DNA of 55,144 nucleotides, taken from Acidobacteriota bacterium. Lineage in GTDB: Bacteria > Acidobacteriota > Vicinamibacteria > Vicinamibacterales > CAVVIG01. The translations under genes were made by a program, and so were the position numbers. Below, in pieces: positions 1 through 55,144 of this stretch; the stretch's first letter is position 1, and every line of letters starts with the position of its first letter. The DNA is taken from NCBI GenBank assembly GCA_017883165.1, contig JADGOC010000007.1, positions 1 to 55,144 on the forward strand. The letters run 5' to 3'. The notes beneath the pieces were generated by a model that was not told where the DNA came from, did no database searches, and was given only the letters and a program-made list of their open reading frames with translations.

Positions 1-438
1 CCACGGCAGCGGCTTCAGAAGCACACCGTACGCCACGCTGAACAGCGTCGTCGTGGCGCCAATGCCCAGCGCCATCGTCAGGATGACGACGAGCGCGAAC
101 CCTGGCTGGCGCATCAGCAGCCGCACGGCGTAGCGCGCATCGCCCGCGATGCCCGCGACGGGCGACGAGGATCCCCCCGGCGGTTCGACGACGAGCGGGC
201 GGCGGGGACGTCGGCGAAGCGAGGCGGCGTCGCCGCACCAGGACGAGAGCAGCGCCTGCACCGCGCGGGCGGCGGTGTCGGGATCGGCGCCGTCCGCGCG
301 GGCGGCCTCGTAGGCTGCGGTGGCGTGCTGGGTCAGTTCCTCGACGACGTCTTCGTCGGGGGCGTGTGGCTGCGCCGAGAACGCGGCGCGAATCTCGGCT
401 TTCCAGTCCATCGGCGGCACCCCGCGGTGGTCAGTCAT
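1..438 (-). CDS. ADOP-family ABC transporter permease, N-terminal part (cut by window edge)
   Basis: Only the first 146 codons lie in the window and the frame is open to base 1. A soluble N-terminal region of about 90 residues precedes a stretch reading [15 protein letters not shown] and then a hydrophobic helix ([15 protein letters not shown]). This junction is typical of the acidobacterial duplicated permeases (ADOP, FtsX/MacB-like) of ABC exporters in the inner membrane. The ATG at 438 overlaps the TGA of the upstream PadR gene as ATGA, so the two are translationally coupled. PadR-ADOP pairs are common in Acidobacteriota, and the regulator probably controls the permease. The substrate cannot be told from sequence. 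Confidence 0.85.
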
Positions 439-779
439 GCGTGGCGAATCCTCGCGACGCGATCGAGGGCGAGGAAGAAGGTCTGCCAGACATCGCGCTG
501 GCTGGCGAGCACCTTCCGGCCGGCAGGCATCAACCGGTAGTAGCGGCGGCGGCGCTGCCCGGCCCGCTCGACCCAGCGCCCTTCGATGAGCCCTTTGTCC
601 TCGAGGCGATAGAGCGTCGGATAGAGCGACGCGATGTGAAAGCTGATCGCGCCGTCGGATCGCTCGGTGATCAACTGGCCGATTTCGTAGCCGTGGCGCT
701 GGCGCTGCTCGAGGAGGGCCAGGATGAGCACCTCCGCGCTGCCGCGCTTCAGCTCGCGTTCAAGAAGCGTCGTACCCAT
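435..779 (-). CDS. PadR-family transcriptional regulator
   Basis: Small winged-helix repressor of about 114 residues. The core ([22 protein letters not shown], then [19 protein letters not shown]) is the PadR helix-turn-helix and wing, and a basic stretch QRRRRYY follows. The frame is also open from a TTG at 806 and an ATG at 794. I prefer the ATG at 779, because a promoter (-35 at 814-819, -10 at 792-797) puts the expected transcript start near 785, beyond both upstream codons. The TGA overlaps the start of the ADOP permease gene. A dyad at 779-795 covers the start region, which fits autoregulation. The ligand is unknown. Confidence 0.85.
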
Positions 780-819
780 ATGTGGGCACAACATATATGG
801 TAACAAACGCGGATGTCAA
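779..819 (-). promoter_or_regulatory. Promoter and candidate PadR operator for the PadR-ADOP operon
   Basis: On the minus strand a perfect TTGACA (819-814) is followed after 16 nt by TATATG (797-792). An imperfect dyad, TATGTGGGCACAACATA (779-795), overlaps the -10 box and the likely start codon. Its arms TATGT/ACATA resemble the ATGT...ACAT half-sites known for PadR repressors, with a spacing of 7 instead of the commonly cited 8. Repressor binding here would block transcription. The expected transcript start lies only about 6 nt before the preferred ATG. Confidence 0.5.
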
Positions 820-857
820 CGCCGGGCGGGCCGGGCCGGGAACGGCAGGAGGGCCGC

Positions 858-2531
<1,674 letters not shown>

Positions 2532-2539
2532 CGCAACCG

Positions 2540-2548
2540 TATATTGTA
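2540..2548. promoter_or_regulatory. Overlapping divergent -10 boxes of ettA and dinB
   Basis: The 23 bp between the divergent starts (2531 minus, 2555 plus) hold TACAAT on the minus strand (2548-2543) and TATATT/TATTGT on the plus strand (2540-2547). They overlap on opposite strands, so polymerase can occupy only one promoter at a time. Both lie about 7-11 nt from their start codons, implying leaderless transcripts. No convincing -35 is visible; any -35 would lie inside the opposing coding sequence. Confidence 0.45.
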
Positions 2549-2554
2549 CATGGC

Positions 2555-3631
2555 GTGCGCCGGATTCTTCACATCGACATGGACGCCTTCTACGCGTCGG
2601 TTGAGCAGCGCGACGATCCGTCGCTGCGCGGCAAGCCGCTCGCGGTCGGCGGCCGGCCCGACCGGCGCGGCGTCGTGGCGGCCGCCAGCTACGAGGCGCG
2701 CGCGTTCGGCGTCCATTCGGCGATGTCGATGGCCAAAGCGGTCCGGCTGTGCCCGTCCCTCCAGATCGTGCCGCCCGATTTTCCACGCTACAAAGCCGCG
2801 TCGATGGCGGTGTTCACGATCTTTCGCGAGGTCACGCCGCTCGTCGAGCCGCTCTCGCTCGATGAGGCGTACCTGGACGTCACCGACAACGCCTGGGGCG
2901 AACGGCTGGCCACGCCGGTCGCGCGCCGTCTGAAGGATCGCATCCGCGCCGAGACGGGGCTCACCGCCTCGGCGGGCGTCGCGCCAAACAAGTTCCTCGC
3001 CAAGATCGCGTCGGGCTGGAAGAAGCCGGACGGCCTGACCGTGATCAGCCCCGAGCGCGTCGAGCCGTTCCTGCAGCAGCTGCCGGTCGACGCGCTCTGG
3101 GGCGTCGGCCCGGTCACGGCGCGCAAGCTGCGCGCGCGCGGCATCGAACGGCTCGTCGACGTCCGCGCCGCGGAGCTCGAGATGCTCCGCGAGACGGTCG
3201 GCAGCCTCGCCGACTGGCTGCGTCAGCTCGCCAACGGCGTCGACGATCGGCCGGTGGTGCCGAACCGCGAGGTGAAGTCGTCCGGCTCGGAAAACACGTA
3301 CGTGGAGGATCTGACGGAGCTGGACCGGATACGTACCGAAGTCTCAGAGATGGCGGCCGACGCCGCCCGCTGGCTCGCGCGCCGCGCGATCCTCGCGCGG
3401 ACCGTGACGATCAAAGTGCGGTACTCGGACTTCACGACGATCACGCGCAGCCACACCGATCTGCCCACGCGCGCCGAGCCCGACATCGTCGCCCGCGCGG
3501 TGCAGTTGCTGGCCAAAACCGACGCCGACCGGCGGCCAGTGCGGCTACTCGGCGTCAGCGTCCACAATTTCTGCGACGACGCGGATCTGAATCCGCCCGA
3601 TCGACTGCCGTTTGACGACGAAGCGAGCTAG
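2555..3631 (+). CDS. dinB: DNA polymerase IV (Y-family translesion polymerase)
   Basis: A 358-residue Y-family polymerase. [15 protein letters not shown] at the N-terminus provides the first metal-binding Asp (D8), and SLDEAYLDV (residues 101-109) provides the catalytic Asp-Glu pair. The palm/fingers motif [20 protein letters not shown] follows, then the HhH thumb and little-finger domain. It performs error-prone bypass synthesis at stalled forks. The GTG at 2555 gives the canonical N-terminus; a nearby ATG at 2550 is out of frame. No beta-clamp motif is obvious at the C-terminus. No LexA-type box is evident in the very short upstream gap. The Tam-like gene follows after 9 nt. Confidence 0.93.
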
Positions 3632-3640
3632 GCGAACACC

Positions 3641-4411
3641 ATGGACCCCTGGAATCCGACTCAGTACGACAAGTTTCGCCGCGAGCGCGAGCAGCCGTTC
3701 TTCGATCTGCTGACGCTGATCAAGCCGGCGCCGGGCCTGCGCGCGGTCGATCTCGGCTGCGGGACGGGTGCGCTTACCGCTCTGCTGCATGCACGCCTGC
3801 AGGCGCGGGAAACGGTCGGCATCGATCGATCGGCGCGGATGCTCGAAGCGGCCATGCGCCACGACAGGCCGGCCGGCCTGCGATTCGCGCTCGGCACGAT
3901 CGAAGCCTTCGACGGCCGTCACGAATACGACGTGATTTTTTCAAACGCCGCCTTTCACTGGATCGACGACCACGCGGCGCTCATCCCGCGCCTGTCCGCG
4001 GCGCTGACACCGGGCGGCCAGCTGGCGTTCCAGGTTCCGGCGATGCACGACGACCCATCCCACACCGTCGCCGAGGAGTTGACGACGGCCGAGCCATTTC
4101 GCGAGGCGTTCGGCGGGTGGCATCGGCCGCAGCCGGTGCTGACGCCGGACGGCTACGCGCGGCTGCTCGATCGCGCCGGCTTCACCGAGCAGCACGTCCG
4201 GCTCGTCGTCTACCCGCACGTCCTCGAGGGACCGGAGTCCGTCGTCGACTGGATGAAGGGCACGCTGCTGACCGAATACGAGCGGCATCTGCCGCCGGAG
4301 TTGTTCGCGCGTTTCGTCGACGACTATCGCGCGCATCTGCTGGCCAGGCTCGACCGGACGCGGCCGTTCTTTTTTCCGTTCACCAGGATATTGTGTTGGG
4401 GACGACGGTGA
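3641..4411 (+). CDS. tam: Trans-aconitate 2-methyltransferase-like SAM methyltransferase
   Basis: A 256-residue class I methyltransferase. Motif I is AVDLGCGTG (about 35-43), followed by GIDRSARML and the motif IV region DVIFSNAAFHWIDDH. The N-terminus (MDPWNPTQYDKFRRER) and the tail matching ..GRTLFPFxRI are characteristic of Tam, which methylates trans-aconitate to protect the TCA cycle from this inhibitor. It follows dinB by 9 nt and is probably cotranscribed with it. Family membership is strong; substrate is inferred and related small-acid methyltransferases cannot be excluded. Confidence 0.8.
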   Translation: MDPWNPTQYDKFRREREQPFFDLLTLIKPAPGLRAVDLGCGTGALTALLHARLQARETVGIDRSARMLEAAMRHDRPAGLRFALGTIEAFDGRHEYDVIFSNAAFHWIDDHAALIPRLSAALTPGGQLAFQVPAMHDDPSHTVAEELTTAEPFREAFGGWHRPQPVLTPDGYARLLDRAGFTEQHVRLVVYPHVLEGPESVVDWMKGTLLTEYERHLPPELFARFVDDYRAHLLARLDRTRPFFFPFTRILCWGRR

Positions 4412-4469
4412 GGGCACATGCGGAAGGGCACGCGCGACGGAATTCTTGTGACCGGCGCCGCCGTGAAGG

Positions 4470-5252
4470 TCACGAGGATGGTTTGAAACTCTGAATCCAG
4501 GCGAGCGCCGCGAGATATTCCCGCTCGAGATCGCTGCGTCGATCCGTGAAGCGGTGATTGCTCGCGTCGATGAGGACGAGCTTCTTCGGCGCCTTCGCGG
4601 CCAGCTCGAGCGCCTTGTAGTCGGCTTCCGACACGTACTCATCCTTCTTCGACTGAATCATCACGAGCGGCAGCGGCGACACCGCCGCCACGAAATCGCG
4701 AGCCGCAAACGATGGCTCGCGCGCGTCGCTCTTCGTGATCCACGCCGGGAAGTCGGTCCACCGCCACGCCAGCTCCGCGGTCGGCGGCACGCCCATCGTC
4801 ACGACGCCGCGCAGCCATTCATGATTGCGCGGCGACGAGGCCGCCAGCACCGCGAGCGCCGCGCCCTCCGAGACACCGGACACGACGACCGGTTCGTGCA
4901 GCAGGTTGCGGCGCTTCAGGATCTCGGCAAGCGCCCGGTAATCGGCGGGCGGATCGGTGACGGCCAGGTTCGTCTTCCCAACCGTGAACGACGACAGGTA
5001 CTGTCTGACGTTGAAGCCGACGACGACGAAGCCTTGAGACGAGAGAAAGTTCGCCATGTCGACGGCAAGACCGACCCAGCCGACATCGCCGCTGCCCATG
5101 ATGACAGTGCCTTTCGGCGTCCCGGCCGGTTGGTAGACCCATGCCGTCAGCGTTTTTCCACGCAGCGTGAAGTCGAGCCGCTCGGCGGCGGCAGCCGCGC
5201 GCGGCGCCGCCAGAGCGAGCACGATCAGCGTAACGGCCACCGCGCGCGTCAT
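4470..5252 (-). CDS. VirJ/AcvB-like alpha/beta hydrolase, exported
   Basis: 260 residues with a signal peptide (about residues 1-22, cut near AAAA-E). The motif GSGDVGW (53-59) is the VirJ/AcvB signature. A nucleophile elbow GVSEGA places Ser128, and D204 (KKDEY) and H233 (SNHRF) complete a catalytic triad. In Agrobacterium and relatives such proteins act in the periplasm, and AcvB hydrolyses lysyl-phosphatidylglycerol. The ATG at 5252 overlaps the stop of the upstream paralogue as ATGA. It is the last gene of a long minus-strand run and is convergent with the Tam-like gene. Substrate here is unknown. Confidence 0.75.
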   Translation of the reverse strand: MTRAVAVTLIVLALAAPRAAAAAERLDFTLRGKTLTAWVYQPAGTPKGTVIMGSGDVGWVGLAVDMANFLSSQGFVVVGFNVRQYLSSFTVGKTNLAVTDPPADYRALAEILKRRNLLHEPVVVSGVSEGAALAVLAASSPRNHEWLRGVVTMGVPPTAELAWRWTDFPAWITKSDAREPSFAARDFVAAVSPLPLVMIQSKKDEYVSEADYKALELAAKAPKKLVLIDASNHRFTDRRSDLEREYLAALAWIQSFKPSS

Positions 5253-6082
5253 GGCATGTGCGCTCCCGTCGCGAACTGGGACACCCAGGCGAGCGACGTC
5301 TGCATCTGCGCGTACAACGGCGTTCGCGCGTCGCTGAAGCTGTGATTCTTCGACGCGATCGGACGGAGCTGCCGAAGCGCCGAATCAGGCCCGATCAGCC
5401 GCCGCGCCTCTTCCGCCGGCAGATAGTCGTCGTGCGTCGACTGGATGATCGACAGCGGCAGCGTTCGCAGCCGCGGCAGATACTCGTAGGTATCCAGGAT
5501 GGCCATCTCCGGATCGGCTCGCGGCGCGTTGCGGCGCCGCTTCGGCCGCTGGACGTACTCTTCCTCGCGCGTCAGCGCGACGGCGACGACGCCAGCGAGC
5601 GGCGGCAGCAGATCGGGCTCCCCCGCCGCCACCACGGCGAGCCCTGATCCGCGCGACACGCCCAGCAGGATCGTCGGCGTCTCGGCCGCCAGACCCAACC
5701 GCTGCTTGGCGACGCTGATGATGCGCGCGTAGTCGCGCGCGACGTCGGCCGGCGTCGTCGCATGCGTGTGGCGGGTAATGTGCTGCAGGTAGCTCGGCGC
5801 GCTGAAGCCGGCGAGCGGATACCCCCACTGCGTGAGGTGCTCGAAGGCGTCCTTGTCCTTGCCGCGCCAGCCGCCGTCGCCCGTGGCGAACAGCACCAGG
5901 GGGTGCCCCGCGTCAATCACGCACGGCCGCGAGAGGTGCAGCTCGAGCACGTAGTTGTCGAACGGCAAATCGACGCTGAAGCGGACGGGTGCGCCCGGCG
6001 TGAGCGGCGGGATACGATGCACGCAGCCGGCCGCCGGCAGCAGCGCGAGTCCGATGGAGACGTGAAGCAGAGCTTTCGTCAC
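5249..6082 (-). CDS. VirJ/AcvB-like lipoprotein hydrolase
   Basis: 277 residues. The N-terminal hydrophobic segment ends in a lipobox, PAAGC with Cys20, so it is predicted to be a lipid-anchored envelope protein. ATGDGGW (about 66-72) corresponds to the VirJ/AcvB motif. GVSRGSG carries the nucleophile Ser143, THDDY supplies Asp218/219 and SKNHSF supplies His247. It is a divergent paralogue of the next gene, sharing fold and motif order but differing in anchoring. The gene starts 4 nt after the cyclophilin gene. No phosphatidylglycerol aminoacyltransferase (LpiA/MprF) is visible nearby, so the known AcvB role is only a hypothesis. Confidence 0.72.
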   Translation of the reverse strand: MTKALLHVSIGLALLPAAGCVHRIPPLTPGAPVRFSVDLPFDNYVLELHLSRPCVIDAGHPLVLFATGDGGWRGKDKDAFEHLTQWGYPLAGFSAPSYLQHITRHTHATTPADVARDYARIISVAKQRLGLAAETPTILLGVSRGSGLAVVAAGEPDLLPPLAGVVAVALTREEEYVQRPKRRRNAPRADPEMAILDTYEYLPRLRTLPLSIIQSTHDDYLPAEEARRLIGPDSALRQLRPIASKNHSFSDARTPLYAQMQTSLAWVSQFATGAHMP

Positions 6083-6086
6083 GGGA

Positions 6087-7154
6087 CTAGCGCTTCTCTA
6101 TCCGTACGGTCCTGAGATCGATGCGCGCGATCGGCGCCTCGCCGTTGCGCGGCGCCGCCTCGATCGCGTCGACGGCCGCCATTCCCTCCACCACGCGGCC
6201 GAACGCCGTGTAGTGTCCGTCCAGCGCCGGCGACGTCGCCGTGCAAATGAAGAACGACGTCGTCGCACTGGCCGGATCGTCGCCACGCGCCATCGACACG
6301 ATGCCCTTCACGTGACGCGTGTCATTGAACTCGGGCTGCAGGTTGTGCACCAACGCCTGCTGCTTCTCCGTCAGCGGCGCCGCGCGGCTCGCGAGCGCGC
6401 CCGTCTGGATCACGAAGCCTGGCGCGACGCGGTGAAACGCCATGCCGTCGTAGACGCCGGCCTGCGCCAGCCTGAGAAACTGACGCACGTGAGTCGGCGC
6501 CTTGTCCGGAAGGAACTCCATCGTGATCGGTCCCGCGCTCGTGTCGAGCACGGCGCGGTAGGCCGCGAGCGCCTGCGGCGCCTCGGTCGAAAAAGGCTCG
6601 GGCGCCGGCGGCGGCGTGTCGCGAATCCGCATCGTGCGGATCTCGATGCGCTCGGTCGCAAGGCCGCTGGCATCGACCGGCGTCTCGGAGATCTTCTGCA
6701 CGATCTCCAGGCCGTCCGACACGTGGCCGAACACTGTGTACTGTCCGTCGAGGCCGGGCTGATCGACGACGGCGACGAAGAACTGGGCGCCGGCGCTGTC
6801 AGGCTTGCCTGGGACGAGAACGGCGGCGACGGATCCGCGCGTCAATTTCGCCGCGCGCGGCTCGGCCTTCACCAGATTCAGGCCGCCGGTGCCGTACAGC
6901 GCCCGCTTCGACGCGTCCTTCGACAACGGGTCGCCGCCCTGCACCATGCCGTATTTGACCATCCGATGAAAGATCGTCCCGTCGTACGCGCCCTCGCTGA
7001 CGAGCTTCGTGAAGACGGCCACCTGATTCGGCGCCGCCTCCGGGCTCAGATCGATGATGAACGTGCCCGCCGACGTCTCGACGACCGCCTGTTTCGCTGC
7101 AGGCGATTGCATCGCGGAGACGACGAGCCACGCCAACAGCCAGATGTTCGTCAT
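6087..7154 (-). CDS. Tandem-domain cyclophilin-type peptidyl-prolyl isomerase, exported
   Basis: 355 residues with a short signal peptide (MTNIWLLAWLVVSAMQSPA). Two cyclophilin domains follow, about residues 22-180 and 200-352. Each has the core pattern YDGTIFHRM or YDGMAFHRV (catalytic Arg), then GAQFFVAV or TTSFFICT, then LDGQYTVFG or LDGHYTAFG. Both domains therefore keep the catalytic Arg and the Phe-rich floor. Single-domain PpiA/PpiB is the usual bacterial form. It should catalyse proline isomerisation during folding in the periplasm. Its start overlaps the pgsA stop (ATGA). Confidence 0.88.
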   Translation of the reverse strand: MTNIWLLAWLVVSAMQSPAAKQAVVETSAGTFIIDLSPEAAPNQVAVFTKLVSEGAYDGTIFHRMVKYGMVQGGDPLSKDASKRALYGTGGLNLVKAEPRAAKLTRGSVAAVLVPGKPDSAGAQFFVAVVDQPGLDGQYTVFGHVSDGLEIVQKISETPVDASGLATERIEIRTMRIRDTPPPAPEPFSTEAPQALAAYRAVLDTSAGPITMEFLPDKAPTHVRQFLRLAQAGVYDGMAFHRVAPGFVIQTGALASRAAPLTEKQQALVHNLQPEFNDTRHVKGIVSMARGDDPASATTSFFICTATSPALDGHYTAFGRVVEGMAAVDAIEAAPRNGEAPIARIDLRTVRIEKR

Positions 7155-7720
7155 TCACGTACTGGCGCCGGCTCGTCGATGATCCGCGCGGCGTGCCAGA
7201 TGTAATGCAGGCTTGAAATCAACGTGATGGCCAGCGACGCGTACACGAACGCGTCAACAATGATTGACCGATACCTCAGGTAATTGAACAGCATCGCGGC
7301 CACGGCGGTGAGGATGTAGGTCGCGGTGGCGATCTTGCCGAAGATCGACGGACGGAACGTCCGCGGGCCGATCGCGAGGTTCACGATGGCCACCGTCAGC
7401 ACGATGGCGACGTCGCGGCTGATGATACACACCGTCAACCAGATCGGCAGCCGGTTGGCCAACCCGAGCCCCGGCAGCGTGAGGATGATGAAGGTCGTGA
7501 CGAGCAGCAGCTTGTCGGCCATCGGGTCGAGCCACGCGCCGAGGCTCGTGTGCTGGCCGGACCAGCGCGCAAGCAACCCGTCCAATCCGTCGGTAAGGCC
7601 GGCCGTCGCGAAGACGATGAGCGCCCACCCGAGCTGGCCGTAGAGGACGAGGATCACGAACGCCGGGATGAGCAGCATCCGCAGCAGCGTGAGCTGGTTG
7701 GCTGGCGTGAACGCCGTCAT
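7151..7720 (-). CDS. pgsA: CDP-alcohol phosphatidyltransferase (phosphatidylglycerophosphate synthase-like)
   Basis: 189 residues with several membrane helices. The CDP-OH motif is complete: DGLDGLLAR (from D44) followed after eight residues by GAWLDPMAD (G61, D65, D69). PgsA condenses CDP-diacylglycerol with glycerol-3-phosphate in the inner membrane, on the route to phosphatidylglycerol and cardiolipin. The ATG at 7720 overlaps the stop of the TPR gene, and the stop overlaps the cyclophilin start, both as ATGA. Lipid-related neighbours (the VirJ/AcvB-like genes) are suggestive. A different CDP-alcohol specificity is possible. Confidence 0.85.
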   Translation of the reverse strand: MTAFTPANQLTLLRMLLIPAFVILVLYGQLGWALIVFATAGLTDGLDGLLARWSGQHTSLGAWLDPMADKLLLVTTFIILTLPGLGLANRLPIWLTVCIISRDVAIVLTVAIVNLAIGPRTFRPSIFGKIATATYILTAVAAMLFNYLRYRSIIVDAFVYASLAITLISSLHYIWHAARIIDEPAPVRE

Positions 7721-9096
7721 TGCGGCCGCTTGCCCTTGCCCGTCGCCAGCGGACCGGCCAGCGCCTCGATCCGGGTGATCGCGGCGATCGCGTCGGCGCC
7801 GCTGACCGGTCTCGACGGATCGAAGCTGCCATTGGGCCCCATCGTCATCACGCCGGCGGCAACGGCCGCCGACGCCGCGGGGTACGCGAGATGGCCGGGC
7901 GACAGGTCGGAGAACTTCAGGCGGGCGGACTCCCACGCGGCGGCGCGCGACGGATCCGCCGCGGCGATTCGCGCCAGGAGCCGGCTCGCCGCCTGCGCGA
8001 GATCGACCCGGCGTACGGCGCTGCGCGGCTGAAACGCGTGGTTCGAAAACGGCTCCATCACGCCGGCGCGCGCGACCGACATGATCCAGATCGCCGCCCA
8101 ATGCGTGCGGACGTCGGTGATGAGCACCGCGTCCCGGCGGCGGCTCGCCTGCAGCAGCGGCGCCAGCCGCACGCCGATGATCGCCGCGAGATCGCCGCGG
8201 GTGATCTGCGGCGACTGCTCGATGGCGCGGTATTCTTCCGGCAGCCGCGCCAGCTCAGCCCGCTCGCGTAGCGCCTCAATCTTCGATTCGAGGTCGGCCG
8301 CGGCGCTCGGCTCGAGGGCAATCGCATCCGAGTACGCGTGCTCCGCGCCCGCTTCGTCGCCGCGGATGTCCAACATCTCGCCGATCTGCACGAGCGACTT
8401 CGCGTCGGTCGGATCGAGCGCGACCGCCCGCCGCAGGTGCTCCAGGGCGTGATCGGCGTCCCCTTTCTGCCGCTCGACCGCGGCGAGCTCGCGATAGAGG
8501 ACGGCGCTGTCCGGTGAGATCGCGATCGCGGTCGCGTACGCCGCGATCGCCTCGTCCAGCTTGCCGGCGCGCGTCGCCTGCCGCGCGTGGGCGAGATCCT
8601 GCTCCAGCCCGCGGAACCTCAGGACTTCGATGCGCCGCCTGATGTCGGCGAGCGAGGGATCTTCGGCGACCGCGGCCTCGAAGGACGCGACCGCCTCGCG
8701 TTCGCGGCTGAGCGCGATCAGCGCGTAGCCGCGGCCGACCAGCGCCGAGACGTCCGACTGCTGACGCTCGAGCGCGCGGTCGAAATGCGGCAGCGCCGCT
8801 TTGCCGTTCTGGCGGGCCAGCTCCACGTAGCCGAGCGCCGCTTCCGCCGGATAGAACGCGGGCGTCGTCTTGAGCGCCGCCGAGAACTCCTGCTCGGCGC
8901 TCTTCAGGTCGCCGGCCTCGAGGAACTGCCAGCCGCGAGCCTGGCTTTCGACGGCCCGGCCGCCGGCGAGCGACGCGGGCACGGCGGGCGCGACGAAATC
9001 GGGGAACTTCGGCATCGAAACGGACGCCGGCGGGCTCGTCTTCGGCGCGCACGCCGAGGCGAGGACCACGAGTGAGAGCACGGCGAGTCGTCGCAT
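7717..9096 (-). CDS. TPR lipoprotein with C-terminal SLH-like region
   Basis: About 459 residues. The lipobox LASAC places Cys16. Tetratricopeptide-type repeats run from about residue 50 to 270 (for example KSAEQEFSAALKTTPAFYPAEA and DHALEHLRRAVALDPTDAKSL). The C-terminal 170 residues resemble S-layer-homology repeats, with hydrophobic ITRGDLAAIIGVRL and PVSGADAIAAITRIEAL segments; SLH domains bind cell-wall polymers. The frame is open from a GTG at 9117, but the ATG at 9096 gives a cleaner lipoprotein signal and clears the hflX stop. Likely an envelope scaffold protein; partner unknown. Confidence 0.75.
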   Translation of the reverse strand: MRRLAVLSLVVLASACAPKTSPPASVSMPKFPDFVAPAVPASLAGGRAVESQARGWQFLEAGDLKSAEQEFSAALKTTPAFYPAEAALGYVELARQNGKAALPHFDRALERQQSDVSALVGRGYALIALSREREAVASFEAAVAEDPSLADIRRRIEVLRFRGLEQDLAHARQATRAGKLDEAIAAYATAIAISPDSAVLYRELAAVERQKGDADHALEHLRRAVALDPTDAKSLVQIGEMLDIRGDEAGAEHAYSDAIALEPSAAADLESKIEALRERAELARLPEEYRAIEQSPQITRGDLAAIIGVRLAPLLQASRRRDAVLITDVRTHWAAIWIMSVARAGVMEPFSNHAFQPRSAVRRVDLAQAASRLLARIAAADPSRAAAWESARLKFSDLSPGHLAYPAASAAVAAGVMTMGPNGSFDPSRPVSGADAIAAITRIEALAGPLATGKGKRPQ

Positions 9097-9106
9097 CAGG
9101 AAAAGT

Positions 9107-10378
9107 CTACCTCGCACCGGGGTCCACGCGCGGGATCAGCCGCCGGGGCACGTCGGCGACGATCGAGACCCGGCTGTCGCGCGCCTCGTGGACCAGCACG
9201 CGGGCGTGGCGATACAGCCGCGCGATCCGCTCGCGATCGGCGGGGTCGTCGAGGTCGAAGGTGAAGGTCATCCGGCGCACGTCGAGCTCGAGCCGCGAGG
9301 CCATCGTCTCGATCAACTCGTCGATGCCGTCGCGGCGCAGCGCGGAGATCGTCAGGGCGGCCGGGTCCTGCTCCTGCAGCCGGCGGCGTTCGTCGGGCGT
9401 CAGCTGATCGCATTTGTTGTAGACCTCGACGAGCGGCACCTCAATCGCGCCGACCTCCTCCAGCACCTGCCGGACCGCGGACATGCGGCGCTCGCGGTCG
9501 GGCGCCGCGGCGTCGATGATGTGCAGGATCAGATCGGCCTCGGCCACTTCCTCGAGCGTGGCGCGGAACGCCGCGACGAGCGCGTGCGGCAGCCGGTCGA
9601 TGAAGCCGACGGTGTCCGACACGAGGAGCTCGCGGCTGTCGGGCAGACGCAGCTGCCGCACGAGCGGATCGAGCGTGACAAACAGCGCATCGGACGCCTC
9701 GGCGGCCGATCGCGTGAGCAGATTGAACAGCGTCGTCTTCCCCGCGTTGGTGTAGCCGACGAGCGCGACGGTCGGCACCGACGCTTTGTGACGCCGTTCG
9801 CGAAGCTGCGCGCGGCGGCGCCGCACATGGTCGATGTCGTCGGTGATCGCGTGGATGCGCGTCCTGATGCGCCGGCGATCGGTCTCGAGCTTGGTTTCTC
9901 CAGGGCCTCTGGTGCCGATGCCGCCGCCGAGCCGGGAGAGCGCGTCGCCCGCGCCGACGAGCCGCGGCAGCAGGTACTTCAACTGCGCGAGCTCGACCTG
10001 GAGCTTACCTTCCCGCGTTCGCGCGCGCCGCGCAAAGATGTCGAGAATGAGCTGCGTCCGGTCGATGATCTTGCGGCCGACCTTCTCCTCAATCTGCCGC
10101 AACTGCGCCGGCGTCAGCTCGTTGTCGAACATGACGACGTCCACGTTGGTCTCGGCGCAGGACGCGGCCAGCGTGGCGATCTTGCCCGATCCCAGATACG
10201 TGGACGAATCGGGCTTGGGACGCTCCTGCAGGACGCGAAGCACGACCTGCGCGCCGGCGGCTTCCGCCAAGCCGGCGAGCTCGTCGAGCGATCGTTCGGC
10301 TTCGAGCCGCCGGGCGCGCCCGGCGATCAACCCGACCAGCGCCGCGCGCTCAGCGCGGCTTACCCGCGGTCCACGCAT
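9107..10378 (-). CDS. hflX: GTPase HflX
   Basis: About 423 residues. The HflX N-terminal domain contains TYLGSGKIATL and the helical RLGGGIGTRGPGETKLE segment. The G domain follows with G1 GYTNAGKTTLF (about 208-218), G3 DTVGF, G4 NKCD and a SAL G5. HflX binds the 50S subunit and splits stalled or heat-damaged ribosomes. An ATG at 10396 is also in frame, but the ATG at 10378 is preceded by GGAGCGAGG at good distance and is preferred. It overlaps the tsaC stop by about 19 bp and is followed closely by the TPR lipoprotein gene. Confidence 0.92.
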   Translation of the reverse strand: MRGPRVSRAERAALVGLIAGRARRLEAERSLDELAGLAEAAGAQVVLRVLQERPKPDSSTYLGSGKIATLAASCAETNVDVVMFDNELTPAQLRQIEEKVGRKIIDRTQLILDIFARRARTREGKLQVELAQLKYLLPRLVGAGDALSRLGGGIGTRGPGETKLETDRRRIRTRIHAITDDIDHVRRRRAQLRERRHKASVPTVALVGYTNAGKTTLFNLLTRSAAEASDALFVTLDPLVRQLRLPDSRELLVSDTVGFIDRLPHALVAAFRATLEEVAEADLILHIIDAAAPDRERRMSAVRQVLEEVGAIEVPLVEVYNKCDQLTPDERRRLQEQDPAALTISALRRDGIDELIETMASRLELDVRRMTFTFDLDDPADRERIARLYRHARVLVHEARDSRVSIVADVPRRLIPRVDPGAR

Positions 10379-10980
10379 GCCAACACCTCGCTCCATGGAA
10401 CCGCGCCCGCCCTGATGAGGCGCGGCGCCGATCCGGTGACGTCCACGATCGTCGACGCCGCGCCGCCAGGCGTCGGGCCAGCGTCGAGCAACAGATCGAT
10501 CCGGGCTCCGATCGTGCGCTCGACCTCGTCAGGAGACGCGGACGCCGGTGCCCCGCTGATGTTCGCGCTCGTCGCCGTCAGCGGCGAGCCGCACGCGCGG
10601 CACAGCGCGCGAGCCACGTCATGCGCCGGCACGCGGACGCCGACGCGGCCCGTGCCGCCCGAGACCTCGGGCGCCAGCGTGGGCGGCGCGTCAAGGACGA
10701 GCGTCAGCGGACCGGGCCAGAACGCCAGCGCGAGCGCCCGCGCCATCGGCGGCAGCGCGCCGATGCAGGCGGCCACCTGATCCAGATCGGCGGCGATGAG
10801 CGGCAGGGCCCGTTCCGCCGGCCGTTCCTTGATGTCGGCCACGCGCGCGACGGCGTCCGCGCGGCGCGGATCCGCCGCGAGGCCGTAGAGCGTATCGGTC
10901 GGCAGCGCGACGACCCCGCCGGCGAGGATCACGCGCGCCGCCTGCTCGATCGCAGCGGGCGTGGCGCGCAGACGAAGCAT
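10360..10980 (-). CDS. tsaC: L-threonylcarbamoyladenylate synthase (TsaC/Sua5/YwlC family)
   Basis: About 206 residues, the length of the single-domain TsaC form. The YrdC-domain signature ALPTDTLYGLAADP, KERP and TATSANISG are present. The enzyme makes threonylcarbamoyl-AMP from threonine, bicarbonate and ATP, the first step of t6A37 modification in ANN-decoding tRNAs, and is usually essential. The frame is also open from an ATG at 11004, which would overlap the MFS gene; ATG 10980 begins 7 nt after that gene's stop and fits family length. Neither start has a clear Shine-Dalgarno. Confidence 0.9.
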   Translation of the reverse strand: MLRLRATPAAIEQAARVILAGGVVALPTDTLYGLAADPRRADAVARVADIKERPAERALPLIAADLDQVAACIGALPPMARALALAFWPGPLTLVLDAPPTLAPEVSGGTGRVGVRVPAHDVARALCRACGSPLTATSANISGAPASASPDEVERTIGARIDLLLDAGPTPGGAASTIVDVTGSAPRLIRAGAVPWSEVLACVDRG

Positions 10981-10987
10981 GCGGGGC

Positions 10988-12214
10988 TCAGTCGGCGACA
11001 ACATGCACCATCATCCGGCTGACGACCAGCGCGAGCAACCCCATGAGCGCGACGTCGACGAAGAACACGGCGCGCATGCCGGTCGAGCCGAGCAGACCGG
11101 CGATCATCGGGCTGACCGCCATGCCGGCCAGCGACGCGCTGTTCAAGACGCCGAAGCTCGTGCCGTGCGCGCCGGACGGGATCACGAACCCGGCCGCCGT
11201 GTAGCCCGCCGTCATCGCGGCGCCGATCCCGATGCCCACGATGGCACACGCCGTCACCATGACCGGCAGCGCGCCGGTCGCGCCCAGCAGCGCGCAGCCG
11301 AGCGCCGCGACGGCCGCCCCGCCGGCGACGATGGTCCGCGCCGACAGGCGCGTCAGGAGCCGCCCGCAGAAATGGTGGCCGAGCGCGCCCGTGCACGCCA
11401 TGATGGAAAAGAGAATGCCCGCGACGAGCGGCACGTGTCCGTGCGCCACGCCGACCTGCTCGATGTAGAGCGGCAACACCGGCCCGAAGCTGCGGTCGAC
11501 GAACTGGATGCCGAAAATCACGCCCATGAGCAGCAGGAAGTTCTCGAACGCGAGCACGCTGCGAAACGTCACGCGGCCGCCTCCGTGCTGGTCGGCCGGC
11601 TCGGCGGGCTCGACCTGCGTCGCGCGCTCGTCGTAGAGGAAGAAGACGAGCAGCAGCCCGAGGCCGTAAAACGCCGCGGTGACGAGAAACGCGCCGCGCA
11701 GGCCGACCACCGCGGCGAGCAGCCCGCCGATCACGGGGCCCACGCCGGGCCCCAGACGCTGCGCCGTCTGCACGAGGCCGATCGCCTGCGGCATCCGTTC
11801 GCGCGGCGACGATTCGGCGGCCATCGCGATCGAGATCGATCCGTAGCCGGCGAAGAGCCCCTGAGCGGCGCGGAGCGCCAGCACGTGCCACGCGCGGGTG
11901 ACAAACGCCATCGCCGCCATCAGCAGCATGAAGCTCACGAGCGACCGCTCGATCATGATCTTGCGGCCGAACCGATCCGCCAGCCGGCCCCACACCGGCG
12001 AGAGCAGCGCGGTCAGCGCCGGCGTGATGCCGAGGCTGAAGCCGGTCCAGAGCGCCACCTGCCCGACGTCCGAGACGCCGAGCTGCGCGATGAACATCGG
12101 CAGAAACGGCATCGCGATCGTGAAGCCGGTGTAGCCCATGAAGCTCGTCGCGGTCACCGCAAAGAGGTTCCGTCGCCAGACGGCCAGGTGGATGGATGGA
12201 GTGGTCTCGATCAC
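10988..12214 (-). CDS. MFS transporter, multidrug-efflux type
   Basis: 408 residues with about 12 hydrophobic segments. The loop 2-3 motif is GRLADRFGRKIMIE, a good match to the major facilitator motif, and the fifth helix carries the glycine-rich GLVQTAQRLGPGVGPVIGG found in drug:proton antiporters (motif C type). It is an inner-membrane secondary transporter, probably an exporter. Starts at GTG 12214, 6 nt after the DUF4159 gene. Substrate unknown; given the upstream catabolic genes an organic-acid substrate is also possible. Confidence 0.85.
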   Translation of the reverse strand: MIETTPSIHLAVWRRNLFAVTATSFMGYTGFTIAMPFLPMFIAQLGVSDVGQVALWTGFSLGITPALTALLSPVWGRLADRFGRKIMIERSLVSFMLLMAAMAFVTRAWHVLALRAAQGLFAGYGSISIAMAAESSPRERMPQAIGLVQTAQRLGPGVGPVIGGLLAAVVGLRGAFLVTAAFYGLGLLLVFFLYDERATQVEPAEPADQHGGGRVTFRSVLAFENFLLLMGVIFGIQFVDRSFGPVLPLYIEQVGVAHGHVPLVAGILFSIMACTGALGHHFCGRLLTRLSARTIVAGGAAVAALGCALLGATGALPVMVTACAIVGIGIGAAMTAGYTAAGFVIPSGAHGTSFGVLNSASLAGMAVSPMIAGLLGSTGMRAVFFVDVALMGLLALVVSRMMVHVVAD

Positions 12215-12220
12215 GTCACG

Positions 12221-13027
12221 TCAGTGCGTCAGCCCGTAGATGATGTAGTTCACGCCCAGCTTGTAGGCTTCGTTGGTGTCGTCGATCGGCCGCAAGCCCT
12301 GGCCGGACCACTCCCAGTACTGCGAGATGTCGGTGTTGTAGTTCACCATCATCAGCAGGCGCTTGGCGGGGTCGTTGTCTTCGAACAGCCCGCGGAAGAT
12401 CGGCCGGCCGGCGTTGTAGGCCTGCGGAAAGTTCTCGAGCGAGTTGATTTCAAAAAAGGAATGAAAGATCGGATGCGACGCGCTCATGTCCACGAACCGC
12501 GCCCCTGGGAGCACGCGCTGCATGTTCCCGTCGAAGTTGTCCCAGCCGCCGCCGCCGAGGCCCCTGCCCCAGCCGCGCACCTTGAAGTCGTCGACGATCA
12601 CGAAGCCGCCCTTCTGCAGGTACGCGCGCAGCGCCAACGCCTCGCGGTCCGTCATCTCCCACCACCCGACTTCGATGATGTAGGCGACCGGATACTTGAA
12701 GAGCTCCGGGTCGTCGAGCGCCAGCACGGTGATTTCGTCGGTGTGCGCCTCGAGCCCGCTGACCTCATTCATGATGCGCATGAGGTTCTGCTCCGCCACC
12801 GGATATCCGTGCGCCCACGCCGGCAGGCCGCGGTACCAATAGCCGCCTGGCGCGGTCGTGTATTTCAGGCGCACGAAGGTGAACCGGCCGTCGTAGCGCA
12901 CGTTGGGCGGAACGGTGAAGGGACCGCCCAGCCCGCCGCCGAATCCACGGAATCCGCGCCCCTGGGCCAGCGCCGTCACGGCAACGAGCACCACCAGACC
13001 GGCGCTGGCGAACACGCGCGTCTTCAT
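12221..13027 (-). CDS. DUF4159 domain protein, exported
   Basis: 268 residues with a signal peptide (MKTRVFASAGLVVLVAVTALAQG). A glycine-rich linker follows, then the DUF4159 domain: FTFVRLKY near residue 50, EVGWWEMTDREALALRAYLQKGGFVIVDDF in the middle, and a conserved C-terminal tail (YKLGVNYIIYGLTH). The domain resembles glutamine-amidotransferase-like folds seen near MoxR/VWA systems, and its role is unknown. It directly abuts the aldehyde dehydrogenase stop with no gap, so it is cotranscribed, but a shared function is not proven. Confidence 0.82.
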   Translation of the reverse strand: MKTRVFASAGLVVLVAVTALAQGRGFRGFGGGLGGPFTVPPNVRYDGRFTFVRLKYTTAPGGYWYRGLPAWAHGYPVAEQNLMRIMNEVSGLEAHTDEITVLALDDPELFKYPVAYIIEVGWWEMTDREALALRAYLQKGGFVIVDDFKVRGWGRGLGGGGWDNFDGNMQRVLPGARFVDMSASHPIFHSFFEINSLENFPQAYNAGRPIFRGLFEDNDPAKRLLMMVNYNTDISQYWEWSGQGLRPIDDTNEAYKLGVNYIIYGLTH

Positions 13028-14476
13028 TTACACCGCCGCAAACTTCACGCAGACGTTCTTGACCTGCGTGTAGCTCACGAGCGACTCGAGTCCTTTCTCG
13101 CGGCCGTAGCCGCTCTTCTTGTATCCGCCGAACGGCAGCTCGACGCCGCCGCCGGCGCCGTACGTGTTGATGTAGACCTGGCCCGCCTTGATGCGCGACG
13201 ATACCGCCATCGCCTTGTTGATGTCGCGCGTCCACACGCCGGCGACCAGGCCGTACTGGCTCCGATTCGCCAGCGCCACGGCTTCCTCCAGATCGTCGAA
13301 CGTGATGATCGCCAGCACCGGGCCGAAAATCTCTTCCTGCGCCACGCGCATGTCCGGCGCCACGCGGTCGAGCAGGGTCGGCGCGTAGTAGAACCCGCGG
13401 CCGAGCGACGCTCCGGACGGCCGCTCGCCGCCGGCGGCGATCTCGGCGCCTTCGCCTTTGCCGATCTGCACGTAGCGCTCGATCGTCTCGAGCTGGCGCT
13501 TGGAAATGATCGGCCCCATGTCGGGATCGCTCACGCCGGGGCCGACCCGCATCGCCCTGGCCCGCGCCGCCAGCCGCTCCACGAGCGCGTCGTGCGCTTT
13601 TCGCTCGACGAGCAGACGCGATCCCGCTGAGCAGGTCTGCCCCGCGTTCTGAAAAATCGCGTTCGTCACGCCCTGCACCGTGAGATCGAGGTCGGCGTCG
13701 GCGAACACGACGTTCGGCGACTTGCCGCCAAGCTCCATCACGACCGGGACGACGTTGTCGGCGGCCATCTTGGCGACCGCAATCCCCACCTCCACCGATC
13801 CGGTGAAGGTGAGCTGGTTGATGTCGGGATCGCTCGCCAGCGCCACGCCCGCTTCCGATCCGGTGCCGGGCACGACGTTCAGGACGCCCGGTGGCAGGCC
13901 GCAGGCGAGCGCGATCTCGCCGAGCCGGAGCGCCGTCATCGGCGCCTCGCTCGACGGCTTCAACACCACGGCGCAGCCGGCGGCCAACGCCGGCGCGACG
14001 CCGCGCGCGCCGATCTGGATCGGGTAGTTCCACGGGACGATCTGCGCGGACACGCCGATCGGCTCGCGCACGGTGTAATCGAGAAATCCCGGGCCGAGCG
14101 GAATCGTGTGGCCCATGATCTTGTCGGCGGCGCCGCCGAAGAACTCGAAGTAGCGCGAGGCGACCTGCACGTCAGTGCGCGCCTGCCGCAGCGGTTTGCC
14201 GTTGTCGCGGCTTTCGAGCATGGCGAGCTCCTCCGCCCGATCGCGGATGGCCTGCGCGATGCGGAGCATGATTCGGCCGCGCTCGGCCGGAAGGATACCG
14301 CCCCACGCCTTCGATGCGAGCGCGGCGTGTGCCGACTGCACGGCGCGCGTGATGTCGGCCTTTGTCGCCTTCGCGACCGACGCCAACACCTCGCCCGACG
14401 AGGGATCGTACACGTCGAAGGTCTGGCCGTCCGACGCGTTGACGCGCTGGCCGTCGATAATGAGTCCTTCCACCAT
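13028..14476 (-). CDS. NAD(P)-dependent aldehyde dehydrogenase
   Basis: 482 residues, full-length class ALDH. The catalytic Cys282 lies in QNAGQTCSAGSR, the general base Glu248 in VMELGGKSPN, and Asn150 of the oxyanion hole in IVPWNYP. PFGGYKKSGYGREKG near the C-terminus is typical of betaine-/phenylacetaldehyde-type ALDHs. It oxidises an aldehyde to its acid in the cytosol. It starts 3 nt after the ThDP enzyme. A decarboxylase-plus-ALDH pair could convert a 2-oxo acid to the shortened acid. The substrate cannot be read from sequence. Confidence 0.93.
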   Translation of the reverse strand: MVEGLIIDGQRVNASDGQTFDVYDPSSGEVLASVAKATKADITRAVQSAHAALASKAWGGILPAERGRIMLRIAQAIRDRAEELAMLESRDNGKPLRQARTDVQVASRYFEFFGGAADKIMGHTIPLGPGFLDYTVREPIGVSAQIVPWNYPIQIGARGVAPALAAGCAVVLKPSSEAPMTALRLGEIALACGLPPGVLNVVPGTGSEAGVALASDPDINQLTFTGSVEVGIAVAKMAADNVVPVVMELGGKSPNVVFADADLDLTVQGVTNAIFQNAGQTCSAGSRLLVERKAHDALVERLAARARAMRVGPGVSDPDMGPIISKRQLETIERYVQIGKGEGAEIAAGGERPSGASLGRGFYYAPTLLDRVAPDMRVAQEEIFGPVLAIITFDDLEEAVALANRSQYGLVAGVWTRDINKAMAVSSRIKAGQVYINTYGAGGGVELPFGGYKKSGYGREKGLESLVSYTQVKNVCVKFAAV

Positions 14477-14479
14477 GTC

Positions 14480-16084
14480 TTAGCCTCGCACGGCGCGGAG
14501 CGTCCGGCCGTAATTAGATCGATCGATTCTCGCTTCAATCAGCGCCGGGCCGTTACAGCCGAACGCTCGCTCGACGCAGCGTTCCAGCTCCGATTCGTTC
14601 GACGCGCACCACGCCGCGGCCCCAAAGCTGCCCGCCAGCGCCGGCCAGGCAATCTCGCCCAGAGCGACGCCTGCCGGCTGGTACCGGCGCTGCTGCTGCT
14701 TGATCTCGATCAAGCTGAGCGACGCGTCGCTGAACACGATCACGATCACCCGGAGCCGTTCGCGCACCGCTGTCAGCAACTCGGCGACGCACATGAGGAG
14801 GCCTCCGTCGCCAGTCAGCGCGACCACCGGGCGGCTGCGATCGAGCAGCCCCGCTCCAATCGCCGCCGGCAGCGCAAACCCCATCGTCGACAGCCCGTTC
14901 GAGATCAGCATGCCGTTCGGATCGGCGACCGGCCAGAGCATCGTCGCCGGAAACATGTGCGCGCCGGCGTCGACGGTCACGCGGCAGTGCGGCGCGAGCT
15001 GCCGGGCGGTGACCTCGACGACACGCTGGGCGGTGAGGCCGTCGCCCGGGGCCGAGATCCGCCGGCGCTGCTCGACGACCGCCGCGCGCACGCGGTCGGG
15101 GTTCCAGTCCGATGCCGGCAGCGCCGCTGTAATCTGGTCGATCGCCGCCGGCACGTCGGTGATGAGCTGCGCGGCAAACGGCACGTGCCGATCGTCCACG
15201 CGCCATGAACCGCAGTACACGATCGGCTGCGCGCGTGTCCACGGCCGCGGAATGAGCTCGACCGGATCCAGCCCGACGCCGATCAGCAGATCGCTTTCAT
15301 CGAGCAGCGGCTCCTCGATGACCGCGTTGGTGAACACGCCGGCAAAGAGCGGATGATGATCGGGCACGACGCCCTTGGCTTTGTAGGTGACCATCGCGGG
15401 CACGCCGCGGCCGTCGCACAACGCGCGGATGGCCGCCGCGTCGCCGGTCTTCCGCGCGCCGAGGCCGACGAGCAGCAGCGGTTTGCGCGACCGCGAGAGC
15501 ATCGCGTCGAATCGCGGAGTCGGGGAGGGCCGATCACGCTCGGCCCCGACACCCATCGCCAAAGTCGGCGCCGGCGCCATCGCCGCGGCCACGTCACCTG
15601 GACAATCCACATGCACGGGCCCTGGCGGCGGCGCGCTGGCCATGGCGATCGCTCGATCGATGGTCTCCGACACGCGGTCCGGCGTCAGCGTCGCGGACCA
15701 TTTCGTCACGGGCCCGAGCAGTGCCGCATGATCCAATCGCTGATGCGCCATCTCTCGAGCCGCGGCTGGATGGCTGTCGGTGAACACGACGAGCGGCGCG
15801 CGGTCCAGAAACGCACACGCGACGCCGTTGACGACCGACGCGGCGCCGGGGCCGAGCGTCGTCAGGCACGAGCCGACACGACCGGCGATCTCGGCCTGCG
15901 CCATCGCGGCCAGCGCCCCGGAGGTTTCGGTGGACGTCAGCACGAACGGCAGACCCGCTCGCCCGGCTGCCTCGATCAGATTGAGGTTGCTGCCGCCGCC
16001 GGGCACCCCGAAGAGATGCGTGACGCCGGCGTCACGCAGCCGGCTGACGATGAGGTCGGCGATCGCGGGCATGGAGGCGAACAT
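14480..16084 (-). CDS. Acetolactate-synthase-like thiamine-diphosphate enzyme
   Basis: 534 residues with the three-domain layout of the ALS/benzoylformate decarboxylase family. GVPGGGSN is near residue 26, and TSTETSGALAA holds the cofactor-activating Glu53. The ThDP motif begins GDGGLLM (Asp426). The metal-binding position 27 residues later, usually the second Asn of an NN pair, is Asp453 within FSDASLS. Likely a 2-oxo-acid decarboxylase or ligase; the specific reaction is unknown. The ATG at 16084 or an ATG at 16072 may be used. A minus-strand TACTAT box at 16083-16088 would favour the latter. It is the first gene of an eleven-gene minus-strand run. Confidence 0.82.
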   Translation of the reverse strand: MFASMPAIADLIVSRLRDAGVTHLFGVPGGGSNLNLIEAAGRAGLPFVLTSTETSGALAAMAQAEIAGRVGSCLTTLGPGAASVVNGVACAFLDRAPLVVFTDSHPAAAREMAHQRLDHAALLGPVTKWSATLTPDRVSETIDRAIAMASAPPPGPVHVDCPGDVAAAMAPAPTLAMGVGAERDRPSPTPRFDAMLSRSRKPLLLVGLGARKTGDAAAIRALCDGRGVPAMVTYKAKGVVPDHHPLFAGVFTNAVIEEPLLDESDLLIGVGLDPVELIPRPWTRAQPIVYCGSWRVDDRHVPFAAQLITDVPAAIDQITAALPASDWNPDRVRAAVVEQRRRISAPGDGLTAQRVVEVTARQLAPHCRVTVDAGAHMFPATMLWPVADPNGMLISNGLSTMGFALPAAIGAGLLDRSRPVVALTGDGGLLMCVAELLTAVRERLRVIVIVFSDASLSLIEIKQQQRRYQPAGVALGEIAWPALAGSFGAAAWCASNESELERCVERAFGCNGPALIEARIDRSNYGRTLRAVRG

Positions 16085-16118
16085 AGTACTCCGAGTATGA
16101 TCGCGGCTATCCAGGAGG
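16083..16118. promoter_or_regulatory. Divergent control region with 11-bp dyad
   Basis: Only 38 bp separate the ThDP enzyme (minus) from the acyl-CoA dehydrogenase (plus). It contains the perfect interrupted palindrome TACTC-C-GAGTA (16087-16097). A minus-strand TACTAT (16088-16083) and a plus-strand TATGAT (16096-16101) are candidate -10 boxes flanking or overlapping the dyad. AGGAGG at 16113-16118 is the Shine-Dalgarno for GTG 16123. The layout fits one regulator controlling both directions; no regulator gene is adjacent. Confidence 0.4.
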
Positions 16119-16122
16119 CCCC

Positions 16123-17280
16123 GTGCCAGGAGAGGAACTACATCAGGACCTGCGGGCTGGCGTCCGCGATCTCTGCAAGGCGTTTTCGGACACCTACTGG
16201 CGCGAGCTCGACGTCCAGCGCGCGTACCCGGAGGCCTTCGTCAAAGCGCTGACAGACGCCGGCTACCTCGCGGCGCTGATTCCTGAAGCATACGGCGGCT
16301 CCGGCCTGGGCGTCACCGAGGCCTCGATCATTCTCGAAGAGGTCAACCGCAGCGGCGGGAATGCCGGCGCGTGCCACGCGCAGATGTACACGATGGGCAC
16401 GCTCCTCCGGCACGGCTCCGACGCGCAGAAGCGCGCCTACCTGCCGAAGATTGCGAGCGGCGCGCTCCGCCTGCAGGCGTTCGGCGTCAGCGAACCGACG
16501 ATTGGCTCCGACACGACGCAGATGAAGACGTTTGCGTCGCGAAAAGGCGACACGTACGTCATTCGCGGACAGAAGGTCTGGATTTCCCGCGCCGAGCATT
16601 CCGATCTCCTGCTCCTTGTCGTGCGGACGACGCCGATCGAACAAGTGAAAAAACGCACCGAGGGGCTGTCCATCCTCCTCGTCGACCTGCGCGAAGCGGT
16701 CGGCCGCGGGCTGACCATCCGTCCGATCCGCACGATGATGAATCATGCGACGACGGAGCTGTTCTTTGACGATCTGAAAGTCCCCGCCGACACGCTGGTC
16801 GGCGAAGAGGGCAAAGGGTTCCGGTATCTCATCGACGGACTGAACGCGGAACGCATTCTCATCGCCGCCGAATGCGTCGGCGACGGCCGCTGGTTCATCG
16901 AGCGCGCGGCGCGCTATGCGAAGGAGCGGGTGGTGTTCGGCCGGCCGATCGGCCAGAACCAGGGCATTCAGTTTCCCATTGCCCGCGCGCACGTCAACGT
17001 TGAAGCCGCCGATCTGATGCGCGTCCGCGCCGCCGATCTCTTCGATCGCGGCGAGCCCTGCGGCGCCGAAGCGAACATGGCGAAGCTGCTCGCCGCCGAC
17101 GCGTCGTGGGAAGCGGCGAACGTGGCGGTCCAGACCTATGGCGGTTTTGGCTTCGCGGAGGAGTACGACATCGAACGAAAGTTCCGGGAAACCCGGCTCT
17201 ACCAGGTGGCGCCGATCTCGACCAACCTGATCCTGGCCTTCATGGCCGAGCACGTCCTGGGTTTGCCGCGCTCGTACTGA
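16123..17280 (+). CDS. Acyl-CoA dehydrogenase (catalytic base in the isovaleryl-CoA dehydrogenase position)
   Basis: 385 residues, flavoprotein fold. FAD/substrate motifs include FGVSEPTIGSDTTQM, QKVWIS and the C-terminal QTYGGFGFAEEYDIERKFR. The usual catalytic Glu of the YEGT motif is absent: this position reads LYQVAPISTN. Instead GLNAERIL places Glu243 where isovaleryl-CoA and long-chain dehydrogenases carry their base. It oxidises an acyl-CoA to the 2-enoyl-CoA, passing electrons to ETF. GTG 16123 follows AGGAGG. First gene of a three-gene plus-strand operon with a CoA-transferase and a MaoC hydratase. Confidence 0.9.
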   Translation: MPGEELHQDLRAGVRDLCKAFSDTYWRELDVQRAYPEAFVKALTDAGYLAALIPEAYGGSGLGVTEASIILEEVNRSGGNAGACHAQMYTMGTLLRHGSDAQKRAYLPKIASGALRLQAFGVSEPTIGSDTTQMKTFASRKGDTYVIRGQKVWISRAEHSDLLLLVVRTTPIEQVKKRTEGLSILLVDLREAVGRGLTIRPIRTMMNHATTELFFDDLKVPADTLVGEEGKGFRYLIDGLNAERILIAAECVGDGRWFIERAARYAKERVVFGRPIGQNQGIQFPIARAHVNVEAADLMRVRAADLFDRGEPCGAEANMAKLLAADASWEAANVAVQTYGGFGFAEEYDIERKFRETRLYQVAPISTNLILAFMAEHVLGLPRSY

Positions 17281-17284
17281 CCTG

Positions 17285-18463
17285 ATGCTGCCGCTCCACG
17301 GGATCACCGTCGTCGCCATCGAACAGGCCGTGGCGGCGCCGTTCGCGACGCGCCAGCTCGCCGACCTCGGCGCGCGCGTGATCAAGATCGAACGGCCGGA
17401 CGGCGGCGACTTTGCGCGCGGGTACGACACGACCGTCAAAGGGCTCTCGAGCCATTTCGTCTGGCTCAACCGGTCAAAGGAGTCGCTGACGCTCGATTTG
17501 AAACGGCCCGAGGCGCAGCGCGTGCTCGCGCGGCTGCTCGAGCGCGCCGATGTCTTCGTGCAGAACCTCGCGCCCGGAGCCGCCGACCGGTTGGGAGCCT
17601 CGCCCGCCGGATTGCGCGCACACTATCCGAGGCTCGTCGTCTGCAGCGTGTCGGGATACGGCTCGTCCGGCCCGTACTCGCAAAAGAAGGCGTACGATCT
17701 CCTCGTTCAGAGCGAGGTCGGCCTCATCTCGATCACCGGCACCCAGGAGACGCCGAGCAAGGTCGGCATCTCAATCGCCGACATCGCCGCCGGCATGTAC
17801 GCGTACTCGGGTGTGCTGACGGCGTTGCTCGCGCGCACAGCGAGCGGCGAGGGAACGACGATCGAGGTCTCGCTGTTCGACGCGCTCGCCGAATGGATGG
17901 GATACGCCGCGTACTACACGGCGTACGGGGGCTCGGCGCCGCCACGCAGCGGTCCCGACCACGCGTCGATTGCACCCTACGGGCCCTTTCGCAGCCGCGA
18001 GGGCGGTGACGTCTACCTGGGCATCCAGAACGCCCGCGAGTGGACACGCTTCTGCGCGGATGTGCTGCGCGTCCCCGATCTTGTCGATGATGAACGGTTT
18101 CGGACCAACTCGGCGCGCGTGGAGCATCGTGTGGCGCTGCACGAGGCGATCGACGCGGTGTTCCACAACTTGTCGGCGCCTGAGATCATCGAGCGGCTCG
18201 AGGCCGCGCGCATCGCTTATGCGCGCTTGAACTCGGTGGCGGAGTTCGTGGAGCATCCGCAGTTGACCGCACGAGACTGCTGGCGCGACATCGAATCGCC
18301 GGTTGGCCCGCTACGAGCGCTCGTGCCGCCGGTTCGGATGGAGGGCGTCGAGCCGGTGATGAACGCCGTACCGTCGCTCGGCCAGCACAGCCAGACGATT
18401 CTCAAGGAGCTCGGATTCGATCCAGACACCATCGCACGGTGGCGGAAGGAGGGCATGATCTGA
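17285..18463 (+). CDS. Family III CoA-transferase (CaiB/BaiF type)
   Basis: 392 residues. The N-terminus (GITVVAIEQAVAAPFATRQL) and RVIKIERPDGGDFAR are typical of family III. Alignment by eye with formyl-CoA transferase puts the catalytic aspartate at D166 in SIADIAAGMYAY, which forms the aspartyl-CoA anhydride. It moves CoA between carboxylic acids in the cytosol, activating an acid for the neighbouring dehydrogenase and hydratase. It starts 4 nt after the acyl-CoA dehydrogenase stop. Acid donor and acceptor are unknown; succinyl-CoA with a C4-C5 dicarboxylate is one plausible pairing. Confidence 0.9.
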   Translation: MLPLHGITVVAIEQAVAAPFATRQLADLGARVIKIERPDGGDFARGYDTTVKGLSSHFVWLNRSKESLTLDLKRPEAQRVLARLLERADVFVQNLAPGAADRLGASPAGLRAHYPRLVVCSVSGYGSSGPYSQKKAYDLLVQSEVGLISITGTQETPSKVGISIADIAAGMYAYSGVLTALLARTASGEGTTIEVSLFDALAEWMGYAAYYTAYGGSAPPRSGPDHASIAPYGPFRSREGGDVYLGIQNAREWTRFCADVLRVPDLVDDERFRTNSARVEHRVALHEAIDAVFHNLSAPEIIERLEAARIAYARLNSVAEFVEHPQLTARDCWRDIESPVGPLRALVPPVRMEGVEPVMNAVPSLGQHSQTILKELGFDPDTIARWRKEGMI

Positions 18464-18949
18464 ATGGCCAAGAAACAGGGCTGGACGGGGCGGGTGTTCG
18501 AGGACTTCGAGGTCGGCGACGTCTACGAGCATCCGCTCGGGCGCACGGTGATCGCCGCCGACAACGTCTGGTTCACCTGCCTGACGATGAACACCAACCC
18601 GATTCATTTCGACGCGGAGTACGCGGGCAAGACGGAGTTCAAGAAGCCGCTGGTGAATTCCTGCTTCACGCTCGCGCTCGTCACCGGACAGTCGGTGACC
18701 GACCTCACGATGAACGCGGTCGCCAACCTGGGATGGGACGAGGTGCGGCTCCCCAACCCGCTCTTCGAAGGCGACACGGTATATGCGAAGAGCGAGGTGC
18801 TCGAGACGCGCGAGTCGAAGTCGCGGCCGACGGTCGGCATCGTGCGCGTGAAGACGACCGGCACGAACCAGCACGGCACGCCGATCATCGAGTTCACGCG
18901 GACGTTCATGGTCTGGAAGCGCGGCCACGTGCCGGGCGCGCGCATCTAG
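18464..18949 (+). CDS. MaoC-family enoyl-CoA hydratase (itaconyl/mesaconyl-CoA hydratase-like)
   Basis: 161 residues, a single hot-dog domain. FEDFEVGDVYEHPLGRTV opens the domain and TMNTNPIHFDAEYA is the active-site segment. His48 is kept, but the residue five before it, normally Asp in (R)-hydratases, is Asn43. This TMNxxPxHFD variant is what I recall for mesaconyl/itaconyl-CoA hydratase-type proteins. It hydrates an enoyl-CoA. The ATG follows the CoA-transferase stop directly. The TAG shares the CTAG at 18946-18949 with the stop of the convergent PrpD gene. No citramalyl-CoA lyase is visible in the window. Confidence 0.85.
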   Translation: MAKKQGWTGRVFEDFEVGDVYEHPLGRTVIAADNVWFTCLTMNTNPIHFDAEYAGKTEFKKPLVNSCFTLALVTGQSVTDLTMNAVANLGWDEVRLPNPLFEGDTVYAKSEVLETRESKSRPTVGIVRVKTTGTNQHGTPIIEFTRTFMVWKRGHVPGARI

Positions 18950-20301
18950 GGCTGCAACACATCGGTCAGCGACCGGATGTCGTCGAGTGTGTCGATCTCC
19001 TGCAGTATCGCGAGCGCGCGCTGCGCGGCCGCGTCGGGGAGCGCGCGACGGGCGCACGCCATGAACTTGGCGCCCAACTCGGCCGCGCCGGCGGGCCGCT
19101 CGGGATAGCCGCGCGCGCCGTTCGCCGCCTGCGACACGGTGCGCCCGCCGCGCAACTGCATGGCGATCCTCGCCTGCGTCAGCGGCGGTCCAGACGCGTC
19201 GAGCGACGGATCGACGCGCATCACGATGCGCGGCATCAGCCGCATCACCCGGATATCGTTCAAGGAAGCTGCCTCGAACGTGTCAATGCCGACGCGGCCG
19301 TAGACGACCGCGGCCGCCGCGCAGAACGGCATGCTGAACTTGGCTTCGAGTCCGCTGGCCGGCCGCTCGTAGATCAATACCGTCGGCGTGATCGAATCGA
19401 CCTGGATGTCGATCCGCTCCACGTCTTCCGCCGTGAAGCCCTCACGCTGCCGGAGATCGAGGATCGCGTCGAGCGTGGGGTGCGTGCCGGCACACGAGGG
19501 ATAGAGCTTCACGGTGATGCCGGTGTCGAGAATCTCCCAGCGGACGCCGAGGTCCGCGGACGCGTCAGCGAGCGAGGTGCGTTCGCTGTCCATCGCCGCC
19601 AGAAATCCCTGCGGACCGTCGAGTGCCTGCCCGCTCGCCGTCATGCCGCCTTTCGCCAACAGCGCGGCGAGCACGCCGTTGCGCGCCGCCAGCCCCGCAT
19701 GCAGCGGCTTCACCATCGTCCCAAAGTTTTCCTTCAGGCCCGATGCCTCTGACGCGGCGATCGCCAGCGCGTGGCTCGCGGCCGCCCGGTCGAGACCCAG
19801 CACCCGGCTGGCGGCGGCCGCTGCGCCGATGGTGCCGAGCGTGGAGGTGCAGTGCCAGCCGCGCTGATAGTGGCGCGGGTTCATCAGGCGCCCCAGCCGC
19901 GCCTCGACCTCGAAGCCGACGATGTACGCGTCGAGCAGTACGCGGCCGGACGCGTGCGCGAGCTCGGCCGCCGCGAGCGCCGCGGCCACGAGCGGCGCGC
20001 TCGGATGCGCGAGCGACACAAAACACATGTCGTCGTAGTCGAGGGCGTGCGCGGCGGTGCCGTTGGCGAGTGCGGCGTCGGTCGCACTCGCGCGCGTGCG
20101 GGTGCCGAGGACGCGGCAGGCGTCGCCATTGTCGCAGCCTCCTCCCCCGGTGGCGACAACCTGCTGCACGATGCGCGCGGCCGGCTCCGAGACGCCGGCG
20201 AGCGTGACGCCGACGGTGTCGAGAACGGCCGCCGCCGCGCGCACGCGGCCGGGAGCGGGCGGCGCCGCGTCGACGAGGAACTGGGCGAGACGCGCCGTCA
20301 C
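18946..20301 (-). CDS. MmgE/PrpD family protein
   Basis: 451 residues, matching the length of MmgE/PrpD proteins (2-methylcitrate dehydratase, cis-aconitate decarboxylase and relatives). Family features are HALDYDDMCF with the following SLAHPSAPLVAAALA, the segment HCTSTLGTIGAAAAASRVLGL, and KLYPSCAGTHP. The GTG at 20301 overlaps the upstream stop as GTGA; the frame stays open further upstream but that part is a shadow of the neighbouring genes. It probably dehydrates or decarboxylates a tricarboxylate or related acid in the cytosol. Translational coupling to the split decarboxylase genes suggests one pathway. Confidence 0.85.
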   Translation of the reverse strand: MTARLAQFLVDAAPPAPGRVRAAAAVLDTVGVTLAGVSEPAARIVQQVVATGGGGCDNGDACRVLGTRTRASATDAALANGTAAHALDYDDMCFVSLAHPSAPLVAAALAAAELAHASGRVLLDAYIVGFEVEARLGRLMNPRHYQRGWHCTSTLGTIGAAAAASRVLGLDRAAASHALAIAASEASGLKENFGTMVKPLHAGLAARNGVLAALLAKGGMTASGQALDGPQGFLAAMDSERTSLADASADLGVRWEILDTGITVKLYPSCAGTHPTLDAILDLRQREGFTAEDVERIDIQVDSITPTVLIYERPASGLEAKFSMPFCAAAAVVYGRVGIDTFEAASLNDIRVMRLMPRIVMRVDPSLDASGPPLTQARIAMQLRGGRTVSQAANGARGYPERPAGAAELGAKFMACARRALPDAAAQRALAILQEIDTLDDIRSLTDVLQP

Positions 20302-20885
20302 TGATGCGTGCCGCGCGTCGCCGGCTCCGCGCTGCCAATCGCCGCCATGAAGCGCTGCTTGATGAACACGCAGTCGAGCGGCGGCTTCACCGCCGGCGCC
20401 GATTCCTGCACCTTCGCGACAATGACCCACGGCCCGGCGTCGACGCGCGCGCGCACGATCGCCGCGCGCAGCCCCTCTTCCGTTCGCACGGTCACCGTCG
20501 CGTGAATGCCCATCGCACGCGCCGCCGCGTCGAGGTCCGCACCGTGGGCGGTCGCCGTCGCCTGCCCGCCGGTCGTCCCGTACTCTTCGTTGTCCCAGAC
20601 AATCAGGACGAGGTTGGGCGGCTTGGTCGAGGCGATCGTGGCGAGCGAGCCCAGGTTCATCAAGAGCGAACCGTCGCCGTCCACGACAAAGACGCGCAGC
20701 GCGGGTCGAGCGAGCGCCAGACCGAGCCCGAGCGACGAGGCGAGCCCCATGCTGCCCCACGTGTAGAAATTCGCGCGGCGATCGCCGGCGGCAAACAAGT
20801 CGTACGCGGGATGGCCGAGGCTGGCGACGATCGGCTCGTCGCCGAGCGCCGCCACCAGCGCGCGCGAGGCCTCGAGGCGAGTCAC
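20298..20885 (-). CDS. Sulfopyruvate/phosphonopyruvate decarboxylase-like protein, beta (ThDP-binding) subunit
   Basis: 195 residues, only the C-terminal ThDP half of a decarboxylase. The cofactor motif VDGDGSLLMNLGSLAT is followed by VWDNEEYGTTGGQ, the hallmark of sulfopyruvate (ComE) and phosphonopyruvate decarboxylases. It must pair with the separate alpha subunit encoded just upstream. The GTG at 20885 overlaps the alpha stop as GTGA, and its own TGA overlaps the PrpD GTG the same way. It should decarboxylate a 3-substituted pyruvate to an aldehyde. Specificity is not determined by the motifs I can see. Confidence 0.82.
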   Translation of the reverse strand: MTRLEASRALVAALGDEPIVASLGHPAYDLFAAGDRRANFYTWGSMGLASSLGLGLALARPALRVFVVDGDGSLLMNLGSLATIASTKPPNLVLIVWDNEEYGTTGGQATATAHGADLDAAARAMGIHATVTVRTEEGLRAAIVRARVDAGPWVIVAKVQESAPAVKPPLDCVFIKQRFMAAIGSAEPATRGTHQ

Positions 20886-21421
20886 GTGGTGACCTTCGGC
20901 GGCACGGTGAGGCGCCGCGACAGGAGACACGCACCGGGCAGCCGCGTGGCGAACGCGGTCTGGCCCACGATGCGCACCACGTCCGCCGTCGCGTCCGCGG
21001 TGTCGGAGGTGAGGTGCGGGATGCCCATCGAGTCCAGGATCGGCCGGATGGCGCGGCCCATCGGTACCTGCGCGGCATTCCACTCGCCTTCGTCGCCGCG
21101 CATGCTGATCACGATGAGCACCGGAATCTGATACGGAATCAGCAGCGACGTGAGCGCGTTCAGCGAGTTGCCGAGTCCGCTCGACTGGAGCATCACCGTC
21201 GGCCTGGCGCCGCCAAGATACAAACCGGCGGCAATGCCGAAGGCTTCCTCTTCGCGCGTCGCGAGCGTGGTGTGCACGTCGGGAAACTGCGCGCCGATCA
21301 CGTTCAGCACGTGCGACAACGGGTTGTCCGGCACATAGACGAGGTGCCGGCTGAGGGCGGCGTGGACGCCAGCGGCGACGGCGGACGCCCACGGCGGTGC
21401 GGAGACAGGAACAGAGGACAA
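20882..21421 (-). CDS. Sulfopyruvate/phosphonopyruvate decarboxylase-like protein, alpha subunit
   Basis: 179 residues, the pyrimidine-binding half. ATREEEAFGIAAGLYLGG includes the Glu that activates the ThDP aminopyrimidine, and VMLQSSGLGNSLNALTSL is the conserved ComD-type segment; PYQIPVLIVISMRG follows. Together with the beta gene it reconstitutes a ComDE-like decarboxylase. It begins 35 nt after the glpX stop, so it may be a separate or the last unit of a longer minus-strand operon. No coenzyme M, phosphonate or sulfonate genes are visible nearby, so the substrate may be something else. Confidence 0.82.
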   Translation of the reverse strand: MSSVPVSAPPWASAVAAGVHAALSRHLVYVPDNPLSHVLNVIGAQFPDVHTTLATREEEAFGIAAGLYLGGARPTVMLQSSGLGNSLNALTSLLIPYQIPVLIVISMRGDEGEWNAAQVPMGRAIRPILDSMGIPHLTSDTADATADVVRIVGQTAFATRLPGACLLSRRLTVPPKVTT

Positions 21422-21456
21422 CGAGGCAGTGTACTTCGCCGGCGTGATCGGGCGCG

Positions 21457-22458
21457 TCAGAATCGAATCTTGACGTCCTTGGTGCCGTCGACGTGGATGC
21501 TGTCGATGAACCGGACCAGGTGGGGATCGTTCTGCATGATGACGGAGCTCGTCCGCGTGCCGTCGCCGAAAAACCGCACGCCGCGCATCAGGGTGCCGTC
21601 CGTGACACCGGTCGCGGCGAAGATGATGCGCTTGCCGGGCGCGAGATCGTGGGAGCGGTAGACGCGCGTGAAGTCGCTGATGCCCATCGCCCGGCAGCGT
21701 GCCTCGTGCTCGGGCGTCTTCACCACCAGGCGCGCGAAGATCTCGCCGTGCAAGCAGCGCATCGCCGCGGCGGTGAGCACGCCTTCCGGCGCGCCGCCGG
21801 TGCCCATCACCGCGTGCACGCCGGAGCCGACGACGGCGGCCGCGATGCCGGCCGACAGATCGCCGTCGCCGATCAGGCGGATGCGCGCGCCGGTCGCGCG
21901 GATCTCAGCGATGAGCGCTTCGTGCCGCTCGCGGTCGAGGACGGTGACGACGAGATCCTCGAGGTCGCGCCCGAGGCAGCGCGCGATCGCCTGCAGGTTC
22001 TCGCGTGGCGTCGCATCCAGGCTGACCGCGTTCTTCGAGCTCGGACCGACGACGAGCTTCTCCATGTACAGGTCCGGCGCATGCAGCAGGCCGCCCTTCT
22101 CTGACACGGCGAGGACGGCGATCGCGTTCGCCGCGCCGGTCGCGCAGAGATTGGTCCCCTCGAGCGGATCGACGGCGATGTCGACCGCCTCGAAGTCGAC
22201 CAGCCGCGGGCCCTGGATGTTCTTCGCGTGCATCATCCCGACCTTCTCGCCGATGTAGAGCATGGGCGCTTCGTCGCGCTCGCCCTCGCCGATGACGATG
22301 GTGCCGTCGATCGGCACCGTGTCCATCACGCGGCGCATCGCCTCGACGGCGACCTGGTCGGATTTGTGACGATCGCCCTGCCCCATCGTGCGGGCGCAGG
22401 CGATGGCCGCCTGTTCGACGACCCGGAGGAATTCAAGCGATAGATTGGAGTCCAGCAT
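21457..22458 (-). CDS. glpX: Fructose-1,6-bisphosphatase class II (GlpX)
   Basis: 333 residues, standard GlpX length. Motifs: [18 protein letters not shown] (metal-binding Glu/Asp), [13 protein letters not shown] (catalytic Asp-Pro-Leu-Glu-Gly-Thr), and a [14 protein letters not shown] segment. It dephosphorylates fructose-1,6-bisphosphate in gluconeogenesis; some members also accept sedoheptulose-1,7-bisphosphate. The ATG at 22458 gives [15 protein letters not shown], the normal start. It lies 14 nt after the acyl-CoA dehydrogenase gene; growth on organic acids would need gluconeogenesis, which fits this neighbourhood. Confidence 0.95.
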
Positions 22459-22472
22459 AGGTGCCCCCGACC

Positions 22473-23675
22473 CTACGACCGATACGGCGGCAACTCGCAG
22501 CGCGTCGGCCGATCGACGCGGTAGCCGAGCACGTAGTCCGCCTGCATCAGCTTGTGAATCTCGCGCGTGCCTTCGTAAATCACCGCGCCCTTGCAGTTGC
22601 GGTAGAAGCGGCCGACCGGATACTCGTCGGAGTACCCGTTGGCGCCGTGGATCTGGACGGCGTCGCTCGCCGCGCGCTCGGAGGCGACGGTCGCGAACCA
22701 TTTCGCCAGCCCCGTTTCGCGCGTGTTGCGGCGGCCGTTGTTCTTCAGCCAGCCCGCGCGCAGCCACAGGAGACGCGCCGACTGATAGTCGGACTCCATC
22801 TGCGCGATCATCTCTTTCACGAGCTGATGCTGCGCGATCTCGACGCCGAAGGTCTTCCGCTCCTTCGCGTACTTCACGCTGGCGTCGCGGCAGGCGCGAA
22901 TCAGCCCCGTGGCGCCCGCGGCGACGGTATAGCGCCCTTGATCGAGCGCGAACATCGCGATCTTGAAGCCTTCGCCCGGCTTGCCGACCAGATTGTCCTC
23001 GGGCACCTCGACCTCGTCCATCTTGAACGATCCGGTGTTGCCGGCAAGGATGCCCCACTTCTCCTTCAGCGTCGCGCTCGTGAACCCCTTGAACGTGCGC
23101 TCGACGATGAAGGCGCTGATGCCGGCCGTGTCGCGCTGCTTCTTCTTCTCCAGATCGGTCCAGGCAAAGACGAGAAAGTTGTCGGCGACATCGGCGAGCG
23201 AGATCCACATCTTCTCGCCGGTCAGGACATATCGATCGCCCTTCTTCACCGCCACCGTCTGGATGCCGCGCACATCGCTCCCGGCGCCCGGCTCGGTGAG
23301 CCCGTAGGTCGCGATCTTCTTGCCCTGCGCCTGCGGCACCAGATAGCGCTGCTTCTGATCTTCGCTGCCCCACGTGAGAAGCGACAGGCAGTTGAGCCCG
23401 GCGTGCACCGACAGAATCACGCGCAGCGAGGTGTCGACGTACTCGAGCTCTTCGCTGGCGATGCCGAGGCTGATGTAGTCCATGCCGGCGCCGCCGTATT
23501 CCTGCGGCACCGAGATGCCGAGCAGGCCGAGCGCGGCCATCTGCGGAAACACGTTCTTGTCGAAGCGATGCTCGCGATCGAGGTCGTGGATGGTCGGCGC
23601 GACTTCGCGGGCGGCCCACTCGCGGACCGACTGTTCGAGCAAACGCTGCTCGTCGGAGAGATCAAAACTGATCAT
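22473..23675 (-). CDS. Acyl-CoA dehydrogenase (short/branched-chain type)
   Basis: 400 residues. Motifs: [14 protein letters not shown] (FAD/substrate loop), [15 protein letters not shown], and [13 protein letters not shown], which carries the catalytic Glu in the usual medium/short-chain position. [19 protein letters not shown] precedes it. It differs from the other acyl-CoA dehydrogenase at 16123, whose base is in helix G. It introduces the 2,3-double bond in a fatty or amino-acid-derived acyl-CoA and feeds ETF. It is cotranscribed between the DUF62 gene (15 nt gap) and glpX (14 nt gap). Confidence 0.92.
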
Positions 23676-23690
23676 AAACGCGGAATCCTA

Positions 23691-24485
23691 TCACGCAAGG
23701 CGGACAATGTGCACGGGCGCGCCGCGGCCGACGCCGAGCTGGCTGGCCGCGCTCGATCCGTTGGCGGCGATCTCGAGGTGATCGCTGCTGCCGAAGAGCG
23801 CGCAGACCTCCCCGGCGCCGGCGTCGGCGTACGTGGACACGACGCGCGACACCACGTGCGCGCCGACGCGGAGCTCGAGCGCGCCGCCCTGCGCCAGCGT
23901 GTCGAAGATCTTCCGGTCGACGTTGGTGATCAGATTGCCGAACCGATCGACGCGGAGCACCTCGCCCGACAGCCGATCGGGCGCGATCGCCGGACGCGGT
24001 ACCTCGAGCCGATGGATCGATCCGGCCGGCCGGCCGAGCGCCGACAGCTCGATGCCTTTGGCGAGCCAGGCGGCGGCGGGGGCGAAGCGGTCGCGCCCCT
24101 CGAACGTGCGGCTGACCGTCGGGCGCGCGTAGCGGCGCTCGGTCAGCTCCACGATCTTCCGCGCCGGCGCTTCCTCCAGCGCCATCGTCAACACGCCGTT
24201 GTCCGGCGCGACGAACTTGTACTCGCCCGCGTCGGCGGCAATGCCGCGCCGCGAGGACCCGACGCCGGGATCCACCACGACCAGGAAAATGGTACCGGCG
24301 GGAAAATAGCGGAAGCAGGCGGCGAGCTCGAGCGCGCCGGCGAGCACGTCGTGCGGCGGCACGTCATGCGAGATGTCGACCAGCGTCAGGTCCGGGCAGA
24401 TGCCGAGCGCGACGCCCTTCATCGCGCCCGCGTAATGATCGCGCGTGCCGAAGTCGGTCAAGAGCGCGATGACGGGCCGGGCCAT
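23691..24485 (-). CDS. S-adenosyl-L-methionine hydrolase (DUF62 / SAM hydroxide adenosyltransferase)
   Basis: 264 residues. The N-terminus ALLTDFGTRDHYAGAMKGV, VVVDPGVGSSRRGI and APDNGVLTMAL form the DUF62 active-site set, and DRFGNLITNV is the conserved C-terminal segment. Members hydrolyse SAM to adenosine and methionine; halogenase relatives have an additional loop that I do not see. It sits 11 nt after a SAM-dependent methyltransferase gene, so both handle the same cofactor. The physiological reason for SAM hydrolysis in this operon is unknown. Confidence 0.9.
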   Translation of the reverse strand: MARPVIALLTDFGTRDHYAGAMKGVALGICPDLTLVDISHDVPPHDVLAGALELAACFRYFPAGTIFLVVVDPGVGSSRRGIAADAGEYKFVAPDNGVLTMALEEAPARKIVELTERRYARPTVSRTFEGRDRFAPAAAWLAKGIELSALGRPAGSIHRLEVPRPAIAPDRLSGEVLRVDRFGNLITNVDRKIFDTLAQGGALELRVGAHVVSRVVSTYADAGAGEVCALFGSSDHLEIAANGSSAASQLGVGRGAPVHIVRLA

Positions 24486-24496
24486 GACCCCCTAGC

Positions 24497-25144
24497 TTAT
24501 GACGCAGGCTTGCGAAAGAGAATCTCGCGCAGGTTGTTCTGGAGGAGGAACGAGTCCGACACGCGCAGGCCGTGAAAGAGCCGGATGATGTCGCGGTTGA
24601 GGAGAATCGCCTGGCGGCCGCGCGACGCCGGATACGGGCGGTGCTTCAGATTCACTTCATCGACGATCACGTATTTCGTGTAGCGCGAATCGCGCGGCGG
24701 CGCGGTGCCGAAAAATCCGAGCAGCGCGCCGTCGGGCCGGAGCACGCGCGTGAGCTCGTTGGCCAGCGCCTGCGCGGCCGCCCGATCCATGTAGTCGATG
24801 ATGTCCCAGCACAGGATGCCATCGACGGATCCGTCGGCCTGCGGAAACCGCGTCTTGAGAAACTCGGGCAGCGCGTCGAGCGTCCCGCCACGCGCGTGAC
24901 GATCGAGGTCGGCGAAAATATCCTCGACGAAAATCTTGCAGCCGAGCTGCTCGCCGAAAAACGTCACGTTGCCGCCGACGACGGGGCCGAGATCGAGCAA
25001 CACCGGCGACTCGTGCGACGTGAGATTGATGAGGAATTTTCTGAGCGCCTTGGTGGCGAATAGGGGCTCACCGACCGAAGCCGGCGCTGCTGCCGGTACT
25101 TCGGTCTCGTTTCTGCGCGGCGCGATGCGGTCGAGAAGACCCAC
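24497..25144 (-). CDS. Class I SAM-dependent methyltransferase, function unknown
   Basis: 215 residues. A loose motif I, LLDLGPVVGGNVTFF, lies near residue 48, followed by the acidic IFVEDIFADLDRH, and VDGILCWDIIDYMD as the motif IV region, then LTRVLRPDGALLGFFG. The fold is therefore that of methyltransferase domain 11 type proteins. The N-terminal 25 residues are proline/alanine-rich. It is the first gene of the minus-strand run down to PrpD. Substrate unknown. A repeat-rich hairpin element lies immediately upstream. Confidence 0.75.
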   Translation of the reverse strand: MGLLDRIAPRRNETEVPAAAPASVGEPLFATKALRKFLINLTSHESPVLLDLGPVVGGNVTFFGEQLGCKIFVEDIFADLDRHARGGTLDALPEFLKTRFPQADGSVDGILCWDIIDYMDRAAAQALANELTRVLRPDGALLGFFGTAPPRDSRYTKYVIVDEVNLKHRPYPASRGRQAILLNRDIIRLFHGLRVSDSFLLQNNLREILFRKPAS

Positions 25145-25151
25145 GAAAAAA

Positions 25152-25207
25152 GGTTCTAGGGGTTCTACGGTTCTAGGGGTTCTAGGGTTTTACAGAACCC
25201 TAGAACC
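25152..25207. repeat. GGTTCTAGG tandem repeats with a 12-bp perfect inverted repeat
   Basis: Four near-identical units of about 9 bp (GGTTCTAGG, GGTTCTAC, GGTTCTAGG, GGTTCTAGG) start at 25152, 25161, 25169 and 25178. The last one begins the left arm of a perfect hairpin: GGTTCTAGGGTT (25178-25189), loop TTACAG, AACCCTAGAACC (25196-25207). It lies between the bactofilin stop (25231) and the methyltransferase start (25144), both minus strand. It could end bactofilin transcription, although no T-run follows on the minus strand, or be a REP-like mobile repeat. Confidence 0.75.
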
Positions 25208-25230
25208 TCTTGAACCGTCTGGAATCGACG

Positions 25231-25794
25231 TTAGGCCCCGACGCGCTGGCCGGCTGGCGCGCCGGCAGGCGTCTGAGCCTGCTGCTGTTGTCCGGCCGGC
25301 TGCGGCGCCGCCGGCTTGACTTCGCCCTTGGGCTGCCCCGGCGTCCCCGGCGTCCCCTTGCGCTGCATGTCGACGCTGCCGCGGAAGTGCGCGCCTTCGG
25401 CGATCGCCACACGCGGCGACACGATGTCGCCGTCGACCGATCCGTTGTCGCGGATGTCGACCTTGTCGCTCGCGGTGACGTTGCCCATCACTTCGCCGAG
25501 CACGATCACCGCCTTCGCGAATACCTGCGCTTTGATGCGCCCGTTGGGACCGATCGTCAGGACGTGGTCGCGGAGCTGGATCGTTCCTTCGACGTGGCCT
25601 TCGATGGTCAGGTCTTCGCTGCCGTTCAGCTCGCCCTTGATGACGACCGACTTCCCAATATTCACGATGTCCTTCTCCATGTTATGGCTCGCGTCCGGAC
25701 GAGGACTGGGAGCTCCCGCCGTCACATTCGCGGGCGGCTGGGGTGCGGCCGGCTGTCCGCTCGCCGGTCGGACTGATTCATCGCGTTTCCACAT
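25231..25794 (-). CDS. Bactofilin (polymer-forming cytoskeletal protein)
   Basis: 187 residues. The central domain (about residues 42-140) is a right-handed beta-helix with repeating hydrophobic/glycine turns: GKSVVIKGELNGSEDLTIEG, HVEGTIQLRDHVLTIGPNG, and GSVDGDIVSPRVAIAEGAHF. Both tails are disordered, rich in Pro, Ala and Gln. Bactofilins self-assemble into filaments on the membrane and help place cell-shape or envelope machinery. A GGAGG lies 5 nt before ATG 25794, and a good promoter lies about 80 nt upstream. It is divergent from the cysteine desulfurase gene. Confidence 0.92.
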   Translation of the reverse strand: MWKRDESVRPASGQPAAPQPPANVTAGAPSPRPDASHNMEKDIVNIGKSVVIKGELNGSEDLTIEGHVEGTIQLRDHVLTIGPNGRIKAQVFAKAVIVLGEVMGNVTASDKVDIRDNGSVDGDIVSPRVAIAEGAHFRGSVDMQRKGTPGTPGQPKGEVKPAAPQPAGQQQQAQTPAGAPAGQRVGA

Positions 25795-25871
25795 GTATCC
25801 TCCGCCTGTCCTCTTGACTGTGGGCGCCAGGGTCGCTGCCGTGTGACTGCCAGGGACCTGAAAGTCCCGTC

Positions 25872-25900
25872 AGTATATGAGACGTGCCATGTGTTGTCTA
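25872..25900 (-). promoter_or_regulatory. Bactofilin promoter
   Basis: On the minus strand TAGACA (25900-25895) and TATACT (25877-25872) are separated by exactly 17 nt; each matches the sigma-70 consensus in five of six positions. The predicted leader of about 70 nt carries a small GGGAC/GTCCC hairpin and ends in a GGAGG Shine-Dalgarno, so this gene, unlike several neighbours, has a normal 5' UTR. Confidence 0.6.
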
Positions 25901-25929
25901 GTCCTTTTGCTGCTGAGGGTTAGCGGCGG

Positions 25930-25938
25930 TGATACAAT
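25930..25938 (+). promoter_or_regulatory. Extended -10 promoter of the cysteine desulfurase gene
   Basis: TGATACAAT (25930-25938) is an extended -10 element. The expected transcript start falls about 6 nt before ATG 25951 and no Shine-Dalgarno is present, so the message is probably leaderless. No well-spaced -35 is seen; TTGCTG at 25907 is 20 nt upstream. Confidence 0.45.
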
Positions 25939-25950
25939 GAACGATTCACT

Positions 25951-27117
25951 ATGCGTGTCTATTTTGACTACAACGCCACGACGCCTCTGGCGCCCGAGGT
26001 GGCCGAGGCTGTCGCCGTCGCGACGCGCGATCTCTTCGGCAACGCGTCGAGCGTCCATCATTTCGGACAGCAGGCGAAAGCCGCGCTCGACGAAGCGCGG
26101 TCGGCGATCGCGGCGCTCGTCCACGCCGATCCGTCCGAGATCGTGTTCACGAGCGGCGGTACCGAAGCCGACAACTTCGCGATCCGCGGCGCGGCCGACG
26201 CGCTCGAGTCGAGCGGCCGCCGCCAGATCATCGCGAGCGCGATCGAACACGAGGCGGTGCTCAACACGCTCAAGTCGCTCGCGCGGCGCGGATGGCAGAC
26301 GACGATGCTACCGGTCGATCAGACGGGAATCGTATCCCCGGATCGGCTGCGCGAGCTCCTGACGGACACGACGGCGCTCGTGTCGGTGATGCACGCCAAC
26401 AACGAGATCGGCACGATTCAGCCGATCGCCGAGCTGGCCACGATCGCGCACGCGCGCGGCGCGCTCATGCACACCGATGCGGTGCAGACGGTGGGAAAAA
26501 TTCCGGTGGACGTCCGCGCGCTCGGCGTCGATCTGCTGTCGCTCTCGGCGCACAAATTCAACGGACCGAAAGGCGCCGGCGCCTTGTGGATCAAGCGCGG
26601 CACGCGGCTGCAGCCGATCCTCACTGGCGGCAAGCACGAGCGGAACCGCCGCGCCGGAACCGAAAATGTCCCCGCGATCGTCGGCATGGGGGTCGCCGCC
26701 CGCCTCGCGGCGGCGAAGATGGCCGCCGAGTCGGCACGCGTGGCCGCACTGCGCGACCGGCTCGAGGACGGCATTCTGCGGGGTGTCCCCGGCACGGCGG
26801 TGAACGGCGATCCGCGGTCGCGTGTGCCGAATACGACCAACATCAGCTTCGATCACGTCGAAGCCGAGAGTCTGCTGATTGCGCTCGATCTGGACGGCGT
26901 CGCCGTGTCGACGGGATCGGCCTGTTCATCGGGAACGCTCGAGCCGTCGCACGTGCTGCGCGCGATGGGGTATCCGGCCGGTCGCGTCCAGAGCTCGCTG
27001 CGTTTCAGCCTCGGGTTGTTCTCGACGGCCGAGGAAGTCGACCGCGTCATCAGCGCGCTGCCGCCGCTTGTCGAGAAGCTGCGCTCGCTTTCACGAAGAC
27101 ACGAAGTCGCGCGATGA
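25951..27117 (+). CDS. Cysteine desulfurase (IscS/NifS family)
   Basis: 388 residues, PLP-dependent. YFDYNATTPL at the N-terminus, the PLP lysine K202 in SLSAHKFNGPKG, and the persulfide cysteine C325 in STGSACSSGTLEPSHVL (class I loop) are present. It takes sulfur from cysteine and passes it on; here the partner is most likely MnmA, encoded about 110 nt downstream, giving 2-thiouridine at tRNA position 34. Fe-S cluster assembly may also draw on it. The last codons run through a CACGAAGACACGAAG repeat element, so the C-terminal few residues may be acquired. Confidence 0.93.
   Translation: MRVYFDYNATTPLAPEVAEAVAVATRDLFGNASSVHHFGQQAKAALDEARSAIAALVHADPSEIVFTSGGTEADNFAIRGAADALESSGRRQIIASAIEHEAVLNTLKSLARRGWQTTMLPVDQTGIVSPDRLRELLTDTTALVSVMHANNEIGTIQPIAELATIAHARGALMHTDAVQTVGKIPVDVRALGVDLLSLSAHKFNGPKGAGALWIKRGTRLQPILTGGKHERNRRAGTENVPAIVGMGVAARLAAAKMAAESARVAALRDRLEDGILRGVPGTAVNGDPRSRVPNTTNISFDHVEAESLLIALDLDGVAVSTGSACSSGTLEPSHVLRAMGYPAGRVQSSLRFSLGLFSTAEEVDRVISALPPLVEKLRSLSRRHEVAR
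27092..27106. repeat. CACGAAGACACGAAG dispersed repeat copy
   Basis: CACGAAGACACGAAG lies inside the last codons of the cysteine desulfurase gene. The first 14 bases occur again at 37719-37732 between convergent genes. It is a short internally repetitive element (CACGAAGA-CACGAAG) resembling dispersed repeats of other environmental genomes. Confidence 0.6.
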
Positions 27118-27229
27118 TCACGAAGGAGCGTTCGGGCACGCACAGCCGACACGCGAGGCCGAGAGTCTACGCTCGAGGCCGAGCGACACGATTGCGCTGT
27201 GGGCGAGCGGGGGTGGGGCCCCGCGAGAA

Positions 27230-28336
27230 GTGAGAATTGTCGTCGCGATGTCAGGCGGCGTGGATTCGTCGGTCGCCGCGGCGCTGCTTGCCGACGAGGG
27301 CCACGACGTCATCGGTCTGTCGATGCAGTTGTATGACGCCTCCGGGCAGCGCGACGGACTGCCCGCGTTCGGCGGCTGCTGCACGCTCGACGACTTGCAC
27401 GACGCGCGCCGCGTGGCCGCCGCGATCAACATTCCGCACTACATTCTGAACTTCGAGCGCCAGTTCAACGAGCAGGTCGTCTCGAATTTCGTCAGCGAGT
27501 ACACGGCCGGACGGACGCCGCTTCCCTGCGCCCACTGCAACAGCGATCTCAAGTTCGCGACGCTCGTCGAGCGCGCGCGCGGCTTCGGCGCCGATGCCGT
27601 CGCCACCGGCCACTACGCCCGCGTCGAGCACGACGCGACCAGCAACCGCTATCTGCTCAAGCGCGGTATCGATCCGGCGAAGGATCAGTCGTACTTCCTC
27701 TTTTCGCTCACACAGGAGCAGTTGGCGCACGCGCGGTTCCCGGTCGGCGACCGCCCGAAGGACGCCGTGCGCGAGTACGCGCGGCGCCTCGCGCTGCCGG
27801 TGGCCGACAAGCCCGACAGCCAGGAGATCTGCTTCATTCCCGACGACGACTACGCGGCGTTCGTGACCCGGCATGCGCCCGAGGCCGAACGCCGCGGGTC
27901 GATCGTGGACGAAAGCGGCCGCGTGCTCGGCCGCCACGCGGGCATCCATCAATTTACGGTCGGCCAGCGCAAGGGGCTGGGCCTGTCAGGACTGGCGGGC
28001 CCAGCGGGATCATCCGCTGGCGCGCCGCGCGCACCGCTCTACGTGCTCTCGCTTCGACCCGCCGATCGCGCAGTCGTCGTCGGCCCGAAGTCGGCGCTCG
28101 AGCGCACGACGCTGGCCGCGTCCGGCGTCAATTGGATCGCCGCGGAGCCACAAGCGCCGCAGCGGATCACCGCGCAGATCCGGCACCGCCATCCGGCGGC
28201 CGCCGCAACCGTGCGCGCGATGGCTGGCCGGCGCGCCGAGGTCGTCTTCGACGCGCCGCAGAACGCGGTCACGCCGGGGCAGGCGGTCGTCTTCTACGAA
28301 GGAGATGTCGTGATCGGCGGAGGCTGGATCGACTAG
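27230..28336 (+). CDS. mnmA: tRNA-specific 2-thiouridylase MnmA
   Basis: 368 residues. The PP-loop MSGGVDSSVAAAL (about 7-19) activates U34 with ATP. Cys103 in PCAHCN and Cys201 in EICFIP are the two catalytic cysteines. TGHYARVE and KDQSYFLFSL are further family motifs, and a C-terminal beta-barrel follows. It thiolates U34 of tRNA-Lys, -Glu and -Gln, using sulfur from the desulfurase encoded just before. GTG 27230 gives the standard N-terminus. The frame is open upstream to 26879, but that part overlaps the desulfurase gene in another frame. The 27118-27229 gap shows only a GAGGCCGAG duplication and a GGGGCCCC palindrome. Confidence 0.95.
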   Translation: MRIVVAMSGGVDSSVAAALLADEGHDVIGLSMQLYDASGQRDGLPAFGGCCTLDDLHDARRVAAAINIPHYILNFERQFNEQVVSNFVSEYTAGRTPLPCAHCNSDLKFATLVERARGFGADAVATGHYARVEHDATSNRYLLKRGIDPAKDQSYFLFSLTQEQLAHARFPVGDRPKDAVREYARRLALPVADKPDSQEICFIPDDDYAAFVTRHAPEAERRGSIVDESGRVLGRHAGIHQFTVGQRKGLGLSGLAGPAGSSAGAPRAPLYVLSLRPADRAVVVGPKSALERTTLAASGVNWIAAEPQAPQRITAQIRHRHPAAAATVRAMAGRRAEVVFDAPQNAVTPGQAVVFYEGDVVIGGGWID

Positions 28337-28343
28337 GGCGCGT

Positions 28344-29297
28344 CTAGATCGTGGTCGTCGCCTGGAGATGCTCCGGGACGCCTTCGAGATAGCGCTCGGC
28401 GTCGAGCGCCGCCATACAACCCGATCCCGCGGCGGTGATCGCCTGCCGGTAGACGTGATCCTGCACGTCGCCGCACGCAAACACCCCCGGCACGCTCGTC
28501 TTGGCGCCGTCGTGCGTGACGATGTAGCCGTTGGCGTCCATTTCGAGCTGGCCGCGGAAGAGCGACGTGTTCGGCGTGTGGCCGATCGCGACAAACACCC
28601 CCGTCACCGGCAGCACGGTACGCTGCCCCGTCTTGTTGTGGCGGAGCACCATGGAAGTGACCTCGCCTTTCGCCGTGTCGGTGATCTCGGCGACTTCGCT
28701 GTCCAGCGCCCAGGCGATTTTCGGGTTGGCCCTCGCCTTGTCCTGCATGATCTTCGACGCGCGCAGCGTATCGCGGCGATGCACGACGGTGACCTTGCTC
28801 GCGAACTTGGTGAGGAACACCGCCTCCTCCATCGCCGAATCGCCGCCGCCGACGACGGCGATTTCGTGTCCGCGGAAAAAATAGCCATCACAGGTCGCAC
28901 AGGTGGACACGCCGTGGCCCATCAGCGCGCGCTCGGCCGGCAAGCCGAGGAGCTTCGCTGACGCGCCGGTCGCGATGATGAGCGCCTTCGCCAAGAACGC
29001 GGCGTCCGCCGTCTTGATGGCGATCGGCCGGGCGCACAAATCAATCGCGGTGACGTTGCCTTGTACGATCTCGGCGCCGAATTTCTCGGCCTGCGCGCGC
29101 ATCTCGCCCATCAGGTCGGGTCCCATGACGCCGTCGCGATGCCCCGGAAAATTCTCGACAAGCGTCGTCAGCATGAGCTGCCCGCCCGCTTCGAAGCCCT
29201 CGACGAGGAGCGGCCGAAGATTCGCGCGCGCCGTGTAGAGCGCTGCCGTGAGACCTGCCGGTCCGGAACCGATGATCACGACGTCACGAGTGGGCAT
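28344..29297 (-). CDS. trxB: Thioredoxin-disulfide reductase
   Basis: 317 residues. FAD-binding [17 protein letters not shown] at the N-terminus, the redox pair C133-A-T-C136 in [11 protein letters not shown], and the NADPH-binding [12 protein letters not shown]; the C-terminal FACGDVQD binds the flavin. It reduces thioredoxin with NADPH. Its ATG at 29297 shares one base with the thioredoxin stop (TGATG), so the two genes form a coupled trxA-trxB unit. Convergent with mnmA, with 7 nt between the stops. Confidence 0.95.
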
Positions 29298-29626
29298 CAC
29301 AGATGCTTGTCGAGGACTTTCTTGAGATCGTCCTTCTGCACCGCCCCGACGACCGATTCGACGACCTGGCCGCCCTTGAAGAGCAGCAGCGTCGGAATGC
29401 CGCGGACCTGGAAGCGAAACGCCGTGTTCGGGTTGTCGTCGACGTTCAGCTTGCCGAACGTCACCTTGCCCGCGTAATCGGTCGCCAGGGCGTCGATGGT
29501 CGGCGCGATGCGCTTGCAGGGCCCGCACCACTCGGCCCAGAAATCCACGAGCACGGGCCCGCCCGCCTTGATGACCGTCTCGTCGAAATCTCCGTCAGTA
29601 AAAGTCTGCACGTTGTCAGATGCCAT
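29297..29626 (-). CDS. trxA: Thioredoxin
   Basis: 109 residues, classical thioredoxin length. The active site WCGPC (Cys34 and Cys37) lies in [17 protein letters not shown], and the cis-Pro is in [10 protein letters not shown]. It reduces cytosolic disulfides and is recycled by the reductase encoded next. The frame continues upstream, but ATG 29626 gives the normal N-terminus MASDNVQTF and has a purine-rich AAAGAG upstream. An 18-bp perfect palindrome lies 27 nt before the start. Confidence 0.96.
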
Positions 29627-29652
29627 TGTGTGTGATCTCTTTTTCTTGCTTT

Positions 29653-29670
29653 GCGCTGGGGCCCCAGCGC
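29653..29670. repeat. Perfect 18-bp palindrome upstream of trxA
   Basis: GCGCTGGGGCCCCAGCGC is fully self-complementary and sits in the 65-bp gap between the glycogen synthase stop and trxA. In RNA it would form a 7-bp GC stem with a GGCC tetraloop. On the minus strand it is followed by A-rich, not T-rich, sequence, so it is not a standard terminator for the operon direction. Confidence 0.8.
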
Positions 29671-29680
29671 CTGTGCCTTC

Positions 29681-29707
29681 GCCACCAGCCACTAGCCGCC
29701 AGCCACC
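29681..29707. repeat. CCAGCCACTAGCC-type dispersed repeat at the glgA end
   Basis: The sequence GCCACCAGCCACTAGCC followed by GCCAGCCACC spans the glgA stop codon (TAG at 29694-29692 on the minus strand). CCACTAGCC is the reverse complement of GGCTAGTGG at 46341-46349, and CCAGCCACTA is the reverse complement of TAGTGGCTGG at 50184-50193. Confidence 0.6.
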
Positions 29708-31179
29708 ATCTTGATCGCCCGCTCGTACATTTTGACGTACTCTCGAGCCGAACGGTCCCAGGAATAATCCTGGCGCATCCCGGCCAGCTGGAGCGTTCGC
29801 CAGCGCCGTTGGTCGCCGTAGAGCGCGAGCGCCCGCCTCAGCGCCTCGAGCAGCGCCGCGCCGGTGTACTCGTGGAACACGAAGCCGGTCGACCGCGTGC
29901 TGCGCGGCGAATAGTCGCGGACAGTGTCGTCCAGGCCGCCGACCCCGCGGACCACCGGCACCGTGCCGTAGCGCAAACTGTACATCTGATTGAGGCCGCA
30001 CGGCTCGAATCGCGACGGCATCAGAAAGATATCGGCGCCTCCTTCGATGAGATGGGCGAGCGGCTCGTCGAAGCCGATGCGCGCGCCGACGCGATCGGGA
30101 TGCGCCGCCGCCAGCGCCGTCCACAGCTGCTGATAGCGCGCCTCTCCGGTGCCGAGGACGACGAAGGTGGCCTCGAGTCGCGGGAGATCGTCGGCGATCG
30201 CGGCGATCAGGTCGAATCCTTTTTGATCGATCATGCGCGAGATCATGCCGACGAGCGGCCGCCTCATGGTGGCGTCGGTCACCGGCAGACCGTACTGCGC
30301 GAGCACCTCGCGCTTGGACGCGGCCTTTCCGCCGAGATCCTCCGCGCTGAACGCCGCGGGCAGGAACGGATCGCGCGATGGATCCCACTGCTCCACGTCG
30401 ATGCCGTTCGGGATGCCGACCAGATCCGCGGATCGCCGCCGCAGGATGCCGTCAAATCCGGCGCCGACCTCCGGCGTCTGAATTTCCCCGGCGTACTTGC
30501 GGCTGACGGTCGTGATGATCTCCGCGTTGTTGATGCCGCCCTTGAGAAAGCTGATGCGGCCCCAGTACTCGAGCTGCTCGATCGTGAACAGATTCCACGG
30601 CAGGTCGAGCCGCGGCAGCCAATCGGCTTCGCATGTGCCCTGATACGCGAGATTATGGATCGTGAACACGCTCGGTGTGCCGCCAATGACCGGATGCGCG
30701 GCGTAGAGCGTTTTCAAATAGACGGGCGCGAGCCCGGCCTGCCAGTCGTGGGCGTGGACGATGGTCGGGCCGCTGCCGCCCCTGGCCGCGAACTCGAGCG
30801 CCGCGCGCACGAGCACCGCGAACCGGCGTGGGTTGTCGGGATAGTCCACGCCGCCGGCCCCATACAGCGTTTCGCGATCGTACAGCTCCGGGCAATCGAC
30901 GAGCAGCGCGCGCGCGCCGTCGGCGGTCGGCGCTTCGAAGAATCTCACGTCGGCGGTGACGCCGCCCACCGTCACTGGAAGACGCTCGACGAGCGTGCCG
31001 TCCTGAATGCCGCGGTACCGCGGCAGCGCGACGGTCACCATCCAGCCGAGCCGCGCGAGCGCCGCCGGCAGCGCGCCGAGGACGTCGGCGAGGCCGCCGG
31101 TCTTGGCAAACGGGACTGCTTCCGATCCGATGATGAGGACGGACCGCTTCGGCGCCGCCGCCTTCTTGCGCGGCGGCAT
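29692..31179 (-). CDS. glgA: Glycogen synthase (GT5, ADP-glucose type)
   Basis: 495 residues. [18 protein letters not shown] carries the KTGGL motif that binds ADP-glucose, [10 protein letters not shown] lies mid N-domain, and the C-domain has [30 protein letters not shown] and a TGF tail segment typical of GT5. It extends alpha-1,4-glucan chains. A 12-residue basic N-terminal tail ([12 protein letters not shown]) precedes the fold. ATG 31179 shares a base with the upstream stop (TGATG), so it is translationally coupled to the sulfatase-TPR gene. The C-terminal stop lies inside a dispersed repeat. Confidence 0.93.
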
Positions 31180-33635
31180 CAGTGGCGCGCCTTCTTCGCG
31201 CGCTCGAGGGCGCGGCCGCGGGCCGCTTCCTGCTCCGCCTCCCCGCGGCGCCCCTGGCGCGAATAGATGTCGGCGACGACGTAGTACCCCAGCGGCGCGT
31301 ACTCGGAGCTCGGCGCGAGCGCGATGCCTTTCTTGGCCAGCCGCACCGCCTCGTCCAGGTTCTGCTGCATGTCGAGGTACAGCTTCGCCAGATACAGATG
31401 TCCTTCGGCGAACGAGGGGTTCGCCGCAATGGCCTGGCGGTACGCGTCCGCTTGCGCCGCCCTGTCCCCGATACGCGCGTACAGCTTCCCCAGGTTGAAC
31501 CACGCTTTGTAGCTCCCGGGATGAAGTGCGATCTCCTTCCGGTACTCGGCGACGCCGTCCGGCCATTGCCCGCGCTCTTCGGCCAGCAGCGCGAGGTTGA
31601 AGTGCGCGAGGCGGACGTCCGGCTTCTCGGCGATCGCCGTGCGAATCTCGCGCTCGGCGCCAGGCAGATCGCCGCGCTTCAACGCGACGACGCCGAGGGC
31701 ATTGCGGGCGGCGGCGAGCTTCGGCTCGATCTGGAGCGCGGCGCGCAGCTCCCGCTCGGCGTCGTCGAGCTGGCCGCGATCGAGGAGGATTTCGGACGCT
31801 TCATACCGGACCTGGGAGTTCTTGGGATCCAGATCCAGAAACCGTCGGTATCCGAGCAGGGCTTCTTCGTCCTGGCCGAGCTCGCGGTAGACGTTCGCCA
31901 GATTGATCACCGCCATCTCATCGTCGGGCTTCAGCTCCAGCGTCTGCTTGAAGGCGGCGATCGCTTCCCGCTGGCGCCCCGCCTTGGCGTACGTGTTCCC
32001 CAGCATGAACCAGGCGTCGATCACCTTGGGATCCTGACGGACGACGTCCTTCAACATGTCGACGACTTCCTGGAAGGCCGCGTCGTCCTTCGAAATATCG
32101 CGCGCCTCGGTGATCTTGTTGAAGAGATCGATCTTGTCCTTGGGATCCGCGAGGCCCGTGCGCGCTTCGTCGGGCGCGGCGGACGCGACGAAGGTGCCGA
32201 CGTAGCCGAGCGCCGCCAGCCGCGCGCGCGCATCGGGATCCACTTCGATGGTCTGCTTCTCGGGCTCGTCGCGCTTGACAAAGCGCCGCTCGCGATCGTG
32301 CAGCCGGTCGAGCATGCGATTGCCGAGCGCTTCGCGCCTGGCGAAGAGATCGTGGCTCTCGCCGGGGTCGTCCTGGAGATCGTACAGCTCCGGCCGCGGC
32401 GCGGCGATGAGCTTGTAGCGGCCCGCCCGCATCGCGCGCAGATCGCTCCAGCCGAAGTGATGGAGCGGATACATCGCTTCGGTGTAGGTGTCGAGGTTCA
32501 GCTCGCGCGCCGCGCCCGTCATCAGCGAGGCCACGCTGGTGCCCTCGATGTCTCTCGGCTGCGCGATCCCGAGCATCTCGAGCACGGTCGGCATCACATC
32601 GACGCTGCGGACGACGTCGGCGACGCGGCGGCCGCCGAGTGTCGCCGAAAAGGGCGCGCGGATGATGAGCGGTACGTGCGCCACGCTCTCATAGACGAAG
32701 AAACCGTGCGTCGCCTCGCCGTGGTCGCCCAGGCTCTCGCCGTGATCGCCCAGGATGACAACGATCGTGCGGTCGAGGAGCTGGTGCGCCTCGAGATACG
32801 CGATCACGCGCCCGACCTGCGCGTCGACAAAGGCGATCTCGCCGAGATACGGACGCCCGCGATAGATCGACCGGTAGGGCTCGGGCGGCTCGTACGGCGC
32901 GTGCGGATCGTAGAGATGCAGCCAGCAGAAGAACCGGGAGGCCGGCGTCTCGTCAAGCCACTGCAAGCCGTGATCGACGACCTCGTTGCCGGGACGTTGA
33001 ATGGCGCCCAGCGAGATCGCTTTGTACTTCGAGAGATCGAAGTTGTCGAAGTAGGTATCGAATCCCTGGTTGATGCCCCACTTGGAATCGAGCACGTAGG
33101 CGCCGACGAACGCGCCGGTCCTGAATCCGCGCGCCTTCAGGATTTCGGCGAGCGTCGTCTCGCGCGGATCGAGGAAAAAGCCGCCGTTGTCGCGGACGCC
33201 GTGCTCGGGCGGGAACTTGCCGGTGAAGATCGAGCTGTGCGCCGGCAGTGTCAGCGGCGCGGCCGATGCGGCCTGCTCGAAGAGGACCCCCTCGCGGGCG
33301 AGGCGATCGAGGTTCGGCGTCTGAATGTCACGGAACCCGTACGCGCCGATGCGATCGGCGCGCGTGGTGTCCAGCGTGATGACCAGGAGGTTGAGGTCCG
33401 ACGCGCTGACGCCCGCGGCCAGCCGACCAAGGAGCGTGCCCGAGGGCGTGCGGACCCGCGTCAGCGGGGGCAGCCATCGCCTGACGCCCATGACGGCGAC
33501 GATGAGGATCGCGGCGGCGGCCACCACCGCGAGCGGGCGCCACGTCAGCCGCCTCGTTCTCCAATTTGCCGGATCGCCTCGTAACTGCTTCTGGCGGCGG
33601 CGTATCGCGCGGGACTCCTTCACAGCGTCGATCAA
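31179..33635 (-). CDS. Membrane-anchored sulfatase-like protein fused to TPR repeats
   Basis: About 818 residues. A single transmembrane helix (about 34-50) is followed by an alkaline-phosphatase-superfamily sulfatase domain (about 80-440): VITLDTTRADRIGAYG with metal Asp, and ILGDHGESLGDHGE. Tetratricopeptide repeats fill the region from about 510 to 810. The usual C/S-x-P-x-R formylglycine motif reads T129-L-P-A-H133, so a formylglycine nucleophile is not possible; Thr may serve as in phosphoethanolamine transferases. Probably periplasmic, acting on a sulfate or phosphate ester. The start is uncertain (TTG 33635 or GTG 33623). Confidence 0.85.
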   Translation of the reverse strand: MIDAVKESRAIRRRQKQLRGDPANWRTRRLTWRPLAVVAAAAILIVAVMGVRRWLPPLTRVRTPSGTLLGRLAAGVSASDLNLLVITLDTTRADRIGAYGFRDIQTPNLDRLAREGVLFEQAASAAPLTLPAHSSIFTGKFPPEHGVRDNGGFFLDPRETTLAEILKARGFRTGAFVGAYVLDSKWGINQGFDTYFDNFDLSKYKAISLGAIQRPGNEVVDHGLQWLDETPASRFFCWLHLYDPHAPYEPPEPYRSIYRGRPYLGEIAFVDAQVGRVIAYLEAHQLLDRTIVVILGDHGESLGDHGEATHGFFVYESVAHVPLIIRAPFSATLGGRRVADVVRSVDVMPTVLEMLGIAQPRDIEGTSVASLMTGAARELNLDTYTEAMYPLHHFGWSDLRAMRAGRYKLIAAPRPELYDLQDDPGESHDLFARREALGNRMLDRLHDRERRFVKRDEPEKQTIEVDPDARARLAALGYVGTFVASAAPDEARTGLADPKDKIDLFNKITEARDISKDDAAFQEVVDMLKDVVRQDPKVIDAWFMLGNTYAKAGRQREAIAAFKQTLELKPDDEMAVINLANVYRELGQDEEALLGYRRFLDLDPKNSQVRYEASEILLDRGQLDDAERELRAALQIEPKLAAARNALGVVALKRGDLPGAEREIRTAIAEKPDVRLAHFNLALLAEERGQWPDGVAEYRKEIALHPGSYKAWFNLGKLYARIGDRAAQADAYRQAIAANPSFAEGHLYLAKLYLDMQQNLDEAVRLAKKGIALAPSSEYAPLGYYVVADIYSRQGRRGEAEQEAARGRALERAKKARH

Positions 33636-33723
33636 TTCTATCAGGACAGTCCTTGACGCCAGCAGCGTTTGGCGCGAAGATGCCGCAGCAATTGTTGGTA
33701 CGCCCGCAACCTAGGAGGTCCAT

Positions 33724-34047
33724 GTGAGATGGTTCACGCGGTGCTTGGCACCTGGAGTGTGGGCGATTGTCGCCTCGTTCCTGGTGGTGATGCCTGCGGC
33801 CGCCGCCGGCCCGACGGACTCGTTCCCCTCGCGCACGACACACCTGACGACCACGCTGTCGCCGGCCACCCTCAGCACCCTGCAATCGCACGCGGCCAGC
33901 GCCCAGGCGACGACCGCCGCCGACGCGGGCGGCACCAGTTTTTTCAAGACGAAGAAGGGCGCCGTGGTGATCGTGCTGCTTGGGGCCGGCTTCGGTTATG
34001 CGTTCTATTCGAAATCGCACGATCGCGTGCTGTCGCCCATTCGGTGA
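33724..34047 (+). CDS. Small exported membrane protein preceding the TonB-dependent receptor
   Basis: 107 residues, unrecognised family. It has a signal peptide (about 1-28), a Ser/Thr/Ala-rich middle, and one C-terminal transmembrane helix (AVVIVLLGAGFGYAFY) preceded by FFKTKKG and followed by a short basic tail. GTG 33724 is preceded by AGGAGG with 5 nt spacing, so it is clearly translated; an ATG two bases earlier runs straight into a stop. It ends 16 nt before the receptor gene, which has its own Shine-Dalgarno, suggesting cotranscription. It might assist receptor assembly or energy coupling; this is inference. Confidence 0.7.
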   Translation: MRWFTRCLAPGVWAIVASFLVVMPAAAAGPTDSFPSRTTHLTTTLSPATLSTLQSHAASAQATTAADAGGTSFFKTKKGAVVIVLLGAGFGYAFYSKSHDRVLSPIR

Positions 34048-34063
34048 GCAGGAGATACAAACG

Positions 34064-36787
34064 ATGAGACACACCATTGCCTGTGTCGTCGCCGCGGCTC
34101 TCCTTCTCGCGGGCACGGCGACCACCTTCGCGCAGACCTTCAGCGGGTCGATCTCCGGTGTCGTGAAGGACGAGCAGGGCGGCGTACTGCCTGGCGCGAC
34201 CGTCACGCTGACCGGCAAGACCGGCACCAAGACGATCACCACTGACGCCAACGGCGCCTACCGCTTCCCCGGTCTCGATCCGGAGACCTACTCGGTCTCG
34301 GCCGTGCTCGGCAACAGCTTCCGCCCGGCCAAGGAAGACAACATCAAGGTCAGCGTCGGATCGACGCTGAACGTCGACCTCATCATGAAGGTCGGCGGCA
34401 TCTCCGAAGCGGTGAGCGTCGTCGCCAGCGCGGAGGTCGTGGACGTCAAGAGCAGCGCCACGCAGACCAACATCTCGCAGGACCTGCTGGCCAACGCGCC
34501 GATCACGCGCACGGCCATCAACGTGTTCAACGTGATGCCGGGGGCCAACAGCAACTCGGTGTACGGCGGCGAGTCGAGCTCGTCGAACGCGCTCCTGATC
34601 GACGGCGTTGATACGCGCGATCCGGAGGGCGGCACCGCCTGGACGTTCTACAACTACAACATCGTGCAGGAAATCCAGATTCAGGGGCTGGGTGCACCGG
34701 CCGAGTACGGCGGCTTCACCGGCGCCGTCGTCAACACGGTGACCAAGTCGGGCGGCAATCGCTATTCGGGCCTCTTCGACATCATCGGCACCAACAGTAG
34801 TCTCGGGTCGAACAACACGACCGCCGCCATCACGGCGGCGAACCCGGCGCTCGGCCAGCCGGCGGTGACGAAGAAGTTCGTCGACTTCACGACGCAGATC
34901 GGCGGGCCGATCAAACAGGACAAGCTGTTCTTCTTCCTCAGCGCGCAGCGCTTTCAGCAGGACTCCGATCCGAGCGGTCCGGTGACGACCCTCCACGAAG
35001 TGAGCCCGCGGTTCAACGTCAAGCTCACGTGGCAGCCCACGGCGAACGACAACTATACGTTCCACCTGCAGTACGACGCGTACAACATCGTCGGCCGGGC
35101 GGGCGTCTCGGAGCTGCTCGCCACCGACGCACTCACCAACCACGAAGACGCACCCGAGTTCGTGTGGCTCGGCCAGTGGCGGCACATCTTCAACTCGTCG
35201 ACGTTCGCCGAGGTGAAGTACACCGGCTGGTGGGGCTACTACGACCTCAATCCGGCGGTGAATCTGCCGGGGCACATCGACGAGAACGGCACGCCGTCGG
35301 TGTCGCAGGGGTGGTTCTACTATGCCGACCGCGGCCGCGATCAGGTGAACGCGTCGGTGTCACACTACGCCGACGCCTTCGGCAAGCACGAGCTGAAGTT
35401 CGGCGCCGAGTTCGAGCACAGCAAAGTGCGCAACCGCTACGGGTACGTGAACAACATCTCGTACTACGACTACGGCGGCCAGCCGTACCTCGCGTACAGC
35501 TACGGCTACGACGTGTCGGCCACCAATAACCGTCAGAGCGTGTTCGTCCAGGACTCCTGGAAGGTCGGCGATCGGCTGACGCTCAATCCGGGCGTTCGCA
35601 CCGACTTCATCCAGGGCAGCAACCCGACGGTCGGCAAGGTGTACTCGACGACCAACGTCGCGCCGCGCCTCGGCTTTGCGTGGGACGTGACCGGCAACTT
35701 CAAAACGGTCCTCAAGGGCGCTTACAGCCAGTACTACGACGGTGCCATGGCCGTCGCCTTCGAGCGAGCGGTGCCGGGCGTCGCCCCGCGACTCACCTAT
35801 GACGTCAGCGTCCCAGGCCAGAAGACGCTCATCGACACGTTCAACTCACCCATCTACAAGATGGACCCGAACATCAAGCACCCGCGCGTGGACGAGGTGT
35901 ACGGCGCGCTCGAACGGGAGCTGGGGTCGTCGATGCGGCTCACGGTGACGGGGATTTACCGGGAGAACAAGAACTTCATCAACTCGATCAGCCCGTCGGC
36001 GACGTGGTTGCCGGTCACGGTGACCAACGGCCTCACCAACGCGCCGCTGACGTTGTATCAGTGGGCTAATCGAGCCGCGACCCAGACCGATTTCCTGGTC
36101 ACCAACGTGAACGGCTTCGCCTACAAGGATCCCAGCGGGAACCTCCTCGGCACGGCCGATCCGTTCCGCAAGTACAAAGCCTTCATGGCGGTGCTCAACA
36201 AGCGTCTGAGCAATCGCTGGACGGCGCAGGTGTCCTATGTGCTGTCAGAGGCCACCGGCACGGTCGACAACACGAGCGATGCGCAGGTGAGCAGCCGGCA
36301 GTTCGAGACGCCGGTGCTGGCGCTCGTCAACGTCAACGGGAATCTCACCAACAGCCGCACGCACGAGTTCAAGCTGCTCGGCACTTACACGATCCCGGTC
36401 ATCGACGTGTCGATGAGCACGTACTGGCACATGATCAGCGGCCGGCCGTACACCCCGTTCCAGCAGTACACGTCGTCAACGCTGGGGCTCTCGGGGCAGT
36501 CGAGCGCGTATCGCCGTCCGCTGCTCGAGGCGCGCGGCATGGAGCGCAATCCGCCGGAACGGATCGTCGATCTGAGCTTCGAGAAGGTCATTCCGCTGTC
36601 GGGCCGCGACAAGATCGGGATCTACGCGCAGGTCCTGAACGCGCTCAACGCGAGCACGATCACGTCGGCGCAGAATCGCGTGCCGAACACATCGATCTCG
36701 GGCATCGCGAACCCGATTCTCTACGGAGCGCCCGGCACCATCATCGCTCCGCGGCAGATCAACTTCGGCGGACGCTGGTCGTTCTAA
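34064..36787 (+). CDS. TonB-dependent receptor with N-terminal carboxypeptidase-regulatory-like domain
   Basis: 907 residues. A signal peptide ends near TFAQ (residue 24). Residues about 28-110 form a CarboxypepD_reg-like beta-sandwich (GSISGVVKDEQGGVLPGATV, then TTDANGAYRFPGLDPETYSV). A plug domain follows with LIDGVDTRDPEGG and GAPAEYGGFTGAVVNTVTKSGG, then a 22-strand type barrel ending in the outer-membrane signal ..NFGGRWSF with terminal Phe. This Oar/SusC-like architecture is expanded in Acidobacteriota. It imports an unknown large substrate, likely an oligosaccharide or peptide, across the outer membrane. The ATG at 34064 has AGGAG upstream. Confidence 0.92.
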   Translation: MRHTIACVVAAALLLAGTATTFAQTFSGSISGVVKDEQGGVLPGATVTLTGKTGTKTITTDANGAYRFPGLDPETYSVSAVLGNSFRPAKEDNIKVSVGSTLNVDLIMKVGGISEAVSVVASAEVVDVKSSATQTNISQDLLANAPITRTAINVFNVMPGANSNSVYGGESSSSNALLIDGVDTRDPEGGTAWTFYNYNIVQEIQIQGLGAPAEYGGFTGAVVNTVTKSGGNRYSGLFDIIGTNSSLGSNNTTAAITAANPALGQPAVTKKFVDFTTQIGGPIKQDKLFFFLSAQRFQQDSDPSGPVTTLHEVSPRFNVKLTWQPTANDNYTFHLQYDAYNIVGRAGVSELLATDALTNHEDAPEFVWLGQWRHIFNSSTFAEVKYTGWWGYYDLNPAVNLPGHIDENGTPSVSQGWFYYADRGRDQVNASVSHYADAFGKHELKFGAEFEHSKVRNRYGYVNNISYYDYGGQPYLAYSYGYDVSATNNRQSVFVQDSWKVGDRLTLNPGVRTDFIQGSNPTVGKVYSTTNVAPRLGFAWDVTGNFKTVLKGAYSQYYDGAMAVAFERAVPGVAPRLTYDVSVPGQKTLIDTFNSPIYKMDPNIKHPRVDEVYGALERELGSSMRLTVTGIYRENKNFINSISPSATWLPVTVTNGLTNAPLTLYQWANRAATQTDFLVTNVNGFAYKDPSGNLLGTADPFRKYKAFMAVLNKRLSNRWTAQVSYVLSEATGTVDNTSDAQVSSRQFETPVLALVNVNGNLTNSRTHEFKLLGTYTIPVIDVSMSTYWHMISGRPYTPFQQYTSSTLGLSGQSSAYRRPLLEARGMERNPPERIVDLSFEKVIPLSGRDKIGIYAQVLNALNASTITSAQNRVPNTSISGIANPILYGAPGTIIAPRQINFGGRWSF

Positions 36788-36796
36788 ATAGGGGTT

Positions 36797-36830
36797 GAAG
36801 GCTGGGGGCTCGGGTGAGCCTCCAGTCTTC
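36797..36830 (+). terminator. Hairpin terminator after the TonB-dependent receptor
   Basis: GAAGGCTGGGGGCTC (36797-36811), loop GGGT, GAGCCTCCAGTCTTC (36816-36830). The 15-bp stem has only two G-U pairs. It begins 9 nt after the receptor stop. No T-run follows; instead a TACAAT box for the next gene begins 2 nt later. Confidence 0.6.
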
Positions 36831-36832
36831 AG

Positions 36833-36838
36833 TACAAT
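36833..36838 (+). promoter_or_regulatory. -10 box of the fdhE-like gene
   Basis: TACAAT lies 6 nt before GTG 36845, with no Shine-Dalgarno between, consistent with leaderless initiation. The upstream hairpin occupies the -35 region. Confidence 0.4.
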
Positions 36839-36844
36839 CTCCGC

Positions 36845-37711
36845 GTGAACGATCGTCCGCCCCGCCCCCAGCGCGCTGAACCGCGTGAAATCGTCGAGCT
36901 GAAAGAACTGAAGACGACGCAGCCCGAGCTGGCGTCGGCCGTCGACATGCAGGTCGCACTCGTCGACATGCAGCGCCGCGTGCAGTCGCGCGTGCCGCTG
37001 CCCTGGTTCCAGGCCGATCCCGAGTGGCTGCGCGCGCAGCAGGCGGCGGGGCGTCCACTCGTCCGCTTCACCGATATTCCGCTCGACTGGACCGACTTCC
37101 GCCTGACGTTCCGGCAGACGGCCGACATCCTGCGCCGGTTCGACGCGCTCGACTCGGCCGAACACCAGCAGATCGTCGCCCTCGCGCGCGACGGCAACGC
37201 GCTCCAGCCGCTCGTCGAGCGGTGGTACGCCGCGACGTCGGGCGTGGACGGCGCCGATCCGCGCCAGCGCGCGCCCGAGGGCGCGCCGCCCAATCTCGAT
37301 CAGGTGCTCGTCCTCGCCATGCGGCCGTTTCTCGCCAGGTGCGCCGAGGTCCTGATGCAGCGGGCCGAGCTGGCGACGTGGCAGCACGGACACTGCCCGT
37401 GCTGCGGGTGGGAACCGGAGTTCGCGGTGATTGTGCCGACCGGCGAGCGCCGGCTGATTTGCGGCCGCTGCCTCGCGCAGTGGGGGTTCGGCGCCTTCAC
37501 CTGCCCCTTCTGCGCGAATGATGACCGCGCGCTCATCACCTCGTTCGCGACGCGCGACGGCCGCTACCGCGTCTATGCGTGCGACGTCTGCCGCCGCTAT
37601 CTCAAGGCGTACGACGCGCGCCACGCGTCACGGCCGGTGATGGTGTCGGTGGATGCGATCGCGACGCTGCCGCTCGACGCGGCAGCGATGCAGCGCGGGT
37701 ACGTCGGATAA
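36845..37711 (+). CDS. fdhE: Formate dehydrogenase accessory protein FdhE-like
   Basis: 288 residues. The C-terminal zinc/iron-binding region has four paired-cysteine knots: HCPCCGWEPE (C184, C186, C187), ICGRC (C206, C209), TCPFC (C220, C223) and ACDVCRRYLKAYD (C246, C249). The final knot with its Tyr-Leu-Lys-Ala-Tyr is the FdhE signature. FdhE is a cytosolic chaperone for assembly of respiratory formate dehydrogenases and interacts with the catalytic subunit. No formate dehydrogenase gene is in the window. The N-terminal half is helical and less conserved. GTG start, probably leaderless. Confidence 0.85.
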   Translation: MNDRPPRPQRAEPREIVELKELKTTQPELASAVDMQVALVDMQRRVQSRVPLPWFQADPEWLRAQQAAGRPLVRFTDIPLDWTDFRLTFRQTADILRRFDALDSAEHQQIVALARDGNALQPLVERWYAATSGVDGADPRQRAPEGAPPNLDQVLVLAMRPFLARCAEVLMQRAELATWQHGHCPCCGWEPEFAVIVPTGERRLICGRCLAQWGFGAFTCPFCANDDRALITSFATRDGRYRVYACDVCRRYLKAYDARHASRPVMVSVDAIATLPLDAAAMQRGYVG

Positions 37712-37713
37712 AG

Positions 37714-37742
37714 GCAACCACGAAGACACGAACAGTGGTTGC
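37714..37742. terminator. Bidirectional hairpin between convergent genes, containing a repeat copy
   Basis: GCAACCAC (37714-37721) and GTGGTTGC (37735-37742) form an 8-bp stem between the fdhE-like stop (37711) and the carboxypeptidase stop (37751). The loop contains most of the CACGAAGACACGAA repeat (37719-37732). On the plus strand a T-rich tract follows, as expected for termination of fdhE. Confidence 0.55.
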
Positions 37743-37750
37743 GTTTGTTT

Positions 37751-38812
37751 TCAGTGTTGCGGGATCTGCTGCGGCTTGGGCGTGAACATCGTCGCCGCCT
37801 TGGTGGAGAGCCAGTTGAACAGGTTCTGCGTCTCCATGAAGCGCCCCGCGTTCGACCGCGCGCCGAGGACGACGACCGCGACCGACTGGCCGCCGACGCC
37901 TTGCGGAAGACGCAGCAGCGTCGCCAGGCAGTAGCCGGCCTTCGAGATGAAGCCGGTCTTGGCGGCCCGCACGTCCACGTTTTCCCGGCCGAGCAGGCGA
38001 TCCGTGCTGTGGAACGTGATCACACGGTTCTTGGCCGTGCGGACGGTGTATTCCTGGGTCCGCATGACCGACGCGATCCGCTCGTCACCCGACGCGTGCG
38101 TGATGAGCCGCGCCATGTCGTACGCCGACGAGACGTTCTCCGACAGCAGCCCGGACGGGTCCGCGTAGATCGTGCTCTCGAGACCCAGTTCCGCGGCCTT
38201 CTCGTTCATGCGCCGCACGAACCCGACCGACCCGTACGGCGACACGCGCGCGAGGGCGCGCGCGGCGGCGTTGTCGGACGCAATCAGCATCAAATGCAGC
38301 ACATCGTCTGTGGAGAGGCGATCGTTGGCGCGGAGATGCGTCGTGGACGCCTGGAAGACGTCGCTGTGATCGATGGTGATCGGCTGCGTGAGATCGGGAT
38401 TGTTCTCGAGGAACACCGTCGCCGTCATCACTTTGGTGATGCTGGCAATCGAGCGCGGCGCCTGCGAATTCTCTTCCCAGAGCACCTGATTGGTTTCGGG
38501 ATTGTAGATAATCGCGGCGGCGGCGCGCACGTCGGGCACCAGCTCTCCGCTCGCGTCGATCTTGTAGCGCGGCAACACGGTGTCGGCCATCTCACGCGAC
38601 GTCGCGATCGCGTGCGCGCGCGCCAATGTCGCCTTGCGCGACAGCGAGCGCTTCGCTGAGTACAGCGTGCGCTTCGGCGCTTTCGGCGCGGCTTTCGCGT
38701 GCGCGGCCGGTTTCGACTGCGGCCTGGTGGCGGCATCGCTCGTGGGGACGCCGATACAGACGAGGCCGGCGAGCGCAAGATACCCGATCCAGAAAACAGA
38801 TTTCCTGTGCAC
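37751..38812 (-). CDS. D-alanyl-D-alanine carboxypeptidase (low-molecular-weight PBP)
   Basis: About 353 residues. The penicillin-binding motifs are complete: SITK (Ser124/Lys127), SDN (from Ser179) and KTG (from Lys285). A signal peptide (HRKSVFWIGYLALAGLVCIG) precedes a Lys/Ala-rich linker. It trims the terminal D-Ala of peptidoglycan stem peptides in the periplasm (PBP5/6/7-type), and no C-terminal amphipathic anchor is obvious. The frame is open to 38932, but the promoter at 38856-38883 lies downstream of that codon and overlaps an ATG at 38857. GTG 38812, giving an ideal signal peptide, is therefore preferred. Confidence 0.9.
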   Translation of the reverse strand: MHRKSVFWIGYLALAGLVCIGVPTSDAATRPQSKPAAHAKAAPKAPKRTLYSAKRSLSRKATLARAHAIATSREMADTVLPRYKIDASGELVPDVRAAAAIIYNPETNQVLWEENSQAPRSIASITKVMTATVFLENNPDLTQPITIDHSDVFQASTTHLRANDRLSTDDVLHLMLIASDNAAARALARVSPYGSVGFVRRMNEKAAELGLESTIYADPSGLLSENVSSAYDMARLITHASGDERIASVMRTQEYTVRTAKNRVITFHSTDRLLGRENVDVRAAKTGFISKAGYCLATLLRLPQGVGGQSVAVVVLGARSNAGRFMETQNLFNWLSTKAATMFTPKPQQIPQH

Positions 38813-38855
38813 TTGGACTCTTCCCGAGCTAACGTATTCCGTGGTAACGGTCAGC

Positions 38856-38883
38856 ATGATACCAGATAATTCATAGATAGCAA
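38856..38883 (-). promoter_or_regulatory. Promoter of the D-Ala-D-Ala carboxypeptidase gene
   Basis: TTGCTA (38883-38878) and TATCAT (38861-38856) are separated by 16 nt on the minus strand. The predicted transcript start near 38849 leaves a leader of about 37 nt before GTG 38812 and excludes upstream in-frame start codons. Confidence 0.55.
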
Positions 38884-38915
38884 GGGGATTAACGTCCTTC
38901 GAGCCCAGAGGTCCC

Positions 38916-38930
38916 GTGCCAAAATGGCAC
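38916..38930. promoter_or_regulatory. Dyad in a divergent intergenic region
   Basis: GTGCCA-AAA-TGGCAC is a perfect 15-bp interrupted palindrome between the carboxypeptidase promoter and the membrane-protein gene at 38993. Size and position fit a repressor operator; no regulator gene is adjacent. Confidence 0.4.
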
Positions 38931-38992
38931 ACGATGGACGCGGCCCCATTCTACGTATCGGCTGTTTCGGCCTTCCCCGTCAGGAGCGCGTC

Positions 38993-39511
38993 ATGACACC
39001 CCGCGAACAAGAGGAATACAGAGCGCTTCGCGACACGATTCGTGAACGCGGCACCGCGCGCGTCTGGATCTTCGTCGCCGGCGTGGTGGCGTGGGCTGGC
39101 CTCGTCATCGCCACGGCCGCGCTGGCCGCGCTGCCCGTGGCGACACTGCTGCCGCTCCTCGTCCTGGCGGCGGTCTTCGAAGCGGTGTTCAGCCTCCACA
39201 CCGGCGTCGAGCGCATCGGCCGTTACCTGCAGGTCTTCGCGGAGGAGACGACGGGATGGGAACACACGGCGATGGCGTACGGCCGTGCGTACCGCAGCGC
39301 CGGCACCGACCCGCTCTTCGCGATCGTGTTTCTCGCGGCGGCCTTCCTCAACTTCGTGCCGGTGCTCGTCGCGGAGCCGGTCGCGATGGAAGTCGGCGTG
39401 ATCGGCACGATCCACGTCCTGTTCGTCGTGCGCGTGCTCATGGCGCGCCACGCCGCCGGCCGCCAGCGCGCCGTGGATCTTGAACGGTTTCAGGCGCTGA
39501 AAAAAAGTTAG
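38993..39511 (+). CDS. Small multi-pass membrane protein, unknown function
   Basis: About 172 residues. Helices are visible at about residues 22-45 (VWIFVAGVVAWAGLVIATAA), 48-70, 108-130 and 135-155. The N-terminus is charged and soluble (MTPREQEEYRALRDTIRERG). An ATG at 38924 is in frame, but ATG 38993 has AGGAG 4 nt upstream and is preferred. No recognisable catalytic motif. The TAG overlaps the TAA of the convergent M20 peptidase gene in the tetranucleotide TTAG at 39508-39511. Confidence 0.7.
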   Translation: MTPREQEEYRALRDTIRERGTARVWIFVAGVVAWAGLVIATAALAALPVATLLPLLVLAAVFEAVFSLHTGVERIGRYLQVFAEETTGWEHTAMAYGRAYRSAGTDPLFAIVFLAAAFLNFVPVLVAEPVAMEVGVIGTIHVLFVVRVLMARHAAGRQRAVDLERFQALKKS

Positions 39512-40773
39512 GGCCGCGCGAGGGCGATCGTCAGCAGCAGCGCGCGCTCGGTCCCAAGCCACGAATCGGTCGTATCGAAGGTCTCACCGAGCGCGTGGGC
39601 GCCGGTGCCCCGCCCGCCGGCGCCGATCGTGATCGCGGGAATCTTCAGGCTCATCGGCACGTTGGCGTCGGTCGATCCTTCGCCAAGATTCGCGGCGAAT
39701 CCCAGCGCCTTGGTGACCGCGATCGCGGTTTGCACGATCGGCGCTCCGTCGGGCGTCGATCCGGCGGGCCGGTCGCCCACCAAATCCTTCGTCACCGTGA
39801 TCATGCGCGGCGAACCCCAGCGCCCGTTTTCCTCGACCACCGCCGCGTCGACGGCTTTGTGAAAGCTCGCGTCCACCGAGGCAAGCGACGCGGGATCCGA
39901 CGATCGCATGTCCACTTCCATCCAGCCTTCGAACGGAATCGAGTTCACTGACGTACCGCCGCCGATGCGGCCGACATTGAACGTGGTCTTCGGGAGCTTC
40001 GGCACCTGGAAGTCGGCGATCTTGGCGATGGCGCGCCCGAGTGCGTCGATCGGGTTCGCCAGACCGAACGCGCCGAAGCTGTGCCCGCCGGGCCCCTTGA
40101 ACGTCACGCGGTAGCGGTGGCTGCCGACGGCGACATTCGTGATGCCGAGCCCCGAACCGTCAATCGACACGAACCGGTCGATCTGCCCCTTCATCGTCTC
40201 GTTGAACAACTGCTTCATGCCGCGCAGATCGCCGAGGCCTTCCTCGCCGACGTCCGCGACGAAGGTGATGGAGCCGGGCGTGCGTACGTTGGCCTGCTTC
40301 AGCGCGCGGACGACGCCGATGAGCACGGCCAGACCGCGGCAGTCGTCGGCGATCCCGGGGCCGTGCAGGATGGCGCCTTCGCGCCTGACGCGCACGTCGG
40401 TGCCCTGCGGGAAGACCGTGTCGAGGTGCGCCGCGAGCACGAGGTGCGGCGTCGCCGCCGCGCCGGGCCGATCGCCCAGCACGTTGCCGGCCCCATCGAC
40501 GCGCACATTCTGCAGCCCGAGCTGCTGAAAGGTCTGCCTGAGGAGCTCGCCGCGCGCGGTTTCCATGAAGGAGGGCGCCGGCACCTCGCAGAATCGAATG
40601 TCGTCCTCGATCGCCTGCGCCTCGTTGGCTTTTGCGGCGTCGATGGCCGCCATCACCGCCGGGTCTTTCAAGAGGTCGGACGCGGAGATTGCCTTCTCCT
40701 GCGCGCCAAGCGAGCCGACCATCAGCGCGATGGCCATCCAGCAACCCATGACGGCGCGATTTATCTTCTTCAT
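39508..40773 (-). CDS. M20-family metallopeptidase, exported
   Basis: 421 residues with a signal peptide (MKKINRAVMGCWMAIALMVGSLGAQ). Zinc-ligand motifs of the M20/peptidase T-like family are AAHLDTVFP (His, Asp), GPGIADDCRG (bridging Asp), GEEGLGD (catalytic and ligand Glu) and SIDGSG; a dimerisation domain follows with GPGGHSFGAF. The C-terminal His is in GTGAHALGE. It is predicted to be a periplasmic aminopeptidase or tripeptidase-like enzyme. The frame extends to 40839, but ATG 40773 fits the signal peptide. Confidence 0.88.
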   Translation of the reverse strand: MKKINRAVMGCWMAIALMVGSLGAQEKAISASDLLKDPAVMAAIDAAKANEAQAIEDDIRFCEVPAPSFMETARGELLRQTFQQLGLQNVRVDGAGNVLGDRPGAAATPHLVLAAHLDTVFPQGTDVRVRREGAILHGPGIADDCRGLAVLIGVVRALKQANVRTPGSITFVADVGEEGLGDLRGMKQLFNETMKGQIDRFVSIDGSGLGITNVAVGSHRYRVTFKGPGGHSFGAFGLANPIDALGRAIAKIADFQVPKLPKTTFNVGRIGGGTSVNSIPFEGWMEVDMRSSDPASLASVDASFHKAVDAAVVEENGRWGSPRMITVTKDLVGDRPAGSTPDGAPIVQTAIAVTKALGFAANLGEGSTDANVPMSLKIPAITIGAGGRGTGAHALGETFDTTDSWLGTERALLLTIALARP

Positions 40774-40923
40774 TGACGAGATCGTAGCGCAGGATGGCGT
40801 CGTTGCGCGATTGTGCCGATATGTATAACAGCGGCGCACGGAATCAGATGCGGCTCAGCGGTATGAGATTTGCTGTATTTGCTGAGTGACTGGTCGGCAC
40901 GACCGGCCGGAACGGAGGGTCGC

Positions 40924-41145
40924 GTGAGTAGTCTCGTTCGGCTTCTGGGGTTCACCACACTCGCCTGTGGCTGCGTGGTGGGCAAGTACCGCGAGGTGGC
41001 GACCAGCCGGGAAGTCGCCTACGTGGAAGAGAAAAGCCTGAACTGTGGGCATCAGGGCCACCGCCGCAATCACACGATCACGGCGGATCGGCAGGCGTCG
41101 AGTGCGCCGATTGCACCGATTGCCCTGAATACCAAGGCTTCCTAG
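40924..41145 (+). CDS. Small Cys/His-containing protein, unknown function
   Basis: 73 residues. GTG 40924 is preceded by GGAGG at good distance. The protein has a hydrophobic N-terminus with ACGC (LLGFTTLACGCVVG), a charged central segment (KYREVATSREVAYVEEK) and LNCGHQGHRRNHTI, which could bind metal through Cys and several His. The tail is Ala/Pro/Ile-rich. The gap 40774-40923 holds a possible TTGCGC/TATAAC promoter (about 40802-40828) and a GGTCG/CGACC dyad. Coding is supported by the Shine-Dalgarno and composition, but function is unknown. Confidence 0.55.
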   Translation: MSSLVRLLGFTTLACGCVVGKYREVATSREVAYVEEKSLNCGHQGHRRNHTITADRQASSAPIAPIALNTKAS

Positions 41146-41235
41146 CTCCCTCCCTGTCGCCCCACCGGCCACAACCCCTGGTGTCCCTGTTGCATTTCAG
41201 CTCATTTCACGCCCTGCGCCTAACGTACGAAGCCA

Positions 41236-41258
41236 GCCAGGCCGAAACACTGCCTGGC
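41236..41258 (+). promoter_or_regulatory. Inverted repeat abutting the DNA methyltransferase start
   Basis: GCCAGGC (41236-41242), 9-nt loop, GCCTGGC (41252-41258), ending 2 nt before ATG 41261. It covers the expected ribosome-binding region, where no Shine-Dalgarno is seen. It could hide the start codon in a hairpin or serve as a protein-binding operator. Confidence 0.5.
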
Positions 41259-41260
41259 AC

Positions 41261-42187
41261 ATGTCTGTCCTGCTCAAACCGTACAAAATCGTGCCCGGCC
41301 GCCGGGGCGCCAGCCGCTTTTATTTGTCCGATTGCCGTGACGTTTTTCGTCACCTCCCCGCTCACAGCGTGGACGTGATCGTCACCTCGCCGCCCTACAA
41401 CCTCGGCATTGAGTACAACCGGTACGAGGACTCCCTGTCGCAGGCCGACTATCTCGCGTGGACGAGCGACTGGGTGGCGGCGGCGGCTCGCGTGCTCCAT
41501 CCGGAAGGCTCGCTGTTCCTGAATGTGGGAGCCAAGCCGAGCGATCCCTGGACGGCGCTGGACGTGGCGCAGGCCGTCCGGCCCCATCTTCGGCTGCAGA
41601 ACATCATTCACTGGATCAAGTCGATCGCCATCGACCGTGCGTCGGCGGGCGCCGCGGCGGGGCTCTCGCGCGATCTGGCTGTCGGACACTACAAGCCGAT
41701 CAACAGTGATCGTTTTCTGAACGATTGCCACGAGTTCGTGTTCCACTTCACGCCGAGCGGCTCGACGCGTCTCGATCGCCTGGCGCTCGGCGTCGCGTAT
41801 CAGGATCAGTCGAACATCGGCCGCTGGCGCGCCGGAGCCGGCGGCGTCCGGTGCCGCGGCAACACGTGGTTCATCCCATACGAAACCATTCAGCGGCGCG
41901 ACCGGGACCGGCCGCACCCGGCGACCTTCCCGTCGAAGCTCCCCGAGCAATGCCTCCGGCTGCATGGCCTGTCGCGCATCAAGGTCGCGATGGATCCGTT
42001 CCTGGGTTTGGGCAGCACGGCGGTGGCGTGTGCCAGGCTGGGTGTGGGCTTCATCGGTTCCGACATCGATGAAACCTATCTCGACGAGGCGGTGCAGCGG
42101 ACGCGCGACGCGGTGGCGGCGGCCGGCCCTCCGAAGACCCGCAAGGCCGCCCTTCGCGTCGACAAAGCCAAAGGCGCGTCAGCCTGA
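41261..42187 (+). CDS. Orphan DNA methyltransferase (N6-adenine or N4-cytosine, beta class)
   Basis: 308 residues. The catalytic motif IV TSPPYNLG (from residue 42) comes first and the SAM-binding motif I (MDPFLGLGSTAVA, about residue 245) near the C-terminus, the beta-class order. DTSPPY-type DPPY/SPPY enzymes methylate exocyclic amines of adenine or cytosine. A basic C-terminal tail follows. No restriction endonuclease or specificity subunit is next to it, so it may act as a solitary epigenetic methyltransferase. Its last 9 bp overlap the end of the convergent VWA gene. The 115 bp upstream hold the hairpin described separately. Confidence 0.88.
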   Translation: MSVLLKPYKIVPGRRGASRFYLSDCRDVFRHLPAHSVDVIVTSPPYNLGIEYNRYEDSLSQADYLAWTSDWVAAAARVLHPEGSLFLNVGAKPSDPWTALDVAQAVRPHLRLQNIIHWIKSIAIDRASAGAAAGLSRDLAVGHYKPINSDRFLNDCHEFVFHFTPSGSTRLDRLALGVAYQDQSNIGRWRAGAGGVRCRGNTWFIPYETIQRRDRDRPHPATFPSKLPEQCLRLHGLSRIKVAMDPFLGLGSTAVACARLGVGFIGSDIDETYLDEAVQRTRDAVAAAGPPKTRKAALRVDKAKGASA

Positions 42188-43546
42188 TCCGGACTTCTTC
42201 GTCTTCACCGGGACCGGCACGGACTTCTTCGGCGACGGCGGCGGCTTCAGCACGTATTCCTTCCGCGCATTGACCGTCATGTTCTTCCGCGTCACGCGTA
42301 CCTCGATCTGGCGGCGGCGCCGCGTCGGGTCCGTGTTCTTCGAGTAGTAGCCGAGCACGTAGTAGTCGCTCGTCTCCCCATCGATGCGTTTCAACGCCTT
42401 ATCGAAGTCATTCTGATTGACGACGGCGATCCCGCCCGTTTCCTCGGCCAGGACGCGGAGGCTGTCGATCGACTTGTGCAGGTAGTCCTCCCACTGCACC
42501 GGGTCGAGGTTCTCCGCGATGTCCGATCCGCCGACGAGCCCGCGCGGGTCGATCGTGTAGAACGTCGTGTTGGCGCGGTTGGCGGCGCGCGTCAGATCTC
42601 CCAGCTCGCGCGCGAGGTCGGCGTCCGCGAACTCTTCGTTCTGCTTCTGCTGCGTCGTCGCGGGATCGGTACCGGGGGATGAGGTCGTCGTCCCGTTGCT
42701 GTTCTGCTGGTTCGCGTTCGCCTGGTTCATGAACTTGGCAGACTCGTTCTGCTGGAACGGACTGTTCGGATCGCTCGAGCCGAGCCGCGCTTCCTGGAAT
42801 GGAGTGAAATCGTAGCCGTCGCTCACGTAGATCACGGCCTTGCGACGGTTGTGCACCTTCTCGAGCTCGGTGAGCACATCCGCGACGGTCGAGAACGCCA
42901 CGTGCGCGCGATACCGCACTTCCGACGGCCCTTCGGCGCCAGAGGTGCCCTGAATGATGTCGGCCGGCGTCAACTCGTTGCCGGCGATCTTCTTGATCGC
43001 TTCGTCGAGCCGCGAGCGGTCGTACGTCATGTCGATGGCGATCGACGAGGGGCCGCTCGAGACGATGCCGAACATGTCGCCGTCGTGAAGAAGATCCTTC
43101 CCGATCTTCTTGAACAGGTCGCGGATACGGCCGGTGTTCTGGAACTGCATGTGCAGATCGTCCACGAAGAACAGGAAGATGCGGCCCGACGTGTCGTTCA
43201 CCGTCCGGACCGGCGGCAGGATGATGCCTTCGGGCGGCGGCGGAGGCGGCGCCGTGAGCAGATTGGTGATGCGGCCGCCCGTGAACACCATCATCGAAAC
43301 GACGTCTTGCTTGACGCCGTCTTCATAAACTTCGAACTCGTCCTGCTTCAGATCGGGGACAAACTGCCCTTTCTCGTCGCGGACGACCACGTCGTTCGTG
43401 ATGAGGTCGATCTGGACCTTGAACGTCGGTTTTTCCTGTTCCGACGGAGTCTGCGGCTTGGCTGGGGGCGGAGCCTGCGCGGACAGACCCGCCACCAGGA
43501 CCACCGAAAGTGCAGTGGACCAGAAACCGTTCATTTTCAAACTCAT
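42179..43546 (-). CDS. VWA domain protein, acidobacterial type (TIGR03436-like), exported
   Basis: 455 residues with a signal peptide and a Pro-rich linker (QAPPPAKPQTPSEQEK). FKVQIDLITNDVVVRDEKG and LKQDEFEVYEDGVKQDV form the Acidobacteria-specific N-terminal region. A von Willebrand A-like domain follows, beginning FLFFVDDLHMQF; the DxSxS metal-site motif reads DDLHM, so the MIDAS is degenerate, as is usual in this group. An Asn/Gln/Ser/Thr-rich insert lies near residue 270. Likely a periplasmic or surface protein of unknown role. It overlaps the convergent methyltransferase gene by 9 bp. Confidence 0.9.
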   Translation of the reverse strand: MSLKMNGFWSTALSVVLVAGLSAQAPPPAKPQTPSEQEKPTFKVQIDLITNDVVVRDEKGQFVPDLKQDEFEVYEDGVKQDVVSMMVFTGGRITNLLTAPPPPPPEGIILPPVRTVNDTSGRIFLFFVDDLHMQFQNTGRIRDLFKKIGKDLLHDGDMFGIVSSGPSSIAIDMTYDRSRLDEAIKKIAGNELTPADIIQGTSGAEGPSEVRYRAHVAFSTVADVLTELEKVHNRRKAVIYVSDGYDFTPFQEARLGSSDPNSPFQQNESAKFMNQANANQQNSNGTTTSSPGTDPATTQQKQNEEFADADLARELGDLTRAANRANTTFYTIDPRGLVGGSDIAENLDPVQWEDYLHKSIDSLRVLAEETGGIAVVNQNDFDKALKRIDGETSDYYVLGYYSKNTDPTRRRRQIEVRVTRKNMTVNARKEYVLKPPPSPKKSVPVPVKTKKSGSG

Positions 43547-43561
43547 AGCGGTAATTATAGC

Positions 43562-44212
43562 CTAGTCTTCCTGGTTGGACGACGGCGGAGCGGCGTTGGC
43601 CGGACCTCCGCCGGCGCCTCGATCCCGGCGTCCGCCGCGGCGGCGGCGGCGGCGCTTGCGGCCGGGTTGCGCCCCGGCCGGATCCGGCGCAATTGGGGCC
43701 TGACCTGGCTCGCTGGTGTCGATGGTGTCGACGTTTTCGACGGTGTCGACGTTTTCGACAGGGGCAGTGCCGCTCAGCTCAGGCGATTCCGCCGCCGACA
43801 TCTCGAGCGACGTCGATGCCTCCGCCGGTTCGGCTGCCCCGGATTCGGCGCTCTCGGCGCTCTCGTCTTCGCTGTCTGACGTCAGTATGGCGCGCCGTGC
43901 CGCTTTCTCGGCCTTTTCGAGCCGGCGCCGCTCGCGCCAGCGTTCGACGTCAGGCGCGGGCGGAGGGATCGGTGTCGCGAGCAGCCGCCTCCAATCGAAC
44001 ACCACGCCGGGATTCCGCGCCTCGATTGTGCGCTGCACGTCCTCGGAGAACGGCAGACGGCCGACCTTCACGCCGGGCGGCGTGCGAAACCAGTAGAGAA
44101 TGCGCGCCCGCGTCTTGCCGCGGCGGTTCGTCGTGGACTGAACCAGATAGAAGTGTTCGTAGCCGCGCTTGTCGCGCGAGAATCTGAGGAACGCGGCGGC
44201 CGCGGTGGTCAT
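43562..44212 (-). CDS. Lineage-type hypothetical protein with low-complexity basic tail
   Basis: 216 residues. The N-terminal 85 residues look folded and conserved (FLRFSRDKRGYEHFYLV, GKTRARILYWFRTPPGVKVG). The middle is charged helix (WRERRRLEKAEKAARRA), then acidic Ser/Glu-rich sequence with the internal duplication VENVDT-VENVDT, and the tail is very basic and Gly-rich (GRKRRRRRRGGRRDRG), suited to nucleic-acid binding. The ATG overlaps the stop of the upstream gene as ATGA. I do not recognise a function. Confidence 0.65.
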   Translation of the reverse strand: MTTAAAAFLRFSRDKRGYEHFYLVQSTTNRRGKTRARILYWFRTPPGVKVGRLPFSEDVQRTIEARNPGVVFDWRRLLATPIPPPAPDVERWRERRRLEKAEKAARRAILTSDSEDESAESAESGAAEPAEASTSLEMSAAESPELSGTAPVENVDTVENVDTIDTSEPGQAPIAPDPAGAQPGRKRRRRRRGGRRDRGAGGGPANAAPPSSNQED

Positions 44213-44799
44213 TTCCGCTTGGAGGAGCGCGCGGGCTTCTTCACCGTCTTGCGCGCGCGTGGCGCACGCTTGGCAGCGCGGGCGGCCGGCTTGGCGGCGC
44301 GGGCGGCCGGCTTGCGGCGCGGTGCCGGAGCGGGACGCGCGGCGGCTCGAGCCCGCGCGGCGGCCGGGGTCTCACGGCTGCGGTGGACCAGCGTGAAGTG
44401 AATTTCGTCCCCGATGGTGTGGTAGCTCCAGATCTCGTTGACGTGAATGTGATTCTCGTCGGCGAGGCGCCTGGCCACATCGACCATCCCGGCCGGCACG
44501 TAGAGATGAAACGGGGCGCGCAGCTTGCCGAAATGCGCCCACTGGGCCAGCGCTTCGAGGTGGTTGACCGACTCGCCCGTTTCGACCTCGATGATGCCCT
44601 GCAGCCGGCGCCCCCGCTCGAGGGACAGCAGGACCAGGTCGGGATAGGTCGCGGTCGGACCGGTCCCCACCGCTGCGTTTTGCTGCGCTCCGGGGTTCAT
44701 CCCCACCTCATACTTGCGGCGGCACTTGGCCTGCAGCATCCGGATAATGCGGTCGTGTTCGAGTTGTTCGCGGACCGGCCGCACCAGGATCGGGCTCAC
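44209..44799 (-). CDS. Hypothetical protein with possible PD-(D/E)xK-like fold and histone H1-like tail
   Basis: 196 residues. The core (about 10-140) contains YPDLVLLSLERGRRLQ followed by GIIEVETGESV, reminiscent of the PD...(D/E)x(K/E) geometry of restriction-endonuclease-like folds, though no Lys is in the ExE position. The last 50 residues are Ala/Lys/Arg/Pro-rich with repeats of KPAARAA, like histone H1 or HU-tail sequences that bind DNA. GTG 44799 follows GGAGG. It is coupled to the next gene (ATGA) and lies 2.6 kb from an orphan DNA methyltransferase. Function not established. Confidence 0.65.
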   Translation of the reverse strand: MSPILVRPVREQLEHDRIIRMLQAKCRRKYEVGMNPGAQQNAAVGTGPTATYPDLVLLSLERGRRLQGIIEVETGESVNHLEALAQWAHFGKLRAPFHLYVPAGMVDVARRLADENHIHVNEIWSYHTIGDEIHFTLVHRSRETPAAARARAAARPAPAPRRKPAARAAKPAARAAKRAPRARKTVKKPARSSKRK

Positions 44800-44891
44800 C
44801 GAGACCCTCCAAACTGTTGAATCATCGGGATCAAACCCCTAAGTCTAACATGGATTTTGCCACCCTCTTCTGCGTACGCCACCTGGTCGGT

Positions 44892-44897
44892 TACAAT
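44892..44897 (+). promoter_or_regulatory. -10 box of the response regulator/hem operon
   Basis: TACAAT ends 7 nt before GTG 44905. A GAGG just before the GTG is too close to act as a normal Shine-Dalgarno, so leaderless initiation is likely. The rest of the 105-bp divergent gap (44800-44904) shows no clear -35. Confidence 0.4.
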
Positions 44898-44904
44898 AGG
44901 TGAG

Positions 44905-45330
44905 GTGTCCGCAGTAACATCCGACCAGACTACCGCCTCCATCCTCATCGTCGACGACGATGAGGGGGTGACAACAACGTTTGCGCGGATGCTGCGCCTG
45001 GAGGGATACCGGGTCGAGACAGCCTCGACCGCCGAAATCGGCCTGTCCCATGCCGAACGCAGCCATCCTGACGCCATCATTCTCGATCTGCGGATGCCGC
45101 TCGTCGATGGGCTTGGGTTTCTGAGGCGGCTTCGCGCCTTTGCCGATCAGCGCAAAACGCCGGTGGCCATCGTGACCGGCGATTACTTCCTCGATGACAG
45201 CGTCTCGAACGAGCTCCGCGAGCTCGGCGCCGAGCTGCGCTTCAAGCCGATGTGGCTCGAGGATCTGGTCGGTCTCGCCCGCACGCTTCTCAAGGTGAAC
45301 ACTGACCGCCGCCGGGACTCGATTCATTAG
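44905..45330 (+). CDS. Single-domain response regulator
   Basis: 141 residues, one receiver domain and no output domain. The acidic pocket is VDDDE (17-19), the phospho-acceptor Asp61 lies in ILDLRMP, the switch Thr is in AIVTGDYF, and the conserved Lys is in RFKPMW. It should be phosphorylated by an unknown histidine kinase and act through protein contacts. The frame extends to a TTG at 44857, but GTG 44905 sits just after the TACAAT box. The 3' end overlaps the probable hemE start. Confidence 0.85.
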   Translation: MSAVTSDQTTASILIVDDDEGVTTTFARMLRLEGYRVETASTAEIGLSHAERSHPDAIILDLRMPLVDGLGFLRRLRAFADQRKTPVAIVTGDYFLDDSVSNELRELGAELRFKPMWLEDLVGLARTLLKVNTDRRRDSIH

Positions 45331-46339
45331 AGCCTGCCGGCTTCAGCCGGTCGACGCGACGCCGGTCTGGTTCATGCGCCAGGCCGGACGCTATATGAGC
45401 GAGTATCGCGCGCTGCGCGAGCGCTATTCGCTGCTCGATCTGTGCCGGACGCCCGATCTCGCCACCGAAGTCACGCTCCAGCCGATTCGCCGCATCGAGC
45501 TCGACGCCGCCATCCTCTTCTCCGATCTGCTGCTGCCCCTCGAGCCGATGGGCATCCCATTCGATTTCGTCCGCGGCGAGGGTCCGGCGATCGAGCGGCC
45601 GCTACGGTCGGAAGACGACCTCGCGCGGGTGCACGGGTTCGAGCCGCGCGAGGCGCTCGGCTACGTGCTCGACGCGATTCGCCAGACGCAGCGCGAGCTC
45701 GCGGGCCGCGTGCCGCTCATCGGATTTGCCGGCGCGCCGTTCACGCTTGCCTCGTACGCGATCGAAGGCGGACATTCGACCAATTTCGCGCACACCAAAG
45801 CGCTGATGTACGGCGCCCCGGCCGCCTGGCACCGCTTCTGCGATCTCATCGCCGGCATCGTCAGCGACTATCTCGTCGCGCAGATTGAAGCCGGCGTGGA
45901 CGCGGTCCAGGTGTTCGACTCGTGGGTCGGCGCGTTGAACGCACGCGACTACCGCGAGTTCATCCTGCCGCACACCCGGCGGATCTTCGACACGCTCGCC
46001 GCATACGATGTGCCGACGATTCATTTCGGCGTCGGCACGGCGGCGATTCTCGGCGAGCTGCGCGAAGCCGGCGGTGATGTGATCGGCGCCGACTGGCGCA
46101 TCCCGCTCGACGAAGCGTGGGAGCGCATCGGCTTCGATCGCGGCATCCAGGGCAACCTCGATCCGACGCTGCTCCTCGGGCCGCTCGATCGCGTGTTCGC
46201 CGCGACCGACGATGTGCTGGCGCGCGCGGGCGGACGAAACGGCCACGTCTTCAATCTCGGCCACGGCATTCTGCCGACGACGCCGCTCGAGCACGTCCAG
46301 GCGCTCGCGCGGTATGTGCATCAGAAGACGAGACAGTAG
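45302..46339 (+). CDS. hemE: Uroporphyrinogen decarboxylase (probable CTG start)
   Basis: 345 residues from CTG 45302. It decarboxylates uroporphyrinogen III to coproporphyrinogen III in the cytosol. The substrate-binding WFMRQAGRYMSEYR places Arg26 and Arg30; the Asp of AILFSDLLLP and the FAGAPFTLASYAIEGG segment are also present. The first ATG in frame (45374) starts within FMRQAGRYM and would drop 24 residues that match the family N-terminus (FIRACRLQPVDATPVW). Upstream of it the frame offers only ATT 45326 and CTG 45302 before a TGA at 45296. AAGGTG at 45292-45297 is a well-placed Shine-Dalgarno for the CTG. The gene overlaps the regulator by 29 bp. Confidence 0.9.
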   Translation: MTAAGTRFIRACRLQPVDATPVWFMRQAGRYMSEYRALRERYSLLDLCRTPDLATEVTLQPIRRIELDAAILFSDLLLPLEPMGIPFDFVRGEGPAIERPLRSEDDLARVHGFEPREALGYVLDAIRQTQRELAGRVPLIGFAGAPFTLASYAIEGGHSTNFAHTKALMYGAPAAWHRFCDLIAGIVSDYLVAQIEAGVDAVQVFDSWVGALNARDYREFILPHTRRIFDTLAAYDVPTIHFGVGTAAILGELREAGGDVIGADWRIPLDEAWERIGFDRGIQGNLDPTLLLGPLDRVFAATDDVLARAGGRNGHVFNLGHGILPTTPLEHVQALARYVHQKTRQ

Positions 46340-46359
46340 TGGCTAGTGGCCACCAGCCA
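46340..46359. repeat. Near-perfect palindrome between hemE and hemH, dispersed repeat copy
   Basis: TGGCTAGTGG-CCACCAGCCA is a 20-bp palindrome with one mismatched pair, starting right after the hemE stop and ending 2 nt before hemH. GGCTAGTGG and CCAGCCACC recur, inverted or direct, at 29681-29707. It occupies the hemH ribosome-binding region, where no Shine-Dalgarno is seen. Confidence 0.65.
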
Positions 46360-46361
46360 CC

Positions 46362-47249
46362 ATGCATACCGGCGTCCTCTTAATGGCCCACGGCACGCCG
46401 TCCTCGATGGACGAGATGCCGGAGTATCTGCGCCTCGTCCGGGGCGGCCGGCCGCCTTCCCCCGATCTCGTCGCCGAAATGCGCCACAACTATCAAGCGC
46501 TGCCCGGCGGACGCTCCCCCCTCACCGAGATCACGCGCGCGCAGGCCGACGCGCTCCGCGTCCGGCTTGGGCGAGACATCCCCGTCGCGGTGGGCATGCG
46601 GAACTGGACGCCATTCATCAGAGACGCGCTGGCCGAGCTCGCCGCGGCCGGCGCCACGCGCGTCATCGGCATCCCGATGGCGCCGCAGTTCTCCGCGCTG
46701 AGCGTGCAGAAGTACATCGACGCGGCGATCGCCTCGCTTCCGGGCGGCGTGCGGTTCGAGCCGGTGCGCTCGTTCCATGCCCATCCGCTGCTGCTCGACG
46801 CGTTCGCCGGGCGACTCCGCGAGGCGCTTCCGCTTGGCGAAAACGTCGACGAAGACGTCGTCTTCACGGCGCACAGTCTGCCGGTGCGCGTCATCGAATC
46901 GGGGGACGCGTACGTGGACGAAGTGGCGGAGACCGCGCGCGGCGTGGCGGCGCGCGTCGGGATCACGCGCTACGAGGTCGCCTACCAGAGCGCGGGCCGG
47001 ACGCCGGAGCCCTGGATCGGCCCCGATCTGAACGCGTGGATCAAGACCCGCGCGGCCGCCGGCCGGAGACATTTTCTGGCCGTGCCTATCGGTTTTGTCT
47101 GCGATCACACCGAGATCCTGTTCGACATCGACGTGCAGGCCGCGGCGACGGCACGCGAGGCTGGCGCATCGCTCCGGCGGACCGCCTCGCTCAACGCCTC
47201 GCCGCCGTTCATCGCGCTGCTCGAGGATCTCGTCCGGCGGATGCTCTGA
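46362..47249 (+). CDS. hemH: Ferrochelatase, monomeric Bacillus-like type
   Basis: 295 residues. It inserts Fe(II) into a porphyrin. The catalytic pair His171 (FTAHSLP) and Glu251 (DHTEILFD) is conserved. Overall sequence and length resemble the B. subtilis enzyme (coproporphyrin ferrochelatase), without the long C-terminal extension or Fe-S cluster cysteines of other types. The residue matching Tyr13 of B. subtilis is His10 (LLMAHGTP). It lies between hemE and hemY, 22 nt after hemE, so a coproporphyrin-dependent route is possible; classical protoporphyrin use cannot be excluded. Confidence 0.92.
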   Translation: MHTGVLLMAHGTPSSMDEMPEYLRLVRGGRPPSPDLVAEMRHNYQALPGGRSPLTEITRAQADALRVRLGRDIPVAVGMRNWTPFIRDALAELAAAGATRVIGIPMAPQFSALSVQKYIDAAIASLPGGVRFEPVRSFHAHPLLLDAFAGRLREALPLGENVDEDVVFTAHSLPVRVIESGDAYVDEVAETARGVAARVGITRYEVAYQSAGRTPEPWIGPDLNAWIKTRAAAGRRHFLAVPIGFVCDHTEILFDIDVQAAATAREAGASLRRTASLNASPPFIALLEDLVRRML

Positions 47250-47261
47250 CGGGATGGCGAT

Positions 47262-48647
47262 GTGAGTGGCGTGATTGACGTGATCATCGTGGGCGGCGGC
47301 ATTGCGGGGCTGGCCGCGGGATACGAGCTGCAGAAACGCGGCGTGCCGTTCGTGATCCTCGAGCGCGCGGCGCGGGCCGGCGGCGTCATCTTGAGCGAGG
47401 AGATCGACGGCTTCACGATCGACGCCGGTCCCGACGCGCTGCTGACGCAGAAGCCGGAAGGCATCGCGCTCTGCGAGGAGCTCGGGCTCGGCGGGCGCCT
47501 CATCGCGACAGGGAAACCGCGCGTCGCGTACATCCAACGGGGCGGGCGGCTGCATCCGCTGCCGGCCGCGTCGGTGCTCGGCATTCCAACCGCGCTCGGT
47601 CCCTTCATCACGACCAAGCTGTTCTCATGGCCGGGCAAGCTGCGCATGGGCGCCGAGGTCTTCGTCCCGGCGCGCCGCGACGATGCGGACGAGTCGATCG
47701 GGCAGTTCATCGAGCGCCGATTCGGACGTGAAGCGGTGACCTATCTGGCCGAGCCGCTGCTGGCGGGCATTCATGCGGGCGACGTCGACCGGCTGTCGCT
47801 GCGTGCGCTCTTTCCACGCTTCGCGCAGATCGAGAAGCGCGACGGCAGCCTGCTGCGAGCCTTCCGACGGCAAGCCGCCCACGCGCCCCGGAATCCCGAT
47901 GGCGTGTTCCGATCGCTGCCCGGTGGCTTGAGTGAACTGGTGCGCGCGCTGGTGGCGGCGTTGCCGCAGGGCGCTGTTCGTCTCAACGCGGCGGCGACCG
48001 CGTTCAGCGGCGCCGCCGACGGGCGATTCCGCGTCGAGACGGCCGCCGGGCCGGCTTTCGACGCGCGCGCCGTGGTCTTCTCGACGCCCGCGTATGTCAC
48101 GGGCGCGCTCGTGAAAGGTCTCGACGCCGAGCTCGCCCGGCGATGCGACGAAGTGCCGTACGCGTCGACCGGGACGATCGCGCTCGGGTTCGCGCGCGAT
48201 CAGGTGGCGCATCCGCTGACCGGTTCCGGGTTTGTCGTGCCGCGCGTGGAAGGCACGGGCATTCTCGCCGCGTCGTGGCTGTCGTCGAAATGGCCGCATC
48301 GTGCACCCGAGGGGCGCGTGCTGCTGCGGACGTTTGTCGGCGGCGGTCGCGATCCCGATGCGCTCTCACGATCGGATGCCGAGCTCGTCGAACGATCGCT
48401 CGCGGCGTTGAGACCGCTGCTCGGTATCCGCGGCGCACCGCTCCTGGCGCGCGTCTATCGCTTCGACCGCGCGAGCGCGCAGCACGAGGTCGGGCACCTC
48501 GCGCGGCTCGACGCGATCGAACGCGCCCTGGCGCGGCAGCCGGGCGTGTTCGTCACCGGCAGCGGATTCCGCGGCGTCGGCATCCCCGATTGCGTCGCCG
48601 ACGCCCGCGCCACCGCCGCGAAAGTCACAGAATGGTTACGCACATGA
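47262..48647 (+). CDS. hemY: Protoporphyrinogen/coproporphyrinogen oxidase, FAD-dependent
   Basis: 461 residues. The FAD-binding dinucleotide fold IIVGGGIAGLAAGYELQ at residues 8-24, GGVILSEEIDGFTIDAGPDAL, and the C-terminal SGFRGVGIPDCVADA are typical of HemY/PPOX. It oxidises the porphyrinogen to the porphyrin with oxygen. Bacillus-type HemY preferentially acts on coproporphyrinogen III, which would match the neighbouring HemH. GTG 47262 starts 12 nt after hemH; the TGA overlaps the next ATG (ATGA), so the whole hem block is coupled. Confidence 0.92.
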   Translation: MSGVIDVIIVGGGIAGLAAGYELQKRGVPFVILERAARAGGVILSEEIDGFTIDAGPDALLTQKPEGIALCEELGLGGRLIATGKPRVAYIQRGGRLHPLPAASVLGIPTALGPFITTKLFSWPGKLRMGAEVFVPARRDDADESIGQFIERRFGREAVTYLAEPLLAGIHAGDVDRLSLRALFPRFAQIEKRDGSLLRAFRRQAAHAPRNPDGVFRSLPGGLSELVRALVAALPQGAVRLNAAATAFSGAADGRFRVETAAGPAFDARAVVFSTPAYVTGALVKGLDAELARRCDEVPYASTGTIALGFARDQVAHPLTGSGFVVPRVEGTGILAASWLSSKWPHRAPEGRVLLRTFVGGGRDPDALSRSDAELVERSLAALRPLLGIRGAPLLARVYRFDRASAQHEVGHLARLDAIERALARQPGVFVTGSGFRGVGIPDCVADARATAAKVTEWLRT

Positions 48648-49273
48648 CAATCACTTGCGCCCTGCTCTGCGCGCTGATGATCGCGCGTCCCGTCGCGGCC
48701 CAATCGCCGACTTCGGTTCTTTCCTCTGACCTCGTCACGCTGCTGCGCGAGATCAAGGCGGCCGACACCGATCAGCTCGCCGTGTCGGAAGCAGACGGCC
48801 GCTTCCTGCGCGTCATGACGGCGTCGAGCGGCGCGAAGCAGGCGCTCGAGATCGGCACCGCCTTCGGCTACAGCGCCATCTGGATCGGCCTCGGCTTGCG
48901 GCAGACCGGCGGCCACCTGACGACGATCGAGTACGACGCGGCGCGCGCCCGGAAGGCCGCCGACAACATCCGCCGCGCCGGCCTCTCGGACGTCGTGACG
49001 GTCGTCGCGGGCGACGGGTTCGTCGAGGTCCCCAAGCTCACGGGCACCTTCGATTTCGTCTTTCTCGACGCGTGGAAGCGCGATTACAAGCGTTTCTTCG
49101 ACCTGGTGTTTCCGCGTCTGACCCCGCGGGGCCTCTTTCTCGCCCATAACGTGGTCAACAAACAAACGGAGATGCGCGATTTCCTCGGAACGATCCAGAA
49201 TAACCCTGCGCTCTTCACGGCCATCGTGACCCCGTCGGGCGAAGGCATGTCGGTGTCGTACAAACTGCGATGA
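48644..49273 (+). CDS. O-methyltransferase-like protein with a signal peptide
   Basis: 209 residues. The N-terminus MTITCALLCALMIARPVAAQ is a convincing signal peptide (AxA-type cleavage before Q). The rest is a caffeoyl-CoA/catechol-type methyltransferase: ALEIGTAFGYSAIWIG (motif I), LTTIEYDAARA, and FVFLDAWKRDYKRFF with the metal-binding Asp. SAM is not expected outside the cytoplasm, so export is puzzling. ATG 48644 overlaps the hemY stop; another ATG at 48632 is possible. The last codons overlap the arginase start. Confidence 0.85.
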   Translation: MTITCALLCALMIARPVAAQSPTSVLSSDLVTLLREIKAADTDQLAVSEADGRFLRVMTASSGAKQALEIGTAFGYSAIWIGLGLRQTGGHLTTIEYDAARARKAADNIRRAGLSDVVTVVAGDGFVEVPKLTGTFDFVFLDAWKRDYKRFFDLVFPRLTPRGLFLAHNVVNKQTEMRDFLGTIQNNPALFTAIVTPSGEGMSVSYKLR

Positions 49274-50181
49274 GGCCTGTTCACATCATCGGCGTCCCGC
49301 TCGATCTCGGCGGCAATCGCCGCGGCGTCGACATGGGGCCCTCCGCGTTCCGCATCGCCGGCCTCGGCGAGCGCATCGCGGCGCTGGGCTTCACGGTCGC
49401 CGACAAGGGCGATCTGCCGGCGCCGATTCCCGAGACGCGCGCGCAGCGCGACGAGCGCAAGAAATACATCCGCGACATCGCGAAGGTGTGCCAGAAGCTC
49501 TATCAGACGGCGTTGATGTCGCTCGAGGAAGGCGCGATGCCGCTCGTCCTCGGCGGCGATCACAGCCTCGCCGCGGGGTCGGTCGCCGCGGCGGCCATGT
49601 GGGCCCGGACGACCAAGGATCTGCCGATCGGGCTGCTGTGGGTCGACGCGCACGGCGACATCAACACGCCCGCCATGTCGATCAGCGGCAACGTGCACGG
49701 CATGCCGCTCGCGGCGCTCCTCGGGCCCGAGCCGGCCGAGCTCGCAGGCATCGGCGGCTACACGCCGAAAGTGCTGCCGGCGCACACCGTGATCATCGGC
49801 GTGCGCAACCTCGACGATTTCGAGAAAGTCGCGGTGCGCGATTCGCACGTGCACGTGTTCACGATGAAGGACATCGACCGCCAGGGCATCGCGTCGATCG
49901 TCGAACAGGCGGTGAACCTGGCGGGCAACGGCACGGCCGGCATCCACGTGTCGTTCGACATGGACGTGTGCGATCCGCAGATCGCACCCGGCGTCGGCAC
50001 GCCGGTCAAGGGCGGCCTCAACTACCGCGAAGCGCACATGGTGATGGAGATCGTCGCCGACTCGGGGCTGCTCACCTCGCTCGACATGGTCGAAGTGAAT
50101 CCGACGCTCGACATGCAGAACACGACCGCCGAGCTCGGCACCGAGCTCGTGCTCTCCGCGTTGGGGATGAAGATCCTGTAG
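49270..50181 (+). CDS. rocF: Arginase
   Basis: 303 residues, standard arginase length. Manganese ligands lie in GGDHSLAAG (His98), WVDAHGDINTP (Asp126, His128, Asp130) and SFDMDVCDP (Asp230, Asp232). The family segments GVGTPVKGGLNYREAH and MVEVNPTLD are also present. It hydrolyses arginine to ornithine and urea in the cytosol. The ATG overlaps the methyltransferase stop (ATGA). Its link to heme synthesis is not obvious. No urease genes are in the window. Confidence 0.95.
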   Translation: MRPVHIIGVPLDLGGNRRGVDMGPSAFRIAGLGERIAALGFTVADKGDLPAPIPETRAQRDERKKYIRDIAKVCQKLYQTALMSLEEGAMPLVLGGDHSLAAGSVAAAAMWARTTKDLPIGLLWVDAHGDINTPAMSISGNVHGMPLAALLGPEPAELAGIGGYTPKVLPAHTVIIGVRNLDDFEKVAVRDSHVHVFTMKDIDRQGIASIVEQAVNLAGNGTAGIHVSFDMDVCDPQIAPGVGTPVKGGLNYREAHMVMEIVADSGLLTSLDMVEVNPTLDMQNTTAELGTELVLSALGMKIL

Positions 50182-50553
50182 TTAGTGGCTGGCCTCGGCG
50201 AGCATCTCTTCGAGGGTCTCGACGAGCAGCACGAGCGAGTACGGCTTCTCGATGAGCCGTGTGCGCGGACGGAGGCGTTCGAGCTCGGCCGACTCGGACG
50301 GCACACCGGAAAAAATGATGACCGGCACATCCGCCGGCGTCGCGACGACGACGTCGCGGCCGGAGCCGCGGCGCAGGCGCAGGTCGACCACCGCGGCGAC
50401 CAGACGGTTCTTGCGCAGCGCGTCGAGCCCTTCGTCGGATGTTTCCGCCGTCACCACGGAGAACCCGTGCATCTCGAGAAACTTCACCAGCGGCCGGCGC
50501 ACCGACACGTCGTCTTCGACGACTAGCACGAGGCGAGCGGTATCCTTGGTCAT
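50182..50553 (-). CDS. Single-domain response regulator
   Basis: 123 residues, one receiver domain. Acidic residues VVEDD lie at 11-15, the phospho-acceptor Asp57 in AAVVDLRLRRGSG, and the conserved Lys in LIEKPYSL. No output domain. It is convergent with arginase: the arginase stop (TAG, 50179-50181) directly abuts its own stop (50182-50184), within a TAGTGGCTGG repeat copy. ATG 50553 gives the standard N-terminus (MTKDTARLVLVVEDD). It resembles short Spo0F/CheY-like regulators that work through phosphorelays; partner unknown. Confidence 0.85.
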   Translation of the reverse strand: MTKDTARLVLVVEDDVSVRRPLVKFLEMHGFSVVTAETSDEGLDALRKNRLVAAVVDLRLRRGSGRDVVVATPADVPVIIFSGVPSESAELERLRPRTRLIEKPYSLVLLVETLEEMLAEASH

Positions 50554-50618
50554 AAGCGTGTGTTGTTCGCAGGGTCCGGTTTGAGCCGGACAAGTATAGC
50601 TGAAAAGGAGGCCCCCCT

Positions 50619-51152
50619 TTGCGCACTCGAATCGCCGTGATGTCGGCCGTCGTGCTCCTCGCGAGCGCACTGGCCACCGCCAAGGCGGCCCAGACGCGCG
50701 CCAGCCCGCACGAAACGATCAGCGCCGGCGTCCGCGGCGCGGAGCTGTCAATCACCTACGGCCGTCCGTACATGCGCGGCCGCGTGATCATGGGGGCGCT
50801 CGTCCCCTACGGCCGCGTCTGGTGTCCCGGCGCCGACGAAGCGACGACACTCACGACGACCAAGCCGCTGAAGATGGGCGATCTGACGCTCGCCGCGGGG
50901 CGCTACACGCTGTGGATGCTGCCGACCTCCGACGCGTGGACGCTCGTCGTGAGCAAACAGACCGGCCAGTGGCACACGCAGTACGATCCGGCGCAGGATC
51001 TGGGCCGCGTCGAGCTGCGCACGCGCGCGCTGACGGTGCCCGTCGAGCAGCTGACGTTCGCGATCGGCAAGGATCGGTCGCGGACCGGCGGCGCGATCAC
51101 CATGACGTGGGAAACGACCGAGGTGTCGGTGCCGTTCACCGTAGTACAATGA
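50619..51152 (+). CDS. DUF2911 family protein, exported
   Basis: 177 residues with a signal peptide (about 1-24, cut near AKAAQ). DUF2911 features are SITYGRPYMRGRVIMGALVPYGRVWCPGADEATT and GRYTLWMLPTSDAWTLVVSKQTGQWHTQYD. The start is TTG 50619, preceded by AAAGGAGG with 7 nt spacing; this decides the start, since the first ATG would cut into the signal peptide. Periplasmic or surface protein, function unknown. Its TGA overlaps the -10 box of the downstream tRNA gene. Confidence 0.85.
   Translation: MRTRIAVMSAVVLLASALATAKAAQTRASPHETISAGVRGAELSITYGRPYMRGRVIMGALVPYGRVWCPGADEATTLTTTKPLKMGDLTLAAGRYTLWMLPTSDAWTLVVSKQTGQWHTQYDPAQDLGRVELRTRALTVPVEQLTFAIGKDRSRTGGAITMTWETTEVSVPFTVVQ
51145..51150 (+). 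promoter_or_regulatory. -10 box of the tRNA-Lys gene
   Basis: TACAAT lies 17 nt before the mature tRNA 5' end and overlaps the last codon and stop of the DUF2911 gene. The tRNA can thus be transcribed separately as well as by read-through. The -35 region is not clear. Confidence 0.35.
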
Positions 51153-51167
51153 CGTTCCGAAATCAGC

Positions 51168-51242
51168 GCGCCTGTAGCTCAGTGGTAGAGCATTCGACTT
51201 TTAATCGAATGGTCGTTGGTTCAATTCCAACCAGGCGCACCA
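51168..51242 (+). tRNA. tRNA-Lys, anticodon UUU
   Basis: 75 nt with encoded CCA. Acceptor arms GCGCCTG and CAGGCGC pair fully, the D arm is GCTC...GAGC, the anticodon stem TTCGA/TCGAA encloses the loop CTTTTAA with anticodon TTT, and the T arm GTTGG/CCAAC encloses TTCAATT. Discriminator A is followed by CCA. This tRNA is a substrate for the MnmA/cysteine desulfurase pathway encoded at 25.9-28.3 kb and for t6A synthesis by TsaC. Confidence 0.97.
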
Positions 51243-51264
51243 CTTGTCACAGAGGAGAATGTTG

Positions 51265-51984
51265 ATGCGCCTGATTCATGCGTTCGCCATCGCGGCCGCC
51301 CTCGCTCTCGTCGTTCTCATTGGGCCTGCCGTGCGCGCCGGGGCCGGCGCGCCGCTGCAGGGCGATCTCGATCGGGTCGTGCCCAACGGCGGCATCTCCG
51401 TGCAGGGCTGGACCGGCAAGATCGACGCGCAGTCGATCGCGCAGGGACGCACCGTCAACGACGCGCGGCTCGCGCAGGAAGGCGCGGCGCTGCACCTCTC
51501 CACCGGCCCCGCCGGCTCGTGGTGGAACCCCGCGAACAAGGCGAGCGGCGACTACACGGTGAAGGCCAGCTTCAAGGAGCCGAAGTTCATGGCCTTCAAC
51601 AGCCACCCGCACTCGTACGGGATTTTTATCGGCGGCAACAACATGGGCACCGACCAGCAGACGCTCGTCTACTGTGTCGCGTACGGCGACGGCCGGGCGC
51701 TCGTCCGCGGCTTCGGACCGGCGGTGTTCACGCTGTTGAGACCGTCGGCCAATGCTGCCGTCCACAAGGCCGCCGCGGTCGGCGAGCCGGTGACACAGGA
51801 CATCGCGTGGACCGTGAAGGGCGGGCGCGCCGAGTGCTCGATCAACGGCACCGTCGTCGCCGGGTACGACAAGGCCGATCTGGTCACGGCCGGCAAGCTC
51901 TCGTCGACCGACGGCGTCTACGGGATTCGCGCGACGCACAACGTCGAGGCGATCATCACCGGCCTCAGCATGACGAAGAACTGA
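51265..51984 (+). CDS. Secreted protein, possible concanavalin/LamG-like fold
   Basis: About 239 residues with a signal peptide (MRLIHAFAIAAALALVVLIG, cut near RAGAG). The mature part is beta-rich with periodic Gly and aromatic residues (WWNPANKASGDYTVKASFKE, SYGIFIGGNNMG, QTLVYCVAYGDGRALVRGFG, GVYGIRATHNVEAIITGL), like LamG or DUF1080-type carbohydrate-binding sandwiches. ATG 51265 has GGAG 7 nt upstream and is preferred to the in-frame ATG at 51259 and TTG at 51244. It begins 22 nt after the tRNA. Ligand and function unknown. Confidence 0.72.
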   Translation: MRLIHAFAIAAALALVVLIGPAVRAGAGAPLQGDLDRVVPNGGISVQGWTGKIDAQSIAQGRTVNDARLAQEGAALHLSTGPAGSWWNPANKASGDYTVKASFKEPKFMAFNSHPHSYGIFIGGNNMGTDQQTLVYCVAYGDGRALVRGFGPAVFTLLRPSANAAVHKAAAVGEPVTQDIAWTVKGGRAECSINGTVVAGYDKADLVTAGKLSSTDGVYGIRATHNVEAIITGLSMTKN

Positions 51985-52070
51985 CGCGCGATCGGGTATC
52001 GCTGTCGGACGAGACTGATCTGTGCGAGAATCGAACTGCCGACGCCTATAAAGATTGAATGAGGAACGTC

Positions 52071-52475
52071 ATGTACCGCCACGCAGCCGTCGCATTGGTG
52101 ATTGCCCTTTCGCTCGCCGCGTGCGGCGGCGTGACGGATCCGTCCCAAAATACGCAAGAACCGTTCTCAGCCACTCTCAATCCCGGTGCAGGGAACTCCA
52201 ATTTCTTCCCGTTCAGTGTGTCGAAGTCCGGGGAGCTGTCCATCACCGTGACGACGATGACGCCGGTCATTCCGACCAACACGTATTTCGAGGTCGGGTT
52301 CGGCAACAGCGTCTCGGGGTCGTGCCAACCTCTTCAAATCAACCAGTTCGCCATTGTCGGCACCGCCGCGATCGGTGGGTACCCTGTCACGCCCGGCGCC
52401 TATTGCGCGTTCATCATCGACGAAGGCCTCTTCACCAAGCCTGAAACGTATACGATGGTCGTGTCACATCCGTAA
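52071..52475 (+). CDS. Small lipoprotein, unknown function
   Basis: 134 residues. The signal peptide ends in a lipobox, SLAAC-GG. The mature part is a single beta-rich domain (FPFSVSKSGELSITVTTMTP) with two Cys (GSCQPL and GAYCAF) that may form a disulfide; this resembles pre-peptidase-C-type beta-sandwich domains. ATG 52071 is preceded by GAGGA; an ATG at 52059 is also in frame. A TATAAA at about 52047 may be its -10. Probably surface exposed. Confidence 0.7.
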   Translation: MYRHAAVALVIALSLAACGGVTDPSQNTQEPFSATLNPGAGNSNFFPFSVSKSGELSITVTTMTPVIPTNTYFEVGFGNSVSGSCQPLQINQFAIVGTAAIGGYPVTPGAYCAFIIDEGLFTKPETYTMVVSHP

Positions 52476-52484
52476 GCACATCGG

Positions 52485-52515
52485 GGGTTCCAAGGCCGTC
52501 GGGACCTTGGAACCC
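52485..52515 (+). terminator. Hairpin terminator after the small lipoprotein gene
   Basis: GGGTTCCAAGG (52485-52495), 9-nt loop, CCTTGGAACCC (52505-52515): an 11-bp perfect stem starting 10 nt after the stop. No T-run follows, so it may work with Rho or protect the transcript end. Confidence 0.65.
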
Positions 52516-52528
52516 GTCGAACCACACG

Positions 52529-53074
52529 TTGACAATCGACGAGCTCTATCAACGGCCTCTCGGTGAGTTCATTGCCGCGCGCAACGCGCTCGCCAAAGCG
52601 CTGACCGGCGCGGAGGCCGCGCGCGTGCACGCGCTTGGCAAGCCCACCATCGTGCCGTGGGCGGTGAACCTCTTGTACTGGCGGGCGCGCGCGACGTTCG
52701 ATCGCCTGCGCAAAGCCGGTGAGCGTGTGCGCGCGGCGCAAATCGCGGCGCTCAAAGGACGCACCGCTGACGTGCGTGGGGCCAGCGACGCACACCGAAA
52801 GGCGATCGCCGACGCTGTGTCCCACGCCGCCATGCTCGCGGCCCGCGCCGGCTTGACACCGGACGCCGACGAGCTGACGCGCACGCTCGAAGCGCTCTCG
52901 GTCGCGTTCGACCTGCCCGAGCCGCTGGGGCGCATGACGCGCCCGCTGAAGCCCGCCGGCTTCGAGGCGCTGAGCGGCATCCAGGTTGAAAAGGGGAGAA
53001 GGCAAAAGGCAAAAGAGAAAAGTGCGAAGGCGGTGAAGGGCTCTCTCACACGAAGTCGATCCCGCTCTTCTTGA
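52529..53074 (+). CDS. Hypothetical helical protein with repeat-derived C-terminus
   Basis: 181 residues, unrecognised. Almost entirely alpha-helical by composition (Ala, Arg, Leu, Glu), beginning LTIDELYQRPLGEFIAARN and containing GKPTIVPWAVNLLYWRARATFDRL, a pattern with one conserved Trp-rich helix. No signal peptide. TTG 52529 is the best start; no Shine-Dalgarno is visible. The last 25 codons pass through an A/G-rich repeat (GGCAAAAGGCAAAA) and overlap the convergent DUF1501 gene by 29 bp, so the original C-terminus may have been lost. Confidence 0.6.
   Translation: MTIDELYQRPLGEFIAARNALAKALTGAEAARVHALGKPTIVPWAVNLLYWRARATFDRLRKAGERVRAAQIAALKGRTADVRGASDAHRKAIADAVSHAAMLAARAGLTPDADELTRTLEALSVAFDLPEPLGRMTRPLKPAGFEALSGIQVEKGRRQKAKEKSAKAVKGSLTRSRSRSS
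53001..53014. repeat. GGCAAAA tandem repeat
   Basis: Two direct copies of GGCAAAA (53001-53007, 53008-53014) inside a longer purine-rich tract (about 52988-53040). The composition contrasts sharply with the GC-rich flanks. It is read as part of the hypothetical protein's C-terminus. Confidence 0.5.
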
Positions 53075-54311
53075 AGTTCCCGCCGAGCACGTTCACCGAG
53101 TCGCCGCCCAGCCAGTTGTCGATCACTTTCGCGTAGACCGATCGGAAGTCCGTTTCATACGTCGTGTCGGCGCCGTTGTTCTCGAGCGTTGGATTCTGCG
53201 GGTCCGGGTTGAGCGACGCCGCCGTCCCGTACAACCCGCCGCGCACGCCGCCGCCCATCGCGAGCATGACGCTCGCGGCGCCGTGGTCGGTGCCCTTGCT
53301 GCCGTTCTCGGTGATCCGGCGCCCGAATTCCGAAAACGACAGCACCAGGGTGTCGTTCACCAGGCCAACATTCTTCAGGTCGTTGTAGAACGCGCTCAAG
53401 CCGTCGTTGAGCGACACCATCAGCTTCACGTACGCGCCGTTGGCGTTGATCGTGTCCTGCGAGGCGTGCGTGTCGAAGCCGCCGGTCTGCACCCAGAAGA
53501 CCTTCGTGCCGATGTCCTTCGTCATGGCGCCGGCCACGGCCTGGAGCGCCAGCCCGAAGCCATTATTGGGATACGCGAGGCTCGGTTTGTAGGTGCCGAC
53601 CGACGCCACCGTGTCGAGCGTCGCCATCGCCGCCTGCGCCGTCGCGCTGACGAAGCCGACGTGCGGCATGTTCACCGGCACGTGCGACGCGATGCTCAGC
53701 GCCGCCGAGCGTTCGAGCACCGCTTCCGATCCGGTGTTCGGACTGTTGAACGCGTAGCTGGTAACGCTCGGGATCGACGCCACGGCCACGCCGGGGTACG
53801 ACAACGCATGCGGCGTGTCGCCCGTCGTGTTCCACGCGGCCAGCGGATCGAGCGGCTGCGGCAGTGTGCTCAGATAGTGCCCCACCCATCCCGACGCGGA
53901 ACTGTTGGCCGGATTCGCCGACGCCCAGATGTCGGATCCGAAGAAATGCGATCGGCTCGAGTTCTGATAGCCGGCGCGCTGAATCAACGCGAGCCGGCCC
54001 TGGTTGAAGATGTCGCGCAAGCCAGTCAGCTTCGGATGCAGGCCGAGCGGCTTCCCGCTCGGGTCGCTGCCGATCTGCAGCACCTGCCCCACCGGGATCC
54101 CGAGCGTCGGCCGGCGGCTGTAATAGAACGGATCGGTGTAGGGCACGAGCATGCTCAAACCGTCGTTGCCGCCCGTGAGATCGAGGACGACGAGGTTGCG
54201 GCTGGTGGCGCCTTGCGCGCGGGCGAGATCCGACAGAAACGCCGGCGCGGCGAAGCTGACGGTGAACGCCGCCACGCCGTTCTTGAAGAAGTCGCGTCTC
54301 GTCATCCCCAT
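53046..54311 (-). CDS. DUF1501 family protein with Tat signal
   Basis: 421 residues. The N-terminus TRRDFFKNGVAAFTVSFAAP is a twin-arginine signal, so the folded protein is exported by Tat. The alkaline-phosphatase-like DUF1501 domain follows: LVVLDLTGGNDGLSMLVPY at the start, WVQTGGFDTHASQD mid-domain, and SFSEFGRRITENGSKGTDHGAA near the end; these supply metal-site Asp and His residues. DUF1501 and DUF1800 proteins are encoded together very often, and this gene lies 11 nt after its DUF1800 partner. Substrate unknown. ATG 54311 or 54305 may be used. Confidence 0.9.
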   Translation of the reverse strand: MGMTRRDFFKNGVAAFTVSFAAPAFLSDLARAQGATSRNLVVLDLTGGNDGLSMLVPYTDPFYYSRRPTLGIPVGQVLQIGSDPSGKPLGLHPKLTGLRDIFNQGRLALIQRAGYQNSSRSHFFGSDIWASANPANSSASGWVGHYLSTLPQPLDPLAAWNTTGDTPHALSYPGVAVASIPSVTSYAFNSPNTGSEAVLERSAALSIASHVPVNMPHVGFVSATAQAAMATLDTVASVGTYKPSLAYPNNGFGLALQAVAGAMTKDIGTKVFWVQTGGFDTHASQDTINANGAYVKLMVSLNDGLSAFYNDLKNVGLVNDTLVLSFSEFGRRITENGSKGTDHGAASVMLAMGGGVRGGLYGTAASLNPDPQNPTLENNGADTTYETDFRSVYAKVIDNWLGGDSVNVLGGNFKKSGIDFV

Positions 54312-54322
54312 CGGTATGTCCC

Positions 54323-55144
54323 TTACACAAACTGATATTCGGGCGAACCGAGAATCAAATGCGCCAGCCCCGACCCCTTCATCTGCAGCTGCGCGTCGGA
54401 TCCGCTCCACGCCGCGCCGGACGCGGCGTAGCTGACGAGGTCGCCGTGGACCGCGTTGTCGAGATCGGCCGGCGTCATCCGCGTGAGCAGGTAGTCGACG
54501 AGCGCCTGCGGGCTGCTGCGCGCGCCGGCGGCCGCCGCCGCAAGCTTGAACTTCTGGTTCGCCGCGAGCGTGGACGCAAAATTCATCCGCGCCAGCATCG
54601 CGCCGGTCGAGAACCAGCTCTGGCCGAGCACCCACCCGGCGACGTTCGGCGGCTCGAGCAGTTCCTGCCCCATGCTGATGAGCGGCGACAACGTGCTGCC
54701 AAGCGAGAACCCGACCCATCCGGCTTCCTTCATCGACCGCACGACGAATTCGGCCGGCCACGAATAGCGCGTGAAGACATTCGCCTGGTCCTGGAACTGC
54801 GGCGAGCTCAGCACGTAGCTGACCACCGCCTTCATGAACGCGCCGTTCTGCAGGTAGACGTTCGCGATGTCGTTGATGAAATTTGAATCGGGTACGTTCG
54901 TCTCGCTGATGAAAAAGTTGTACAGCTTCCCCGCCATGCGCCGCGCCGTTTCGGGGTGCATCGAGAGCGCCGCGATCAGATCGACGCCATCCTGCATGCC
55001 GGCGCTGGCCGGTCCGTTCACCTGGCTCGGGCAGGCGTGGACGCTGACCGCGACCACGGCCCGGCAGGCCAGCTCCGTCGACCAGCCCTGGGACGGCACG
55101 GTCGTCACCCTCGTCGTGCTGGCGGCCGCAGCCGGCTGCGCGCT
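54323..55144 (-). CDS. DUF1800 family protein, C-terminal part (cut by window edge)
   Basis: At least 273 residues; the frame is open to the right edge, so a start at GTG 55108 would be only apparent. DUF1800 features: GMQDGVDLIAALSMHPETAR, RMAGKLYNFFISE, a YSWPAEFVVRSMKEAGWVGF segment, then LEPPNVAGWVLGQSWFSTGAML and a final LILGSPEYQF. Function is unknown; it is coupled to the DUF1501 gene. The stretch nearest the edge (about 55000-55144) does not look like the usual DUF1800 sequence at that point, so a frameshift or divergence cannot be excluded. Confidence 0.85.
   Translation of the reverse strand, partial: SAQPAAAASTTRVTTVPSQGWSTELACRAVVAVSVHACPSQVNGPASAGMQDGVDLIAALSMHPETARRMAGKLYNFFISETNVPDSNFINDIANVYLQNGAFMKAVVSYVLSSPQFQDQANVFTRYSWPAEFVVRSMKEAGWVGFSLGSTLSPLISMGQELLEPPNVAGWVLGQSWFSTGAMLARMNFASTLAANQKFKLAAAAAGARSSPQALVDYLLTRMTPADLDNAVHGDLVSYAASGAAWSGSDAQLQMKGSGLAHLILGSPEYQFV

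Follow-up and report, generated by a model that had tools for sequence, protein, structure and literature searches.

A predicted nuclease-fold protein with a histone H1-like tail, and its partner gene, within one order of Acidobacteriota

Within the window, the whole 55,144-nucleotide stretch of DNA analysed here, two adjoining genes on the minus strand encode what we read, with a probability of roughly 0.5, as a DNA-tethered, nuclease-like genome-maintenance protein of an unnamed family (protein A) and its helper or regulator (protein B). The analysis shows the conservation and order of the genes, a predicted fold, invariant acids and the composition of the tail, whereas a catalytic activity, binding to DNA, the type of promoter, the substrate and what B does are inferred. 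Protein A would be a chromosome-bound, probably metal-dependent PD-(D/E)xK nuclease, or a DNA-binding protein derived from such a nuclease. Its globular domain would provide an acidic site of the form E...D...E-x-E, and its disordered H1-like tail would hold it on DNA in the manner of the lysine-repeat tails of actinobacterial TopA and mycobacterial HupB. Co-expressed with A from a housekeeping-type promoter, with a VWA gene next on the same strand, B (a small domain followed by an acidic, Arg-patched tail) would probably assist or control A, and the likely role of the pair would be genome maintenance, in which A would cleave some lesion or structure within the DNA of the cell itself.

The inheritance of A in single copy across one order, outside any named family, suggests an unstudied chromosome-maintenance enzyme, not a phage-defence system; A is vertically inherited and would be a DNA-bound, nuclease-like protein, probably of the housekeeping type, with a presumed activity and a presumed substrate. 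A more specific version, which we put forward only tentatively, makes A a DNA maintenance nuclease peculiar to this acidobacterial order. It would represent a new PD-(D/E)xK family whose E-x-E site resembles that of BamHI; held along the chromosome by the H1-like tail and accompanied by a partner of unrecognised fold, it would replace or add to a standard repair step acting on a mismatch, junction or R-loop. The fold and the tail are each of known kinds; what is new is that the two are combined, that the site reads E-x-E and that the genes are conserved across an order, and in the open-licence papers searched we found no description of the A-B pair. A is a lineage-defining gene, lacking a Pfam or NCBIfam name, in an abundant and little-studied soil group, and the joining of a nuclease-like core to a histone-like tail predicts a testable chromosomal role. 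If active, A would add a rare E-x-E family of nucleases and a new case of an H1-like tail keeping an enzyme on bacterial DNA.

Gene organisation and expression signals

Both genes are present as open reading frames on the minus strand, and the pair described from the sequence beforehand is real. Gene A occupies positions 44209-44799 (GTG start, 196 residues plus stop; 44212-44799 without the stop) and gene B positions 43562-44212 (ATG start, 216 residues plus stop; 43565-44212 without the stop). As described, the stop codon of A overlaps the start codon of B within an ATGA. Of the 56 junctions between A and B that were compared, only that of the window's genome has this exact overlap (1/56); gaps of up to about 22 bases are common, a 3-base gap is the most frequent arrangement (15/56), and in 11/56 the start codon could not be placed. 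Since the ATG of B in the window has no obvious ribosome-binding site of its own, translational coupling from A to B is likely.

Gene A is preceded by a GGAGG ribosome-binding site (44806-44810, minus strand), and a GGAG-type site stands before A in most of the relatives listed. Further upstream, the sequence TGTTAGACT (44842-44850, minus strand) is a probable extended -10 promoter element. Judged by eye, it recurs as TGnTAnAnT in many of the upstream regions of 44 relatives, the window included, and would correspond to a promoter of the housekeeping type. No operator-like palindrome was noted in these 44 upstream regions. Before A, a leader, 'GGTTTGATC...TTTGGAGG', is conserved among members of the window's family.

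Predicted fold, candidate active site and tail of protein A

According to the structural model and its neighbours, residues 1-142 of A (44374-44799, minus strand) very likely adopt the PD-(D/E)xK fold. The AlphaFold model of this domain (pLDDT 85.7, pTM 0.82) is an alpha/beta structure with helices at residues 9-26, 81-91 and 103-115 and strands at approximately 31-34, 55-58, 66-72, 97-102, 122-129 and 132-140, and it has the PD-(D/E)xK core. Asp54 is located at the edge of strand 55-58, and Glu71 and Glu73 at the end of the next strand, as in PD-(D/E)xK proteins. The preliminary description had pointed to a YPD...IEVE motif as reminiscent of such folds; the motif is present, and the predicted fold, the structural neighbours and the invariant acids agree with that suggestion. 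Among the checks it had proposed, structure prediction returned a nuclease-like fold; profile searches returned no match to a known family.

Conservation was assessed in alignment A5, which has 59 rows after removal of a mis-cut sequence (L089), a fragment (L020) and a duplicate of the window (L033). Invariant across these 59 relatives are R7, P8, R10, E11, Q12, E14, H15, L22, N35, P53, D54, E71, E73, S77, E82, W87, L99, P102 and E122. Four of them, E14, D54, E71 and E73 (encoded within 44374-44799, minus strand), constitute the candidate active site and are still invariant in rows with as little as 46% identity. The spacing between D54 and E71 is 17 residues. Set against the usual D...(D/E)-x-K motif, the position of the Lys is taken by Glu (E73), so that the site reads E...D...E-x-E.

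Foldseek gave no match for A at an E value of 0.001 or better; its upper rows include SfsA, BsaXI, VC1899, BsmI, BsaWI, Cas4, Cdn1 and RecE, and some of its rows are enzymes that cut RNA (splicing and cap-snatching endonucleases). A VIA-align comparison with 998 chains gave 100 rows at Z >= 5, of which the best 27 are almost all nuclease-like folds, most of them apparently of the PD-(D/E)xK class; clear non-nuclease rows occur from about Z 6 downwards. The best match is AF2093 (Z 8.5, rmsd 2.9, 105 residues aligned), and others include PaqCI (8.3), YaeQ (7.8-7.6), XisH (7.5 and 7.3), NucS and EndoMS (7.3) and NgoMIV (7.1). All structural scores are modest, the best Z of 8.5 lying near the level that the tool calls common. 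Although each score alone is weak, the consistency of the neighbour list and the invariant acids at the right places together make the fold likely.

At the sequence level, no family of Pfam or NCBIfam scores above its cut-off for A or for B, and the sequences of solved structures yielded no credible family for either. A has no credible family among PHROGs, its weak match there, made by 14 of the 59 members with a best E of 0.0068, being the unannotated phrog_36530. BamHI shares its core fold with A (2bam; Z 6.2, rmsd 3.7, 109 residues aligned), and both have Glu for Lys in PD...E-x-E; the literature on BamHI describes Glu at the place of its catalytic Lys (PMC4081073). Among solved-structure sequences no sequence relationship was found between A and the BamHI-type superfamily, and A differs from BamHI in its small domain, its H1-like tail and the lack of an obligate methyltransferase. 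XisH, the fdxN element excision controlling factor, shares the fold class of A and is likewise small, with one domain and a pattern, D...E-x-[KE]...S..LE.A..Q[YW], that by eye is similar to that of A; however, it has E-x-K and no such tail, whereas A has E-x-E and the H1-like extension. The hhalign probability for A and XisH is 0.1% (three-row profile), and the XisH model (PF08814) detects nothing in the genome of the window; it matched none of 14 controls but three places in one other genome, G201. NucS/EndoMS, also a fold neighbour, is a vertically kept repair nuclease and a possible functional parallel to A, and it combines an E-x-K site with an N-terminal DNA-binding domain of its own. At a threshold of E 0.001 its model (PF01939, NucS_C) gave matches in 7 of the 14 named control genomes and none in the genome of the window. 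For SfsA (PF03749) there was again no match in the window's genome, and hhalign gave a probability of 2.2%, outside the active site. Family models and hhalign thus give no support for A as a member of the NucS, XisH or SfsA families.

Residues 143-196 of A (44212-44373, minus strand) form an Ala/Lys/Pro/Arg-rich tail. The Ala/Lys-rich, H1-like character already noticed in the window extends to the whole family: all 59 tails measured (the masked sequence L031 and the fragment L020 were set aside) are long, rich in Lys, Ala and Pro, and poor in acids. Their length ranges from 42 to 410 residues with a median of 71, their mean composition is 27.3% Ala, 16.7% Lys, 15.6% Arg, 12.1% Pro, 1.9% Glu and 0.3% Asp (Asp plus Glu 2.2%), and the net charge is positive in every case, from +12 to +63. 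Local genes on the same stretches average 2.4% Lys, 9.6% Arg and 12.4% Ala. Ala/Lys-rich tails occur in many high-GC bacteria, so the tail of A by itself is no proof of DNA tethering. It is kept in four loci where B is absent (L072, L073, L074 and L087), and its role is therefore not solely the binding of B. H1-like lysine repeats are described as stabilising actinobacterial TopA on DNA and raising its processivity, with similar repeats in Ku and HupS/HupB (PMC7398561), and the tail of mycobacterial HupB is reported to be indispensable for nucleoid association (PMC5676037). As in TopA, Ku and HupB, the Ala/Lys/Pro-rich extension of A sits on a DNA-acting protein, here a predicted one; TopA is a topoisomerase, Ku acts in end joining and HupB is an HU protein, whereas in A the tail is attached to a PD-(D/E)xK domain.

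The loss of the catalytic Lys to Glu, the strong H1-like tail and the single-copy, housekeeping-type nature of the gene would also suit the chief rival explanation, namely that A descends from a nuclease but is catalytically dead, and serves as a nucleoid-associated protein whose domain and tail bind DNA and organise the chromosome without cutting it. We consider this unlikely: the four acids of the site, invariant throughout the alignment, would be needless for a purely structural DNA-binding surface, and an acidic cluster would be unfavourable for passive binding of DNA. Because the candidate catalytic acids are invariant, the suggestion that the pair is degenerate also lacks support.

Protein B

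As the preliminary description had noted, B begins with a conserved domain. It spans about 85 residues (43958-44212, minus strand), with D14, G17, Y40, G51, R52, F72 and W74 invariant in the 58 rows of alignment A4, from which three mis-cut sequences (L006, L053, L075) and the window duplicate L033 had been removed; the same rows, plus the tail of the window's protein, underlie the outline of the domain. The predicted model (pLDDT 78.2, pTM 0.64) has three strands followed by helices. Fold searches gave nothing above background for B: the best Foldseek E value is 0.23, the first VIA-align pass gave no Z >= 5, and the VIA list is flat, headed by three rows of the ribosomal protein PSRP-3 (Z 5.0, 4.3 and 4.2) that are tied with unrelated rows. 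A possible likeness of B to a transposase N-terminal domain has no Pfam support.

The tail of B had been described as basic and Arg/Gly-rich. An Arg/Gly-rich stretch does exist, but in the window the tail is mostly acidic (net charge -8) with a single Arg-rich patch at residues 184-199 (43616-43663, minus strand). Tails of the relatives are also mainly acidic, with a median net charge of -5, and a patch of at least 6 Lys or Arg per 8 residues is found in 51 of 61. The frequency of this patch, together with the weak likeness to PSRP-3 and the RNA-cutting endonucleases in the fold list of A, is what might be expected if the pair acted on RNA, with A as an RNase or RNA-binding protein and the Arg/Gly-type patch of B binding RNA or ribosomes. 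However, the structural scores of B are at background level and the tail of A is H1-like, which is typical of DNA, and we regard a role on RNA as improbable.

Outside the window's family, many B tails have a second conserved helical segment, 'LRARYAEI.ARI...LNPDAWVT..EV' (e.g., L053, L056, L058, L059 and L099). The B protein of the window does not have this segment, which was either lost from or never present in its family.

Neighbourhood and inheritance

Downstream of the pair are a VWA-domain gene on the same strand (TIGR03436; 42179-43546, minus strand; NCBIfam E 3.8e-48) and, as context only, a convergent DNA methyltransferase gene (N6_N4_Mtase; 41261-42187, plus strand; Pfam E 5.3e-34; PADLOC MTase_II 3.6e-102). 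Of 41 stretches, comprising 40 fetched loci and the window, 40 contain the VWA gene, 37 A, 36 B and 26 the methyltransferase. The VWA gene occurs together with both A and B in 32; four have A and the VWA gene without B, four have B and the VWA gene without A (two of these, L093 and L095, near a contig end), and one, also at a contig end, has A alone. In almost every stretch the VWA gene comes next after A and B in the same orientation.

The methyltransferase had been noted as lying close to the pair, and its co-occurrence with A across genomes had been proposed as a check. It is a conserved neighbour, as the 26 stretches show, and at E 1e-40 it is matched in 95 of the 193 class genomes, every one of them from the window's order, including 83 of the 121 genomes with A. 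The association is nonetheless incomplete: 38 of the 121 have no match at this threshold, among them the single-contig genomes G186 and G189, and 12 genomes have the methyltransferase without A. These absences make a classical restriction pair unlikely, that is, one in which A is a restriction enzyme needing the adjoining methyltransferase for self-protection, and for this methyltransferase the 38 genomes break the combination that defines type II restriction-modification, an endonuclease with its cognate methyltransferase. One could read the genes as a domesticated type II system in which B controls the enzyme or helps its specificity, and this would account for the nearby type II-like methyltransferase and for an E-x-E site like that of BamHI; the order-wide, single-copy inheritance of A is unlike that of mobile restriction-modification systems, and this explanation has little probability. 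The methyltransferase itself looks like an orphan and could be an order-wide epigenetic regulator. It contains an SPPY motif, which we assume may point to N4-cytosine methylation.

Single-sequence searches of the 193 class genomes gave 121 with the A domain and 123 with B, with few exceptions in one copy. Together with the invariance of P53, D54, E71 and E73 in 59 rows, these relatives place the motifs of A and B beyond chance. All matches fall within the window's own order, probably Vicinamibacterales, which accounts for 162 of the 193 genomes, and none was found in the 31 genomes of other orders. Profile searches across the phylum gave a similar picture, with A in 31 and B in 29 of 297 genomes, all listed as the window's order. 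A scan of genome contigs gave one named relative, an Acidobacteria MAG (75% identity), and scans of viral contigs, plasmids and phages found no relative of A.

Among the 162 genomes of the order, all three genes (A, B and the methyltransferase) occur in 78 and none of them in 16. A is joined by B alone in 27 and by the methyltransferase alone in 5, and is present without either in 11; B is joined by the methyltransferase alone in 5 and is present without either in 13; in 7 the methyltransferase is the single one of the three. A thus occurs without a B match in 16 genomes and B without an A match in 18, and the pair is not obligate; as each gene has been lost in some lineages, what they do is not essential to the order as a whole. 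The absences of the methyltransferase among genomes with A are drawn from single-sequence searches of partly draft genomes, in which individual losses may be missed genes.

The preliminary description had also raised a defence module. Tight gene coupling and the nuclease-like fold of A would fit a defence or toxin-antitoxin-like pair, but PADLOC-DB 2.0.0 gave no family for either protein at E values as high as 1, phages and plasmids gave no relative of A, the distribution is vertical, single-copy and order-wide, and each gene is found without the other, which makes such a pair very improbable. A degenerate or mobile defence module is thus not supported, and A-B is instead vertically inherited.

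Two further loci deserve mention. In L101 and L102 (genomes G168 and G182), A is absent from its place between the heme gene and B, with B and the VWA gene retained, apparently through a clean loss in part of one family. One genome has, besides B, a remote B-like match (G044:C52:1361-1582, E 1.6e-6) that may represent a paralogue.
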